Shown here: piece after piece, positions 1-51,760 of the stretch
How the letters are laid out: each line of letters opens with the position of its first letter
How positions within the stretch are numbered: position 1 is the first letter of the stretch
NCBI GenBank assembly: GCA_963169695.1
Contig: CAUJDS010000023.1
Coordinates: 1-51,760, forward strand
Direction of reading: 5' to 3'
DNA length: 51,760 nucleotides
Origin: Bdellovibrionota bacterium
Lineage (GTDB): Bacteria; Bdellovibrionota; UBA1018; CAUJDS01
Made by a program: the position numbers and the translations under genes
Notes under the pieces: generated by a model
Database searches by the model: none
What the model was told of the DNA's origin: nothing
What the model saw: only the letters and a program-made list of their open reading frames with translations

Positions 1-1288
1 ATTTGCGATGACGGTATTCGACGCGAGAGAAGAGACTGATGCTTCGGTCCTGCGAGATTTCTTCGGCGCTGGCCTGCATGCGTAGATTGAGTTCATCCAC
101 GGGAGCAGCAACAGCAGGAGAACGCGAGGCAGCTCCACCACCAAAGATATCACCGACTCCTTTTCCGCCGGCACCTTTGGCTCCTGCTCCACCAGAAGGC
201 GTGTACATCGCTACTTTGGTGGAAGAGCCAAGCATTGCGGCGTAGGCCTGGTCCGCGACCGGTTGGAGGAGGTCAGAGATTTCTTTGGCCTTAGCCTTGT
301 CGCCTTGGGCAAGCATGTTTCCGGCAACCTGAGCGGCGGTCATGCCACTGTTGGCAATCTTGGCGCCTAGGTCCTTGAGGTTGGAGCCGGTAAGGTCTTT
401 GACAAGTCTCTGAATGTTGGGATCTGAGAAGCCCCTCGGCACGGAACTATCTATCGCGCGCGCGCAGGAGGCTGCTGCCCCATCGTTTTGGACTTCATCA
501 CATCCGGGAGGAAGCGCGGATGGAGGAAGTGCACCTAAAGTATCGGCACCGCCCCCGAAGCGACCTGGACCATCAGGGTTATCTGCGCCGCCCAGTGCCG
601 ACAACCTGGATGGACCGGGAGTCCCGGAGCCTGTCACGGAAGTGGGAGAGCGATAGGTTGTCAGCAACTCTCGGGCACGGTCTTCGTGCTCGTGGGTTGC
701 TTTGCGCGCCTTATGGGTGCCGGCAATGGCAATCCCCAACTTGGCATAGAAGAAGACTGCGGTGACACATGTATTCATATTGCTACTTGAAGAACTGGAG
801 GATGAAGCCCCAGCTGAGATACCAACACTGCTCAAAGCCGAAGTGATTCCACTCCAAGCAGCACTGGCAATTGCACCACCCGTTAGAACATTGGCGATGT
901 TCAATGCGTACATGGCCATGCTGATATCCTTGAGCTGCTGGCGCATTCTTGTCGATATAGTGATGTCAGACGCAATAGAAAGCAGACCAAGTCCGATGCA
1001 GGCTGCGCTATATGCTGGATAAACACAGCTTACCGTACAGACTCCTGCAGTCACCCCAAATACTCCAAGAAGGAGCTCCTGCGCTTTGCGAGATTTTTTC
1101 CAAGCATCGGCAGCTGCGCACTCCGGTCCAATCGCGGCGATCTCACCTTCGACCTCGAGAGCCATTTTGCAGACGTTGCCGGGGTCAACAATCGGCGCCT
1201 CATCTCCCTCAGCTGCCCAACCACGCGGGACAACTGCGGAGTTGGCAAGCAAGACCAAGATAAGCGTCAGGCCCCAACCTCTCTGCAT
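1..1288 (-). CDS. Exported protein, paralogue of its upstream neighbour (3' end cut by window edge)
   Basis: This reading frame is open from an ATG at 1288 to the left edge without a stop, about 429 codons, so its C-terminus lies outside the window. It begins with a signal peptide (MQRGWGLTLILVLLANSAVV, cleavage probably after GWA). Then follow a Cys-containing segment, hydrophobic Ala/Gly/Ser-rich stretches (about residues 50-150), a Ser run and a Gly/Pro-rich linker. Near the visible end it has SISLFSRVEYR. The upstream gene has the matching SLFTRVESR, an FSDPN motif that is also shared, and the same order of segments, so I regard the two as tandem paralogues. It starts 5 bp after the upstream stop, and the Shine-Dalgarno GAGGAG overlaps that stop, so the genes should be cotranslated. 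I do not recognise the family. An envelope location is inferred from the signal peptide. Confidence 0.8.
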   Translation of the reverse strand, partial: MQRGWGLTLILVLLANSAVVPRGWAAEGDEAPIVDPGNVCKMALEVEGEIAAIGPECAAADAWKKSRKAQELLLGVFGVTAGVCTVSCVYPAYSAACIGLGLLSIASDITISTRMRQQLKDISMAMYALNIANVLTGGAIASAAWSGITSALSSVGISAGASSSSSSSSNMNTCVTAVFFYAKLGIAIAGTHKARKATHEHEDRARELLTTYRSPTSVTGSGTPGPSRLSALGGADNPDGPGRFGGGADTLGALPPSALPPGCDEVQNDGAAASCARAIDSSVPRGFSDPNIQRLVKDLTGSNLKDLGAKIANSGMTAAQVAGNMLAQGDKAKAKEISDLLQPVADQAYAAMLGSSTKVAMYTPSGGAGAKGAGGKGVGDIFGGGAASRSPAVAAPVDELNLRMQASAEEISQDRSISLFSRVEYRHRK

Positions 1289-1293
1289 GAGAA

Positions 1294-3159
1294 CTACTCC
1301 TCAGAGACAGTACGATTGAAGGTCGATGCCCAAGGAAGCTTCTTGATCTGATCCTTGTTAGCTGCAGCCTTCATGCGGCTCTCCACTCGCGTAAAGAGCG
1401 AGAGTCCTCGATTATTGAAGATGTCTTCGTAGCTTTGTCCTTTGAAGTTGGCGCCTTCATTGCTTCCACCCGACACGGCGTCAGCAACTTTGCCTAGGAA
1501 GTTGGCAATACCACGACCAAAGCCACCCGATTCCCCACCCGACTTACCGCCACCACCACCGCCGCCAGAGGCGTAGGTAGAAGAAGGAGTGGATCGTGCA
1601 AGTTGCACCTTGGCAGAATCATCCGCAGCGATGCGATCTTGTGCTCCATCCAAAGCACTCTTCACCGTATCGGCGTTGCCACCTGCAAAGGCGCCTAGGA
1701 TATCGCCTGAGGACATATTCTTGTCTTGTGCGGCTTTGATCAAACTATCCAAGTCTGCACCCGCGCGCTTTTCAAAATCCTTAAGCGCATTGGGATCCGA
1801 GAAAAAAGGCGCCAATGCTGGGTCTGCTGCGATCGCGCAAGATGCAGTAGGATCTGTACAACCCGGAAAGGCACCAGGCAAGGAGCCACCACTGGATCCG
1901 CCCGCACCATTCACCGTGTTGGTGAAGGCTCTACCTGCGCCTGAGCCGGTACCATTGCTGGCCAAGCGACCCAAAATCTGCCCTTGAGCGCCATTCGCTT
2001 GGTATTCTTCCTCGGTCTTGATCATCAACTTATCCGCTTCTGCCAAGAGCTCATTGCGCTTGCTATGATTGCTACTCGCTCCCGCAGCATTGGCAACAAT
2101 CTTCGCTGTCGCAAGAATTGCGGCACCGCAGGCGGCGTTGCGTTCGTTTTGTCTTTGCTTAGTAATTGACTCATCAGAAGCATTCATATTCTTCGCTCCA
2201 TTTTCGGTAAGAGCCTCCCCATTGGGGATACTTCCATCAGCATTTGCTTTCAAGACTTCTCCGTCTTTTCCAATGCCTTGAATAGTCTGCCCAGCTTTAA
2301 AACTTTCAGCATTTGCGAGAATGCTAGCTCCATTTTGAACTGTCGGAGCTAGATAACTCCCCAAAGTCCCCATTCCTAAGGTCGCTGTACTGGCTGAATT
2401 AAGCGCCATACCGCTCGCAGTTGCCGTCAAGGCAGCAAGCCCTCCCTGAAGGGCCTGCATTTCTTTTTGAATCGTGATGGTTGTCAAAAGGTCCACCGCT
2501 CCCGCGCCCAAGGACAATTTTTGGCAAACGCCTGGGCTAGTCGCTTCCGCGCTAGCACATTGGTACGCGCAGGTAATGGCCGGAATCGCCCAAGCTACTG
2601 CGAGTGCTTGGTTAGCAGCCTCAGCCTTCTTGTGATCTTTGGCGGCTTCGCAGATGGGGCCTACTTGGAGACCCAGCTCGCCTGTTTGAGCGATGGGATT
2701 GTCGCAAGCGTTTTGGCCGTTGTCGAGGTCTGCAAGCTTCTTGGCATCATAGGCAAAGGGGTTGCTGCGCGGATCTGCAAGCGTCAATCGCAAGCAGCAA
2801 TTGTCACGCTCGGTACCGACAGGCAAGGGCGCTCCGCTGCTGTCTTTGCACTCAGCAGCGCCACTGTTCTTACAGTTGTCCAATGCGGTCGTAAAATTCT
2901 TCAACGCCTCTGGTGAGAGCTTGTCTACAAGACCTGCCGAGTTGGGATCGGGCGCGTAGGCTGGATTGCGAAGCGCTTCTCTTAGGCAACAGTCCTTACG
3001 CTTGATGGGATCGAGTTGCGTCGAGCAACGAAAGTCACCCGCGCTATTGCACTGATCAAGGAATCCATTGAAGGTCTCAGCAGTTGCAAAGGCAGACTGA
3101 ATCGTCACTAAGGACAAAGCCAAACCCATAGCCGAAGAAAAAATAGTGGAATACTTCAC
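1294..3159 (-). CDS. Exported Cys-rich protein of unknown function, paralogue of the next gene
   Basis: This encodes 621 residues from a GTG start preceded by a G-rich Shine-Dalgarno. The N-terminus is a signal peptide (hydrophobic core to about residue 25, cleavage near AFA-TAE). Residues about 30-150 hold two copies of a Cys module ending in DCCLREAL and NCCLRLTL, each preceded by two further Cys, which suggests disulfide-bonded repeats. The middle is Ala/Gly-rich and partly hydrophobic. A Gly run (ASGGGGGGGKSGG) leads to a C-terminal segment with GLSLFTRVESRMK. The C-terminal motif, the FSDPN segment and the overall layout recur in the downstream gene, 5 bp away. I do not recognise the family. 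Export is well supported. An outer-surface or secreted role is inference. Confidence 0.85.
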   Translation of the reverse strand: MKYSTIFSSAMGLALSLVTIQSAFATAETFNGFLDQCNSAGDFRCSTQLDPIKRKDCCLREALRNPAYAPDPNSAGLVDKLSPEALKNFTTALDNCKNSGAAECKDSSGAPLPVGTERDNCCLRLTLADPRSNPFAYDAKKLADLDNGQNACDNPIAQTGELGLQVGPICEAAKDHKKAEAANQALAVAWAIPAITCAYQCASAEATSPGVCQKLSLGAGAVDLLTTITIQKEMQALQGGLAALTATASGMALNSASTATLGMGTLGSYLAPTVQNGASILANAESFKAGQTIQGIGKDGEVLKANADGSIPNGEALTENGAKNMNASDESITKQRQNERNAACGAAILATAKIVANAAGASSNHSKRNELLAEADKLMIKTEEEYQANGAQGQILGRLASNGTGSGAGRAFTNTVNGAGGSSGGSLPGAFPGCTDPTASCAIAADPALAPFFSDPNALKDFEKRAGADLDSLIKAAQDKNMSSGDILGAFAGGNADTVKSALDGAQDRIAADDSAKVQLARSTPSSTYASGGGGGGGKSGGESGGFGRGIANFLGKVADAVSGGSNEGANFKGQSYEDIFNNRGLSLFTRVESRMKAAANKDQIKKLPWASTFNRTVSEE

Positions 3160-3394
3160 GTAAAGGCCCCCCGAAACGTAACTCCCTCTAGGATCCTATA
3201 GTTGAGCCCTTGTGTCAAGTTTAGGTTCGACATTTATCCGTGTCAGGGGGGACACGGCTCACGTGCGAGAGACACCAAGGATGCTCATACCTCCTTCGAG
3301 ATGGGATCACTGTGATATTGCTACGGAAGCCTGCTCCGACAATACGGCGGATGAGTAGCCCTGCTCTGGTACAAAGCAAAGTAATGGGGCGAGG
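3160..3394. other. Intergenic region upstream of the exported paralogue pair
   Basis: No convincing gene lies in these 235 bases. The minus-strand promoter of the two exported genes should be near 3165-3235. A TTGACA lies there, but the nearest TATAGG is only 12 bases away, too close for a standard sigma-70 promoter, so I do not call one. Confidence 0.4.
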
Positions 3395-4084
3395 TCATCT
3401 TCGCTTCCACGTTCTGTCCTTGGTCGCACCCTCTGAGTGCAATCGCGGAAAGCTTTGCAGATCCCGCTGGGCTTGTCTCCAAGTCACACGCCCACCCAGA
3501 GCTTCGATATAGGCACGAGTGGTAAAGGGCTCACCACTCTTGGCAAGCCGCTGAAGGACTCGCAATCGCACTTCGGTTTTTACCGCAGTACGTTTTGCCC
3601 AAGGCGCTTTGTTGATCCACGCATCGTTTGCAAAATAGCCCCACGCTGCAAAATCACGGCTTGGTTGATTCACCCATTCTTGGGCTATCTTTCCGACGGG
3701 CGACACCAATTGAAAATAGAAAAGCTGAGGCGAGTCGGGCTGGACTTCCGCAAGCATGAGCTTTTTCCAGGCCTTCCATCGTTGAAGCTCAGAACCAATG
3801 CACCTTTTCTCTAGCCGAAGGAGCGCTTCAACTTGATCGAGCAACACGCCCCAGACGGCTGGCCATGGTGACTTCAGGATTTCGACATTCATTGCTAGCG
3901 GATGGATAATTTGCCAATGCTGACTCAGCCATCGCGTGAAGATCTCGCCGAGTCGAGGGTCGAATCGTATCCATTGAGCCCAAAGCAGAAGCTCCGCTGT
4001 AGTAGGGATATGGTCTTTTTTTTGAAGTGCTTCATAAGGACCTGCTAGATCACTAAGAAGAGGTATGCGGTCGGCGCCCTTCAT
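3395..4084 (-). CDS. Winged-helix-type protein, partner of a nucleotidyltransferase
   Basis: This encodes 229 residues. The first 140 are Trp-rich, helical and unfamiliar. The last 60 look like a winged helix-turn-helix: a helix (LRVLQRLAKSG), then FTTRAYIEALGG, the probable recognition helix TWRQAQRDLQS, and a short wing rich in basic residues near the C-terminus (KDRTWKRR). The start overlaps the stop of the nucleotidyltransferase gene as ATGA, so the two are translationally coupled. In AbiE-type systems a winged-helix antitoxin is paired with a nucleotidyltransferase. The order and domain placement differ here, because in AbiE the winged-helix gene comes first. A DNA-binding antitoxin or repressor is the most likely role. 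That is inference. Confidence 0.72.
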   Translation of the reverse strand: MKGADRIPLLSDLAGPYEALQKKDHIPTTAELLLWAQWIRFDPRLGEIFTRWLSQHWQIIHPLAMNVEILKSPWPAVWGVLLDQVEALLRLEKRCIGSELQRWKAWKKLMLAEVQPDSPQLFYFQLVSPVGKIAQEWVNQPSRDFAAWGYFANDAWINKAPWAKRTAVKTEVRLRVLQRLAKSGEPFTTRAYIEALGGRVTWRQAQRDLQSFPRLHSEGATKDRTWKRR

Positions 4085-4593
4085 GGCAAATCTTGAACCT
4101 CGTCCAAGAAGTCCAAAGCCTTAGCTACTCCTGGTATCGCGCGCTTTTTAAGGGATTCGAGGTGGTCTTCTACCCATTGCAACTCGGCGCCGGCCTTCAC
4201 CAGTGCTCGAGCATGACCGAGGTCCTTCGGACGATGGGCCATGCACTTCAGGATGAGCAAGTCGTTTTTGGAGAGGCCCTTTGCCTCAAGCTGCTTGCCT
4301 TGAAAGATGGGCACCAGTCGATCGCCATAATCCGCCGGAAGCGAGAACATAAAGGTGCTGAAATAAGGATTCAGCCAATCACCTGGCAAACCCAACTCCA
4401 TTGCGACCTCTTTGACCAAAAGGTCAAACTCGCCCAAGGGCATCCCCTTCGTCACCGCATCAATGTCATGAGTAGCTATTGGAAAGTGATGGGCCAATAC
4501 CATTGCGCCACCTCCCCCAACAATGAGTTGAACGGGTTGGGGACATTTGCGATCCAAGGCGCCTAGGGCTTTCTGCATCTGTTCTGCATTCAT
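4081..4593 (-). CDS. DUF6036/AbiEii-like nucleotidyltransferase
   Basis: This encodes 170 residues. The motif VGGGGAMVLAHHF (about residues 25-37) followed by ATHDIDAVTKG carries the Gly-rich loop and the D-x-D metal-binding pair of minimal nucleotidyltransferases of the DUF6036 or AbiEii-like group. KNDLLILKCMAHRPKDLGH, further on, matches the helical part seen in such proteins. Those relatives are small nucleotide-transferring enzymes often found in toxin-antitoxin or abortive-infection modules. The gene is first in a two-gene operon with the winged-helix gene (4-base overlap). It has no Shine-Dalgarno and its promoter ends 6 bases from the ATG. A toxin role is inferred. A housekeeping nucleotidyltransferase is possible. 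Confidence 0.82.
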   Translation of the reverse strand: MNAEQMQKALGALDRKCPQPVQLIVGGGGAMVLAHHFPIATHDIDAVTKGMPLGEFDLLVKEVAMELGLPGDWLNPYFSTFMFSLPADYGDRLVPIFQGKQLEAKGLSKNDLLILKCMAHRPKDLGHARALVKAGAELQWVEDHLESLKKRAIPGVAKALDFLDEVQDLP

Positions 4594-4599
4594 GAATCT

Positions 4600-4628
4600 A
4601 TATTACGACATGCCATGAAATGTCGCAA
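4600..4628 (-). promoter_or_regulatory. Sigma-70-type promoter of the nucleotidyltransferase gene, probably leaderless
   Basis: On the minus strand the sequence reads TTGCGA, a 17-base spacer, TAATAT, then six bases (AGATTC) and the ATG. Both hexamers and the spacer are close to consensus. Transcription would begin at or next to the A of the ATG, which agrees with the missing Shine-Dalgarno. The start point is inferred from the usual -10 distance. Confidence 0.65.
4603..4628. repeat. Inverted repeat over the promoter, probable operator
   Basis: TTACGACAT at 4603-4611 and ATGTCGCAA at 4620-4628 are inverted copies with one mismatch in nine, separated by 8 bases. One arm covers the -35 box and the other overlaps the -10 box. 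A dimeric repressor bound here would block the promoter. The winged-helix partner gene is the obvious candidate for autoregulation. Confidence 0.6.
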
Positions 4629-4824
4629 TTAATCCGAAAAGGGGCTCCTAATGCGTTTAAAGCTGAGGTAAGGCATGATTTTCTTAAGTGGACTCAATGG
4701 GTTAGGAAACGTAGCGAATACTTGGATGCGGGACGAGCTGAAATAATCCGAATACTTCCTGCTCGTATCGTGAAAGCAACCATCAAAACCCGATTCTCGA
4801 TGCTAAAGCAAAGTAGGATGGCTC

Positions 4825-7344
4825 TTAGAGGTCCTGAAGGTATCCCCGCGTATTGCCAAGTAGCACGTCGGCACAGGGATCGTTGGATGGGCCATTGCTC
4901 AGACGATGCTTTGCCAGCGCAAATCCCACAGCATCTTCCAATTCTGCAATCGCCTGGCGATATCCCGAGCCAGCCTTAAAGAACTTTGATGTCAAGGCGT
5001 CTAAAAGTTCCTCTCGATCTCCTACGAGTACATTAATTCCCAAATCTCGCTGATAGGCATCCAAGGTCTCTGCAAGCTTGAGGCCCAAGACTTCTTTGAA
5101 TTCGTGAGTAGTCTTGGGTGGCAAAAAAAGAAGGATGCGTTCCATACGGTCGACCAGGAATTCAGACAATCCGTCTCGGGCCATTTCATCCCTCAATGCC
5201 TTTTCCTCCGGCGTCGCAGAAGTCCCCCTCAATGCGGCAGCGCGAGGTTGAAAAGTCATCGTGCCACCGCCGTGGGAGCCTGTGGATCTCAAAACTGCGT
5301 CTTGTCCCGCATTGGTGGTGAAAAACATGCTTGCGCCTGCCGTGCGAATCAAGCGTCCCACCTTAGGACCTCTAGCTTCTCCATTCATGGAAGCTTGTAA
5401 GGTAAAAGAATCACTATCCATCAAGTTCAGAAGTGCATCTTGCACCCAGATAGGAGCCTTCTCGATCTCGTCAAAAAGAAAAACGGTAAAAGCATTGATC
5501 TGAATGGCGCGCGCAACTTCTCCTAGGAGTCGATCCACTGCATTCTGACCGAGGTATTGGTTCATGCTGACTTTTTTGCAGGGAAGGCCAAGCGCCGATG
5601 CATAGGCCTTGACGAGATGGGTTTTGCCAAGGCCCTTAGGTCCGGCGAGAAGGGCTCTGATCCTTGGCTTGGTTCGGTCATGGGTCCCAGCTAGGATCCG
5701 AGTCGTGGTTCGTTCTAGTGCGTCTTTGATTTCTGCCAAACCCCATACTCTTTGATCCAAACGAGCACGAAAAACCTTGAGCCTATTGGGAATCGCTTCT
5801 GGGCTGAACTCAGCGAGATCTATTTGATACAGCCGATTGGCAGCGACCCGCAGATCTTGGATGGTAAGACTCGATGACTGGCGACCATCACGGGGGAGCT
5901 GAGACAAAGCGTCGCTCAAAAGTCGCGTTGCCTTGGAGGGCTGCACCCCAATGGCATCAAACTCTTCTGAGAGACGGATGGCTTCTTGTGCAACTTCGAT
6001 AGCAAGCGAAGAGCCAAATGCTACTTGTCCCCAGTTCTGAAGCAATTTGGGAATATCCGTTGGATCTGGAGGCTTTTTATGCAGGATGGATAATCGACTT
6101 CTCAACGCTGGGTCTGCTCCAAAGGCGTGATCAAACTGTTCTTCCGTGGAGGTTCCGATGATTCGGATGGATCCTTTCCTAAGGTGAGGCTTCAGTTCTT
6201 CAAAGAAGTCATCGGGCTTGTTTAAATGAGCTCCAGACCCACGTAGAGTATGCATCTCGTCAAAGAAAAGGATGGCCCGATTCTCCCTGGCGTAGGCAAT
6301 GAGCGCGTTGAGACGAATTTCAAAAACGCCGATAAATCGAGTCCCCGCAACTAAATGACTCGCATTGACGGACCATATTTCAGTGCTGGCCGGAATATCA
6401 GGCGCAAAGCTCCCCTTGCCTACTTCCGCAGCAAACGATCGCACGAGCTCTGTTTTTCCTGATCCAGAATCACCCAGAATAACAACGCTGGGTGATTCTT
6501 TTCTGCCGAGAGCCAGCCGAAGCGCCGTAAGGTCTTGAGGATCAGCTACATAGGTGGAATCGCCCTTCACCTCGCCAACAAGTTCCCTGAAGTGGCTTGC
6601 AATATAGTCCCGAGCATTCACTAGATTGCCTTGCTCATCGATCACTTCATTCTTTTTGGCGCTCTTGGCGGACTTTTTGACGGGATCTTTGACCGCCGTC
6701 TCATCCGAAGCGTCATGGACCTCATCGCCAATAATCTGGAACTTCTTTGGGTGATAGCGACCGAAGGAGAGCAATCCAGCATCATTCAACGATACTCGCT
6801 TTTCTCCAGCTGCAAACTCTCCCAGCTTCCAAATCATCAGATCCCCTCGAATAAGATAGAAATGGTGCCTGGTTTCATTTCCAAATTTAACAAAAACGAT
6901 TTGATAATTTTGATTTTGGTATTCGAGAGTCGCATAAGCCGGTTCAGCAATGCCTTGGTTAAAATCTCCATAAGCATCAAAGAATCTATAGCGTCCGTCT
7001 CCAGTGACTGCGAGAAACCTGTCATCAAACCGCGTGGTCACTTGGATTTCCATCTTTGGTAGGAGAAACGCGGCGTAGGGTTTCTTTCCAAGAGTTACTT
7101 GTTTGGGCTTTCTCTGGGAGTCAGAAGGGATGAACCACGTCCTGCCATTGGCTATAAGAGTCTCCTCCCCTTCGACATTTCGGTAGTAGATCCCATCATC
7201 GATTCGAGTAATGAGCTTGGCGCCGTTGGCAAAGGTATTGACGTACTCCCCTTCTTTGGGCGGATCGTCTTGCGCGACGGACGTTCCTACCACCATCAAA
7301 AATGCCAAAATTCCCTTGAGTCCGATCATTTCCCTAGGGGACAT
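4825..7344 (-). CDS. Clp-like double AAA+ ATPase with N-terminal signal sequence
   Basis: This encodes 839 residues. The N-terminus (MIGLKGILAFLMVVGTSVAQ after five residues) looks like a signal peptide. An ATG five codons later (7329) may be the true start, as neither start has a good Shine-Dalgarno. Residues about 30-270 are an unfamiliar beta-rich domain. The first AAA+ module has Walker A GDSGSGKTE, Walker B ILFFDEMHTL and a ClpA-like sensor region GTSTEEQF. The second has Walker A GPKGLGKTH and Walker B FLFDEIEKAP, followed by a typical Clp C-terminal domain. ClpA/ClpB proteins remodel proteins in the cytoplasm using ATP, so an export signal is odd. The segment may instead be a membrane anchor with the ATPase facing the cytoplasm. 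No ClpP-type partner is adjacent. Confidence 0.85.
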   Translation of the reverse strand: MSPREMIGLKGILAFLMVVGTSVAQDDPPKEGEYVNTFANGAKLITRIDDGIYYRNVEGEETLIANGRTWFIPSDSQRKPKQVTLGKKPYAAFLLPKMEIQVTTRFDDRFLAVTGDGRYRFFDAYGDFNQGIAEPAYATLEYQNQNYQIVFVKFGNETRHHFYLIRGDLMIWKLGEFAAGEKRVSLNDAGLLSFGRYHPKKFQIIGDEVHDASDETAVKDPVKKSAKSAKKNEVIDEQGNLVNARDYIASHFRELVGEVKGDSTYVADPQDLTALRLALGRKESPSVVILGDSGSGKTELVRSFAAEVGKGSFAPDIPASTEIWSVNASHLVAGTRFIGVFEIRLNALIAYARENRAILFFDEMHTLRGSGAHLNKPDDFFEELKPHLRKGSIRIIGTSTEEQFDHAFGADPALRSRLSILHKKPPDPTDIPKLLQNWGQVAFGSSLAIEVAQEAIRLSEEFDAIGVQPSKATRLLSDALSQLPRDGRQSSSLTIQDLRVAANRLYQIDLAEFSPEAIPNRLKVFRARLDQRVWGLAEIKDALERTTTRILAGTHDRTKPRIRALLAGPKGLGKTHLVKAYASALGLPCKKVSMNQYLGQNAVDRLLGEVARAIQINAFTVFLFDEIEKAPIWVQDALLNLMDSDSFTLQASMNGEARGPKVGRLIRTAGASMFFTTNAGQDAVLRSTGSHGGGTMTFQPRAAALRGTSATPEEKALRDEMARDGLSEFLVDRMERILLFLPPKTTHEFKEVLGLKLAETLDAYQRDLGINVLVGDREELLDALTSKFFKAGSGYRQAIAELEDAVGFALAKHRLSNGPSNDPCADVLLGNTRGYLQDL

Positions 7345-7407
7345 ACCCGAGGAAGGTCTCGGACGAAATGGTTTTTTATAGATACCCGATAGATGATTGA
7401 GAAAGAA

Positions 7408-9408
7408 CTACCCCATCGACCAATCTGCCCATGGAAAGCGCCAATCAATCCAATCATTGGCGTCAGGCACACCTTCCTGAACTAAGAGCGCACGCAAGGA
7501 CTCCAAACAAATCTGGCCGTGGCAACGACCAGATCCAATCCGAGTCCGAGCGATCACAGAATGGAACGATTGCAACCCTGTCTCCCTAATCTTTGCCATC
7601 ACTTCTGCCATGTTCTTATTGAGGCAGGGGCAGAGCAGGGCTTCGGGTTTGGATCTCTGAGTAGCAAGTGGATCCAAACGAATCTGACTTCCACGATGAA
7701 GGTCCGTTGCACAGGCCGTCTTACGAACCCCATCAACCGTTACGGTGCAAAGTCCGCAGGTACCATCACCACAAAGAAGCATGTCTCCGGGACGCTGGTA
7801 TCCCGTCTCAAACAGCGCGCGCGATATCGTAAGTCCCTCACGCACGGTTCTTCGATCTCCATCTAATGTCACATCTACCCATTTGCTATCGGGATGACCG
7901 GGTGTCATTGCAGCAGAAGGCATGTCATTGACTTCCACTTCCTGCTTCACCTTCTGAAACCAACGTGCCTCCCAAAGAAGATGGGCCGGAGCCTTGATTC
8001 GAAGGAGCTGAACTTCTTCGGGCAAAATTTCTACGGGCTTCTCTTTGACTTTGCGTGTGTTCTCGAATGCATCTTTGGGACGAACGTATTCTAAGACGCG
8101 ACCGGATTCCAAAAGCTGACCCTGACGATTGAGTAGCGATACCATCGTGCCAACTTTGGGCGCAGCCCCGCCTCGCCAAGGAAATGTGATCTCAGCGGCG
8201 CCACCGCTTTCTTGCTCGCGAATCATAACCACCGCACCTGCAGGGCACGCAATCACGCAGAGTCCGCATCCAATGCATTTATCTTCGAGAAGAAACTGTG
8301 TGGTTTCGGTCGGACCTCTCACTATGTCGATGGCTTGCACTGGGCAAGCCTTCTGACACTCACGACAAGCAATCTTCTCCAGACACTCCAAGGATGCTCT
8401 GTCTTGCTTAAATGGTTGCTGCTGAGGAATGCCAGGAAAAGAACGAAGGGTCGTGAGATCTTCTTCCTCCAACCATTTGCCACGAAAGGATGGCGAAAAG
8501 GGGTGTTCTAGGTGAGCCCGCAGGTCCTGAAGTTTGCGTTTAGAATCTTTGAGTGTCTTTTGAATCCATTCTTTTTTTTCGCCCAGATCAGCAACCAAGG
8601 ATTTAGCAATTTTTGAAGCAAGGTAGCGTCCGGCTTGTTCTTCTATAACCCAGTCTTCACTGCTTTCTTTCTCAGTAAGTGCGGCCATTTGATCAAACTC
8701 AAAAAGAAACGAGCCGGTGGGATACTCCCGAAAAGGATCTCTGTCGTAAAACGGTCCCACAGAAATAACTCGACTGGTCTCAATAAGTCGTACGCCCTGT
8801 GAGTCCTCGAGGCGCAACTCAGATAGGTGCGCATTTTTCTGAGTGAGGCTCAGAGGTGTGGCTTCGGCGATTTGGCCTCCCAATTCCTCAAAGCGACGAC
8901 GATAGACTTCCCATCCTGCAAAGCGTTTCCCTCCCCATTGTGCTCGGGATTCTACGCAAAGGACTTGCCGTGAAAGCCCTCTTTCTAAGAGCTGAATTCC
9001 TAGTTGAAGGGCGCGATTGCCAGATCCCAGAAGAACGGTGATTTGACTCCAATGTACTTGGCCATCTTGAATCAGATCAATGGCGGTGTCATAGGGAATG
9101 AGCGCCTGCGAATACCAACCAGAGAATGGAGCTGGCAATGCTACGGGTCGGACCACCTTCACAACTGATCGGGCGTGAATACGATGAATGCGTCCCTGAA
9201 GGTCCTCGATCATTACAATGCCATTGGTCTGCGGAAGCGGTAGTACTCCCTTGACCTTCATGCTTGCGCCACCAAATAATCCAACTTTGAGGCCCACCTG
9301 CGAACAAATAGCAGAAAGCGTCCTTATCCCCACCGACGGCCAGTGCTTGACTCGCGGACCGGCGACGATAGCCACATCAAAAAATCCATCTCGAACGGAA
9401 TAACTCAT
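7408..9408 (-). CDS. Multi-domain Fe-S/FAD oxidoreductase (HcnA/HcnB or opine-oxidase-like fusion)
   Basis: This encodes 666 residues. The first half is a nucleotide-binding oxidoreductase domain with a second dinucleotide loop near residue 126 (VLLGSGNRALQLG). Two [4Fe-4S] ferredoxin motifs follow: one slightly divergent (CLEKIACRECQKACP) and one standard (CIGCGLCVIACPAG). Next is a plant-type [2Fe-2S] motif (CGDGTCGLC with a later Cys). Last is a BFD-like domain with CPC and CHGQIC. The set resembles subunits of hydrogen cyanide synthase, opine oxidase and sarcosine-oxidase-like enzymes, fused with extra ferredoxin domains. It overlaps the upstream flavoprotein gene by 4 bases, so the two probably form a complex that passes electrons from an amine or amino-acid-like substrate. 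Substrate and acceptor cannot be read from the sequence. Confidence 0.85.
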   Translation of the reverse strand: MSYSVRDGFFDVAIVAGPRVKHWPSVGIRTLSAICSQVGLKVGLFGGASMKVKGVLPLPQTNGIVMIEDLQGRIHRIHARSVVKVVRPVALPAPFSGWYSQALIPYDTAIDLIQDGQVHWSQITVLLGSGNRALQLGIQLLERGLSRQVLCVESRAQWGGKRFAGWEVYRRRFEELGGQIAEATPLSLTQKNAHLSELRLEDSQGVRLIETSRVISVGPFYDRDPFREYPTGSFLFEFDQMAALTEKESSEDWVIEEQAGRYLASKIAKSLVADLGEKKEWIQKTLKDSKRKLQDLRAHLEHPFSPSFRGKWLEEEDLTTLRSFPGIPQQQPFKQDRASLECLEKIACRECQKACPVQAIDIVRGPTETTQFLLEDKCIGCGLCVIACPAGAVVMIREQESGGAAEITFPWRGGAAPKVGTMVSLLNRQGQLLESGRVLEYVRPKDAFENTRKVKEKPVEILPEEVQLLRIKAPAHLLWEARWFQKVKQEVEVNDMPSAAMTPGHPDSKWVDVTLDGDRRTVREGLTISRALFETGYQRPGDMLLCGDGTCGLCTVTVDGVRKTACATDLHRGSQIRLDPLATQRSKPEALLCPCLNKNMAEVMAKIRETGLQSFHSVIARTRIGSGRCHGQICLESLRALLVQEGVPDANDWIDWRFPWADWSMG

Positions 9409-10586
9409 GCCCAGTCCTCCACGGATTTTCTCGCGGTTTCTACCACCATTGCCAAAGGACCATCACTTGGCAGAGCCAACTTGATTGGAATCTTGCGATC
9501 TTGAAAGGAATGGATTTGCTGCGAAGATTGCCCCCAATCGAGCAAGGCACGGGCATGAACTTCGCGAACCGTAAATAATTCCCAATTCAAAAAATCCCGC
9601 ATCAAGCGCGACAACCCCGTGAATGAATCACCCGACAGCCACCACTTTCCTAACTCGGAAGGCAACCAATCGCGAATACCTACTCGTTGCACTGGTCGTA
9701 GTATCTTAAACAGATCATGCGACCCTTCTTTGGTTGGGGCTCCTTCAAAGTCTGCCCAGACGAGAGCTTCTTCAAATACACCAACCGTATTAGGATCAAT
9801 GCGATCGCGCGAAAGGAGCGACCACTCTTCCCAAACGCGAACTCCCTCGGGCTGCTTGGGTACCCGAAAGCGAGAAAGTACCCAACTCGTCAATCTTGGT
9901 GTCCAAAAAGCTACCAATCCTTGATGAATACGACGAGTAGTCAACTCGCCCGAAGCATAATACCGAACCCCACCTGGAATAAACTGCACATCACTTACTG
10001 AGGTGACGCAACTTTCTTTGCCCAATCGCTCCGCAACATAGTCACGCAAACCTTCTCGATAGCGACCAACATCCACATCACATAGCTTGGGTAACAAAAT
10101 GGCGCGAGCGTCCCCCTTGAGAGTTTGCGAAGCTCCAGGAAAACGTTTGAACGCCGAAAGCCCATGCAGCTCTTGCGGAACCAAACCGTGATCCAACGAC
10201 TCCACAAATAGCGACTCGAGCCGTTGCCAATAGGCAACAGGATCCTGTATGCCCACACTTGCACTGGCGCTCATCCACAGCCGAGATCGGGCTCGAACAT
10301 GAGGCGCAAGTGCATCTCGAAATTCGCTGGCTTTGCGCTCACTCGCCTTCTCATCCCAGTACTCGATTGCACCCGGAAAATCTGGGCGTAGGGTGTTCAG
10401 CATCCACTCAGGTGTGCTGCGCTCGAAGTGCCATTCCGGATCCATTGGCAGTTCTGAGTTTTCTAAAAAAAAATCGCTATCGGGATTGAGAATCAGTGGA
10501 CGCTTTCCATGAGCAAGTAAGTGCGCTGCCGCCACGAGTGGCGCAACACCCGTACCCACTAGCGCAACATCACAGTCACTGCGCAT
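9405..10586 (-). CDS. FAD/NAD(P)-binding oxidoreductase-like protein
   Basis: This encodes 393 residues. The N-terminus (DCDVALVGTGVAPLVAAAHL) is a Rossmann dinucleotide-binding motif of the GxGxxP type, as in FAD-dependent amine and amino-acid oxidases. The rest is poorly conserved by eye. It overlaps the preceding gene by 11 bases and the following Fe-S protein by 4. Coupling and size fit a catalytic flavoprotein subunit feeding the Fe-S/BFD protein, like the HcnC-type partner in hydrogen cyanide synthase. That is inferred from layout. No substrate-binding residues are recognised. Confidence 0.78.
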   Translation of the reverse strand: MRSDCDVALVGTGVAPLVAAAHLLAHGKRPLILNPDSDFFLENSELPMDPEWHFERSTPEWMLNTLRPDFPGAIEYWDEKASERKASEFRDALAPHVRARSRLWMSASASVGIQDPVAYWQRLESLFVESLDHGLVPQELHGLSAFKRFPGASQTLKGDARAILLPKLCDVDVGRYREGLRDYVAERLGKESCVTSVSDVQFIPGGVRYYASGELTTRRIHQGLVAFWTPRLTSWVLSRFRVPKQPEGVRVWEEWSLLSRDRIDPNTVGVFEEALVWADFEGAPTKEGSHDLFKILRPVQRVGIRDWLPSELGKWWLSGDSFTGLSRLMRDFLNWELFTVREVHARALLDWGQSSQQIHSFQDRKIPIKLALPSDGPLAMVVETARKSVEDWA

Positions 10587-11871
10587 CCGATTTTCCGGTC
10601 TTGTTGAGGTGTTCCATTAGGCTACCCATCACCCGTCGCATGGCCACCCGGAGTTGGGCACTTTTGTACTCGGCGTGCGAACTTCGTCCTTGTTCGCTCT
10701 CGAGCTTGCTTTTTTCGTCCATGATCTGAACTTCAAATGGAAAAAAGAATCGCACTTCCTTTTGAAGGTATTGAAGGTCAATCCTCTCGATCAGGTCGCC
10801 AGCGGAGTCTGGCAATTTTTCTTTCCTAGAAAATTCCTTCAATTGATTGACCTGATCGTAGAGAGGATTCTTGAGTTTGATCAACTGGCGACAGGTGAAT
10901 TGAATTGCCTGAAAGAAGTCGCTGGAATGAGGGTTCTCTTTATTTTTTTTGGAATCGGGTGCCGATACGATCGACTGCAACTTTGCGACGAGTGCGGGTT
11001 CATCCAATTCACCTTGGTCAACTCGACTGAGGAGTCCCTCCAGTTCGGGCTTAAGGCTTTCAACATCCACCAAAGTATTTCGAGACCGTGAAGGCTTGAT
11101 ATTGGGAGGCATTACCATCAGCGATTCCTTCAGGTATTTGAGCGCCTGAAGGGATTCTAGTCTTCCGGGAGTCACCAGGCGTACGCCCACTTGATCAAAG
11201 ATATCGTCAACGACGTGTTCTGCCTTATGCAGCATTTTCATCAGAACCGAATCACGCGCCTTCTTGGGCTTTGTTTCGAAGGACACCAAATAAACGCGCA
11301 AGGGATCCTTTTCGGAGGTCCCAAGATACAGACGTCCCTCTGGATCACGTTGCACAAATTTATAGAATCGATCCAGAATCTGTTTCTGAATGTCAGTGAA
11401 GTAAGGCGTGCGATAGTCTCGATCGACGTGGGCAATGGTGTGAACTACCTTCAGTACCGCACAGGCCCAAGCTCTAAGCTCTTGACCTTGAGGGTCATTG
11501 CTCTGCCCAGGATAAGTCTGCGCTGCTATCAGAAGTAAGTCTTTGACATCGGTAAGCTCAGAAATCTTTCGAGGGATCTCAAGGGCAAGGCCATCCGGGT
11601 TCTGAGGATACAAAAAGTGCTTTCGAATAAAATTCAGCGCTTCCTGAAAATTCCCCATCACTTCGGCGCTTTCAATGGGATCGGCACCGTCATAGCCGTA
11701 GGCCTTCATAAACCGATCGGCATCTTCATGATTGTGAAGCGGAAATCCCGACAGTCCAGTATGGCTATCAATGATCGACTTTCCGCCCACCATGACATCG
11801 AGGACTTCCCATCGAAAATCGTATTTCAGGTGAATCAGATCAGCCCGAAGTTCTTTTTTTGATTTCTCCAT
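10576..11871 (-). CDS. Divergent RelA/SpoT-like nucleotidyltransferase-fold protein
   Basis: This encodes 431 residues, first gene of a three-gene operon. From about residue 200 it shows a pattern like (p)ppGpp synthetase domains: ETKPKKARDSVLMKML (like the R-x-K...S-I-x-x-K segment), DDIFDQVGVRLVT (like D-L-x-G-x-R) and FEVQIMDE followed 15 or so residues later by HAEYK (like E-I-Q-I...H-x-x-YK). A long insertion separates these segments. The N-terminal 190 residues are helical and contain no HD hydrolase motif that I can see. I recall a conserved family named TIGR04552 in myxobacteria and bdellovibrios that may be this one, unchecked. Synthetase activity is not established. The start has a GAGGGG Shine-Dalgarno about 11 bases upstream. 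Confidence 0.75.
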   Translation of the reverse strand: MEKSKKELRADLIHLKYDFRWEVLDVMVGGKSIIDSHTGLSGFPLHNHEDADRFMKAYGYDGADPIESAEVMGNFQEALNFIRKHFLYPQNPDGLALEIPRKISELTDVKDLLLIAAQTYPGQSNDPQGQELRAWACAVLKVVHTIAHVDRDYRTPYFTDIQKQILDRFYKFVQRDPEGRLYLGTSEKDPLRVYLVSFETKPKKARDSVLMKMLHKAEHVVDDIFDQVGVRLVTPGRLESLQALKYLKESLMVMPPNIKPSRSRNTLVDVESLKPELEGLLSRVDQGELDEPALVAKLQSIVSAPDSKKNKENPHSSDFFQAIQFTCRQLIKLKNPLYDQVNQLKEFSRKEKLPDSAGDLIERIDLQYLQKEVRFFFPFEVQIMDEKSKLESEQGRSSHAEYKSAQLRVAMRRVMGSLMEHLNKTGKSDAQ

Positions 11872-11965
11872 GATCTTTGGACCCCTCTTTAACTTACTAA
11901 ACTCCTACCTCCGCATGCAATCCTTTGGTACCTTCACAGGAGATTTCGGAAAGATAAAACAACGC

Positions 11966-12436
11966 ATGAAGTCTAAGAATTATTTTTTTTCTACCCTAAT
12001 CGCCACCGGCCTGGGTGCTGGTTTCTCGCCCAAGGCTCCAGGCACTGCAGGCACTCTGGTTGGTTGGGCTCTTCGCTGGGCAACCCTAAACTGGAGCTAC
12101 CCGTGGCAATGGGCGCTCTGGTCTGTCCTTACGGTTTTAGGAATTTGGGCAGCTCAACAATATGATGAACAACACCATAGCAGGGATCATTCCCGTATTG
12201 TGATTGATGAAGTTCTGGGATTTGCAATTGCTAGTGCAAGTTGCACCACCCATATGCAGTTTGCCTTAGCCTTTCTTTTATTTCGGTTCTTCGACATCGT
12301 GAAGCCACCGCCCATCAGTGCCTTAGATCGATTGTCAAAAAATCAGCCCAATCCCAATGGTCTTTCAGTTATTTTGGATGACGCCATGGCAGGACTGATA
12401 AGTTGGCTGATCTTGAAACTTCTGGTGACGGGATGA
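11966..12436 (+). CDS. pgpA: Phosphatidylglycerophosphatase A
   Basis: PgpA removes the phosphate of phosphatidylglycerophosphate in the inner membrane, making phosphatidylglycerol. The sequence has GAGFSPKAPGTAGTLVG near the N-terminus, IVIDEVLGF in the middle, FRFFDIVKPPPI and a final ILDDAMAG, all typical of the family. Hydrophobic segments lie between them. I chose ATG 11966 (156 aa, close to the family size) over an upstream in-frame start at 11870. The upstream start would add 32 unfamiliar residues and overlap the divergent gene. The stop overlaps the next gene as ATGA. Confidence 0.88.
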   Translation: MKSKNYFFSTLIATGLGAGFSPKAPGTAGTLVGWALRWATLNWSYPWQWALWSVLTVLGIWAAQQYDEQHHSRDHSRIVIDEVLGFAIASASCTTHMQFALAFLLFRFFDIVKPPPISALDRLSKNQPNPNGLSVILDDAMAGLISWLILKLLVTG

Positions 12437-12987
12437 ATCCAGAAGGTTTGTTGAAAGCAGAAGGGGAACGTGTTTTTGAATTGCTCAAAAAAACCAAGCA
12501 GCGCTTGGTGCTTGCCGAAAGCTGCACTGGAGGCGGTGCTTCAGCGGCCCTGACGCGACTCCCAGGAATTTCGAATTTTTTCTGTGGATCCTTTGTCGTC
12601 TATCGCATCGCAAGCAAAACGGAGTGGCTCCAAATTCCGGGCACCTTGATTCGAAAATCAGGCGTTGTAAGCGCTGAAGTGGCACAAGCGATGGCAATTG
12701 GTGCGCTTCGCCAAACCCCGGAGTCCGATTTGGCCGCGTCAATTACGGGCGAGCTTGGTCCTAGCTATTCCCAAAAGAAAGCAGGTCAACTTTTTCTCAG
12801 CATCGCGATTCGCAAGAAGAAAGAGGTTTCTTGGACCTTTCGGAAGTCTCTGCAACATCCTGTGTCTCCACACGCAAGTTCTTTGCTCCAGTTAAAGCAG
12901 CGGCACCATGCACAGCTGGAAGCTTCTCATTCCTTATTGCTGATGGTACGGTCCTTGCTCTCAGAGCTGCATGATATCCATATTTAA
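12433..12987 (+). CDS. pncC: Nicotinamide-nucleotide amidohydrolase, CinA C-terminal type
   Basis: This encodes 184 residues, a stand-alone CinA C-terminal domain like PncC (YgaD), which deamidates nicotinamide mononucleotide in the pyridine nucleotide cycle. The diagnostic motif AESCTGGGASAALTRLPG (about residues 26-43) is present, then SGVVSAEVAQAMA and ASITGELGP. The start at 12433 overlaps the pgpA stop as ATGA, and recA begins 33 bp later. The pncC/cinA-recA order is common in bacteria. The C-terminus is less conserved and rich in His and Leu. Confidence 0.88.
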   Translation: MNPEGLLKAEGERVFELLKKTKQRLVLAESCTGGGASAALTRLPGISNFFCGSFVVYRIASKTEWLQIPGTLIRKSGVVSAEVAQAMAIGALRQTPESDLAASITGELGPSYSQKKAGQLFLSIAIRKKKEVSWTFRKSLQHPVSPHASSLLQLKQRHHAQLEASHSLLLMVRSLLSELHDIHI

Positions 12988-13019
12988 CTCACTAACAAAA
13001 ACCAGGGGAGGCCCTAACC

Positions 13020-14171
13020 ATGAGTAATTCTAATCATCCGCACGAACCCTTTGAACGTCCTCAAGACAAGGCACAAAAAGGCAAAGCCATTGAGTTGGCC
13101 ATCCAAACCATCGAAAAACAGTTTGGAAAAGGCTCCATCATGCGATTGGGCGAGAATGACTCCATTGCAGGTGAGGGCGTGTCTGTCATCCCAACAGGAT
13201 CCATCGGACTCGATATCGCCTTAGGAATTGGCGGCGTTCCTCGCGGACGAATCGTCGAAATTTATGGCCCAGAAGCTTCTGGTAAAACAACACTCACACT
13301 CCACATTGTTGCCGAAGCTCAGAAGAAAGGCGGCGTTTGCGCATTTATCGATGCCGAACATGCGCTAGATGTGGAATACGCTCGTCGACTGGGTGTACGC
13401 ACGGAAGATCTTCTCATTTCTCAGCCTGACACTGGTGAACAAGCCCTAGAAATCGCCGACATGCTGGTCCGTTCAGGCGGAGTGGACGTGATTGTCGTAG
13501 ATTCGGTTGCAGCACTTGTCCCACGTGCCGAAATCGAAGGTGAAATGGGCGATCAACACATGGGCCTCCAAGCGAGGCTTATGAGCCAAGCCCTTCGTAA
13601 GCTCACCGGAACCATCAACCGAAGCCGAACGTTGGTGATTTTTATCAATCAAATCCGAATGAAGATTGGCGTGATGTTTGGAAGTCCTGAAACAACGTCG
13701 GGTGGAAACGCACTGAAATTTTATTCTTCGGTACGAATGGACATTCGACGTATCAGCGCAATCAAGCAATCCGAGACGGTTATCGGCAATCGAACACGCG
13801 TCAAGGTAGTGAAGAATAAAATGGCGCCACCTTTTCGAGAAGTGGAATTCGACATTATTTATGGCGAAGGCATCTCCCGAGACGGAGACTTGGTCGACTG
13901 CGCTGTCAATTTCAACGTCATTGAAAAAAGTGGCACCTGGTACACTTATGCGGACGAACGCATTGGACAGGGTAGAGAGAACGCACGTCAATGGCTCAAA
14001 GAGCATCAGAAAGAGCGTGAAGAAATCTATACGCTTGTGATGCAAAAATCTGGCATCGCCAAAGTCGCCCCTAAAGCTGAAAAAGCAGCAGCCCCGAAGG
14101 CAGCTGAGAAAAGCCCTGAAAAGCAGGCCGAGAATCCTGTGGAAAAACCGGCAGAAAAGACTGCTCGATAA
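13020..14171 (+). CDS. recA: RecA recombinase
   Basis: RecA forms filaments on single-stranded DNA for recombination and activates LexA-type self-cleavage. The 383 residues include Walker [10 protein letters not shown] (near residue 83), Walker [13 protein letters not shown], and the L2-type segment [19 protein letters not shown]. The core is full length. The last 45 residues or so are an added Ala/Lys/Pro/Glu-rich tail (repeats of EKxAxxP type), longer than the usual acidic tail. A GGGGAGG Shine-Dalgarno precedes the ATG. No recognisable LexA box was found in the 33 bp upstream, where the gene may be read through from pncC. Confidence 0.98.
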
Positions 14172-14246
14172 AATTTACACGCCCCCTTGGTGATTACACT
14201 GTCTTTTGATATTAAATGAGGCAGGGTTTTCACCGGGGGGTGATCA

Positions 14247-16286
14247 TTGAAAAATCTGAATCGAGTTGGAGCGCACTTCGCTCTTGGGCTTTCTATTCTC
14301 TTAACGTCCTGTGCACCAAACCAAGACAAAGAGCTTGCAAGTGCCGTGAATCAAATTGCTTCAGGTGGTTTGATGGATGCCATGCTTCAAGAAGAAGGTA
14401 GGCCAGACCAAGCTGAACATCTTTTTCAAAATGAACCACTAGGACTACCCCATCCAGGAGATCGCCCACGTGTTTGCAACTTTGAGCTCCCAAAGGCGAC
14501 ACCCAAGGCTGATACAGAAGAAACTTCTCCAGAAGCTCAGACCGTCGAGGAGTCTGGCCCCACACTGAGCGAATCCTTTGGACAGTGTGCGGCGGAACTT
14601 TTTCATGAACCTCTCATTATAATGGCTTTTCTGAATCACTATAGGAGCCATACGATCCCCATTGGAGAACTGACCTACGCTTCAGCACCTTCCAGTGCTC
14701 TCGTGGACCTCATCGAAGAATTTCAAAACAGATTCCATCCTGAACTAGGTATTTTGTCGGATCCTATCTACGGATCAACCCTTCGAAGTGAATTCAAGGA
14801 TGACGAACTCGTGGAGCTGCTTGCACTGAACCAGCGCCTTCTTCGAGAATGGGATACCAGCGTCAATGAACTCGCGCAGGTCATTCAAGAACACGAAGCC
14901 ATGCTCGCGGAGACACTGAAGACTCCGCGGTACCGAGCCATGCAACTCATCGTGGAAATGAAAGATCCCACCCAACGCGCCACTGCCACCAGCTTGCTGG
15001 CAAATCTCATAGATACTCTAGGTGGAAAGAATCGGCTGCTTGAGCTTGAAAATGGCGCCTACTCAGCGCACTCGATCTATCCATTTGGTTTGATAAGTAT
15101 CATCCCATTCAATCAAATGTCGAAGGGAGACATCGACTTCAAATCGGATGACCCATTTAATTTCGCAAAATACGCACAACAGGCGCTTATGAATTCCATG
15201 GAAGCAGTGGAAGGCAGGATCGCCATCTACAAAGCGTTTCGGGACCGTGCATCAGAGGTTTACAAGATTACTCGCGTCCAACCGGATGCTAGTGCCGTTC
15301 GAGTAGCATTTCTGGACTCAGGGATTGACCCCATCAAGTACAATCACCTAGGCATGGGGGCATTCTTAAGTCTGAATGAGCCGGGTCGAGTTGCATCTTA
15401 TGACTTTTCGGACCTCGACGCGAATCCTTACATTCCCGAAATCGGTTGGTTCGGACACGGGACCCTGGTTATGGGGACCTTTCTTCACGTACTAGGCCGA
15501 ACCACCCGCAGCATTTTGGACCAAAAGAAACTCGATGTAGGAATGTGGAAAACAGTATCCAATATGAATCTTCTAGGTAACTATGATGCGGCCGACAGTA
15601 AGAGTACCTGGACGTCGAATCCATATGCTTATATGCATGCACTTCGAACCGTAATCAAAGACACGAGCAAGCGTCCCAAGCCTGATATCGTTTCAGTTTC
15701 CATGGTTACAACCGTCAATAATATCCTCGCAGCTCTGAAAGAGCCTGAACTGATCAAGCAAGCTCCATGGCTTTGGGTCATGGCGGCTGGAAATGAAGCA
15801 CGAGACGTCACCAGTTCTGCTGCGGACGTAGATGGGAAACACGGGTGCTTCACGGATATTCCAGAGGCCAGTCGCCCGAAAGACCAAATCCTCTGTGTAG
15901 GTGCAGTACGAGCCGGATACGGTAAGGACTACGTCGCAAGTTACTCCAACTTCGGCAAGGATGTTGACGTCTATACTTATCAACTGTTTGAGAGCAAGTG
16001 CCCGCGGGGGACCTCATGCAGTACTCCAGCCATTGCGGCTGCTGCCACCCACCTCAAATTCCTCTATCCGACCCTCTCGCCTTCTCAACTTAAGACCGCC
16101 CTTGTCCTAGCCTCGGAAGAGCGCGAGTTAGAAGTCGACATCGATATCGACAACGACCGTACCGGTTTTCTTTCGGTGCCAAAGCTGACCCTCGAAAAGC
16201 GAAAGATCCACTTCTTTGACCCGCTCACCATGATGGATCGCGCAGAGAAAGAGGCACTAAAGCTCGTGGGCAAAACGTCAATCTAG
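14247..16286 (+). CDS. Subtilisin-like (S8) serine protease lipoprotein
   Basis: This encodes 679 residues from a TTG start with a strong GGGGGGTG Shine-Dalgarno. The N-terminus is a lipoprotein signal (LGLSILLTSCAPN, lipidated Cys about 22). About 330 unfamiliar residues follow, possibly a propeptide or binding domain. The protease domain has Asp357 in FLDSGID, His404 in GHGT and Ser590 in GTSCSTPA, in the S8 order. All three catalytic residues are in place. The Met usual after the Ser in subtilisins is Cys here. The protein probably faces the periplasm or cell surface. The TTG is preferred because it alone gives the lipobox. No recognised substrate. Confidence 0.92.
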   Translation: MKNLNRVGAHFALGLSILLTSCAPNQDKELASAVNQIASGGLMDAMLQEEGRPDQAEHLFQNEPLGLPHPGDRPRVCNFELPKATPKADTEETSPEAQTVEESGPTLSESFGQCAAELFHEPLIIMAFLNHYRSHTIPIGELTYASAPSSALVDLIEEFQNRFHPELGILSDPIYGSTLRSEFKDDELVELLALNQRLLREWDTSVNELAQVIQEHEAMLAETLKTPRYRAMQLIVEMKDPTQRATATSLLANLIDTLGGKNRLLELENGAYSAHSIYPFGLISIIPFNQMSKGDIDFKSDDPFNFAKYAQQALMNSMEAVEGRIAIYKAFRDRASEVYKITRVQPDASAVRVAFLDSGIDPIKYNHLGMGAFLSLNEPGRVASYDFSDLDANPYIPEIGWFGHGTLVMGTFLHVLGRTTRSILDQKKLDVGMWKTVSNMNLLGNYDAADSKSTWTSNPYAYMHALRTVIKDTSKRPKPDIVSVSMVTTVNNILAALKEPELIKQAPWLWVMAAGNEARDVTSSAADVDGKHGCFTDIPEASRPKDQILCVGAVRAGYGKDYVASYSNFGKDVDVYTYQLFESKCPRGTSCSTPAIAAAATHLKFLYPTLSPSQLKTALVLASEERELEVDIDIDNDRTGFLSVPKLTLEKRKIHFFDPLTMMDRAEKEALKLVGKTSI

Positions 16287-16340
16287 CATTGCTAGCGCGA
16301 GTTGCCATTGGCCCTGCTCCTTAGTAAGGTGTTCTTCATC

Positions 16341-19037
16341 ATGAAGAGTGCCGAACTGCGCGAGAGTTTTTTAAATTATTTCAAAAAAAACGGACATCAG
16401 GTTGTAGAAAGCTCCTCTTTGGTGCCTTCTAACGATCCTACCCTTTTGTTTACCAATGCGGGGATGGTTCAATTCAAGGACCGCTTCTTGGGCAAGGAAA
16501 CCGGGGACTACTCCCGAGCCACCACCTCACAAAAATGCGTCCGCGCAGGGGGGAAGCACAATGACCTCGAGAACGTAGGCTTTACCGCAAGGCACCACAC
16601 TTTTTTTGAAATGCTTGGAAATTTTTCCTTTGGTGACTACTTCAAAAAAGACGCCATCCACTTTGCTTGGGAATTTGTCGTACGCGAGTTAGGCATCGAC
16701 CCCAAGCGCCTCTATGTCACCGTATTCCAGGACGACGATGAAGCTGCTGACCTTTGGCATAAGCAAGAATCAGTGCCCTCGGATCGCATCTTCCGATTGG
16801 GTGAAAAGGACAATTTCTGGGCCATGGGTGATACAGGCCCTTGTGGTCCTTGTTCTGAAATCTATGTTGATCGCGGCGATAGTCACGGAACTATTCAGCC
16901 AAAGCAAGGGATCGAATCAGGCTCCGAGCGTTTCATGGAGATTTGGAATCTTGTATTCATGCAGTACGATCGAAACAACAAAGGTGAATTGATCAAACTT
17001 CCCAAGCCAAGTGTAGATACGGGAATGGGCCTCGAACGAACAGCATCGGTATTGCAAAATGTCGCATCTAACTACGAGATTGATCTTTTCCAAAACATTC
17101 TGACAAAAATTTCTAAAGCCATTCAAAAGCCCTATGACCCAAAGAAAGATACGGCAGTCTCTTTTCGAGTGATTGCGGATCACTCAAGGGCGACGGCTTT
17201 TTTGATCGCCGATGGAGTCATGCCATCCAATGAAGGCCGAGGATACGTCCTTCGTCGAATCATGCGAAGAGCTATTCGTCACGGTAAGAAATTGGGTCTC
17301 TCGGAGCCTTTTCTTTATGAAACTTGTGGATTCGTCATCGATGAAATGAAAGGCGCCTATCCTCAGCTTCAAGAAAGAAAGGCTTTCATTCAACGAGCTG
17401 TACGTGCTGAGGAAGAGCAATTTTTTCTTACCCTGGAGCGTGGACTTGTCTTGCTGGACGAAGCCATTGCACAACTCGGTCCTCAGAAGAAAACTTTGTC
17501 CGGCGAAGTGGCTTTTAAGCTCTATGATACTTTCGGATTTCCGATCGACCTCACGCGCGTGCTTTGTGAGGAAAAGGGATTGCAAGTGGATGAGGCTGGC
17601 TTTGAAAAATCCATGGGGCATCAACGAAGTGAAAGTCGCAAGCATTGGAAGGGCTCGGGCGATGCCGCGGTTCAGGCCATCTATTTCAAGATCGAAGAAG
17701 AATTAAAGTCCAAGGGGCTACCCCAGCAGTTCACCGGCTATGACGAAGAAAAAACCCAAGGGAAAGTCCTCGGCCTTATTCGGCACCAAGGGGACAATAC
17801 TGAAAGTATTCAGTCCTTTGAAGGCTCCCTCAATAGTGAAGACGATTTTCTGGAAGTGGTATTAGACAGGACGCCTTTCTATGGGGAAAGCGGAGGACAA
17901 GTTGGAGACCATGGCAAACTGGATGGCAATCGATTTCGTGCACAGGTTCTGGATGCCCAAAAACCAACGGGCTCCCTGATCTTTTTACGATTGGGATCTC
18001 CAAACGGAATCCTTACTGTGGGAGATACTATTGGTCAGACGGTTGATCCGCACCTACGCGCATTGACTGCCCGAAACCACACGGCCACCCATCTTTTGCA
18101 TTGGGCGCTACGCAAAGTTCTCGGAGATCACGTCAAGCAGGCCGGTTCGCTGGTTACACCTGAATTGCTTCGATTTGACTTTAGTCATTTTGAAGCCGTC
18201 ACTTCGGAGCAGTTAGAAAGCATCGAAAATGAAATCAACCAGAAGATATGGAGTGGAGACAAAGTAAGCCACGAAGAGATGAACCGTGGCGATGCGGAGA
18301 AAAAGGGCGCCATTGCCTTTTTTGGTGAAAAATATGGATCCCGCGTGCGAGTGATCTCTGTTGGAGAATACAGCGTTGAATTTTGTGGCGGTACCCATGT
18401 GCACCAATCCTCTGATATCCATTTTTTCAAAATCGCCAACGAAAGCTCTATTGCAGCTGGCGTCAGACGCATCATTGCGCATACCTCTGAAGGGGCGTTC
18501 AACTATTTGAGATCCAAAGAGCAAGAACTCAAAAAACTGCGTGAGCTCACTCGGGCATCTGCGGATGATGAGATTGCTTCTAAAATCGAGCGCATGATGG
18601 TCTCAGAAAAAGCCCACCAAAAGGAAGCCGAAACCCTTCGTAAGCAACTTGCTGGTCAAGAGGTTGATGAACTGATCGCGCAAGCCAAAAAGGTTGGAAA
18701 TGCGCACCTCATCCTTAAACAGCTGCCAGCTGGAACACAAAGTTCAAAAAAACTTCGTGACCTGGGCGAAGCGATTCGAAATAAAAATCCTTCCGTTGTT
18801 GCAGTACTTGCAATGGAAGATACCGAAAAAGCTACCGTTCAATTTCTGGCAGTATCCGGATCAACCATCATGAAGAGTCTGGGCGCGCAAGAAGTCATAC
18901 AGTTTATAGCTCCACTGATACAGGGTCGTGGAGGTGGCAAGGCCGAAATGGCTCAAGCCGGAGGAACGCTGACTTCTGCCACCGGTGAAACACTCCAAAA
19001 GGTAGGTTTATGGATACAACAAAAGCTTATGTCCTAG
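16341..19037 (+). CDS. alaS: Alanyl-tRNA synthetase
   Basis: This enzyme charges tRNA-Ala with alanine in the cytoplasm and corrects mischarging. The 898 residues start with MKSAELRESFLNYFKKNGH, the family's usual N-terminus. An upstream in-frame TTG at 16302 would add 13 residues and is less likely. The catalytic domain has VRAGGKHNDLENVG, the editing domain has HTATHLLH, and CGGTHVH supplies the last zinc-binding positions. The C-terminal GRGGGKAEMAQAGG is the expected C-Ala signature. The end overlaps the next gene by 28 bases. Confidence 0.97.
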   Translation: MKSAELRESFLNYFKKNGHQVVESSSLVPSNDPTLLFTNAGMVQFKDRFLGKETGDYSRATTSQKCVRAGGKHNDLENVGFTARHHTFFEMLGNFSFGDYFKKDAIHFAWEFVVRELGIDPKRLYVTVFQDDDEAADLWHKQESVPSDRIFRLGEKDNFWAMGDTGPCGPCSEIYVDRGDSHGTIQPKQGIESGSERFMEIWNLVFMQYDRNNKGELIKLPKPSVDTGMGLERTASVLQNVASNYEIDLFQNILTKISKAIQKPYDPKKDTAVSFRVIADHSRATAFLIADGVMPSNEGRGYVLRRIMRRAIRHGKKLGLSEPFLYETCGFVIDEMKGAYPQLQERKAFIQRAVRAEEEQFFLTLERGLVLLDEAIAQLGPQKKTLSGEVAFKLYDTFGFPIDLTRVLCEEKGLQVDEAGFEKSMGHQRSESRKHWKGSGDAAVQAIYFKIEEELKSKGLPQQFTGYDEEKTQGKVLGLIRHQGDNTESIQSFEGSLNSEDDFLEVVLDRTPFYGESGGQVGDHGKLDGNRFRAQVLDAQKPTGSLIFLRLGSPNGILTVGDTIGQTVDPHLRALTARNHTATHLLHWALRKVLGDHVKQAGSLVTPELLRFDFSHFEAVTSEQLESIENEINQKIWSGDKVSHEEMNRGDAEKKGAIAFFGEKYGSRVRVISVGEYSVEFCGGTHVHQSSDIHFFKIANESSIAAGVRRIIAHTSEGAFNYLRSKEQELKKLRELTRASADDEIASKIERMMVSEKAHQKEAETLRKQLAGQEVDELIAQAKKVGNAHLILKQLPAGTQSSKKLRDLGEAIRNKNPSVVAVLAMEDTEKATVQFLAVSGSTIMKSLGAQEVIQFIAPLIQGRGGGKAEMAQAGGTLTSATGETLQKVGLWIQQKLMS

Positions 19038-20653
19038 CATGGATTGCAGCATTTTCTTTTCTTTGCGGATTACCACTTCCGACGGTCGTTCTTGGAGAAG
19101 AAGCGAAGGAATCGGCACTCACCATTCTTTTGGATCAATACGTCGCTACTTTGGATCCGGCACTCATTGTCAACCCATCCGAAAGTGAAGTCGTTTCGCA
19201 AATCTACGAGCCCCTCTATCGATGGAGTTGGGATAGCTCCAAGCCAAGGCTGCAACCCCTGCTAGCCGCCGACCTACCAACGATCCACGACAATGGAGAA
19301 GCAAAAATCCCACTCCAAAAAGGAATTCGCTATCAAGGTGAAGCACCCGAATTGGTACAATGTGAGGACTATATTGCATCGTGGAAGCGTCTCGCGGTTT
19401 TGGCTCCGACGTCCAATGCCGTGTTTTTGATGCGAAGAAGCCTGCGCGGCTATGAAGCTTTTTTTCAGTGGGCGCAGAAGTCGCAACCTAAAAAAATTCA
19501 GCAGATTCTGGATCATGCACTTCCCGAAATCCACTGTAAGGCATCAGGCTTCCTTAGTTTGACACTTTTGTCACCAAGAAGAGAAACCCTTGGAGTACTG
19601 ACGTTGCCCAGCACCTCGCCATTGCCACTGCGACTGTTTCTGAAGGAGTCCATTATTGATGCCCTTCCTGAAAATGGAATCGGAACAGGTTCCTACTATG
19701 TGACAAGATTTAAGCCGGGCAAAATGATAGAATTGGACACATTTCGAGAGCGGCATATTGCTTCTTTTCCTTTAGCTCGCAAGCATCCTGATCTCGGAAG
19801 GAAGCTCCCCCTCACACAGAGGCTGAGTTTCCTGTACCCACGAGATGATGAAAGTCGAGAAGACCTCTGGGATTCCGGCACCATCGACCTCATGTCCGAG
19901 GAATGGGGACAGACCAGAAAATCCGATAAGGACCCTATTTGGGCAGGATCAGGAAAGCAGTTCTTCTTCCTTGGATTTAATCTGCAGAATGCCTTCCTAA
20001 AAAGTCACCCCGAAATACAAAAAGCCATCGATCAACATTTAGATCGAAAGAGATTTCAGCAAGAATTCGGAAGCGGAATGGATGCTAGCTTTTCGAGTCT
20101 TCGAGAATGGATTGGAGAATCCTATCCCCCAAAAAAACCCAAAGCGATTCAGAAAATCCCCCACTCCAAAGAGTTTCCCGCACTTCAATTAGATTTGCCC
20201 TTTGATAGTGAAACGGGCAGAAAAATTGGGGCTTTTTTAGCAAAGAGCATTGAAAGCCTTGGGCTTCGAGTAGAGGTCACCTATTTGACCCCCCAGAAGT
20301 TTCTCAGCCGGATTCAATCAGGAAAGGTTCAACTATTCTTTTGGGGTTGGATGCCAGAGGATCCCGACCCATCCACTCTCTTGGCACAATTTCTAACCCA
20401 CCCACCCCATGGAGGAAGAAATTTTTTTGGATTTGAAGATACTTCCTATGAAAAGCTTTTTGATCGCTGGATGATATCCAGGGGGAAAGAAAGAAAGAAG
20501 AATCAAGTCCACCTAGTCAGCATGCTGGAAAGTGCGGGGATCTTTGTTCCAATTTTTGCAGATGCCAAGGAGACGCGTGCGAGGTCGGGGATTCGAAATC
20601 TCTTGAATGGCCCTTGGTTGATTCCGCAGTATCAATGGGTAAAAAAAGAATAA
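19010..20653 (+). CDS. Family 5 (peptide/nickel type) extracellular solute-binding protein
   Basis: This encodes 547 residues with a cleavable signal peptide (hydrophobic to about residue 29, LPTVVLGEE) and no lipobox Cys. The pattern VATLDPALIV...SQIYEPLYRW and the late FFWGWMPEDPDPSTLLAQF are characteristic of SBP_bac_5 proteins, which bind peptides or similar ligands for ABC transporters. No permease or ATPase gene is adjacent. A separate transporter operon with its own binding protein lies at 38245-43777. The start lies inside the end of alaS (28-base overlap) with an AGGTAGG Shine-Dalgarno, so translation is probably coupled. Confidence 0.9.
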   Translation: MDTTKAYVLAWIAAFSFLCGLPLPTVVLGEEAKESALTILLDQYVATLDPALIVNPSESEVVSQIYEPLYRWSWDSSKPRLQPLLAADLPTIHDNGEAKIPLQKGIRYQGEAPELVQCEDYIASWKRLAVLAPTSNAVFLMRRSLRGYEAFFQWAQKSQPKKIQQILDHALPEIHCKASGFLSLTLLSPRRETLGVLTLPSTSPLPLRLFLKESIIDALPENGIGTGSYYVTRFKPGKMIELDTFRERHIASFPLARKHPDLGRKLPLTQRLSFLYPRDDESREDLWDSGTIDLMSEEWGQTRKSDKDPIWAGSGKQFFFLGFNLQNAFLKSHPEIQKAIDQHLDRKRFQQEFGSGMDASFSSLREWIGESYPPKKPKAIQKIPHSKEFPALQLDLPFDSETGRKIGAFLAKSIESLGLRVEVTYLTPQKFLSRIQSGKVQLFFWGWMPEDPDPSTLLAQFLTHPPHGGRNFFGFEDTSYEKLFDRWMISRGKERKKNQVHLVSMLESAGIFVPIFADAKETRARSGIRNLLNGPWLIPQYQWVKKE

Positions 20654-20654
20654 A

Positions 20655-21644
20655 TTACGCCGCTTTGCGGCCTTGATAGCTTCGAACGAATATTTGTTCA
20701 ACGACCTTTAGAAGCTGCGAATCGAATTTGCCTTTTTCTGCCATCATAATCTCGACAGCTTCTTCAACTTTGTATGCTGCACGAAACGGGCGCTTACTAA
20801 TCAAAGCACTCATGGAGTCCGCAATGGCGATAATTTTTGCGGGCTGATAGATCACGGGACCGCGCAGCTTATTGGGATAACCATTGCCACCGGGTTGCTC
20901 ATGGTGTTGGTAAACAATATAGCGGACTTCGTCTGGAATATTGCTGGTAGTCTCAATCATATTTAAACCCAGCTTAGGATGCTTGTGCATCTCTCGCCAC
21001 TGATCAGGCGTTAATTCGTGTTCGGAGTCTGTGATTTCTTTTGGCAACTGCGTGCAACCGATGTCATGCAGAAATCCTCCTAACCCAACTATTTCAAGCA
21101 TCCTTCGATTGAACTGACCCGTGGCTTTCGCAATGAACATGCTGAATATGGCAGTGGCAATCGCGTGGTAGTACAAATATTCGCCATGAGATACCAAACG
21201 CAGAATGAGCGTCAGCGATTTTGGATTTTCCATCATGAGCTTTACGTAATTTTCTACTACTACTTTGGTACTTGAAGCTGTCTCCACTGGCACTTCAATC
21301 TGCGAAAAGATTTCGGCCATATTCTGCTCAGTCATATTGAGCAGGGTTGCGATTTTCTTTTCATTCGACGTAGCCGGATCATTGAAAACTTGATCTGCCG
21401 TTCTTGCTACGAAAGCATGGAAAGCAGGCATATCCTCCGGCCGAACGTACAGCAACTTCACCCCTTTTTGAATGTAGTGCGCGAGCCGTTTATAGTCGAG
21501 TCCAGTACTGCGTGAAAAAACGTGAGCAAAATTTTCTTCGGCGAGTCGAATGTAGACATCAAAGGTGATGTCGCGGGTGGCATGTCGAAATTTCTCAATT
21601 TCGACCGGCACGTATTGTTGCTTTTTAGAATCAGACTCCGCCAC
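20655..21644 (-). CDS. HD-GYP domain protein, probable c-di-GMP phosphodiesterase
   Basis: This encodes 329 residues from GTG 21644 with an AGAGGG Shine-Dalgarno 8 bases upstream. A TTG at 21707 is an alternative. The C-terminal half is an HD-GYP domain: FLHDIGCTQLP (HD), HHEQPGGNGYP (GYP), and ADSMSALISKRPFRAAY. HD-GYP proteins hydrolyse cyclic di-GMP in the cytoplasm, and the key His, Asp and GYP residues are present. The first 150 residues are a regulatory region without a recognised receiver domain. The gene converges with the solute-binding protein gene, with one base between the stop codons. Confidence 0.9.
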   Translation of the reverse strand: MAESDSKKQQYVPVEIEKFRHATRDITFDVYIRLAEENFAHVFSRSTGLDYKRLAHYIQKGVKLLYVRPEDMPAFHAFVARTADQVFNDPATSNEKKIATLLNMTEQNMAEIFSQIEVPVETASSTKVVVENYVKLMMENPKSLTLILRLVSHGEYLYYHAIATAIFSMFIAKATGQFNRRMLEIVGLGGFLHDIGCTQLPKEITDSEHELTPDQWREMHKHPKLGLNMIETTSNIPDEVRYIVYQHHEQPGGNGYPNKLRGPVIYQPAKIIAIADSMSALISKRPFRAAYKVEEAVEIMMAEKGKFDSQLLKVVEQIFVRSYQGRKAA

Positions 21645-21825
21645 TGCAGGTACCCTCTGACACAACGTTTCGGAATTCAACACGCAGGAGTTGAGGCAAA
21701 GTTGCAAGGGAGGTTTAGCGAGTCAGAAGGATCAGATTTGGCCTGGCCCGTCATTTTTTTGGCCCTATTTCGCTGCCCAAAAATTTTCTGCTAAGAAATG
21801 GGACAATTCTGCCGATGGGTAAAAT

Positions 21826-21846
21826 GCAGCCAGGGTTCTAGGCTGC
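21826..21846. repeat. Perfect hairpin in the leader of the small exported protein gene
   Basis: GCAGCC (21826-21831) and GGCTGC (21841-21846) are perfect inverted arms with a 9-base loop, just after a TAAAAT hexamer (21820-21825) and 29 bases before the ATG at 21875. It could be a 5' leader stem or an operator. It lacks a following T-run, so I do not call a terminator. Confidence 0.45.
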
Positions 21847-21874
21847 GCGGTTTGATCAAAGGAGTGGTAGGTCG

Positions 21875-22273
21875 ATGAAATACATAACTTGGTTTTTTTT
21901 GAGTCTCAGTTTTGCTCCCTTTGCGATAGCGCAAGAATCACCGTCTGCCGAACCGATGATCTATGGTGTCACTTCAAGCCTTCCTATGGGACTTCCTGGA
22001 GAGGTTCAAACCAAAGACTATTATCTTACTGCTGGGCGCCAAAGTGGAGTCAAGCCAGGATCCGAGGTCATCGTCTACCGTCGATTGGCAACCTATAACT
22101 TGGTTAGCAAGAGGCTTCAAAAGGACATGACCTTCCCCATCGCCACGCTCAAAATTATCCATTCAGAGTCTAATTCTGCAATTGCACGACTCATCAAAAT
22201 GTCTGATGACGCTACTGCTCCCGTTATTGAACCAAAGGCAGTCATGGTGGGCGATCTCGTTCAACTCAAGTGA
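21875..22273 (+). CDS. Small exported protein (FlgT C-terminal-like pattern)
   Basis: This encodes 132 residues with a signal peptide (FFLSLSFAPFAIA-QES). The mature part has the pattern YYLTAGRQSGVKPGSEVIVYR, then ATLKIIHSESNSAIARLI and a final GDLVQLK. This resembles the small beta domains seen at the C-terminus of FlgT-like proteins, by eye only. It precedes pal by 90 bp on the same strand, so an envelope role is likely. An upstream AAGGAG and a closer AGGT are possible Shine-Dalgarno sites. Confidence 0.82.
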   Translation: MKYITWFFLSLSFAPFAIAQESPSAEPMIYGVTSSLPMGLPGEVQTKDYYLTAGRQSGVKPGSEVIVYRRLATYNLVSKRLQKDMTFPIATLKIIHSESNSAIARLIKMSDDATAPVIEPKAVMVGDLVQLK

Positions 22274-22363
22274 TTTTTTATTTGCTGCGTCCAGCTTTTG
22301 AGTTACAACAGTAACAATCGTATCATAAATTGCAGTATTGCATTTTCCATTCGGAGGAATTCT

Positions 22364-22864
22364 ATGACTTCTCAGCTTATTCGTCGCCAAACCCTCAGCA
22401 TTTTTGTTTTTGTTGCAATCGCTGCACTAAGCACCGGATGTAGTAAAAAGAAGTCGGACGGAACAGAAACTCCGGATTCTGCACATGCAGACGAAAACAC
22501 TGCAGGTGACTCTGATTCAGGGAAGGCTTCTGGATTGGAAACTGTACATTATCCTTACGATTCTTTTTCCCTCGACGCTCCTGCGAAGGATATTTTGAAA
22601 AGAAACGCCCAAATTCTAAAAGATAAGGCGAGACTCAATATTCAAGTTGAAGGTCATTGCGATGACCGCGGTGGCATTCAATACAACATCGCACTTGGAG
22701 AGAAGCGAGCAAAGGCAGCCAAAAAGTTTATGGTGGATATGGGAGTAAAGGCTGATCGCATTTCTACCATCAGCTTTGGAAAAGAACGCCCAGTTGATCC
22801 ACGAAGCAATGAGGAAGCATGGGCCAAAAATCGCCGCTCCAATTTCGTGATCACTTCCAAGTAA
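22364..22864 (+). CDS. pal: Pal-type OmpA-like peptidoglycan-associated lipoprotein
   Basis: Pal anchors the outer membrane to peptidoglycan and works with the Tol proteins in cell constriction. The 166 residues have a lipoprotein signal (FVAIAALSTGCSKKK), a short acidic linker and an OmpA-type domain with VEGHCDDRGGIQYNIALGEK and FGKERPVDPRSNEEAWAKNR, the peptidoglycan-binding pattern. The start was set to ATG 22364, 11 bases after a perfect GGAGGAAT. An earlier in-frame ATG (22298) lacks support. It is followed by a lipoprotein gene overlapping its end and then a CpoB-like gene. No tolB is in view immediately upstream. Confidence 0.93.
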   Translation: MTSQLIRRQTLSIFVFVAIAALSTGCSKKKSDGTETPDSAHADENTAGDSDSGKASGLETVHYPYDSFSLDAPAKDILKRNAQILKDKARLNIQVEGHCDDRGGIQYNIALGEKRAKAAKKFMVDMGVKADRISTISFGKERPVDPRSNEEAWAKNRRSNFVITSK

Positions 22865-23325
22865 AAGCTGCGCTGATCCTTCTTTTACTGGCTGGGACGG
22901 GCTGCGCTATAGCTGCCACACGTCCTGTTCAAGAAATGTCTGATACGGCCTCGGCTATTCGTGCAGCTCGCGAAGTTAAAGCAGACACTTTGGCTCCAGA
23001 GCTCTATCGCTTGTCGAAGGAATGGTTTCAAAAAGCACGGCGTGAATACAAACTGAAGAACTTCAAAGAGGCACTAGAGTATTCTGAGAAGGCTAAGGAC
23101 TTCGCTGAAAAAGCTGAATTCGAAGCCGTCCAAAACGGCGGCAACCGAGAAAGGCAGACGGAGGTTGATCCCTTTGCCTCTTCGGACAATGGAGCGGACA
23201 GCGGTGCTGCTGGAGGTTCAGCTGAGGAAGCTGCGCCCGGCCTCAATGGCATTCCTTACGAATCTGCCGTTGAACAGAAGCAAAAGGAACAGAGCCAGAC
23301 CACGCCACCAAAAACGGGCCCTTAG
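22819..23325 (+). CDS. DUF4398-like lipoprotein
   Basis: This encodes 168 residues. The start lies 46 bases inside pal in another frame. The N-terminus gives a lipoprotein signal (AALILLLLAGTGCAIAA). The mature protein starts with RPVQEMSDTASAIRAAREV and a helical LYRLSKEWFQKARREYKLKNF, typical of DUF4398 lipoproteins, which are short alpha-helical hairpins often found near Pal. The C-terminal 60 residues are Gly/Ala/Glu/Gln-rich and probably disordered. It sits 21 bp before the CpoB-like gene. Its function is not established. Confidence 0.88.
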   Translation: MGQKSPLQFRDHFQVKAALILLLLAGTGCAIAATRPVQEMSDTASAIRAAREVKADTLAPELYRLSKEWFQKARREYKLKNFKEALEYSEKAKDFAEKAEFEAVQNGGNRERQTEVDPFASSDNGADSGAAGGSAEEAAPGLNGIPYESAVEQKQKEQSQTTPPKTGP

Positions 23326-23346
23326 TTGAAACAAGGAGTGAAAAAG

Positions 23347-24087
23347 ATGAAAGCTATTCCAAGACCTCTCGTAATTGGTCTGATTGTGGGGCCTCTGTTT
23401 TTGGCAAGCTGCTTAAAGACTCGAGCTCAGTTGCGAGAAGATACCGCAGACAAAGATGTGAATCCTGTTGCCCGCGTTGATGCTGGGGGAGGATACGCCA
23501 TCGATGAAGTAAAAAATGAGATCACTCATCTCACTGGTCGAATTGAGGACATGGAACGAGCTCAAAAGGATCGGGGAGAAGCCAAAGCCTCAGACGCAGA
23601 AATTCAAAAATTGCAGGAGCGCATATCAAAGTTGGAAGAATCCAATCAGAAGCTCCTGGAGTTGCTCGAAAAAAATGCAGCATCTTCTGCCTCAGTACCT
23701 GCTACCGACCCAGCTGCACTCTTTCACGAAGGCAGAAAATTCTACCAAGCAGGAAAATACGACCAAGCTCTGGAAACACTTGGTGAGTACCTAAAATCCC
23801 CACAAGCCAAATCCAAGGAGGAAGCCATTTACCTACGTGGCGAGTCCTATTACCTTCAAAAGAAGTACAAACGAGCCATTGTAGAGTATTCTCAATTCCC
23901 CGAAAAATTCTCACAATCTAAATACGTCCCTCAAGCGCTCTATAGGATCGGTTTATCTTTTGACGCTCTCGGAATGAAAACGGATGCTGCCGCCTTTTAC
24001 AAAGAGCTTGTTGAGCGATTCCCTAAGAGTCAAGAGGCCCAGAAGGCAAAGCGCAATATCAGCGGAAACCCTGCTGTTAAGTCTTGA
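23347..24087 (+). CDS. CpoB/YbgF-like lipoprotein with coiled coil and TPR repeats
   Basis: This encodes 246 residues from ATG 23347, 8 bases after AAGGAG. A TTG at 23326 is a weaker choice. A lipoprotein signal (VGPLFLASCLK) leads to a coiled coil (about residues 55-110, EIQKLQERISKLEESNQKL) and then TPR repeats: LFHEGRKFYQAGKYDQALETL, IYLRGESYYLQKKYKRAI and ALYRIGLSFDALGMKTDAAAF. This is the architecture of CpoB (YbgF), which coordinates peptidoglycan synthesis with Tol-Pal constriction. It differs from E. coli CpoB in being lipidated. Its place after pal supports the role. Confidence 0.9.
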   Translation: MKAIPRPLVIGLIVGPLFLASCLKTRAQLREDTADKDVNPVARVDAGGGYAIDEVKNEITHLTGRIEDMERAQKDRGEAKASDAEIQKLQERISKLEESNQKLLELLEKNAASSASVPATDPAALFHEGRKFYQAGKYDQALETLGEYLKSPQAKSKEEAIYLRGESYYLQKKYKRAIVEYSQFPEKFSQSKYVPQALYRIGLSFDALGMKTDAAAFYKELVERFPKSQEAQKAKRNISGNPAVKS

Positions 24088-24120
24088 GAATCGGATCGGG
24101 TCCGTCTAGGTTCTCGATCT

Positions 24121-25194
24121 ATGCAGCAGCGTTTCCTTGGAATTGAAACATCTTGTGATGAATGTAGCGCTTCCGTTGTTGCGTTTGATAAGGACGGTCC
24201 AGAACCCTTCCAAGTCCTAAGCGTTGCAACCTTCTCTCAAGTCGAGATTCACGAGCCTTATGGTGGAGTGGTTCCAGAAATCGCCTCCCGTAATCATCTT
24301 GAGACGATCAATACCCTTATTGACCAAGCGCTGGATCAGGCCGCAACTGATGCTAGTGAACTAAAGGCCATTGCCGTGACCAATCGTCCCGGGCTAGTAG
24401 GAGCCCTCCTGGTTGGAGTAAGCGCAGCAAAGGCACTTGCCTATGGGCTCAAAATTCCGCTTATCCCAGTTCACCACTTGGAAGGACATCTCTTAAGCCC
24501 CTATCTTGGAAAACAACAGCAAGACCTCTGGTACCGGGACTCCTACCCCATGCTAAGTGCAGTGCTTTCCGGGGGACACACCCAAGTCTATGCTTTGAAA
24601 ACTCATCCAACAGAGTGGCCAAAGGACGTTCTACCGACTTCCATTTTAGGCCGATCGCTAGACGATGCAGCGGGAGAAGCTTTTGATAAAACCGCGAAGC
24701 TTCTCGGTTTTCCTTACCCTGGTGGTGCATGGATCGACGAAAAAGCGAAAGGTGGAAATCCCACACGTTTTGCCCTCCCGCGAGCTTTGCCGCAGAAATC
24801 CAACTTGGATTATTCCTTCAGCGGCCTAAAGACAGCCGTTGCCCAACTGGTAAAAGAACTCCGAGCCAAGGATGAACTCGAAAGCTCTCTCCTCGACCTC
24901 TGTGCATCTGTTCAAGAGAGCATTGTTGATCAAATCGTCAATAAGCTTAAACAAACATTAGAACTTCATCCATCGCAGGCTCTCACCATTGTAGGAGGCG
25001 TGGCAGCAAATTCGCGATTGCAGGAGAAGCTTCGCCAAGTCATCACTGGAACTCCCATCTTCTTGCCAGAAAAAGCCTACTGCACTGACAACGCAGCAAT
25101 GATCGCAGCAGCAGGAGCCATTAGGTACCATCAAGGTCATTACGCAATTGGAAAAGAACTGCTTCAGCTCAATGCGATAGCGAACCCAGGATGA
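24121..25194 (+). CDS. tsaD: tRNA N6-threonylcarbamoyladenosine transferase
   Basis: TsaD transfers the threonylcarbamoyl group to A37 of ANN-decoding tRNAs. The 357 residues begin with FLGIETSCDECSASVVA, followed by the metal-binding VHHLEGHLLSPYL, LSGGHTQVY and the FDKTAKLLGFPYPGG segment, and end with the TDNAAMIAAAGA motif, so the protein is complete. The stop overlaps the rsmA start as ATGA. No Shine-Dalgarno is visible before the ATG. Confidence 0.96.
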   Translation: MQQRFLGIETSCDECSASVVAFDKDGPEPFQVLSVATFSQVEIHEPYGGVVPEIASRNHLETINTLIDQALDQAATDASELKAIAVTNRPGLVGALLVGVSAAKALAYGLKIPLIPVHHLEGHLLSPYLGKQQQDLWYRDSYPMLSAVLSGGHTQVYALKTHPTEWPKDVLPTSILGRSLDDAAGEAFDKTAKLLGFPYPGGAWIDEKAKGGNPTRFALPRALPQKSNLDYSFSGLKTAVAQLVKELRAKDELESSLLDLCASVQESIVDQIVNKLKQTLELHPSQALTIVGGVAANSRLQEKLRQVITGTPIFLPEKAYCTDNAAMIAAAGAIRYHQGHYAIGKELLQLNAIANPG

Positions 25195-26027
25195 ATGCCA
25201 TGAATCGATTTGAAGAAAGAAAAAGAAAATCATTTGGTCAGCACTTCTTAGTAGATTCCTCTGTCATTGATCGCATTTTGTCCGCAACCCTTGATTTGAG
25301 CACTGAATTGAAATTGCCTAATATCCTTGAAATCGGGCCAGGAAGGGGTGCGCTGACCTCGCCTCTTCTACGCCGCTTGAGTGCCCATCATCACCTCACC
25401 GTAGTGGAAAAAGACCGCGAACTCGCCAAGGCTTGGATCGAAACCAAAGACGAAAAACTAAATGCGCACTGTGGTGATTTTTTAGAGGTGGAGCAAAAGG
25501 ACTGGAATCCGTCCGCTCTACCAACGCTGGTTTTGTCCAATTTGCCTTATTCTGCAGGAACAGCAATTTTGCTTCGGCTGACCGAATACCGAGACAATAT
25601 TCCTGCCATGGTACTCATGTTTCAAAGAGAGGTAGCCCAACGCTTGCTTGCCCCACCCAGGGACCGCAATCGAGGATCTTTGTCTCTTTTTATTCAAAAT
25701 TTGTGGAATGTGGAATCCCTGATACGAGTCTCAGCTAAATCCTTTTCCCCACCACCCAAAGTCGAGTCTGAAGTTTTGTTATTGAGGAGGCGGGATCAAC
25801 CCAAAATCCCGGAGACGGCTCTCAACCTTGATCACTGGAATCAATTGCTGCGAACTTGCTTTCGACATCCCCGAAAAATGATTCGAGCCAACTTACGAGA
25901 GCACCCCCTCGGCGAAGAAATACTAGAGCAAATTAGTTTTTCAAACACCCTGCGCGCTCAGCATTTGAGCTGGGAGAATTGGCGTGAACTCGTATTGGCT
26001 TTCCGGAATCTAAACAGTAAGGTTTGA
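25191..26027 (+). CDS. rsmA: 16S rRNA dimethyladenosine transferase RsmA (KsgA)
   Basis: RsmA dimethylates two adjacent adenosines in helix 45 of 16S rRNA late in small-subunit assembly, using SAM. The 278 residues have KSFGQHFLVDSSVIDRIL, the SAM-binding ILEIGPGRGALT and the catalytic LSNLPYSAGTAIL. A RKMIRANL segment lies near the end, as in the family. The start overlaps the tsaD stop as ATGA. A second ATG 9 bases on is possible. DUF502 starts three bases after its stop. Confidence 0.95.
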   Translation: MNAMNRFEERKRKSFGQHFLVDSSVIDRILSATLDLSTELKLPNILEIGPGRGALTSPLLRRLSAHHHLTVVEKDRELAKAWIETKDEKLNAHCGDFLEVEQKDWNPSALPTLVLSNLPYSAGTAILLRLTEYRDNIPAMVLMFQREVAQRLLAPPRDRNRGSLSLFIQNLWNVESLIRVSAKSFSPPPKVESEVLLLRRRDQPKIPETALNLDHWNQLLRTCFRHPRKMIRANLREHPLGEEILEQISFSNTLRAQHLSWENWRELVLAFRNLNSKV

Positions 26028-26030
26028 AAC

Positions 26031-26630
26031 ATGATTCAAAAGATCAAGAGCCAATTCCGACGCAACTTCATCGCGGGCGCTCTTGTCGTCGGCCCGGTAG
26101 CTATCGTTGCTTGGGTTGCAAAGCTGCTCTTTGGATTTCTATGGAATTTTGCAGGGACACTTCATCATCAACCCGACTCTTTCATCCTCCAGTCGGCTGT
26201 TTTTTTGTTCGTAGTAATCATTCTTTTTATCGGAATCTCGATCCTTGGTTGGGCCTCAAAGCAGTACCTGGGACAACGAGTCCTTCAAATGATCAAAGCC
26301 TTGATCGAAAAGATTCCCGTACTTGGTAGCGTCTATGGTGCTCTCGACCAGCTCATCAAGAATCTAGGGGGCGGTAGTGGCAAGCAATTTAGCCGCGTGG
26401 TTCTCATTGAATTTCCGAGAAAAGGGGTCTGGGCAATTGGGTTTGTTTCAGGGCCGGTTAAGACCAAAAAGCTCCCCAAGGGGTTAGTCAATGTCTTCGT
26501 TCCCGCGGTTCCTAACCCTACTTCCGGATTCCATCTCATGATTGCAGAGGATGACGTCAAAGAAACCGACCTAACCGTAGAGGAAGCCCTTCGCATGATA
26601 CTCTCCCTCGGCTTTGTGCAAGGAAACTGA
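26031..26630 (+). CDS. DUF502 family membrane protein
   Basis: This encodes 199 residues. The N-terminal half has two membrane segments: FIAGALVVGPVAIVAWVAKL and FVVIILFIGISILGWASK. RNFIAGALVVGPVAIV at the start and IEKIPVLGSVYGALDQL after the second are typical of the DUF502 family. The C-terminal half is a soluble domain with the family VPAVPNPTSGF. It lies in the tsaD-rsmA-DUF502-smpB-rpoZ cluster with 3-base gaps. The function of DUF502 is unknown to me. Confidence 0.93.
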   Translation: MIQKIKSQFRRNFIAGALVVGPVAIVAWVAKLLFGFLWNFAGTLHHQPDSFILQSAVFLFVVIILFIGISILGWASKQYLGQRVLQMIKALIEKIPVLGSVYGALDQLIKNLGGGSGKQFSRVVLIEFPRKGVWAIGFVSGPVKTKKLPKGLVNVFVPAVPNPTSGFHLMIAEDDVKETDLTVEEALRMILSLGFVQGN

Positions 26631-26633
26631 CGA

Positions 26634-27104
26634 GTGAAACTCATTGCGGGTAATCCCAAAGCCAAATCCGAGTATTTTATCGAGGAAGTGGTTGAGGCGG
26701 GCCTGGTACTCACTGGCACCGAAGTCAAAAGCCTGCGGTCCCATACACCCGACATTAAAGACGCCTATGTCCATATTCGAGCCAATGCTGAAGGAAATTT
26801 TGAAGCTTTTCTCCTCCACGCCCACATCCCCGTCTACGCCAATGGCAATATATGGAATCACGCTCCCCTTCGCGACCGCAAACTTCTCCTTCAGCGTCGC
26901 CAAATAGACAAGCTCTATGGGCAGATCATCCAGAAAGGGAAGTCCCTCATCCCCTTGAAGCTCTATTTCAAGGAAGGAATAGCCAAAATTGAGCTAGGTC
27001 TCGGCGTAGGAAAGAAGCACCACGACAAACGCCAGGACATCAAAAATCGCACGGTTCAACGTGAGATGGATCAGGCCATGAAGAGGTCCGGCAGAAACCG
27101 CTGA
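26634..27104 (+). CDS. smpB: SsrA-binding protein SmpB
   Basis: SmpB binds tmRNA and delivers it to stalled ribosomes for trans-translation. The 156 residues have [36 protein letters not shown] and the basic C-terminal [20 protein letters not shown] that fills the mRNA channel. The start is GTG 26634, four bases after the DUF502 stop. The tmRNA gene (ssrA) itself was not seen in the window. Confidence 0.95.
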
Positions 27105-27163
27105 GACCTCCTCATCCGCATGCCTCCTTGACTCGGGATAGCCACTTTGGTACGCCATGGGTC

Positions 27164-27415
27164 ATGGCACGAATCACTGCGGAAGATTGTTTGGTCGTAG
27201 TTCCTAATATGTATGAGTTGGTCCTTGTGGCTACCAAAAGGACACGCCAGCTTTATCGAGGGGCAGATCCCTTGGTTCGAAGCCGCAACCGTGTTCACGT
27301 TACTGCATTGCGAGAAATTGCTGCTAATAAAGTTCGTGCCGCTATTCCAGAGGCTTCAAACGGCCTAGACGACGAAGAAGAAAATCCAATCGCAGAATTA
27401 AACGCCTTAAACTAA
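27164..27415 (+). CDS. rpoZ: RNA polymerase omega subunit
   Basis: This encodes 83 residues starting [20 protein letters not shown], followed by [14 protein letters not shown] and [12 protein letters not shown], the usual omega pattern. Omega helps assemble RNA polymerase and contributes to a ppGpp site. The start was set to ATG 27164. The upstream in-frame TTG at 27128 would add 12 non-conserved residues. No clear Shine-Dalgarno precedes it. A TTGACT lies 30 bases upstream of the ATG, but no good -10 box follows it. It ends 36 bp before the convergent lon. Confidence 0.9.
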
Positions 27416-27451
27416 AGCCTATCATTAAGTGTTTAGTGCTCAATTTGATGT

Positions 27452-29959
27452 TTAATGCTCTATAGCAGGAACTATTCCAGCATCCTTCGGCGGACGACCT
27501 AAGAATCGTTTTCGAGCGGTCTGCTTTGCTTTCTCAGACATTTTTTGTTTTCCGCCCTGAAGGGCCAATTCAAGTACTTCTTCCAACCGAGAGACCCAGT
27601 GCAGAGTCATTCCATCCAATGCGTACTTGGGGATGTCGACAAGATCTTTTTGATTCGAAGCAGGCAAAATGACGGTGTTGATGCCCGCGCGTTTGGCGGC
27701 CAATAATTTTTCCTTCAGGCCTCCAATAGGCAATACTCTTCCGGTCAATGAAAGCTCACCCGTCATCGCAAGCTTTTGTTTGGAGGTTCGACCCGTCATA
27801 AGGGAATAGATTGTGGTCGCCATTGTGATTCCAGCAGATGGGCCATCTTTGGGAATGGCACCGGCCGGAATATGCAGGTGAATATCTTTGTTTCTAAAAT
27901 CGCTTTGAGCCAGGTCCAACTCTTCCGCGAGCTTTTTCTTTACGTAAGTCCAGGCGATATTGGCACTTTCGGTCATGACCTCGCCCATGCTTCCGGTGAG
28001 CTTCAATTGGCCACTGCCTGGTAGGTCAGTCGCCTCGATGAATAAAATATCTCCTCCCATGGGAGTCCATGCTAGGCCAACAAGTACTCCTGGTTGGACA
28101 ATTCTTTCCGCCAATTCATTGGTGAATCGCTTAGCACCCAACCACTTTTGCAAATCACTCGATCGAATAATGATCGGACGACTTGGTCCGGACGACTTGG
28201 AGCCGCTGTTGGCTTTGCGTGTAACAATTCGAGTGGCTGCTTTGCGAGCGATGCGTTCGACCAATTGTTGCACCGAGCGCATGCCAGGCTCTCTCGAATA
28301 ATCGAGCATCATTGTCTTGATTGTTGTTTTAGGAAATTTGAGTAGCGAAGGTCGAATTCCGGTTTTTTCAAGGACCTTAGGAATAACGTACCTCGAAGCG
28401 ATTTCTTGCTTCTCTTCCAAGGTATATCCTGGAATCTCGATGACCTCCATTCGGTCCAAGAGAGGAGCAGGAATCGTCGAGGTTGAGTTTGCAGTCGCTA
28501 TAAAAAGAATATTAGAAAGATCAAATGGCACATCCAAATAGTGATCAAGGAAGTTGTGGTTTTGCTCAGGGTCCAAAACCTCAAGCAACGCACTAGCGGG
28601 ATCTCCCTGATAGCTCTGGCCTAACTTGTCTATTTCGTCCAACATGATGGCGGCGTTCTTGGATCCCGCTCGCTTCAATGCCTGTACAATTTTACCTGAC
28701 ATGGCGCCGACGTAAGTACGACGATGGCCCTTTATCTCAGCCTCATCACGCATTCCGCCCAATGAAAACCGATAAAATTTTCGCCCCAAAGTCCTTGCGA
28801 TGGATTTTCCGATGGAAGTTTTTCCAACTCCTGGAGGACCAACGAGACAGATAATGGATCCCTTTGGATCTTCTTTCTTAAGCTTTAATTTTCGAACTGC
28901 AAGAAACTCGACAATGCGGTCTTTAACTTTTTCGAGACCGTAATGATCTTCATCCAAGATCGCGCGGGCTTTCCTCACATCGAGGTTATCTTTTGTTTCG
29001 ATACTCCACGGAAGTGCGCAAAGCGTATCTAAATAATTTCGTGAAATATTGTATTCGGGAGAGGTTTCGGACGTGGTTTCAAATTTATCTAGTTCTTCCA
29101 GCGCTACTTTTTTTACTTCTTCAGGCATGCCTGCTTCATCGATTTTCTTCCGAAAAGACTTGCTTGCTTTGGTTTTGGGGTCCTCTTCAATTCCCAACTC
29201 TTTACGAATGGCTTTGAGCTGCTCCTTAAGAAAAAACTCACGCTGCATGGAATTGATTTTGCTATTCACGTCCTCCTGAATTTTCTTCTGAAGATTGGCG
29301 ACGTCTTGTTCTTTTCGAAGAAAGAGCAATAATTTTTCAAATCGCTCTTTGACAGCAAGTGTCTCCAAAAAATCCTGACCATCTACTTTGCCAAGTGCCA
29401 GGGCAAAGGCGACCAAATCTGCAACCGTACCAGGTCCCGGAGCATTGATCATTGCCAGCCGCATCTCTTCTGTAAAAAATGGGTTGACGTCAGATAGTTT
29501 CTTCACGTCGGAGATCACCGAGCGAGTCAAAGCGTCGATCTCAGGTCCGCCGTCTACTTGATCTTCTAAGTACTTGGGTTCGACCAATAAGTGTGGCGAC
29601 TCCGAAAGTACACGTTCCACTCGAAAACGCCTCATGCCGTGAAGCAAGAGGTTCACTGAACCGTCCGGCAGCTTGATCCGCTTAATGATTTTGCAAAGCA
29701 CGCCAATTTGGTAGAGATCAGAGATGCTCGTTTTTTCTGTGAGCTGATCACTTTTCAGAAGCAGCAAACCGACGACACGATTGGTTGAAATCGCTTCCTC
29801 GGCACTCGCCACCCAGTTAGTCAAAGCAATCGACAGCGGAGCCATCAATGCCGGATAGACAATGGGACCATTGAGAGGAAGCACCATAAGGCTGGGAGGA
29901 AGCAAAGGTTCTGGTAAGGTCAGTTCTCTCGGTGCATTGAGGGAGTCATCGTTGATCAT
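27452..29959 (-). CDS. lon: ATP-dependent protease Lon
   Basis: Lon degrades damaged and regulatory proteins in the cytoplasm. The 835 residues have an N-terminal LON domain (VLPLNGPIVYPALMAPLSIA), a coiled-coil middle and an AAA+ module with Walker A GPPGVGKTS (near 373) and Walker B IMLDEIDKLG. The Ser-Lys protease domain follows. By count from ATG 29959, Ser708 lies in DGPSAG and Lys751 in GGLKEK, 43 apart as in E. coli Lon. An in-frame TTG at 29971 is an alternative start. The C-terminus carries a short Lys/Arg-rich tail. No Shine-Dalgarno is apparent. Confidence 0.96.
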   Translation of the reverse strand: MINDDSLNAPRELTLPEPLLPPSLMVLPLNGPIVYPALMAPLSIALTNWVASAEEAISTNRVVGLLLLKSDQLTEKTSISDLYQIGVLCKIIKRIKLPDGSVNLLLHGMRRFRVERVLSESPHLLVEPKYLEDQVDGGPEIDALTRSVISDVKKLSDVNPFFTEEMRLAMINAPGPGTVADLVAFALALGKVDGQDFLETLAVKERFEKLLLFLRKEQDVANLQKKIQEDVNSKINSMQREFFLKEQLKAIRKELGIEEDPKTKASKSFRKKIDEAGMPEEVKKVALEELDKFETTSETSPEYNISRNYLDTLCALPWSIETKDNLDVRKARAILDEDHYGLEKVKDRIVEFLAVRKLKLKKEDPKGSIICLVGPPGVGKTSIGKSIARTLGRKFYRFSLGGMRDEAEIKGHRRTYVGAMSGKIVQALKRAGSKNAAIMLDEIDKLGQSYQGDPASALLEVLDPEQNHNFLDHYLDVPFDLSNILFIATANSTSTIPAPLLDRMEVIEIPGYTLEEKQEIASRYVIPKVLEKTGIRPSLLKFPKTTIKTMMLDYSREPGMRSVQQLVERIARKAATRIVTRKANSGSKSSGPSRPIIIRSSDLQKWLGAKRFTNELAERIVQPGVLVGLAWTPMGGDILFIEATDLPGSGQLKLTGSMGEVMTESANIAWTYVKKKLAEELDLAQSDFRNKDIHLHIPAGAIPKDGPSAGITMATTIYSLMTGRTSKQKLAMTGELSLTGRVLPIGGLKEKLLAAKRAGINTVILPASNQKDLVDIPKYALDGMTLHWVSRLEEVLELALQGGKQKMSEKAKQTARKRFLGRPPKDAGIVPAIEH

Positions 29960-30029
29960 GCTAAGCAACACTATGGGATCTAACCAATGGTTGGCAAGGA
30001 AGAGCTGAGGAATCTCGCTGAGGCATTGA

Positions 30030-30050
30030 AATCACTCAGGTTTAGTGATT
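30030..30050. repeat. Inverted repeat between lon and the upstream exported protein gene
   Basis: AATCACT (30030-30036) and AGTGATT (30044-30050) are perfect inverted arms with a 7-base spacer. It lies after the stop of the 30068 gene and 71 bases before the lon start, all on the minus strand. It could be an operator for lon or part of a terminator. There is no T-run after it. Confidence 0.4.
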
Positions 30051-30067
30051 GCGAACTCTAAGGAAGA

Positions 30068-30637
30068 TTATTTTGGACGGGTAATATCCAAAATAATTCG
30101 TGACGGATTTTCCAGGTAAAAGGCCCGAACTCCGGTCATCTTCTTAAGCTGAATGGCAAAGGACCATCGGTCTTTCTCCAGTACGGGAAGAATCTCAAAA
30201 TCTTCAATGAGCGATTTTTCTCTCAACTTTGCCGCCTCTTCCTTTAATTTTGGGAAGGAAAGTTGCGGATCCAAGACGACTTTCCCAAAAAGGGTAACTT
30301 CAACGCGCTTTTTTTCTTCTTGGAGACCTACGTAGAAATAAGGCACCCCCTTCAACGGAGCTTTGTCGCCAAGGTCAACTCCATCAAGGTCGAGGACGAT
30401 ACGATCAAAATCCTTCCCCGACTTCTGGCTGGACCGCCTAATCCTTCGAACAGAAAAGTCTTGGATGGCCCTGTCGCCTCCAGATGTTATCCCTTTCGGA
30501 ATAAACAACGGAGTCTCTCGGGACTCTGCCACATGAATGTCCTCAGGCTGGATCCCAGCCGGCACTGTCGCTAACGCAGGCACACTCGTCACCAGGAGCA
30601 CCGAACCCAATACAAGAAATCTAAGGCTTCTTTCCAC
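30068..30637 (-). CDS. Exported protein, AMIN-domain-like
   Basis: This encodes 189 residues from GTG 30637 with a GAGGAGG Shine-Dalgarno that lies inside the end of the upstream gene (17-base overlap). The signal peptide is FLVLGSVLLVTSVPALATVP. The mature part has FDRIVLDLDGV, FYVGLQEEKKRVEVTLFGKV and a final NPSRIILDITRPK. The last motif resembles AMIN domains, which often target envelope proteins to peptidoglycan. The likeness is weak. Its partner upstream is exported with a C-terminal membrane segment. Confidence 0.8.
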   Translation of the reverse strand: MERSLRFLVLGSVLLVTSVPALATVPAGIQPEDIHVAESRETPLFIPKGITSGGDRAIQDFSVRRIRRSSQKSGKDFDRIVLDLDGVDLGDKAPLKGVPYFYVGLQEEKKRVEVTLFGKVVLDPQLSFPKLKEEAAKLREKSLIEDFEILPVLEKDRWSFAIQLKKMTGVRAFYLENPSRIILDITRPK

Positions 30638-31436
30638 GCAAAATCCTCCTCAGCGCGTAAACGGCATAGACCGCAGAACCCAGCAGGGTCCCAAAAAACA
30701 GAATTTGTGTGAACGGAGCCCGAGAACCTGAGCGAGGCGCCGCTTGGACAAGCTCGGTCTCTGCTTTTTTGCCACTGTCGCCCGCTTCTTCAGTTGTACC
30801 GCCATTTTCCTTTTTTTCTTCCTTATCATTGGAATCGGACAGGGGCTTGTCACTTTCTTGTGTTGCGACCAGCTCTCGCAGCCTCACCAAGGTCCAGGGA
30901 GTGGCAACAGGGGGGGCTACTGCCCCTTTTGGGTCAGCAACCGTGTGATCATGTTCACTATAGAAGCCGACAGGGGTAGGGTTGATTCCAGGTCCAACCA
31001 GGGCCTCTCCGTCTGAGGTCGCTTGGACTTCGAATCGCCCCATCATCATGCTCAAAACTGCAAAGGAGCCATCCTCAAAGGGCTGCCCCAACATCAATAC
31101 AACGTCCTCATCTACACCAAAAACGGCGGCTCCTGGCACAGTCATGCTGAGCCCATCTTTCTCGCCACCAATACCTCGAATAGCTATCAAAGCGCCCTTC
31201 GCAAGTGATCCCTTCAAGACCTCAGTAATTTGCAATGACGTAAAAGTGTAGATTCGATCGACGCCGTCCGAATCCTTGACCCATCGCGACTCAGCCCCAG
31301 AAGTGATTCCGCGAACGATAAGTGGTGTCGCTCGCACCTTGTCCGGGAAAGGAGGAACATAAAAGGACGTCGCTCCAGACAATGTGGACGTGCCAAGCAT
31401 CCAAACCATAAAGCCGATTGAAAAAGATGTGCGCAT
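30621..31436 (-). CDS. Exported protein with C-terminal membrane segment
   Basis: This encodes 271 residues with a signal peptide (MVWMLGTSTLSGATSF). A globular domain to about residue 180 contains VRGITSGAESRW and ALIAIRGIGGE. It is followed by a Lys/Glu-rich linker and a C-terminal hydrophobic segment (ILFFGTLLGSAVYAVYALRR) ending in RGKKP. The layout suggests a protein anchored in the inner membrane with its domain in the periplasm. I do not recognise the family. It overlaps the AMIN-like gene by 17 bases. Confidence 0.78.
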   Translation of the reverse strand: MRTSFSIGFMVWMLGTSTLSGATSFYVPPFPDKVRATPLIVRGITSGAESRWVKDSDGVDRIYTFTSLQITEVLKGSLAKGALIAIRGIGGEKDGLSMTVPGAAVFGVDEDVVLMLGQPFEDGSFAVLSMMMGRFEVQATSDGEALVGPGINPTPVGFYSEHDHTVADPKGAVAPPVATPWTLVRLRELVATQESDKPLSDSNDKEEKKENGGTTEEAGDSGKKAETELVQAAPRSGSRAPFTQILFFGTLLGSAVYAVYALRRILRGKKP

Positions 31437-31474
31437 CGCTTAAAGAATACCTCGAATACCGTTTGTCGCCAAAG

Positions 31475-31490
31475 ATGACAATACTGTCAT
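31475..31490. repeat. Short inverted repeat upstream of tRNA-Lys
   Basis: ATGACA (31475-31480) and TGTCAT (31485-31490) are perfect inverted arms separated by four bases, 21 bases before the tRNA and 39 bases upstream of the divergent gene at 31436. A protein-binding site is possible. It could be chance. Confidence 0.3.
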
Positions 31491-31511
31491 GACTCGACGC
31501 ATTTTCAAAGT

Positions 31512-31587
<76 letters not shown>

Positions 31588-31655
31588 TTTTGCACACAAG
31601 GTGCGGGCTTACTTACGGGACCTGGTGCAACTAATGCAGCCCGTCCCACGTACCT

Positions 31656-32153
31656 CTAACCACAGCATTTTTTAAATTTTTTTCCGCTGCCGCAAGTACA
31701 GGGATCATTGCGCCCAATCTTGGCAGATTCACGAACGATAGGCTGTTGGGGCGGGTGATGATGGCCTTGGCCTTCTTCATGCTCGTGCGCGTCTCCATCC
31801 ACAAAATACCATTGCTGAGTCTTCTCATCTTTTCGAAACAAGGCAACTTCATGATGCTCCATCATCTTTTCGTGGGCCCGATATTTGGCCACAAACTCGA
31901 CTTTGCTTCCTTGAACTTTAACGACCTCTAGCCCCAACCATTCTGAGTCCATCCATTCGCGCACAGATGCTTCGTCGAATTCACGTCGCTTCTCAGGTGC
32001 CATGGTTTTGCGGATATAATCGAGATGGCCCTTAACGTAAGCAGTGTAGCGAGAGCGCATAAGCGCTTCCGCCGAGGGAGCACTTTGAGTTCCGTTTAGA
32101 TAGGGTTCGCAGCAGGCTTCATAGTTTCGACTCGTTCCACAAGGACATTGCAT
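31656..32153 (-). CDS. YchJ-family protein with two SEC-C motifs
   Basis: This encodes 165 residues. SEC-C type zinc motifs sit at both ends: [19 protein letters not shown] at the start and [18 protein letters not shown] at the end. Between them is the YchJ-type domain with [12 protein letters not shown] and [10 protein letters not shown] (UPF0225/NTF2-like). A His/Glu-rich linker ([15 protein letters not shown]) precedes the C-terminal motif. The SEC-C motif of SecA binds SecB and ribosomes. The role in YchJ proteins is unknown. No Shine-Dalgarno is seen, and the promoter ends 6 bases before the ATG. Confidence 0.9.
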
Positions 32154-32159
32154 TGGGGC

Positions 32160-32188
32160 AATATACTGTGACCTGTCTTACTGCACAA
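32160..32188 (-). promoter_or_regulatory. Sigma-70-type promoter of the YchJ-family gene, probably leaderless
   Basis: On the minus strand TTGTGC is followed by a 17-base spacer, TATATT, six bases and the ATG at 32153. Transcription would start at or next to the start codon, as at the nucleotidyltransferase gene at 4593. Confidence 0.6.
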
Positions 32189-32208
32189 GGTACGGATTGA
32201 ATCGGGCG

Positions 32209-32919
32209 CTAATCTTCGATTTTTTTGAGTTTAAGTAATTCGTAGTGAGACAATGCAAGGGACGCCAGTGCATTTCCTAACTTACCGCTAGCTATATTAA
32301 ATTGCGCTTCCGTAATATAATTATTCGCCAACGCAATTTTCTCTTCTACCTCTTTTGCCGATCCGATTAACTTATCATGGTCAAGATTCGATATCTGCTC
32401 GCGTTCGATCATTGACAACTGTTCCAAATCCGCTCGACTACCGATGTGTCTAATATTTTCAACTGCGTAGGCTATGACAAGTCTAAAAATTCCATTGCCG
32501 AGTGAAAATTCACTCGGCAATTTGAAATCAACTAGCCTGATTTCGACTAAATTCTTATTAACCTTAACAGATCCCTCAAAGCGTGCCGCGGTATAGGCCC
32601 CTTGCTTAGTTGTATGCAGATCTATTTGCATTTCTCCAATAAGGACCTGAATTGGCCAGTTTCTACTGCTATTTGCCTCGGCAACTTCAATCACGCTAGC
32701 TCGGATGTGATTGAGCGTATCATTTGACACGCCCTGCGTAGGATCACTTGCCTGAAATTTCCATCGGTTAAGAAAGCGGCGGACCATACCTGGATTTGAA
32801 TGCCTAACTCTGACGACGATATTTTTGTATTCCGAATTCCCAAAACCACAAAGACTAGGGTCCGTCGAAGCAAATGCGGACGAACACAAAAGCAAAACAA
32901 GAACTCCAAAATATTTCAT
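32209..32919 (-). CDS. Exported protein of unknown function
   Basis: This encodes 236 residues with a clear signal peptide (FGVLVLLLCSSAFAS-TDP) and a GAGGAGTG Shine-Dalgarno. The middle has beta-strand-like segments (VLIGEMQIDLHTT, VRLVDF-type) and the C-terminal part is helical (EVEEKIALANNYITEAQFNI). It has one Cys soon after the cleavage site (SLCGFGN). I do not recognise the family. It is the first gene in a small cluster of exported unknowns. Confidence 0.8.
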   Translation of the reverse strand: MKYFGVLVLLLCSSAFASTDPSLCGFGNSEYKNIVVRVRHSNPGMVRRFLNRWKFQASDPTQGVSNDTLNHIRASVIEVAEANSSRNWPIQVLIGEMQIDLHTTKQGAYTAARFEGSVKVNKNLVEIRLVDFKLPSEFSLGNGIFRLVIAYAVENIRHIGSRADLEQLSMIEREQISNLDHDKLIGSAKEVEEKIALANNYITEAQFNIASGKLGNALASLALSHYELLKLKKIED

Positions 32920-33069
32920 GTGGCACTCCTCTGTGGAAAGTCAGGGGCGTTATTGGTGACGAAGGATCCAAGAAGGGGCTACCATTGAGGAATCTTGTGC
33001 ACAACCCTCAAAACTTTGGGGCAGAAGGTAGTCCGTACCTCTAAAAGACGACCGCTAGGCGCGATTGAC

Positions 33070-33471
33070 ATGCGTTCTAGATATGTTAGTGCAACTTTCA
33101 TGTGGCTACGAGTCTGCTTCTTCTTATTAATTGGTATCATCCAGATCTTTTGCCGAGAAGGCATGGCGTGCAACGACGTCTTTGATTCTAATAGAGATCC
33201 ACGAGGCCGCATCGTGGGATATGGCCCGGGCGGACCAGATGACCCGATCTATGAAAATTTAGGTGAGCATCTTGGTCATGACCTAGATGGCAACGCCATC
33301 TACAAAAAAATTGGAACCGTCTACCGTCATGATGGGAGAGGGTTTGTGACGGGTCACTCGGGTCTGGACAGTGAGCCGCTTTACAATGGCGAAGCCGAGT
33401 CAAAATATGATGCGTTTGGTGACCGAATCATTCCTCGCTTAAGTTCTGATCCTGATAGCTCCTCGTATTGA
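33070..33471 (+). CDS. Small exported protein, start uncertain
   Basis: The frame runs from a TTG at 32995 to 33471. I chose ATG 33070 (133 aa) because it puts a hydrophobic segment (MWLRVCFFLLIGIIQIF) near the N-terminus. The TTG at 32995 and the ATG at 33100 are alternatives. The mature part is short, charged and Gly/Asp/Tyr-rich (GGPDDPIYENLGEHLGHDLDG, IYKKIGTVYRHDGRG). It is lost by 33471, and the convergent 33555 gene begins 84 bases away. I do not recognise it. Its size and signal peptide support a real gene. Confidence 0.6.
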   Translation: MRSRYVSATFMWLRVCFFLLIGIIQIFCREGMACNDVFDSNRDPRGRIVGYGPGGPDDPIYENLGEHLGHDLDGNAIYKKIGTVYRHDGRGFVTGHSGLDSEPLYNGEAESKYDAFGDRIIPRLSSDPDSSSY

Positions 33472-33554
33472 CAAGACAACGAGCGATTCATTATTAGCAA
33501 ATCAAAATGTTCATGACGCGCCTCGGGCCAAAAAGGCGACGGGCACTTATGCTC

Positions 33555-34463
33555 CTAAGGCGCTGCGCGATCCACAATCGCCATATAGGGCTCCTTGCTC
33601 CATTGAGCAAGGCGGGGCCATCGTGTTTCAATCATTTCATCGGGTGCAAGCCCCACGACTAAAACCTGTTCGCGACGGCTTCCCCCCTTATCAAGGTAAG
33701 GAAGGACAAAGGCAACTGCATCACCACTTTCGCGAAGATGAATGGGCTCTGCAGAACCGACGGTCAATCGGTCCGAAGAAATTCTACCTAGCGATCGGGT
33801 CGCCAAAAGTGCAAACCAAGCCCCGGCAAATCCCAGGGTTGGACCAAAGCTGGTCGTTCCATAGTGGCCATTCTCCCAAACGCCCAAGGCTGCAAAAAAT
33901 CCCATGCCCACAAGCGAACCCAAATTGAGAACCTTCTTCAGCGCTTTTGGTCCTGGCCTTTCGTGAATCTCGACGGGAGCTGGTGACCATAGCATGGGAT
34001 CAAAAATGGCCATCACGCCATTGTCCCTTCGAAAAACATGTTCCGCTTCTACAAAACGGTCTAAAGAAGCATGCTCTGCCGCAGCCAAAGCATCAGTGAT
34101 TTCTGCATTCAATTCGGCAATCTCTTCACGCCCTTTGGCAAATGCAAGCACCACTTCACCGCCTTGAGGTTGCTGGAGGCGTCCAACAAATGCTGCCTTT
34201 TCGCCTTCGTTCATTATTGGCTCTAAGAGCTTAGACGACTCCAACCGAATAACTCTCAAGGTGTCAGGCCTGAGAAATCCTCCCATGTGGGTGGAGTAGG
34301 CTAGGTCTATTGATTCCCGTCTTTCAGAATTGCCACTGCTTATACCAAAGACCGTCTGACAATAGGCATTGACCCCATCTTGATTGGCCAAGACCGAATC
34401 CATTGGAATAACTGTAAGAAAGCTCAGAACTAAAACGGCGGAAAACGCACGTCGAATGAACAT
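33555..34463 (-). CDS. Exported membrane-associated protein of unknown function
   Basis: This encodes 302 residues from ATG 34463 with an AGGGG Shine-Dalgarno. A GTG one codon earlier is the alternative. A signal peptide (FSAVLVLSFLTVIPMDSVLA) is followed by a domain with FVGRLQQPQGGEVVLAF and a helical region (EIAELNAEITDALAAAEHAS). Two hydrophobic segments lie near residues 180-225 (LNLGSLVGMGFFAALGVW, GFAGAWFALLATRSLG). The C-terminal part is soluble. I do not recognise the family. An envelope location is likely. Confidence 0.8.
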   Translation of the reverse strand: MFIRRAFSAVLVLSFLTVIPMDSVLANQDGVNAYCQTVFGISSGNSERRESIDLAYSTHMGGFLRPDTLRVIRLESSKLLEPIMNEGEKAAFVGRLQQPQGGEVVLAFAKGREEIAELNAEITDALAAAEHASLDRFVEAEHVFRRDNGVMAIFDPMLWSPAPVEIHERPGPKALKKVLNLGSLVGMGFFAALGVWENGHYGTTSFGPTLGFAGAWFALLATRSLGRISSDRLTVGSAEPIHLRESGDAVAFVLPYLDKGGSRREQVLVVGLAPDEMIETRWPRLAQWSKEPYMAIVDRAAP

Positions 34464-34566
34464 CACTACCCCTTTTTTCTATTCAAACCACCAACTGGGT
34501 TTTATCAGACGAGCCCAGGCTGTCAACCAGCGTGAAATATTTAGTCGGTAAATGGCGGGGAGGATT

Positions 34567-34597
34567 CTGCTTAGCTATCAAAGGTAAGGCTAAGCAG
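34567..34597. repeat. Perfect 9-bp hairpin overlapping the stop codon of the acidic protein gene
   Basis: CTGCTTAGC (34567-34575) and GCTAAGCAG (34589-34597) are perfect inverted arms with a 13-base loop, and the second arm covers the stop codon at 34590-34592. In minus-strand RNA it would form a stable stem, but no T-run follows. It may help end transcription or protect the 3' end. Its role is unknown. Confidence 0.5.
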
Positions 34598-37268
34598 CGT
34601 TGCCTTCACTTGAAGTTGGCTCTTCGGGATCTTTAAAATCAGATTGATCAGGATTCTTCAGCTTCACGATGTCTTTTTGTAGTTCTGCAACTTGCTTTTG
34701 GAGGAGGATGTTTTCTACTTCCTTTGCCTCGGCAAGCTTTTGTGCTGTTTCTAGTTGGGTCTTTCTTTCGGTTATCAATTTACCCACTTGGTCCATTTTC
34801 ACTTTAAACTCATCAACTTTGAGCTGAGCAACCTTCGCCTTAGATTCAGCGTCTTGAAATTTCTGCAAATGATTGAGTGCTACTTTCTTTTGCTCATCGA
34901 GGAGTTTCTGGATCCGTTCGAGGTTCTTTTTGGTCGTTTGATGTTCAAGTTCATTCACGTTTTGCGCTGTCTTGTCACTCATTGCTGAGTTGAGTTTTGT
35001 CTTGACGACTTCGAGCTCCCGCTTCAGCTTAGTAGCCTCGTCTTGATTCTGCGTCAAAACACTCTTCATATGATTGAATTTCTTCTTGTACTGAGCGTCA
35101 GCGGCTGCACTAGTAGCGGCAGATCGTACGCGCTCCATATTCATCGTCATTTGGCCTAATTGATCCTTCATTCTTTGCTGGTCACGATCTTTGGACTTCA
35201 TCGCTTCATCGCGGCGCTTGAGTTCTTCTTCAAGGACGCGCTCTTTATTATGAAAATCGATCTCTCTCTGCCTTGCGGCCCGGCTCAATTGGCGGCTGAG
35301 TTCAACGAGCTTGGCCTTCTCTCTCGTCAGGTCACCTAGAAAACCATCCATAAATTTTCTCATCTTTGGCGGGGCTTCGGCTTTGATTTGTTCGAACGTT
35401 TTGGTGGCATTTTCCACAACCTTTGGCAGCTCGCCTGCTTCAAGCATCAGCTCTAAATTCTTTGCCAATTCCTTTGGATCTCCATGGGGAGCGCTCGGCT
35501 TGGAGGGATCTGATGCTTCCTCTTCCATCTCAACGGTCTGTTGAGCCATCTTCCTATTGGCACTTGAAGATTGGGGACCGTCTACCTGATCTTCGTCCTC
35601 GTCTTCATCCTCAGAGTCCTCTTCTGAGTCCTCTTCATCCTCGTCATCATCTTCTTCTTCGTCTTCCTCTTCTTCTTCCTGCTTCTTTCCAAAGGGCCAT
35701 ATTTTTCTTAGCTTTTTCTTTCCAAAGAGTTTTCCTAATACTGAGGTTTTTTCCCCTTCCTCGTCTTCATCGTCGTCCTCATCTGCTTCATCGTCGTCCT
35801 CGTCTTCTTCATCCTCTTCGTCGTCAGTATCTTGGCTTTCCGCGGTGGATTTTACTCGAGTCTTTTTCGATCCGTCGTCAGATCCTTCATCATCGCCATC
35901 TTCATCCAGGTCCTCATCTTCGGACGAATCTGAAGCATTAGCCTTCTTTCTTCTACGACGTTTTAATTTGAGATCGCCATCTTCTTCATCATCCGTGCCG
36001 GCATCTTCTCCTTCTTGGACCTTGACCTTGCTCTTATCATTGAGAGAGGGTTCGCCATCAAAATGCTTTTCCTCTTCCTCTTGAGCAACGGCATTTTTTC
36101 CGCCTTTCACTTTTTGAGCGTCACTCTGAGCAATTTGCCTTTCTTTGGAGAATCTTAATTCTTCGTTCTCAACTTCCCCAAGCTTCTGACCTTTGACCTT
36201 GATGGCTTCATTGGCTGAAGTTGCCGTATTGCTCTTAGCGCCTTTGATGACAATTTCTTCGTCATCAAATACTTTGTTGGGATTTTTGTTTTTCTCTTTG
36301 ACTTGATCATCTTCGCTGTCCGCTTTCTCGTCTTCAGAGGCTTTGATAACTATTTTTTCGCGCGCTTTGGCGGCCGCCTCTTTTTCGGCATCACTTTGAG
36401 CAAATTTGATGGCTTCTTTTTCTTTTGCGTCGTCGTCTTTGCGATCTTTGCTTCGAACAGTGACTTTATCGGGCTTGGAATCCTTCGCCTCGTCTTTGTC
36501 TTCCTTAGACGGATCGTAAAGAGCCTCGACCTCTTCCTTTGTCGCTCCACTGCGACCTGCCTGAAGTTGGTCTGCCAAAAGCTTTCCGGTTGCAGAGGGT
36601 TGGTGCTTACCGAAACTGTCGTCCTCTTTGAGCAACTTGAGATAATCGAGATCGCCTAGCTCCACGTAAGACTTGGGTTTAGGAGTATGGTCGGGAGCAG
36701 TCTGAAATTCAATATAGTGAAAGCGATCGGGCAAAGAGACTTGAGATCGGTCCGTAATGTTGGGTAGACCCACCAAAGAGATGATCTCGATACGCGAAAT
36801 AGAGGGTTGAAATCGCAGGACAACACGGTCCGAGAATTCCGCGGTTTGAAGTAGTATCTTTTCAAACTCATTGCTGGGTTGGCCCTTCTTGAGGCGATCC
36901 AAGAGCCCTTTTGGCTGTACATAGCCATCCGACTGGACGGCAAAGGATACGCCAATCGCGAGTTTTTCGGCATCAATTCCGACTTCAAGTACCATCGGTT
37001 CTTTGAGTACTTCTTCGGTACTTGTACCCCATTCCTTGCCGTTGGACTGTACGCGATACGACTTCATCAATGAAAAGAGGATCAAGCTTCGAAGTCGAAG
37101 CTCGTCCATCGTGCTGGACTGCAATCGGGCTGAAAGAAGATCAGAGATTCTACCGATATGCTTGGTGGTAAAGAGACTGTCATAGAAAACTTGGCAATCC
37201 TCTCCCAGAACTCCAGACACTCCAAAACTTTCCAGACTGCGGGGTTCTACCGTACCAAGTTTACGCAT
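34590..37268 (-). CDS. Large acidic protein with long coiled coil
   Basis: This encodes 892 residues from ATG 37268, which overlaps the stop of the upstream gene. An ATG at 37289 would add seven residues. The N-terminal 200 residues are globular. Residues about 230-600 are extremely charged, with Asp/Glu runs broken by basic islands such as KLKRRRRKK and KLFGKKKLRKIWPFGKK. The C-terminal 260 residues form a long coiled coil (KSKDRDQQRMKDQLGQMTM and similar). No signal peptide or membrane segment is visible, so it is cytoplasmic. The acidic low-complexity part makes homology by eye unreliable. A scaffold or DNA/ribosome-associated role is possible. I do not recognise it. Confidence 0.85.
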   Translation of the reverse strand: MRKLGTVEPRSLESFGVSGVLGEDCQVFYDSLFTTKHIGRISDLLSARLQSSTMDELRLRSLILFSLMKSYRVQSNGKEWGTSTEEVLKEPMVLEVGIDAEKLAIGVSFAVQSDGYVQPKGLLDRLKKGQPSNEFEKILLQTAEFSDRVVLRFQPSISRIEIISLVGLPNITDRSQVSLPDRFHYIEFQTAPDHTPKPKSYVELGDLDYLKLLKEDDSFGKHQPSATGKLLADQLQAGRSGATKEEVEALYDPSKEDKDEAKDSKPDKVTVRSKDRKDDDAKEKEAIKFAQSDAEKEAAAKAREKIVIKASEDEKADSEDDQVKEKNKNPNKVFDDEEIVIKGAKSNTATSANEAIKVKGQKLGEVENEELRFSKERQIAQSDAQKVKGGKNAVAQEEEEKHFDGEPSLNDKSKVKVQEGEDAGTDDEEDGDLKLKRRRRKKANASDSSEDEDLDEDGDDEGSDDGSKKTRVKSTAESQDTDDEEDEEDEDDDEADEDDDEDEEGEKTSVLGKLFGKKKLRKIWPFGKKQEEEEEDEEEDDDEDEEDSEEDSEDEDEDEDQVDGPQSSSANRKMAQQTVEMEEEASDPSKPSAPHGDPKELAKNLELMLEAGELPKVVENATKTFEQIKAEAPPKMRKFMDGFLGDLTREKAKLVELSRQLSRAARQREIDFHNKERVLEEELKRRDEAMKSKDRDQQRMKDQLGQMTMNMERVRSAATSAAADAQYKKKFNHMKSVLTQNQDEATKLKRELEVVKTKLNSAMSDKTAQNVNELEHQTTKKNLERIQKLLDEQKKVALNHLQKFQDAESKAKVAQLKVDEFKVKMDQVGKLITERKTQLETAQKLAEAKEVENILLQKQVAELQKDIVKLKNPDQSDFKDPEEPTSSEGNAA

Positions 37269-38127
37269 CACAGAATCCCTTCGGACCAAAAATGGATGCT
37301 ACCTTGGTAGTCTCTTTTACCAATTCCTTTTCTATTCGAATCAATCGGTCTGTAATTTTGTGCGCGACCCTTTCTGGCCGATCTCTGAAGAATGCCCCAG
37401 AAAGAGTCTGAACTCTGGGGTGAGGAAGTGATTCTTGAGCCAATTGAAGCATTTCGAGCGTTTCATCTCCTGAAGCCTCAAAAAGTAATTTAGCTCTGCC
37501 TTGTGAGACCTGTGCAAAAGTTCCATTGCGAAGTGCAATGAGATACGGAAGGTGCACTCGTCCCATCAGGAGTGCCATTAGGACGACAAAGGAGGATTGA
37601 AGAATGGCTGTTTCCATTCCATCAATGCTTCGGTCCCGAGCGATCTGCAATAGTTCTCCAGGTATCGGAGCACAAATTTCTCCTACTAGGGCTGCCAAAA
37701 AAAATGGCTCCATGGTCAGTCCTGGTGTCCAAAGAGGGCCGAGGATGCGCAAAATGGCGTCTGATGCCTCGTAGGGTGTGATAGGTAGCGGGACTTCTGG
37801 ATACAATTCACCTTCGCCCACTCCTGAACGAACTTCACCTTTGGGTACCCAACTCAGAACAGCCTTGACGCTTTGGCCTGCCGATTGAAACGGCACAACC
37901 TGGTCGACAAACTCCGGCATAAAAAAATTCTGGCGCTCGCGGTAGCGCGCAAGCTCTTCGGGCGTAAAGAAATCCAGTGGCGCCTTCACCGCCAGAAATT
38001 TTTTGTTTCGATTGAACCAAACGTAGACCGGACAAATCATTAGCGCGTACGGCGAAATACTTTCCACCGGGCAACGCCGCAACTTTGTCGCAGTCTCGCG
38101 GGTCATCTTTTTTACAGAGAACTCCAT
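37261..38127 (-). CDS. Protein of unknown function coupled to the acidic coiled-coil protein
   Basis: This encodes 288 residues with no signal peptide. The N-terminus holds VKAPLDFFTPEELARYRERQ and the middle is hydrophobic (VLMALLMGRVHLPYLIALRN). The rest is helical and charged. It begins at ATG 38127 with GGGGGAG ten bases upstream. Its stop overlaps the start of the acidic protein gene by 8 bases, so the two are translated together and may act together. I do not recognise the family. Confidence 0.8.
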   Translation of the reverse strand: MEFSVKKMTRETATKLRRCPVESISPYALMICPVYVWFNRNKKFLAVKAPLDFFTPEELARYRERQNFFMPEFVDQVVPFQSAGQSVKAVLSWVPKGEVRSGVGEGELYPEVPLPITPYEASDAILRILGPLWTPGLTMEPFFLAALVGEICAPIPGELLQIARDRSIDGMETAILQSSFVVLMALLMGRVHLPYLIALRNGTFAQVSQGRAKLLFEASGDETLEMLQLAQESLPHPRVQTLSGAFFRDRPERVAHKITDRLIRIEKELVKETTKVASIFGPKGFCDA

Positions 38128-38244
38128 ACGGAGCGTACTCCCCCGCCTTTCTTTTCGGAGTTTTCCTTTTAAAGTTGAAGGGTTAGGGACAATTCCAAAC
38201 GAGGTCTTTCCTCATCAGTATTCAATGTCGACCATATAAGTATA

Positions 38245-39225
38245 CTATTTATTCAGTTCTAACTTGGCGAAATGACAGGCTACCTGATGACCTTTTCCAT
38301 GCTCTTGCAGCAGGGGGTCCGAGGTTCGGCATCTATCTTGTGCAATGGGGCATCGCGTCCTAAATGTGCATCCGGATATTTTCGCACTGGCAGAAGGCAG
38401 CTCCCCCGTTAGACGGATCCTCTTCCTAGGGGCTGTCCCTACGCGGGGGATGGCCGACAGAAGTGCCTCCGTATAGGGGTGCATCGGAGATTCGAATACT
38501 TCTTGCGCCAAACCTGTTTCAACGACGCTTCCCAAATACATCACTACGATTCGGTCCGAAACATGTCGAATGACAGAAAGATCGTGCGAGATAAATAGAT
38601 AAGTCAGCTGCAGTTCCTTTTGTAAGTCCATCAAAAGGTTCAAAATTTGAGCTTGAATAGAAACATCCAATGCGGAGACGGCTTCGTCGCATACAATAAA
38701 CTCAGGCTCCACGGATAAGGCACGCGCAATACCAATACGCTGCCGCTGGCCCCCAGAAAATTCGTGTGGCATTCGATGAAAGGAGTCATTCCTTAGTCCA
38801 ACTCGGTCCAAAAGGCGAAGCACTCGGGTTTTCCATTCGTGCCGATCCCTTCCAAGTCCATGAATCTGCATACCCTCGCTGAGTATTTCTCCCACGGTCA
38901 TTCTTGGATTCAACGATCCGTAGGGGTCCTGAAAAATTATCTGAATGCGCTTTCTGATCCCCAACAAATCTTTCCCTCGGAGCTGGGAGATATCACGTCC
39001 GTCAAAGAAGATTTGTCCCGAGCTTGGCTTGACCAATCTGGCAACACATCGACCAAGGGTGGATTTGCCGCAACCGGACTCCCCAACAAGTCCTAAGGTT
39101 TCTCCACGCACAATCTTCAAACTCACGCCCTTCAGCGCCTTAATTTTTTCTCCAGAGCTCCACCACCACTGATCGTCCAACTCAAAGTCTTTTGAAAGAG
39201 CGCGTGTTTCTAAAAATGTCTCCAT
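38245..39225 (-). CDS. oppF: Oligopeptide/dipeptide ABC transporter ATP-binding protein (OppF/DppF type)
   Basis: This is one of two ATPase subunits of the peptide importer encoded upstream. The 326 residues have Walker A GESGCGKSTLGR, the signature EFSGGQRQRIGIARAL and Walker B EFIVCDEAVSALD. The C-terminus has the oligopeptide_HPY-type region with Cys residues (ISGCTFRTRCPIAQDRC), as expected for OppD/F. The start was set to ATG 39225, which overlaps the oppD stop as TGATG, with GGAAGGAG upstream. An in-frame TTG at 39237 is less likely. Confidence 0.92.
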   Translation of the reverse strand: METFLETRALSKDFELDDQWWWSSGEKIKALKGVSLKIVRGETLGLVGESGCGKSTLGRCVARLVKPSSGQIFFDGRDISQLRGKDLLGIRKRIQIIFQDPYGSLNPRMTVGEILSEGMQIHGLGRDRHEWKTRVLRLLDRVGLRNDSFHRMPHEFSGGQRQRIGIARALSVEPEFIVCDEAVSALDVSIQAQILNLLMDLQKELQLTYLFISHDLSVIRHVSDRIVVMYLGSVVETGLAQEVFESPMHPYTEALLSAIPRVGTAPRKRIRLTGELPSASAKISGCTFRTRCPIAQDRCRTSDPLLQEHGKGHQVACHFAKLELNK

Positions 39226-40211
39226 CACTCCTTCCAATCCTTAATGCACCTATATTTGTGAGATGCCTCCTCCGCCAAATTCCTCAATGCCGGCTCTGCC
39301 TGATCGCAAAGGTCGATTCGATATTTACATCGATCTGAGAATCGGCAGCCCGTTGGAGAACGAAGTAAATCTGGAACCATTCCGGGTATCGCCTCCAATG
39401 AATCTCCCCCACCACGCGTAAAGGTTGGGAGACAACCCAAAAGTCCTTGCGTATAGGGATGCCGTGGATTCTGCAAAACCTCTTGAGACGTACCCGACTC
39501 GACGATACTCCCTGCATACATAACAATCACTTCGTCACAGTACTCTGAAACAATTCCGAGATCATGAGTTACTAATACGATAGACATACCCATCTTCTTC
39601 TGTAGATCCTTCAAGAGGTCTAAGACTTGTGCTTGGATCGTAACATCCAAAGCGGTAGTGGGTTCGTCAGCAATTAAAACATCCGGTTCACATGCCAGCG
39701 CCATTGCGATCATCACCCTTTGTCGCATGCCACCGGACAATTGGTGAGGGTAGCTTTTTAGGCGGGCGATGCCGTCAGAAATTCCAACGAGCTCCATTAG
39801 CTCTAAGACACGGGCTCTGGCAGCATCCCTTCCCATATTTTTATGAATGCGCAGGACCTCAGCAACTTGGTCCCCCACCGTAAACACAGGATTCAGCGAA
39901 GTCATAGGCTCCTGAAAAATCATAGAAATGGAGTGCCCCCTGATCTTCCTCATTTCGGACTCGCTCAATGAGAAGAGAGACTTACCATTGAGAAGCACAT
40001 CTCCTTGAGTGACGCGGGAAACAAAGGCTGGCAGCAAGCGGAGAATCGAAAGGCTAGTAACCGACTTGCCACATCCAGACTCCCCTACCACACCCAAAAT
40101 CTTTCCCCGTTTTACTTTGAAGCTAATGTCATGAACGGCTGGCAGAATTCCTCGCCGAGTTAGGAATTCAACATGGAGATTTCGAACTTCCAATACCGAG
40201 TCAGTTTCCAC
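39225..40211 (-). CDS. oppD: Oligopeptide/dipeptide ABC transporter ATP-binding protein (OppD/DppD type)
   Basis: This encodes 328 residues from GTG 40211, three bases after the oppC stop. It has Walker A GESGCGKSVTSL, the family EPMTSLNPVFTVGDQ, the signature HQLSGGMRQRVMIAMAL and Walker B DVLIADEPTTALD. The C-terminus has TGCRFSDRCKY, the Cys-containing region of OppD/DppD. It works with OppF to power the permease pair. Confidence 0.92.
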   Translation of the reverse strand: METDSVLEVRNLHVEFLTRRGILPAVHDISFKVKRGKILGVVGESGCGKSVTSLSILRLLPAFVSRVTQGDVLLNGKSLFSLSESEMRKIRGHSISMIFQEPMTSLNPVFTVGDQVAEVLRIHKNMGRDAARARVLELMELVGISDGIARLKSYPHQLSGGMRQRVMIAMALACEPDVLIADEPTTALDVTIQAQVLDLLKDLQKKMGMSIVLVTHDLGIVSEYCDEVIVMYAGSIVESGTSQEVLQNPRHPYTQGLLGCLPTFTRGGGDSLEAIPGMVPDLLRSPTGCRFSDRCKYRIDLCDQAEPALRNLAEEASHKYRCIKDWKE

Positions 40212-40214
40212 ATT

Positions 40215-41072
40215 TCATCCGATCAATTGAGGGTCCAGTGAATCTCGCAAAGAATCACTGAGAAGATTCACCGCGAGAACTAATATCATTAGTGCTAGCG
40301 TCGCGGCGCCCAATTCCCACCACACTCCTCGACCAAGCGACAACTTAGAATCATCAATCATCAATCCCCAGCTGGGGCGGCCTTGCGCGCCAAGACCCAA
40401 ATAAGAAAGTACGACCTCTGTCTTAATTGCTGCCTGAAACATCAATGAAAAATTAATCACGACCTGATGAAAGACATTCGGAAGGATGTGCCGAAAGATA
40501 CGAGACATATGGCTTGCACCAATGGCCTTCGCGGCCAAGACGTACTCCCGCTCTTTGTGCTTAAGAAACTCTCCACGAATGATACGGCACAACCCCACCC
40601 AAGACGTAAGTCCAATTGCTAGACAAACAGTAAGGAGCCCCTTCTCCAAAACAAATGCAATCGCAATCAAAAGCAATATGCCTGGAATCGATGAAAAAAC
40701 GGTATAAAACCAGACGATCCAGTCGTCAACCCAGCCACCGAAGTACCCAGCAAGTGCGCCTAAGATAAATCCGATCAAAACAGCAACGAGTGACGACCAA
40801 AACCCTACCAATAAGGCAGTCTGTGTGGCTTGGATTGTCTTAAAAAGAACACTCCTACCTAGAATGTCTGTTCCAAAGATATGAGCTAGCGAGTCGAAAG
40901 ACGGTGCTTGATAGCTTTGCGCTATAACTCTGTCCCAAGGACTTGCAATGATATGGGTCCAAGAAAAAACCGCCACTCCTATATAGAGAAAAACAGTGAC
41001 CAAGCTCAACAGAGCCATTGGGTGACTAATAGTCCTAAGAAAAGCTTCTCGCCAAATTCGTTTTGAAACCAT
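40215..41072 (-). CDS. oppC: Peptide ABC transporter permease (OppC type)
   Basis: This encodes 285 residues with about six membrane segments. The N-terminus has LFKTIQATQTALLVG and FILGALAGYFGG, then AFVLEKGLLTVCLAIGL and the EAA-like EREYVLAAKAIGASHMSRIFR, which contacts the ATPases. It has an extended N-terminal first segment, as in OppC. The ATG overlaps the oppB stop as TAATG. A channel half for peptide import. Confidence 0.92.
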   Translation of the reverse strand: MVSKRIWREAFLRTISHPMALLSLVTVFLYIGVAVFSWTHIIASPWDRVIAQSYQAPSFDSLAHIFGTDILGRSVLFKTIQATQTALLVGFWSSLVAVLIGFILGALAGYFGGWVDDWIVWFYTVFSSIPGILLLIAIAFVLEKGLLTVCLAIGLTSWVGLCRIIRGEFLKHKEREYVLAAKAIGASHMSRIFRHILPNVFHQVVINFSLMFQAAIKTEVVLSYLGLGAQGRPSWGLMIDDSKLSLGRGVWWELGAATLALMILVLAVNLLSDSLRDSLDPQLIG

Positions 41073-42007
41073 TAGCGCAACCTCACTCTGGGATCCACGA
41101 GAGTGTAGATGATGTCCGTGAGTAGATTTCCAAAAACCATCATAATACTAATCAGTGTCGTAGTGGCCTTAATCACCGGGAAGTCACTGCTTCGAATGGC
41201 GTCCACGGTAATATATCCGATCCCAGGAATACTGAAGAAGCTCTCCAGTAAGAAGCTCCCTAAAAGCAAGAAAGGAACTTGAATGACTACATAAGTTACA
41301 ATGGGTATCATCGCGTTCTTAAGAATATGCTTATAAAAGATAGTGACTTCACTTAAGCCTTTAGATCGCGCAGTTCTGACATAGTCTTTATATGCCTCGT
41401 CCAACAGTGCCGCTCGAAAAAACCGCACATCCCAACCTAGACTGACCAATACCCAAATAAGGACCGGCATCGCCAAGTATTTTAAATTCGCTGGGAACCC
41501 ATTCTCATATCCCGAAATCGGGAACCATCCCCACTGAAACGCCAGAACATACTGACCAAAAAGAATATAAGCGAGAGCCGAAACACTCATTCCGACAACG
41601 CAAATAAATCCTACTCCTCGGTCAAACCACCGGCCACGATAAAAGGCACACGCAATCGAAATGATAAGCGACAAAATCAGGGTCGAAAAGAAGCCTAACG
41701 ATGCAAGCAGAAAGGAAGGCCCCATTCCATTCCAAATCATAGAGCCAATATTTTCGCGTGTCGCAAAACTTCGGCCAAAATCGAAAGTAGCAACCTGCTT
41801 CAGGTAATTCAAAAATTGCAATCCAAGCGACTGATCAAATCCGAGTTCGTGTCGAAGCTCTCGCACTTGCATCTCGCTTGCGTGCTTGCCCAACATGATG
41901 ATGACGGGATCGCCAGCAACCCCATGAAATAGAATGAATACAATGAGCGAAACACCAAAAAGAACTGGAATAGTGTAGAGCAATCTTCGGACCAGGTAAC
42001 GTCCCAT
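41072..42007 (-). CDS. oppB: Peptide ABC transporter permease (OppB type)
   Basis: This encodes 311 residues with about six membrane segments. The N-terminus MGRYLVRRLLYTIPVLFGVS is that of OppB/DppB. The EAA-like loop YKDYVRTARSKGLSEVTIFYKH appears in the expected place, and the C-terminus ends PRVRLR. With OppC it forms the channel. Confidence 0.93.
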   Translation of the reverse strand: MGRYLVRRLLYTIPVLFGVSLIVFILFHGVAGDPVIIMLGKHASEMQVRELRHELGFDQSLGLQFLNYLKQVATFDFGRSFATRENIGSMIWNGMGPSFLLASLGFFSTLILSLIISIACAFYRGRWFDRGVGFICVVGMSVSALAYILFGQYVLAFQWGWFPISGYENGFPANLKYLAMPVLIWVLVSLGWDVRFFRAALLDEAYKDYVRTARSKGLSEVTIFYKHILKNAMIPIVTYVVIQVPFLLLGSFLLESFFSIPGIGYITVDAIRSSDFPVIKATTTLISIMMVFGNLLTDIIYTLVDPRVRLR

Positions 42008-42013
42008 CAGTCC

Positions 42014-43777
42014 CTATTGTAACTTGGCCCGAATTGCAGGATCAATACGATAATACTTTTGATTCGCATTTCCGAATGATCCATTTTTGACGTTTTTTAC
42101 CCATGGGTGCACCACTCCATAAGTGATGCGATGAGACGAGAATATAGCCGGCACGTCTTCTGCTACCATTCGTGCCATCTTTTGATAGAGCTTGTTCCTA
42201 GCAGCTCCATCCGGAAGCCTAAGGGCCTGTTCATAGAGAGAATCGAACTCACCATTCTTATAAGAAAAGTAATTCGTACCGAATTCGCCAATGTTGCGAC
42301 TATAGAAGAGCTGAAGAAAGTTCTCGCCATCGGGATAGTCAGCACCCCAACCCATGCCAAAGAGTTGCGTTCGATGAGCGTGAATAGCCTTGATCAAGTC
42401 TGGCCAGGTAGACGGTACGATTTTCAGTTTCACTCCGATTGCTCCTAGTTGACGAATCAAGACCTCAGAATACTGGCGACCCGTCGTACTTTGCTCTTGG
42501 TAATAGACAAGCTCAGGCAATCCCTTTCCTTCAGGATACCCTGCCTTAGCCATCAGCTTCTTGGCTTCAATCAAATTAAAAGTTCGATTCGGATTTTTAA
42601 AACTGGGGTCATATCCAGAAACTCCCGGAGGAATGGGCCCAAGTGCTGGGACAGCACGGCCATTGTAGAGAAATCGGATCGTTTCTTCCTCGTCAATAGC
42701 TCGGCTGATGGCTTGTCGAAGGGTCTTGTTTTTTCCTAAGATGGGGTCCTCTAGATTTATCCCCATAAAGGTCAAGTCAGACGCTGGCTCGCGAATGAGT
42801 TTCACACCCGCTTTGGAAAGCTCTGGTCTAAGATTTCCTACCTCGTCTACTGCGGACGAAAAATTGTCTTTTGGAATTCCGGCAACGTCCAATTTCCCAG
42901 ACATGAAGTTGAGCCAGTTGGGTTGATCTTCTTCAATGATATGAATAACGACTCGATCATTGCGAGGCAATGGCTTACCAGCGTCTTCCAGTAATCCATT
43001 TTCTCTATCCCCAGGTGCGCCTTCTTTAGGATAGTATTCTTTTCGGTAGTTGGGATTCCGATCCAGGATGATCTTTGAATTGAGATTGCTCTCTTTCCGA
43101 CGATAAATATAAGGACCTGTGCCTACCGGATTTCTTGCAAAATCTTCCCCATAGAGGTCCACCGCTTCTTTTGGCACGGGTGAGGTAAACGGCATTGCTA
43201 AACTAAAAAGAAATTGCTCGGAAGAAGCGGTGAGAGTGATCTGAAGTGTGTGATCATCTAATGCTTTCAGCCCAGGCACATCCAAACTGTAATCCGTGAA
43301 CTTCGATTCTCCCGCTTTTTTTCGCCAGTCATTCAATCCAACAATTTTGCCATCAAAAATCCACCAGCCACTTGATCGTACCTTAGGATCGGCTAACCGC
43401 TTCCATGCATAGGCAAAATCCGAAGCGAGCAACTCTCTCCCTTTTCCTTGAGTTGCAACAAAGCAGGGATCGTCATGGAATGTTACGCCCTTCTTGATTT
43501 TAAAGGTGAGGGTTTTTCGATCCTTACTGATCAATGGCATTCCGTCTGCCAAGAGACCTTCCAAGACATAGGGCCTTTTGAGGTAATGATACTGAAATAG
43601 GGTCTCGTAGATTTTCCCAACAGAAAGATTGGAGTATCGATCATCTGAGTAGGCAGGGTCCAAGGTCTTCACCCGTGCAGGCATCGCTACATTGACGGTA
43701 TTAGGCGGATTGGCACTTGGCGGGCTGGAGCATGCGACCCCTAAAAGGCATCCAAGAAATAATACTAATTTAACCAC
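42014..43777 (-). CDS. oppA: Peptide-binding lipoprotein of the ABC transporter (OppA type)
   Basis: This encodes 587 residues from GTG 43777 with GGGAGAG seven bases upstream. A lipoprotein signal (LVLFLGCLLGVACSSPPS) leads to a family 5 solute-binding domain: PARVKTLDPAYSDDRYSNLSV, GKIYETLFQY, the conserved RNPVGTGPYIYRR and, near the end, GMGWGADYPDGENFLQ. It delivers peptides to OppBC. Its start overlaps the LolB-like gene by 8 bases. The lipid anchor fits an inner-membrane or outer-membrane-attached periplasmic protein. Confidence 0.93.
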   Translation of the reverse strand: MVKLVLFLGCLLGVACSSPPSANPPNTVNVAMPARVKTLDPAYSDDRYSNLSVGKIYETLFQYHYLKRPYVLEGLLADGMPLISKDRKTLTFKIKKGVTFHDDPCFVATQGKGRELLASDFAYAWKRLADPKVRSSGWWIFDGKIVGLNDWRKKAGESKFTDYSLDVPGLKALDDHTLQITLTASSEQFLFSLAMPFTSPVPKEAVDLYGEDFARNPVGTGPYIYRRKESNLNSKIILDRNPNYRKEYYPKEGAPGDRENGLLEDAGKPLPRNDRVVIHIIEEDQPNWLNFMSGKLDVAGIPKDNFSSAVDEVGNLRPELSKAGVKLIREPASDLTFMGINLEDPILGKNKTLRQAISRAIDEEETIRFLYNGRAVPALGPIPPGVSGYDPSFKNPNRTFNLIEAKKLMAKAGYPEGKGLPELVYYQEQSTTGRQYSEVLIRQLGAIGVKLKIVPSTWPDLIKAIHAHRTQLFGMGWGADYPDGENFLQLFYSRNIGEFGTNYFSYKNGEFDSLYEQALRLPDGAARNKLYQKMARMVAEDVPAIFSSHRITYGVVHPWVKNVKNGSFGNANQKYYRIDPAIRAKLQ

Positions 43778-44486
43778 CTTGCTTCTCTCCCTTTTCGGTT
43801 ACTTCCCGCCTTTTCCATCGAAACCTAACTTCTCCTGCCGACGACTTTGCAGTCCACGCCTGTGGCAAACGCGTCTTACTGTCTGGCTGGTCAAATTCAA
43901 ATTGCACTTCATACTCCCCTTTTGGAGTTTTCTTTTTCCAGTGCACACCCTCTGGCCACGGACGAGCCGCAAAATTGCGAAATGAATATTCAAAGGTCTC
44001 GTGGCTTCGCTTTAGATCCAAATGAAGGTGGTGGTCGCCATCAACATGAGGTACAGCGTCCCTCAATGCCGTGGAACTTGGGCAAGGGATTTTTCCAAGA
44101 AAAAGCACTGCTGCCCAACGCAATGGAATACCTCCCCACGTGCCCTTTTTTACTTGTCGAGCCTTGCCTGGCAAATTGAGTTCAATCTCATCGCCACGAA
44201 TTTTGATAAAGGCTTCTGTCCCACCAAGCAAGTTGGTGACTTCTACGTCGAGGGTACCCTTTGTAACACGAATTTGAGCGGGAAATTGTCCTGACGCTTC
44301 TTTTGAATGGGCATCCAGCCACGCAGAACCTTCAATAGCCTCAATTTCACTGCCCAATTCACATGCTTCTCGTAGTAGCACTTCCGGACGAGTTTCTTCC
44401 ATGGGCGTGAGCGTTGCACACCCACTTACCAGCACAAGGAGACAAAAGCTGTAACGCAAGGAAAAGGTCCAAGTCAGAGGTGACAT
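43770..44486 (-). CDS. LolB/DUF4292-like lipoprotein
   Basis: This encodes 238 residues with a lipoprotein signal (FCLLVLVSGCATL). The mature domain has IRVTKGTLDVEVTNLLGGTEA, the membrane-contacting-type ELNLPGKARQVKKG and GGIPLRWAAVLFLGKIPCP. This pattern, a beta-rich fold with a G-x-P-L segment, resembles LolB and the related DUF4292 lipoproteins that receive lipoproteins at the outer membrane. The likeness is by eye and moderate. It lies between the TPR lipoprotein gene (12 bp gap) and oppA. Confidence 0.8.
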   Translation of the reverse strand: MSPLTWTFSLRYSFCLLVLVSGCATLTPMEETRPEVLLREACELGSEIEAIEGSAWLDAHSKEASGQFPAQIRVTKGTLDVEVTNLLGGTEAFIKIRGDEIELNLPGKARQVKKGTWGGIPLRWAAVLFLGKIPCPSSTALRDAVPHVDGDHHLHLDLKRSHETFEYSFRNFAARPWPEGVHWKKKTPKGEYEVQFEFDQPDSKTRLPQAWTAKSSAGEVRFRWKRREVTEKGEKQGG

Positions 44487-44498
44487 AGACGCAGGCTA

Positions 44499-46325
44499 TC
44501 AGTTTTTTTCTTCGCCTGCTAGGGATCGCTCGTCTTTTTGGGATCGCTTTGCGATTTCTGTTCGAAGGGTTTCAATTTTATCATTGATCTTGTTTTTGAG
44601 AGATTCGTCTTTGGAGAGCTTACGTGCCTCCTCGTATTTCAAAACTGCTTTCTCAAAGAGATTCATTTTGACGTAGGCGTCAGCCAAGTGATCGACAATC
44701 GTGGCTTCATCAGGTTTCAATTGGACGGCCTTCTCCAATTGGACCACTGCTTCTTTTGTGCGACCTCTCACAAATAAATTCCATCCCAAACTGTCAACGA
44801 TATAGCCACTGTCGGGACGCAACTTGATAGCCTTGCGAATATATTTTTCAGCATCCTCTAGTCGAATGCCTTTCATGGTCCAAGTATAGGCTATATAGTT
44901 GAGGGCGTCAGCATGGTCAGGGTTCATCTTTACGATAGCTTCCATTTCCTGGAGGCTCTTATCGATTTGGCCCTTGCGGTCATACATGCTGCCTAAATAG
45001 TAGAGAATCTTTGTTTCGTCCGAAAACTTTGCTTTGGCTTGCTCTAGAAAAGCAATCGCAGCGTCCAGATTGCCTTCATCTTCTTCGAGACTTGCCGCAA
45101 AGACGTAAAAGGAAGGAAAGTTGGGAGCCTTGGCAATTGCCTGCTTCATCGTGGCTCGAGCTTCTGACTTTTGGTCCATCTTCTTTTGCAAGAACGCAAC
45201 ATGCAACGCTGCATCCTCGTAGAATTTGGACTCGTCTGGAATTTGCTGAAGGTAGCCAATCGCTTTGGTTGGCTCATTCGTTTCTTCGTAAAGACTTCCA
45301 AGATAATAGAGGACGCGCTCGGAGTTAGGATTCTTGGCAAGGATCTCGGAAAAAATCTGAATCGCTTCCGGATACTGCTTCATTTCCATTCGAACCAAAC
45401 CAAGTTTGACTCGAACGTTCATGTCGGTGACGTCACTTGCTCTTAAGGCTTCAAGGAATGGAATCGCTTCCTTGTATTTCTCGTTTTTCAAATAAATCGT
45501 CGCAATGCGTCCTGCTATAGCCGGGTGTTGCGATCGTTCATAGAAATCCTCATAGACTTTGAGGGCTTCCTTGTTGCGACTGCTTCCCTCATAGAGCGAT
45601 CCTAGTGCCAACGCTGCCTGATAAAATCCTTTTTGAAGGCTCAGTGCTTTCTTAAATGCCACTTCAGATGGCTGAAGGTGCTCAAGCTGTTGTTCAATTT
45701 TGCCCAAGTAATACCAAACTGCAGCTGACTCTTGGTTTTCTTTATCTGCTTTAATAAACTGACGCAGTGAACTGACGGCTTCCGCTGGACGATTCTCTTC
45801 TAACAAAACCTGACTTCGATAGACTGCGGCTTCATCATGCGAGGGATCAAGCTTCAGAACTTCCGTGTACTCCCGCAAGGCTTCCTGATTTTCGCGCGCA
45901 GAAGAATAGAGCCCCGCCAACATCAGTCTGGCATCAATAAGCTTGGCATCAAGCCGAACGGATTCTTTCGCTTCCGTAAGGGCATCACTTAAAGAGCCCT
46001 TCTTAACATACTCCGCTGCTAGCCTTAAATGGATGAGAGACGAACGTGGGTCCGAAGCTGCCGCCAATTTATACTCTTCGATAGCGCGGTCCGCATTTCC
46101 CTCTAACGAATATGCCTGGGCCATTCCAAAATGCGACTCTGCGAGCGAGATTCGCTTTTGTTCTTCTTCTGAAAGCTTAACGTCTTGGGTGGCGATGACC
46201 TTGCTCTTGGCTTGGCTCGTTGCAATTTGGTCAATTTGAGCGTGAATTTCTTCCGAACGCATGGATGCGCAACCCACTTGAAGAGCCAAGATCATTCCTA
46301 AAACCGAATAAACCTTTGTGTGCAT
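44499..46325 (-). CDS. TPR-repeat lipoprotein
   Basis: This encodes 608 residues from ATG 46325, with AGGAAGAG just upstream. ATGs at 46337 and 46454 are in frame and less likely. The signal VYSVLGMILALQVGCASMR is a lipoprotein signal. The rest is about 15 tetratricopeptide repeats, for example AQAYSLEGNADRAIEEYKLA and YLGSMYDRKGQIDKSLQEM. TPR solenoids mediate protein contacts, so this probably is a periplasmic or outer-membrane scaffold. It is the first gene of the operon leading to the LolB-like and opp genes. Confidence 0.92.
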   Translation of the reverse strand: MHTKVYSVLGMILALQVGCASMRSEEIHAQIDQIATSQAKSKVIATQDVKLSEEEQKRISLAESHFGMAQAYSLEGNADRAIEEYKLAAASDPRSSLIHLRLAAEYVKKGSLSDALTEAKESVRLDAKLIDARLMLAGLYSSARENQEALREYTEVLKLDPSHDEAAVYRSQVLLEENRPAEAVSSLRQFIKADKENQESAAVWYYLGKIEQQLEHLQPSEVAFKKALSLQKGFYQAALALGSLYEGSSRNKEALKVYEDFYERSQHPAIAGRIATIYLKNEKYKEAIPFLEALRASDVTDMNVRVKLGLVRMEMKQYPEAIQIFSEILAKNPNSERVLYYLGSLYEETNEPTKAIGYLQQIPDESKFYEDAALHVAFLQKKMDQKSEARATMKQAIAKAPNFPSFYVFAASLEEDEGNLDAAIAFLEQAKAKFSDETKILYYLGSMYDRKGQIDKSLQEMEAIVKMNPDHADALNYIAYTWTMKGIRLEDAEKYIRKAIKLRPDSGYIVDSLGWNLFVRGRTKEAVVQLEKAVQLKPDEATIVDHLADAYVKMNLFEKAVLKYEEARKLSKDESLKNKINDKIETLRTEIAKRSQKDERSLAGEEKN

Positions 46326-46739
46326 TCTCTTCCTCATGAGTTGGGGCAACGCCTCCTGAGTTCCAGATCGACGCTTTTGAGGAAAAGCTTGAAAAACGAC
46401 TCCGATTTTGGAAAAAAAAGTGAAACACTCCCGACCGGCACTTCTTTGACGCAATTGGTGATCGCCGCGACGAAGATCACACAGTAGTGATGATTGGGCT
46501 AATCACTGCCATGTCATTTGAAACTCTTCAGCTTCCTTGACTTTACTGCGGTGGGTTGATATTTCTATTTTGGGACACCGCAATAGAATAAATTTTCGAA
46601 TGCGGAGCATGGAAGAGTCGTTGGGGGATGAGGCAAGAGGAGAGCTTGCCGTCTAAAAATGCTGCGGGATGGTCTGCAGGTTTTTGGTGTAGACAGGATA
46701 AAATGTACAACCTAGTAAAGTAGGGGGAGAGAGAACGTC
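46326..46739. other. Divergent intergenic region between the TPR/opp operon and phaR
   Basis: No gene is seen in these 414 bases. They should carry the promoters of both flanking operons. A candidate for phaR is TTGACT (46537-46542), 17 bases, TATTTC (46560-46565). AGTGAT (46486-46491) and ATCACT (46502-46507) form an inverted repeat with a 10-base spacer. No promoter for the minus strand could be picked. Confidence 0.4.
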
Positions 46740-47096
46740 ATGAAAGAAATGAAAATTATTAAACGGTATCAAAATAGAAAATTATACGACACGCACGAAT
46801 CTAGCTATGTGACGCTAGACGAAATTGCGAAGATGATTCGCAATGGCGAAGATCTCCGTGTGATCGATAACAAAACAAAAAACGATATCACTTCTGCAAC
46901 CTTAACTCAGTTGCTTTATGAAAGTGAACGTCGCGCGAAGACTCAGCCTTCCGTTGAGCTACTTAAAGATATCATCCGACATGGAGATGGTTCTTTCTCT
47001 GGCTTCATTCAGGCGAAACTCAATATTGATGTTTCTCGCTACAGCGATGCAGCTGCAGCTCGGCCAGAGTCTGAAGTTCCGGCTCTGAATCAGTAA
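46740..47096 (+). CDS. phaR: PHA/PHB accumulation regulator, PhaR type
   Basis: PhaR-type proteins bind DNA and polyhydroxyalkanoate granules and repress phasin and synthesis genes. The 118 residues begin MKEMKIIKRYQNRKLYDTHE, then VTLDEIAKMIRNGEDLRVID and TSATLTQLLYESE, the characteristic N-terminal DNA-binding domain. A second short PHB-type segment (LLKDIIRHGDGSFSGFIQA) follows. GGGGGAGAG sits 10 bases before the ATG. No PHA synthase or phasin gene is in the window, so its targets are elsewhere. Confidence 0.93.
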   Translation: MKEMKIIKRYQNRKLYDTHESSYVTLDEIAKMIRNGEDLRVIDNKTKNDITSATLTQLLYESERRAKTQPSVELLKDIIRHGDGSFSGFIQAKLNIDVSRYSDAAAARPESEVPALNQ

Positions 47097-47124
47097 TCAA
47101 CGTTTTGAGACTAGATTTTTGAAT

Positions 47125-47166
47125 GACCCAATTCTGGATCCCTAGTTGCGGATTCGGGGTTGGGTC
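47125..47166 (+). terminator. Possible terminator after phaR
   Basis: GACCCAA (47125-47131) pairs with TTGGGTC (47160-47166), with weaker inner pairing (GATCC with GGATT) and a short T-rich stretch (GTTTAT) after it. It lies 29 bases after the phaR stop. The tail is weak, so this is only a candidate. Confidence 0.4.
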
Positions 47167-47217
47167 GTTTATAATCTGGAGGTCTCATAACTTTCTTCTC
47201 ATGAGGAGGGGAACTCA

Positions 47218-47931
47218 GTGCTGAATAACAAATCAAATAAATCAACTATTACCGCTCTATCAATCTTAGCAGTCTTAGGTTTGGCCTACCCATATTCAGT
47301 TTGCCACTCTGCAGAAACTCCTTGGGCAAACGCTCCAACCTGGACCAAAGAGTCTGGTCGAAGTGGCGGTACCCATTCGTCAGTGGAAGGACGAAGTGGC
47401 GTAGCTCGAGACGCTCGCGCTCTCAGCCCATTCTCACCCGGCAGCAACAACGTCGCCTTGGATATTGGACAAGTTTTTTTGATGGGAGATCTCGCTGACA
47501 ACTATCAGGATAATATCGGATGGCGAGCGCACTACACCTATGGCGTAAGCGATCTCTTTGGGTTTGATACTAGCCTAGGATACTCCAGTCACGCGGACGG
47601 CAAGCTGTCCATGGCTTCCCTTTTGGCTGGATTGCGAACCAATCTGACCTGGATCGATCGAGTCATTCCTTACTTGGTATTTGGATTAGGATTTTATCGC
47701 CCTAGCTACGCTGTCAATGACCAGGGACAAAATGTCTCAATCGCGCCAATCCTGTTTGGTCTCCATATCGGACCCGGAATCGACCTGCAGGTTAGCCAAA
47801 ACGTTTATTTTGGTACGTCTTTGACCTTCCACGATATGTTTGGAACGAGAAGAACGCTGGCAAGTGGCCGAGTGGAAGAAATTGGTGGAACCTTCACATC
47901 GTTCCTCCTACACGCGGGCTTTACTTTTTAG
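47218..47931 (+). CDS. Outer-membrane beta-barrel protein
   Basis: This encodes 237 residues from GTG 47218 after a strong GAGGAGGGGA. A signal peptide (LSILAVLGLAYPYSVCHSAE) precedes a Ser/Gly/Arg-rich segment. The rest is amphipathic strands (VALDIGQVFLMGDLAD, FGFDTSLGYSSHAD, YLVFGLGFYRPSY, VYFGTSLTFHDMFG) ending in Phe (LLHAGFTF), as in outer-membrane barrels of about eight strands. The barrel is inferred from strand spacing and terminal Phe. It converges with hslO and their ends overlap by 11 bases. Confidence 0.85.
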   Translation: MLNNKSNKSTITALSILAVLGLAYPYSVCHSAETPWANAPTWTKESGRSGGTHSSVEGRSGVARDARALSPFSPGSNNVALDIGQVFLMGDLADNYQDNIGWRAHYTYGVSDLFGFDTSLGYSSHADGKLSMASLLAGLRTNLTWIDRVIPYLVFGLGFYRPSYAVNDQGQNVSIAPILFGLHIGPGIDLQVSQNVYFGTSLTFHDMFGTRRTLASGRVEEIGGTFTSFLLHAGFTF

Positions 47932-48859
47932 GCGACAAACTTTCCATCGCGGTTCGAATAGCTTCCTCACCAAGAAGATAGACTTTATTGCAAAAATCGC
48001 ATCGAACTTCGAGCTTACCGTCTTCCTCCAAGGCTGAATTTAACTCCTCAAGAGACAAGAACCGTATGGCTTGTTCAACCTTTGCGTGGGAGCAGTGGCA
48101 AAAGAACTTCAATTCTCGCTCCTCCAAAATAGAAAGCTCGCGATCATGAAAAAGAGTGGCAAGGACCTCTAAGGGAGATTGTTGCTCACTCACCAATGAC
48201 GAGAAGTCGGATAGCGATTCGATTCTATCTTGTGCCCATTTCAGGTCCTCAGGATCTGCTCCGGGCAAACCCTGCACTAGAAACCCCCCAGCCGCCACGA
48301 GCGACCCCGAGTTCCTGGGGTCTGTCTTTACATGAATACCTAGAGCGGAGGGTACCTGCTCACTCTGATGCCAGTAAAAAGTTAGGTCTTTTGGAAAATA
48401 GCCCGTGAGAAGAGGCACGGTACCAGAATACGGCGGACCCTCGGCAGAGCCATCCGCCCCCATCAAGGCAGTGCGAAGCACGGTAAGTAAACCTTCTCCC
48501 CATGGACCCAAATTGTGAATGGGAGAAATTTTGGGAGCATTTGCAAGTTGATCTAGCTTTCTTTGAATCAGGTAGCCTCGGACTCGGCCTTCATGATCCG
48601 CATCCACAATTGCAATCCGTCGCATGTCTTGCACGCCTTCCACTCGAAGGTTGATCCGCTGATCCTGCTTCAAGGTAGACGCCAAGAAGAGGGCCCCTAT
48701 TGCCGTCTCCCCTAACCGCGACAACGCCTCTCCCCGCAAACCATGGGCTTCTCCCATTTCATGTACTAAGGCCCGGGCTTCAATCCCTACGACGCGGATT
48801 TGAGCACCCACCACCAAACACTTCTGCCATCGACTTGCTGGAAATTTTGATTCAGTCAT
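47921..48859 (-). CDS. hslO: Redox-regulated chaperone Hsp33
   Basis: Hsp33 is a cytoplasmic holdase switched on by oxidation of its zinc Cys. The 312 residues have the N-terminal domain (ARALVHEMGEAHGLRGEAL, GALFLASTLKQDQRI) and a C-terminal zinc site made by CHC (FFCHCSHAKVEQAI) and CDFC (EVRCDFCNKVYLL), the full set of four Cys. The C-terminal helix follows. It is downstream of the groEL terminator and converges with the barrel protein gene. Confidence 0.94.
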   Translation of the reverse strand: MTESKFPASRWQKCLVVGAQIRVVGIEARALVHEMGEAHGLRGEALSRLGETAIGALFLASTLKQDQRINLRVEGVQDMRRIAIVDADHEGRVRGYLIQRKLDQLANAPKISPIHNLGPWGEGLLTVLRTALMGADGSAEGPPYSGTVPLLTGYFPKDLTFYWHQSEQVPSALGIHVKTDPRNSGSLVAAGGFLVQGLPGADPEDLKWAQDRIESLSDFSSLVSEQQSPLEVLATLFHDRELSILEERELKFFCHCSHAKVEQAIRFLSLEELNSALEEDGKLEVRCDFCNKVYLLGEEAIRTAMESLSPKK

Positions 48860-48894
48860 AAATTGGAAGGAACCTTACCTCTGATCCTTGAAAA

Positions 48895-48929
48895 CAAAAA
48901 GGGCCTCGAAAGCGATGCCTTCGAGGCCC
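48895..48929 (-). terminator. Rho-independent terminator of groES-groEL
   Basis: On the minus strand GGGCCTCGAA and TTCGAGGCCC (48920-48929 and 48901-48910 on plus) form a perfect 10-bp stem with a 9-base loop. A TTTTTGTTTT tail follows. It lies 45 bases after the groEL stop. Confidence 0.9.
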
Positions 48930-48973
48930 CTGGGCTACCCCAAAAAGAGGTAGTCGAAAAATGGAGGAAGGAA

Positions 48974-50623
<1,650 letters not shown>

Positions 50624-50634
50624 TCACTATCTCC

Positions 50635-50925
50635 TTATTTCTTAATAATTCCGAGAACGTCGTCTTCTCGCATCATGAGAAGCTCTTCGCCGTCAATTTT
50701 GATTTCTGTTCCAGAGTATTTTCCGAAAAGAACGCGGTCTCCGCGTCGAACATCGAGGGGACGGAGTTTGCCATCTTCAGAAATGCGGCCGCCGCCTACA
50801 GCGACAATCTCGCCCTCTGCTGGCTTTTCTTTCGCAGAGTCTGGGATGATAATTCCACCTTTAGACTTTTCATCTTCAGAATAACGCCTCACCAACACAC
50901 GATCGTGCAAGGGCTGAACTTCCAT
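50635..50925 (-). CDS. groES: Co-chaperonin GroES (Hsp10)
   Basis: GroES caps GroEL. The 96 residues start [20 protein letters not shown], followed by the mobile-loop region [16 protein letters not shown] and [20 protein letters not shown], and end VLGIIKK. The start was set to ATG 50925, 6 bases after GGAGG. An upstream in-frame ATG at 51000 would add 25 residues that are not conserved. First gene of the groESL operon. Confidence 0.97.
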
Positions 50926-50992
50926 TGCGCAACCTCCTTCTATAATTTGAATGTTTATCGTTTGACGTTCTTCGCTTTGGAGACGATTGGAC

Positions 50993-51013
50993 GTGAGCAA
51001 AAAAACCGCTCAC
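50993..51013. repeat. Inverted repeat in the groESL leader (not CIRCE)
   Basis: GTGAGC (50993-50998) and GCTCAC (51008-51013) are perfect inverted arms with a 9-base, A-rich spacer (as in CIRCE, but with different arms). It lies about 25-45 bases after the inferred transcription start and 68 bases before the groES ATG. No CIRCE sequence (TTAGCACTC / GAGTGCTAA) is seen. It could be a repressor site or an RNA hairpin. Confidence 0.5.
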
Positions 51014-51044
51014 ACAAATAACCACCAAAATGAACCGTCGCTCG

Positions 51045-51073
51045 TATATTGATCACGGTACAGGGATTGTCAA
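51045..51073 (-). promoter_or_regulatory. Candidate promoter of groES-groEL
   Basis: On the minus strand a perfect TTGACA (51068-51073) is followed 17 bases later by AATATA (or 19 by TATACG). Transcription would begin near 51037, giving a leader of about 110 bases. It resembles a vegetative promoter. No good heat-shock sigma-32 type sequence was found. Confidence 0.5.
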
Positions 51074-51198
51074 TGATGGAGTCCCGGTAGAAAATGCAAC
51101 TATTTGAATGGAGGCTCATCGCAGCTAGGACTGCGCTGGGGCGTAGGGACTGAATTAACTGAATTGAATACTTTACTTGTTTTATAAGGTACTCTAAA

Positions 51199-51474
51199 AT
51201 GCTCAAACTTATGCAATTACGAAAAGCTGGTTATGTTCTCGCGGTGCTGACGGTTCAAGGCCTAGCAACTCTGACTTGGTTTGGGTCGGCTCACGCTGGT
51301 GAAGCACTAGAAACCTACTCCGCAGTGGACGAAAGCACTCAAACTCTGGAAAAAAATCCAACGCGTATGAACGTCGAAGCGGTTTCCGTCCCTGCTTGGA
51401 ACTTTGCGAGCGATCAGGACGAAATAAAGCAAACACTGGAAAAGAAAAAGACCTTTCAGACAAGCAAACGCTAA
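51199..51474 (+). CDS. Small exported protein
   Basis: This encodes 91 residues with a signal peptide (hydrophobic LTVQGLATLTWFGSAHAG, cleavage after AHA-GEA). The mature part is about 58 residues, charged and Glu/Lys/Thr-rich (TYSAVDESTQTLEK, EIKQTLEKKKTFQTS). An AAGGT lies before the ATG. Conserved features are not apparent. The signal peptide and the clean gap around it support a real gene. It diverges from groES. Confidence 0.7.
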   Translation: MLKLMQLRKAGYVLAVLTVQGLATLTWFGSAHAGEALETYSAVDESTQTLEKNPTRMNVEAVSVPAWNFASDQDEIKQTLEKKKTFQTSKR

Positions 51475-51549
51475 ACTCCTAAAGTTCCAAGTTGCGTTTT
51501 AACCGTGAATCGCATAGCGATTAAGGAAATTCATTTCAGACCTGACTGT

Positions 51550-51625
51550 GGGACGGTAGCTCAGTCGGTAGAGCAGCGCCCTGAAAAGGCGCGTGTCGGC
51601 AGTTCGATTCTGTCCCGTCCCACCA
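51550..51625 (+). tRNA. tRNA-Phe (GAA anticodon)
   Basis: A 76-base tRNA with acceptor GGGACGG pairing CCGTCCC, D-stem GCTC/GAGC, anticodon stem GCGCC/GGCGC with loop CTGAAAA (anticodon GAA), T-arm GGCAG-TTCGATT-CTGTC, discriminator A and an encoded CCA. Confidence 0.97.
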
Positions 51626-51631
51626 CTAAGC

Positions 51632-51647
51632 GAGAAGGGCTCTTCTC
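51632..51647 (+). terminator. Possible hairpin after tRNA-Phe
   Basis: GAGAAG (51632-51637), a 4-base loop and CTTCTC (51642-51647) form a perfect stem 7 bases after the tRNA. No T-run follows, so termination is uncertain. Confidence 0.35.
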
Positions 51648-51760
51648 AGTTGATGGTGGGTCACCGTCACAAAGCACATTAGGAACAAGCATTTAGCAAT
51701 TGGAGCCGATAGTTATTGAGGTTGTGATAGCCGTAAGCCCTTCTTCTTACAAGGGAAGCT

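Follow-up and report, generated by a model that had tools for sequence, protein, structure and literature searches.

A DUF6036 nucleotidyltransferase and a downstream winged-helix partner form a probable toxin-antitoxin module in Bdellovibrionota

The window analyzed here, a stretch of 51,760 nucleotides from a Bdellovibrionota bacterium, carries on its minus strand a putative operator followed, in the order of transcription, by a nucleotidyltransferase gene and a partner gene, which are joined by a 4-bp ATGA overlap (Table 1). The nucleotidyltransferase was matched by the Pfam family DUF6036 (PF19502) with an E value of 1.6e-12 and a score of 48 bits, above the curated cut-off of 23.6. No match to the partner was found in Pfam, NCBIfam or PADLOC, and neither protein matched a solved structure by sequence. 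An earlier note on this DNA had described a coupled pair with a winged helix at the end of the partner and a palindrome over the promoter, and all three features were borne out, by the family match, common strand and overlap, by a structural model and by the placement of the core promoter. On the same strand, the product of the adjacent gene at 4825-7344 unusually combines two AAA domains with what looks like a hydrophobic N-terminal segment, and its IetA-like PADLOC matches were confined to the AAA parts; the gene at 1294-3159 encodes an apparently secreted 621-aa protein whose N-terminal repeats are rich in Cys and for which Pfam gave no match.

Table 1. Features of the nucleotidyltransferase-partner locus, in window coordinates
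Feature	Position	Strand	Basis
Nucleotidyltransferase gene, DUF6036 pol-beta type, 170 aa, probable toxin	4081..4593	-	Pfam; MenT1 fold; invariant catalytic positions in 39 relatives
Partner gene, 229 aa, probable antitoxin and autoregulator	3395..4084	-	No family match; nucleotidyltransferase directly upstream in 38 intact loci
Catalytic motif T41-H-D43-I-D45, forming hGG-x15-DhD with V25-G26-G27	4459..4473	-	T41, D43, D45 invariant in 39/39; AbiEii spacing (PMC3985639); MenT1 T39/D41 (PMC10435456)
Catalytic motif K116...R121-x-K123-D124-x-x-H127, variant of AbiEii motifs III and IV	4213..4248	-	K116, R121, D124, H127 invariant in 39/39; MenT1 K137/D152 (PMC10435456)
Partner N-terminal helical domain, about residues 1-160, proposed to neutralize the toxin	3605..4084	-	Alignment; AlphaFold2 model; present with either type of DNA-binding end
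Partner C-terminal winged helix, about residues 165-229 and stop	3395..3592	-	AlphaFold2 model; Foldseek matches
Arg207 codon, recognition helix 202-211, proposed operator specificity residue	3464..3466	-	Arg207 with C:G in 14/14 loci, non-Arg with A:T in 16/16
Operator palindrome, 26 bp, TTGCGACAT-N8-ATGTCGTAA	4603..4628	-	Type present in 33 loci; unique in genome
Predicted -35, TTGCGA, left end of palindrome	4623..4628	-	17-bp spacing to -10 across aligned loci
Predicted -10, TAATAT, 6 nt before ATG	4600..4605	-	Sequence

The nucleotidyltransferase was modeled with AlphaFold2 (pLDDT 93.6), and its nearest folds in the PDB were those of MenT1 (8an5, 8an4), to which all of the top four matches belong, followed by ANT(2''), MenT3 and MenT4. 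The MenT1 matches were modest, with a TM of about 0.3-0.5 and a best E value of 7e-3. Alignment of 39 nucleotidyltransferase sequences showed that T41, D43, D45, K116, R121, D124 and H127 are invariant in all of them. MenT1 needs residues T39, D41, K137 and D152 (PMC10435456), and T41, D43, K116 and D124 are their respective counterparts when matched by motif. The motifs I-IV of AbiEii nucleotidyltransferases read hG[G/S]x15DhD, K...R and +DxxD (PMC3985639); we found motifs I and II exactly, including the hGG-x15-DhD spacing, motif III as K-x4-R and motif IV as an invariant +DxxH. Neither PF08843 (AbiEii) nor the PADLOC AbiEii model matched the protein, for which DUF6036 was the sole Pfam match at E values up to 1. 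By analogy with MenT, from which the target is taken, the enzyme most likely adds nucleotides to RNA, such as the 3' end of tRNA.

For the partner, AlphaFold2 (mean pLDDT 88.7) predicts a helical domain at the N-terminus and a winged helix at the C-terminus, the latter made of helices 170-183, 189-195 and 202-211 and strands 215-218 and 225-228. Foldseek searches of the PDB matched the winged helix to those of AntR, ArsR-type and Zalpha proteins; the convincing top matches were confined to this part, and no fold match to the N-terminal domain was found among the best 50. It is nevertheless the N-terminal domain that holds the most invariant positions of the partner alignment, Q37-W38-x-R40-x-D42-x-R44-L45-x-E47. 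Its Trp-rich character, which the earlier note had pointed out, is a property of this copy, with 11 Trp in the first 160 residues, and is less marked in the relatives counted, which have 5-6. In four loci (L133, L134, L135 and the copy on a Bdellovibrio plasmid, L178) the C-terminus is replaced by a Cro-type helix-turn-helix (HTH) and the N-terminal domain is retained. The best Pfam models for these Cro-type ends were HTH_37 and HTH_26, with the cut-off passed by the plasmid copy alone and weak matches for the other three; the C-terminus of the plasmid copy also resembles a regulator encoded beside a RelE/ParE toxin. Since the DNA-binding end is swapped and the N-terminal domain kept, the latter accompanies the nucleotidyltransferase independently of that end, as would be expected of a toxin-binding domain.

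The palindrome TTGCGACAT-N8-ATGTCGTAA is the single match in the window at up to two mismatches (0.00 expected from shuffled sequences) and the single match with fewer than three mismatches in the 2.79-Mb genome. This uniqueness indicates that the partner is a local regulator and rules out a role as a global one. In 33 loci the nucleotidyltransferase is preceded by TTGCGA-x-A...T-y-TCG(T/C)TA or a near variant, conserved across families. The TTGCGA element sits 17 bp from a TATAAT-like hexamer, which was sought at that spacing and matched at least four of the six positions in nearly all aligned loci, and the palindrome thus extends over the core promoter with its -35 and -10 elements. The ATG of the window copy lies so close behind the predicted -10 that the nucleotidyltransferase mRNA may be leaderless; leaders are longer in other copies.

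The base pair beside TTGCGA follows residue 207 of the recognition helix. It is C:G at each of the 14 Arg207 loci, one of which shows a T in the left half alone, and A:T at each of the 16 loci where residue 207 is not Arg, so that the two agree in every one of the 30 readable loci. On the best nucleotidyltransferase tree the label changes about five times, residue and base pair always together, with one independent contrast on well supported branches, where independent-pair statistics gave no significance. The pattern is therefore strong but statistically limited by shared ancestry. No operator of this type was found where the winged helix is divergent (L131, L132) or replaced by the Cro-type HTH (L133-L135, L178), and several of these loci have other palindromes. 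The operator is conserved and matched to the recognition helix, and binding and repression by the partner, as in the negative autoregulation of AbiE through promoter inverted repeats, are predicted from these sequences.

Searching with the partner found it in 20 genomes of a set of 58 relatives, and a profile run against 369 genomes from the phylum found it in 45, in one copy per genome. Of the 45 loci, all inspected, 38 have an intact nucleotidyltransferase immediately upstream in the same orientation, and in two of these the partner runs off the contig; the remaining loci are a contig end (G291) or remnants. The pairing is constant, and the gene order reversed relative to AbiE that the earlier note had described is supported, the nucleotidyltransferase being upstream in all intact loci. 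The distance matrices of the two proteins correlate at 0.73, compared with a best value of 0.41 among 5000 permutations, indicating that they have a common history.

No neighboring gene is constant among the 45 loci, except within one genus, where the pair lies between rmlB and rmlD in two genomes and the same junction measures only about 15-18 bp in three. In a sixth genome the junction holds a small gene with the look of a helix-turn-helix protein, followed by an AbiEii-type nucleotidyltransferase. The junction is an insertion hot spot (L193:490-1454, L113, L116, L192, L194, L196), occupied by nothing, by the pair or by an AbiEii-type pair. The pair acts as mobile cargo, and a known type of toxin-antitoxin system can occupy the same site. 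A co-inherited pair with a patchy, mobile distribution (45/369 genomes, r of 0.73, occupied and empty sites) is what is expected of a toxin-antitoxin system; that this subtype never exceeds one copy per genome counts against it.

Abortion of phage infection, which is possible for AbiE-like pairs (PMC3985639), would be compatible with a toxin-antitoxin pair as one of its roles, and the pair of one genome (G316) has an AbiEii gene no more than about 1 kb away (L125:3839-4564, PADLOC E value 1.2e-71). We consider it unlikely that the pair is a dedicated anti-phage module of this kind. The 133 proteins flanking the 45 loci gave scattered matches to defense models, the window belongs to the core chromosome, and relatives were found on one plasmid and in no viral contigs or phage records. 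The proximity to defense genes that the earlier note had proposed to check is not indicated by the neighborhoods, and placement in a defense island is rejected. Of its proposal of a toxin-antitoxin or defense module, the first part is supported, on the indirect evidence of constant pairing, operator, patchy distribution and asymmetric decay, and the second is not supported.

Degraded loci bear on which of the two genes encodes the toxin. In one genome (G330) the nucleotidyltransferase is cut to about 14 codons, with the operator and the partner remaining; in another (G011) it lacks the part bearing GGG and DxD, beside an intact partner; and in a third (G017) it is without its C-terminus and carries another residue in place of D124, and its reading frame continues into an intact partner. 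Both genes are broken or lost in four further genomes (G003, G281, G026, G322). Contig ends aside, an intact nucleotidyltransferase of this subtype was seen in no genome without the partner. A broken nucleotidyltransferase beside an intact partner, and never the reverse, is the one-sided decay that a toxic nucleotidyltransferase would be expected to show; the counts are small (3 versus 0), and some of them rest on draft assemblies.

HEPN-MNT pairs have a minimal nucleotidyltransferase as their antitoxin. The roles could likewise be reversed here, with the partner as a toxin that the nucleotidyltransferase modifies and inactivates, and the better conservation of the nucleotidyltransferase (mean identity 51%, versus 31% for the partner) fits this reading. 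It is nonetheless improbable, given that the partner persists intact without a working nucleotidyltransferase in three genomes, that the operator-reading DNA-binding domain belongs to the partner and that no HEPN-type Rx4-6H motif is present among the invariant partner positions of the alignment.

There is similarly little chance that the locus encodes a non-toxic accessory enzyme with a dedicated repressor, for example a conditional modifier of RNA, protein or a small molecule. An inducible enzyme could also be tightly autoregulated and keep its catalytic site, and the fold matches include the ANT(2'') antibiotic nucleotidyltransferases. Against this, pairing is strictly two-gene at scattered sites with no constant neighbor, the insertion point is common to an AbiEii pair, and the partner domain of about 160 residues exceeds what DNA binding needs and persists in copies that have another DNA-binding end. 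Presence in only 45 of the 369 genomes, with no constant neighbor, rules out a universal housekeeping operon.

We therefore regard it as likely that the locus is a two-gene toxin-antitoxin module, in which the nucleotidyltransferase is the toxin and the partner is the antitoxin and autoregulator, and which travels as free-standing mobile cargo. The computation shows the pairing, the conservation of the operator and its match to residue 207, the conservation of the catalytic site, the domain swap, the presence/absence polymorphism and the asymmetric decay; toxicity, neutralization, DNA binding and the tRNA target are what we infer. In the proposed mechanism, the free MenT/AbiEii-like nucleotidyltransferase would block growth, and the helical N-terminal domain of the partner would bind and neutralize it. 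The C-terminal winged helix, probably as a dimer, would bind the 26-bp palindrome that holds the -35 and -10 elements and thereby repress the pair, and the translational overlap would couple the amounts of the two proteins. Loss or depletion of the partner would release the toxin, and the module would pass from genome to genome as free-standing cargo. MenA1 causes MenT1 to autophosphorylate at T39 (PMC11375011), which suggests that neutralization could involve T41.

A search of the open literature found no paper on DUF6036, a curated family of unknown function. That the pairs form a distinct group, as had been surmised, agrees with the constant pairing, the putative autoregulatory operator, the patchy distribution and the asymmetric decay. 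The fuller claim we judge evenly balanced: that this is a previously undescribed toxin-antitoxin group in Bdellovibrionota, with a new toxin-binding N-terminal domain, an exchangeable DNA-binding end (winged helix or Cro-type HTH) and an operator that takes in the -35 as well as the -10 element and is read by a one-residue code (Arg207 for C:G, non-Arg for A:T), and in which neutralization may run through the invariant T41. If this is right, DUF6036 gains a function, nucleotidyltransferase toxins gain a new antitoxin family, and the group offers a simple, testable operator code, along with a naturally occurring domain swap in which toxin binding and DNA binding are uncoupled.

Several other DUF6036 pairs resemble the locus in part. 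The "type 2" pairs of the same phylum (L047, L048, L050-L053, L055) share the order of a nucleotidyltransferase followed by a partner of about 230 aa with a terminal HTH, but that HTH is a different one and there are up to four copies per genome. A shared DPRL..W-like stretch had raised the suspicion that their partners are homologous to the present one, which was not borne out: hhalign gave a probability of 0.2%, and a type 2 profile recovered none of the divergent members. The type 2 partners tested matched no Pfam family. In other pairs (G000 contig 55, L202, and plasmids of Brevibacillus and Tessaracoccus) a DUF6036 nucleotidyltransferase also adjoins a small partner gene, but that gene is upstream, encodes an SPxAFRxxNIFVxxNxLxR-like conserved tail and has no visible similarity to the 229-aa partner. 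The pair on contig 55 (L202: 902-1483, 1486-1992) is a second DUF6036 pair of the same genome, in the usual order, its partner having an HTH-like N-terminus and the end SPLAFRQNNIFVGENFLERA, followed by the nucleotidyltransferase; the genome also has two AbiEii genes. Upstream DUF6036 partners with the SPxAFRxxNIFVxxNxLxR-like tail, a possible toxin-binding peptide, occur in several phyla (L054:932-1974, L049:996-1953, L199:2014-3061, L200:1911-3112).

MenAT1 (Rv0078B-Rv0078A) and the other MenAT systems of M. tuberculosis are similar to the pair in that MenT1 is the nearest solved fold and the catalytic set T, D, K and D is common to both. They differ in that MenA1 genes, where linked, lie upstream of the toxin gene (PMC10435456) whereas the partner here lies downstream, in that MenA1, at 7.4 kDa, has no DNA-binding domain (PMC11375011), and in that the MenAT toxin is of the DUF1814 (AbiEii) type rather than DUF6036, with no PF08843 match here at E values up to 1. 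The type IV system AbiE (AbiEi-AbiEii) likewise combines a pol-beta nucleotidyltransferase bearing hGGx15DhD with a winged-helix partner and promoter repeats, and its inverted repeats mediate autoregulation (PMC3985639). In AbiE, however, AbiEi is encoded first and has an N-terminal winged helix and a C-terminal antitoxicity domain, whereas here the partner is encoded second and the winged helix is C-terminal. The partner has no AbiEi Pfam match and its N-terminal domain no detectable relatives, and the AbiE repeat of 11 bp-N27-11 bp contrasts with the single 26-bp palindrome that runs from -35 to -10. The pair thus works like AbiE and MenAT and is a member of neither, since its toxin domain family differs from both and its antitoxin family, domain order and gene order differ from those of AbiE.

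Follow-up and report, generated by a model that had tools for sequence, protein, structure and literature searches.

A predicted RelA/SpoT-fold protein of the Bdellovibrionota and its order-specific coupling to a diverged Fe-S dehydrogenase-like gene pair

In one order of the Bdellovibrionota, a gene for a protein with a predicted RelA/SpoT-type synthetase fold is followed by two further genes with overlapping frames, which encode a diverged pair of the sarcosine oxidase/proline dehydrogenase kind. The window analysed, meaning the whole stretch of DNA under study, comprises 51,760 nt of contig CAUJDS010000023.1 (GCA_963169695.1), and the three genes span its positions 7408-11871. They appear as three long open reading frames on the minus strand: gene 1 (10576-11871, 431 aa), gene 2 (9405-10586, 393 aa) and gene 3 (7408-9408, 666 aa). 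Sequence comparison and structure prediction suggest as the best explanation of the whole, with a probability of roughly 0.45, that gene 1 encodes an active second synthetase of the RSH type, which would be made together with a matched redox complex formed by the products of genes 2 and 3.

The stop codon of gene 1 and the ATG of gene 2 overlap by 11 bases, genes 2 and 3 share 4 bases (ATGA), and a GGAGG sequence lies just 5′ of the gene 3 start. The proteins are each 35-58% identical to their aligned relatives, the alignments (A1, A2 and A3) having taken in 21 of 30 sequences for gene 1, 22 of 28 for gene 2 and 22 of 29 for gene 3. Because of this identity and the kept gene order the locus must be regarded as real and not as a product of chance, and the three genes coupled by 11- and 4-base overlaps that the sequence-only reading had reported are confirmed. 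The divergent neighbor of gene 1, outside the operon, is pgpA (11870-12436, plus strand; PgpA 130.7 bits and synteny), the true start of which is probably the ATG at 11966. A scan for promoters and terminators gave sites no more numerous than in shuffled sequences. An AAA/ClpA-like gene located downstream (4825-7344) was considered as a fourth operon member and rejected, with matches in none of 100 loci (L093-L192, E 1e-8).

The product of gene 1 is a member of the NCBIfam families TIGR04562 and TIGR04552 and passes both curated cut-offs (362 bits with a cut-off of 140, and 343.6 bits with a cut-off of 125); the family label names no function. Pfam RelA_SpoT matches the window protein with E 1.5e-4 and 22.4 bits, below the 27-bit cut-off. 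The same family is found at E ≤ 0.1 in all 21 aligned sequences, and four of ten relatives scanned singly score above the cut-off. In the structural comparison of the predicted model (pLDDT 74.7), rows 1-21 are all synthetases of the Rel, RelA, SpoT, RelP or RelQ type with Z values of 11.3-7.4, 20 of them recognised by title and one that we take to be a synthetase, and the next row has Z 5.4. The values include 11.3 for B. subtilis SAS1 (5ded_E), 11.0 for M. tuberculosis Rel and 10.5 for RelSeq. Foldseek gave a best E value of 0.26, a PDB sequence search with gene 1 alone gave 0 matches, and the gene 1 profile found a single PDB entry with E 1.4 and no synthetase. The alignment to 5ded_E delimits a predicted synthetase-fold domain at residues 152-404 (10660-11418, minus strand), which is the part shared with long Rel and RelP/RelQ of the RSH superfamily. 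Where long Rel has an HD hydrolase, gene 1 has a region predicted to be mostly helical (residues 1-150), for which the listed rows of the structural comparison, a search that barely probes this region, show no clear counterpart. HD hydrolase, TGS and ACT domains were not found in gene 1, RelA_SpoT being the sole Pfam family at E ≤ 1.

Residue conservation was counted over 74 distinct gene 1 sequences, the window protein included. K201 is kept in 73, and the residues aligned to the presumed ATP side of the synthetases are K204 (74/74), S208 (70/74) and K212 (74/74). Invariant throughout are D226, G229, R231, N265, R328, E380 and Q382, and H399 is kept in 73 and Y402 in all 74. D226 (codon 11194-11196, minus strand) aligned with the NDIIAFR segment of the genome's own Rel, with a weak domain score, and EVQIMD...SSHAEYK, which begins at E380 (codon 10732-10734, minus strand), aligned with EIQIRT...AAHWKYK of Rel, also with weak scores. 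We take D226 and E380 to be the counterparts of D264 and E323 of RelSeq, presumably the synthetase Asp and Glu, and the conserved positions to match metal- and ATP-side sites of the synthetases. The K/S/K/D/R/E/Q key residues are in register with those of long Rel and RelP/RelQ at weak alignment scores. Model pLDDT is below 50 at residues 206-226 and 399-407, which hold S208, K212, D226, H399 and Y402. The sequence-only reading had called gene 1 divergent but RelA/SpoT-like, to be abandoned if its fold did not match (p)ppGpp synthetases. The predicted match to just such synthetases, together with the key residues, supports this description, and the closest known proteins are the RelP/RelQ/Rel synthetases.

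Gene 1 was found in 317 of 368 genomes of the phylum and in 218 of the 234 good ones, while TIGR04552 was present in none of 14 control genomes. The best 80 of 239 relatives in a scan of genome contigs come mostly from MAGs titled Bdellovibrionales, Bacteriovoracaceae, Oligoflexia and similar. A plasmid gene was rejected, as no matches were found among plasmids. The same holds for a phage gene: viral contigs contained no confirmed relative, and the single match in a phage collection, MW495066.1, looks like bacterial DNA because secF, secDF, glyS, mtgA and acpS surround the match.

Gene 3 was found in 54 of the same 368 genomes, and beside gene 1 only in the window's order. From its far wider distribution gene 1 would seem to be the older part, belonging to the core of the phylum, with genes 2 and 3 as a partner that joined it later in this order. 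Within the order, genes 1 and 2 adjoin on one strand in 46 of the 47 genomes having both, and the trio is together in 43 of the 46 genomes with all three. Thus the expectation of the sequence-only reading that the genes stay together holds for the window's order, whereas across the phylum gene 1 mostly occurs without genes 2 and 3. This is the very situation that had been named as speaking against a common module, a term that now applies at most to this order. The trio is an arrangement specific to the order, and gene 1 is not defined by it.

What this arrangement means depends on whether the coupling is functional. It could be an operon of convenience, to which we give somewhat less than an even chance: gene 1 would be a core housekeeping gene, and an ordinary, though diverged, dehydrogenase of amino acids or amines encoded by genes 2 and 3 would have landed behind its promoter in the ancestor of the order, with overlaps that ensure equal translation but no joint function. 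In agreement with this, other classes have quite different genes 3′ of gene 1, namely an acyltransferase (Pfam) and, judged by eye, GYF-domain-like, nucleosidase-like and outer-membrane-like genes. The Bacteriovoracaceae-type loci that were examined have an opposite-strand gene after gene 1, which looks monocistronic there, and one genome of the window's order (G027) keeps gene 1 with genes 2 and 3 both absent. Adjacency is also weaker evidence of joint function here because gene order around recA is conserved anyway. Most of the loci examined from the class and of Bacteriovoracaceae type have pgpA as the divergent neighbor of gene 1. However, with the start placed at a conserved position, the frames of genes 1 and 2 overlap in 40 of the 41 loci with all three genes (46 examined), despite only 35-58% protein identity; taking the longest ORF as start gives 41 of 41, a choice that favours overlap. 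The overlap persists where other neighbors are not found nearby. In the examined loci that keep it, pgpA lies at variable distances or did not turn up, and the trio is also retained in two stretches (L102 and L136) without a recA or pgpA match. Moreover, family f6 has a very diverged gene 2/gene 3 pair at the same place, with gene 3 being 29% identical. The rate of gene 1 relative to recA was compared as well; 50 of 80 loci (L113-L192) had gene 1 and recA of sufficient length, and the 22 of these in the order were compared. The G027 locus (L168), without genes 2 and 3, had a ratio of 1.73, the third highest of the 22, but the two at 1.81 possess the pair, and no clear effect of its loss was seen in these 22 loci. 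In the preferred explanation, the position of the pair directly 3′ of gene 1, with overlapping frames, makes joint production of the three proteins probable in the window's order, and the most likely reason for the coupling would be a gene 1 activity adjusted to the redox complex or to the substrate of that complex.

Of the redox pair, gene 3 has 4Fe-4S, 2Fe-2S and BFD-like domain matches, in accordance with its original description as a large Fe-S/BFD protein. Along almost its entire length, its predicted fold follows 1y56_A (PDH1 alpha; 303 residues aligned at Z 16.1) and 2gag_A (sarcosine oxidase alpha; 336 aligned at Z 15.2); NfnABC rows tie with these but span the first ~410 residues. The gene 3 profile also aligned with a protein from the same phylum that is a SoxA-SoxB-like fusion (G355; hhalign 99.6%, E 2.7e-24, gene 3 columns 76-642). 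Sixteen Fe-S cysteines are invariant in all 22 sequences: eight at residues 342-388 (8245-8385), assigned by Fer4 models to two [4Fe-4S] clusters; C546, C551, C554 and C566 in a [2Fe-2S] domain of Fer2_4 type (residues 510-577, 7678-7881); and C593, C595, C629 and C634 in a BFD-like [2Fe-2S] domain (residues 593-634, 7507-7632), all on the minus strand. The BFD-like region aligns with the BFD part of the G355 protein, and a GlpA match covers residues 568-651. Gene 3 may carry up to four Fe-S clusters in this way. Its Rossmann pair and Fe-S/BFD parts are, by predicted fold, the domain set of the SoxA/PDH1-alpha type. The Fer2 domain is located between the Fer4 part and BFD, whereas the G355 protein has it at the N-terminus. 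Unlike in SoxA and PDH1 alpha, the first FAD loop is lost: GxGxx[GA] is absent from the first 60 residues in 20 of the 22 sequences, and in the two that contain the motif it lies elsewhere in the chain, which makes FAD binding by the first Rossmann domain doubtful. The second loop, LGSGNRA in the window (residues 127-133, 9010-9030, minus strand) and presumably of NAD(P) type, fits the pattern [LF]G[ST][GS][NGS]xA in 22 of 22 sequences.

As in sarcosine oxidase and PDH1, the gene adjoining the alpha-type subunit is DAO-like, although strongly diverged. The window's gene 2 product, a putative Rossmann protein, matched no Pfam family. Of the 22 aligned sequences, 8 gave a DAO match at E ≤ 0.1, the window's own not among them, and the best match had E 7e-7 over residues 6-203 of the L066 protein. 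When three gene 2 proteins and one from f6 were scanned singly, one passed the DAO cut-off (29.5 versus 27.9 bits) and three gave no family at E ≤ 0.01. The nucleotide-binding loop of the window protein, GTGVAPL (10536-10556, minus strand), has the third Gly/Ala of GxGxx[GA] replaced, and this motif occurs within the first 35 residues in none of the 22 sequences. In a PDB search with the gene 2 profile, most matches covered the initial ~30-70 residues of flavoproteins and Rab GDI, and no match had an E value under 0.069; GDI is not known to contain FAD. With the DAO half of the G355 protein hhalign aligned 29 residues. The likeness to DAO was traced for the N-terminal part, and FAD binding by gene 2 is uncertain. 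As to the earlier label of flavoprotein, the DAO matches come from other family members and not from the window protein, the loop of which is non-canonical, and gene 2 is a putative flavoprotein. The wider idea of an amine-oxidase-like pair fares better: from the DAO matches, the gene 3 fold and the profile alignment, genes 2 and 3 are a diverged sarcosine-oxidase/proline-dehydrogenase-like pair, for which PDH1/SoxA dehydrogenases are the closest known enzymes. In contrast to those systems they are linked to an RSH-fold gene. The two products would form a two-subunit complex derived from such enzymes, with altered flavin loops.

The same observations could describe a normal FAD-dependent dehydrogenase of the sarcosine, proline or glycine type, in which the changed loops still bind FAD. 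The gene 3 fold, the DAO matches of gene 2, the conserved NAD(P)-type loop and the two ordinary flavoprotein domains of the fused relative are in line with this, but the loop motif missing from all gene 2 sequences and missing or misplaced in gene 3 is not, and we consider it a tenable alternative that falls a little short of an even bet.

A further possibility concerns gene 1, which may be a synthetase-fold protein without alarmone synthesis, either a modifier of tRNA or protein or a non-catalytic binder. ToxSAS enzymes such as FaRel2/CapRel modify tRNA. The genome has a separate RelA_SpoT gene with a 734-aa frame, and of 57 class genomes 50 have such a separate gene as well (34 of the 35 good ones), with a frame of at least 675 aa in 49 of those 50. 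Gene 1 is therefore not the sole synthetase-like gene, and this coexistence with a Rel is a difference from long Rel and RelP/RelQ. Its acceptor-side loop is also rebuilt: it has the invariant N265, a variable insertion and Y/F320...Q324 in place of the YQSLH of Rel, position 320 being Tyr in 69 of 74 sequences and Phe in the window protein, and Q324 sits where Rel has His, provided that the register across the insertion is right. The helical N-terminus carries conserved H144 (74/74), H148 (73/74) and D152 (72/74). On the other hand, residues aligned to metal- and ATP-side positions, with the roles presumed above, argue against a dead enzyme, and presence in nearly all good genomes is unlike a toxin. 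A role outside alarmone synthesis is thus possible, with odds clearly below even. In the favoured explanation of an active second synthetase, gene 1 would probably use ATP as the donor of a pyrophosphate or nucleotidyl group, with an acceptor other than GDP or GTP being possible. The boldest version, in which an amine-dehydrogenase scaffold has lost normal flavin chemistry, retained all four Fe-S clusters, senses redox and directly controls a second, phylum-specific RelA/SpoT-fold synthetase making a non-(p)ppGpp messenger, seems improbable.

The gene 1 family is little studied, its family names turning up in one paper of the library searched, yet most of the Bdellovibrio-phylum genomes sampled contain it. 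This prevalence, together with a normal Rel in nearly all class genomes inspected, suggests that predatory bacteria and their relatives have a core chemistry of nucleotides or RNA that has escaped study. Judged from sequences and models, the three-gene operon could tie the redox state of the cell to nucleotide signalling, and the order with the coupled Fe-S genes offers a concrete handle on what gene 1 senses or serves.

The three minus-strand genes described in the sequence-only reading were confirmed from the window sequence: gene 1 (431 aa, 10576-11871), gene 2 (393 aa, 9405-10586) and gene 3 (666 aa, 7408-9408) overlap by 11 and 4 bases. The stop of gene 1 is interlocked with the start of gene 2 (...cggATGCGCAGTGA...), gene 3 starts with ATGA and has GGAGG closely upstream, within gene 2, and pgpA-cinA-recA run divergently from gene 1. 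Counting each class genome by its best match, gene 1 was found in 55 genomes, gene 2 in 48, gene 3 in 52 (55 of 58 before removal of G002, G003 and G043, which gave only a short ferredoxin-like match) and all three in 46. Genes 1 and 2 are adjacent in 46 of the 47 genomes with both and the trio in 43 of 46, the exceptions being a split match (G033), about 1 kb of extra sequence separating the gene 2 and gene 3 matches (G040:C227:5923-6923) and gene 1 on a different contig (G041). The trio was recovered as ORFs in 41 of the 46 named loci; with gene 2 starting at a conserved position, genes 1 and 2 overlap in 40 of these by 1-29 bases, commonly 14, and are separated by 11 bases in L139. In the same 41 loci pgpA ranges from overlapping the trio (longest-ORF starts) to 7.8 kb away, and was not found in six. 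In family f6 a diverged gene 3 (29%) occupies the same place, and L097 and L098 also have a weak gene 2 (E 4e-5 and 2e-5). Within the order, G027 keeps gene 1 and lacks the other two; in this 2.0-Mb genome (L099/L168) gene 1 is shortened and little is left of the variable insertion in the acceptor loop.

Next to the trio, the window encodes an 839-aa ClpA-like protein with two AAA domains and, by eye, a signal-peptide-like N-terminus (4825-7344, minus strand); no copy was found next to the trio among the loci examined. Two small overlapping minus-strand genes follow (3395-4593; 229 and 170 aa), neither with an NCBIfam match. The second looks nucleotidyltransferase-like by eye (GGGGAMVLAHH...THDID), and the couple is possibly of toxin-antitoxin type.

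The RelA/SpoT fold proposed for gene 1 is well supported. The protein passes the NCBIfam cut-offs of both TIGR04562 and TIGR04552. Pfam RelA_SpoT gives 22.4 bits, below its 27-bit cut-off, but matches all 21 aligned gene 1 sequences at E <= 0.1 and exceeds the cut-off in four of ten relatives scanned singly. The AlphaFold2 model has a mean pLDDT of 74.7, with stretches below 50 that include 206-226, 257-263 and 399-407. Foldseek placed RelP and other small synthetases on top, with a best E of only 0.26, and VIA-align returned 21 rows of RelA/SpoT homologues or small alarmone synthetases (Z 11.3 to 7.4) before the next row at Z 5.4. Twenty were identified by title; the other, smu.1046c (3l9d), we take to be a synthetase of this type. 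The Pfam scan reported no HD, TGS or ACT domain. Residues 1-150 are mostly helical, and among the 50 VIA-align rows listed none confined to them exceeded Z 4.2, a search that barely tests this region.

Conservation was assessed in 74 distinct sequences: 30 from the class, including that of the window, 20 from other classes and 24 from other fetched neighbourhoods. Among the conserved positions, each kept in at least 70 of them, are K201, K204, S208, K212, D226, G229, R231, N265, R328, E380, Q382, H399 and Y402. Compared with the genome's own long RelA/SpoT protein, Rel (GRAKHFYSIFKKM...NDIIAFR...EIQIRT...GIAAHWSYK), the positions four residues before and after S208 pair with two lysines, D226 pairs with the Asp in NDIIAFR, and E380 with the Glu in EIQIRT. 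Both hhalign and hmmsearch recover the last block, but score it weakly (13.6% probability by hhalign; 8.7 bits and E 0.0075 for the window protein). The aligned positions presumably correspond to the catalytic K243, S247, K251, D264 and E323 of RelSeq.

Gene 1 is present in 55 of 58 class genomes (35 of 35 good ones) and 317 of 368 phylum genomes (218 of 234 good ones), and TIGR04552 in none of 14 control genomes. Most of the nearest named records among the matches listed are MAGs with titles such as Bdellovibrionales, Bacteriovoracaceae and Oligoflexia. GenBank entry MW495066.1 (273,876 bases, 'Microcystis phage MaAM05') carries, within 115540-132622 (L266), a homologue of 34.7% identity, adjoined by secF, secDF, glyS, mtgA, gatD and acpS, and looks like a bacterial chromosome deposited as phage. 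Rel itself is a 734-aa frame in the window's own genome. Gene 1 aside, 50 of 57 class genomes have a RelA_SpoT match at E <= 1e-10, and in 49 this frame spans at least 675 aa. Gene 1 thus ranks as a core synthetase-like gene additional to Rel. Short frames of 361-375 aa, possibly small synthetases, are the sole match in G007 (C410) and accompany a long Rel in G049 (C27) and G055 (C395). In the literature searched, TIGR04562 was named nowhere and TIGR04552 only in PMC9888234, where a table records a small indel in DOE51_RS08710, a 'TIGR04552 family protein', for evolved population B of Bdellovibrio sp. NC01. The RSH classification (PMC3153485) distinguishes 30 subgroups; its main text has no word starting bdello, myxococc or deltaproteobacteria.

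The suggestion that genes 2 and 3 are redox partners is right in outline, for the Fe-S/BFD character of gene 3 and a kinship to amine dehydrogenases, but the ordinary flavin loops of both have changed. Gene 3 has eight cysteines in two [4Fe-4S] motifs, four in Fer2 and four BFD-like, all invariant in 22 of 22 sequences. Its model (pLDDT 82.0, pTM 0.84) matches over nearly the whole length L-proline dehydrogenase alpha (1y56_A; Z 16.1, 303 residues, rmsd 5.3) and sarcosine oxidase alpha (2gag_A/1vrq_A; Z 15.2, 336 residues, rmsd 5.2), whereas NfnABC structures, whose top Z of 16.6 ties with these, and thioredoxin-reductase rows cover only the first ~270-414 residues. The gene 3 profile matches the SoxA-like half of the 1172-aa fused SoxA-SoxB-like protein of G355, a family f25 genome of the same phylum (99.6%, E 2.7e-24); the Fer2 domain is positioned differently in the two. 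The first dinucleotide loop of gene 3 is lost, mostly replaced by AGPRVxxWPSxG-like sequence, and the second, [LF]G[ST][GS][NGS]xA, is kept in 22 of 22. Gene 2 has GTGxA[PST] instead of GxGxx[GA] in 22 of 22, and DAO matches eight of 22 at E <= 0.1. The cysteine set, predicted fold, profile match, changed loops and partial DAO matches thus identify the pair as an Fe-S-rich relative of amine/amino-acid dehydrogenases with altered flavin sites. Two f25 genomes encode the fused SoxA-Fer4-BFD-SoxB-like protein with ordinary flavoprotein domains (L264:30-3548; L263:3-2672); that of G355 has an N-terminal Fer2, and the G356 copy ends at the contig end.

From adjacency and overlap alone we infer that gene 1 may be functionally linked to the pair. 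An operon of convenience is the strongest competing explanation, given that most of the phylum keeps gene 1 without the pair. A gene 3 search of the 368 phylum genomes (E 1e-25) matched 54, of which 52 belong to the order and two (f25) are of the fused type; it found no pair outside the order. In Bacteriovoracaceae-type loci an opposite-strand gene, nearly always alpha/beta-hydrolase-like (function by eye), follows gene 1. In other classes it is followed in five of 20 loci (L222-L225, L228) by a PlsC-like, phospholipid-type acyltransferase gene, four of them Pfam-tested, and in four (L214-L216, L232) by a GYF-like and then a GPAT-like gene, one GPAT tested. A neighbourhood with phospholipid synthesis recurs, with acyltransferases in other classes and pgpA, usually the divergent neighbour, in the window's class.

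The proposed signalling module is therefore possible only as an elaboration specific to the order: the trio is adjacent in nearly all class genomes that have it, but few phylum genomes have gene 3. The product of gene 1 would most likely be an active, ATP-dependent transferase for pyrophosphate or nucleotidyl groups that has its own acceptor, with genes 2 and 3 forming, in this order, an electron-transfer complex produced in step with it.
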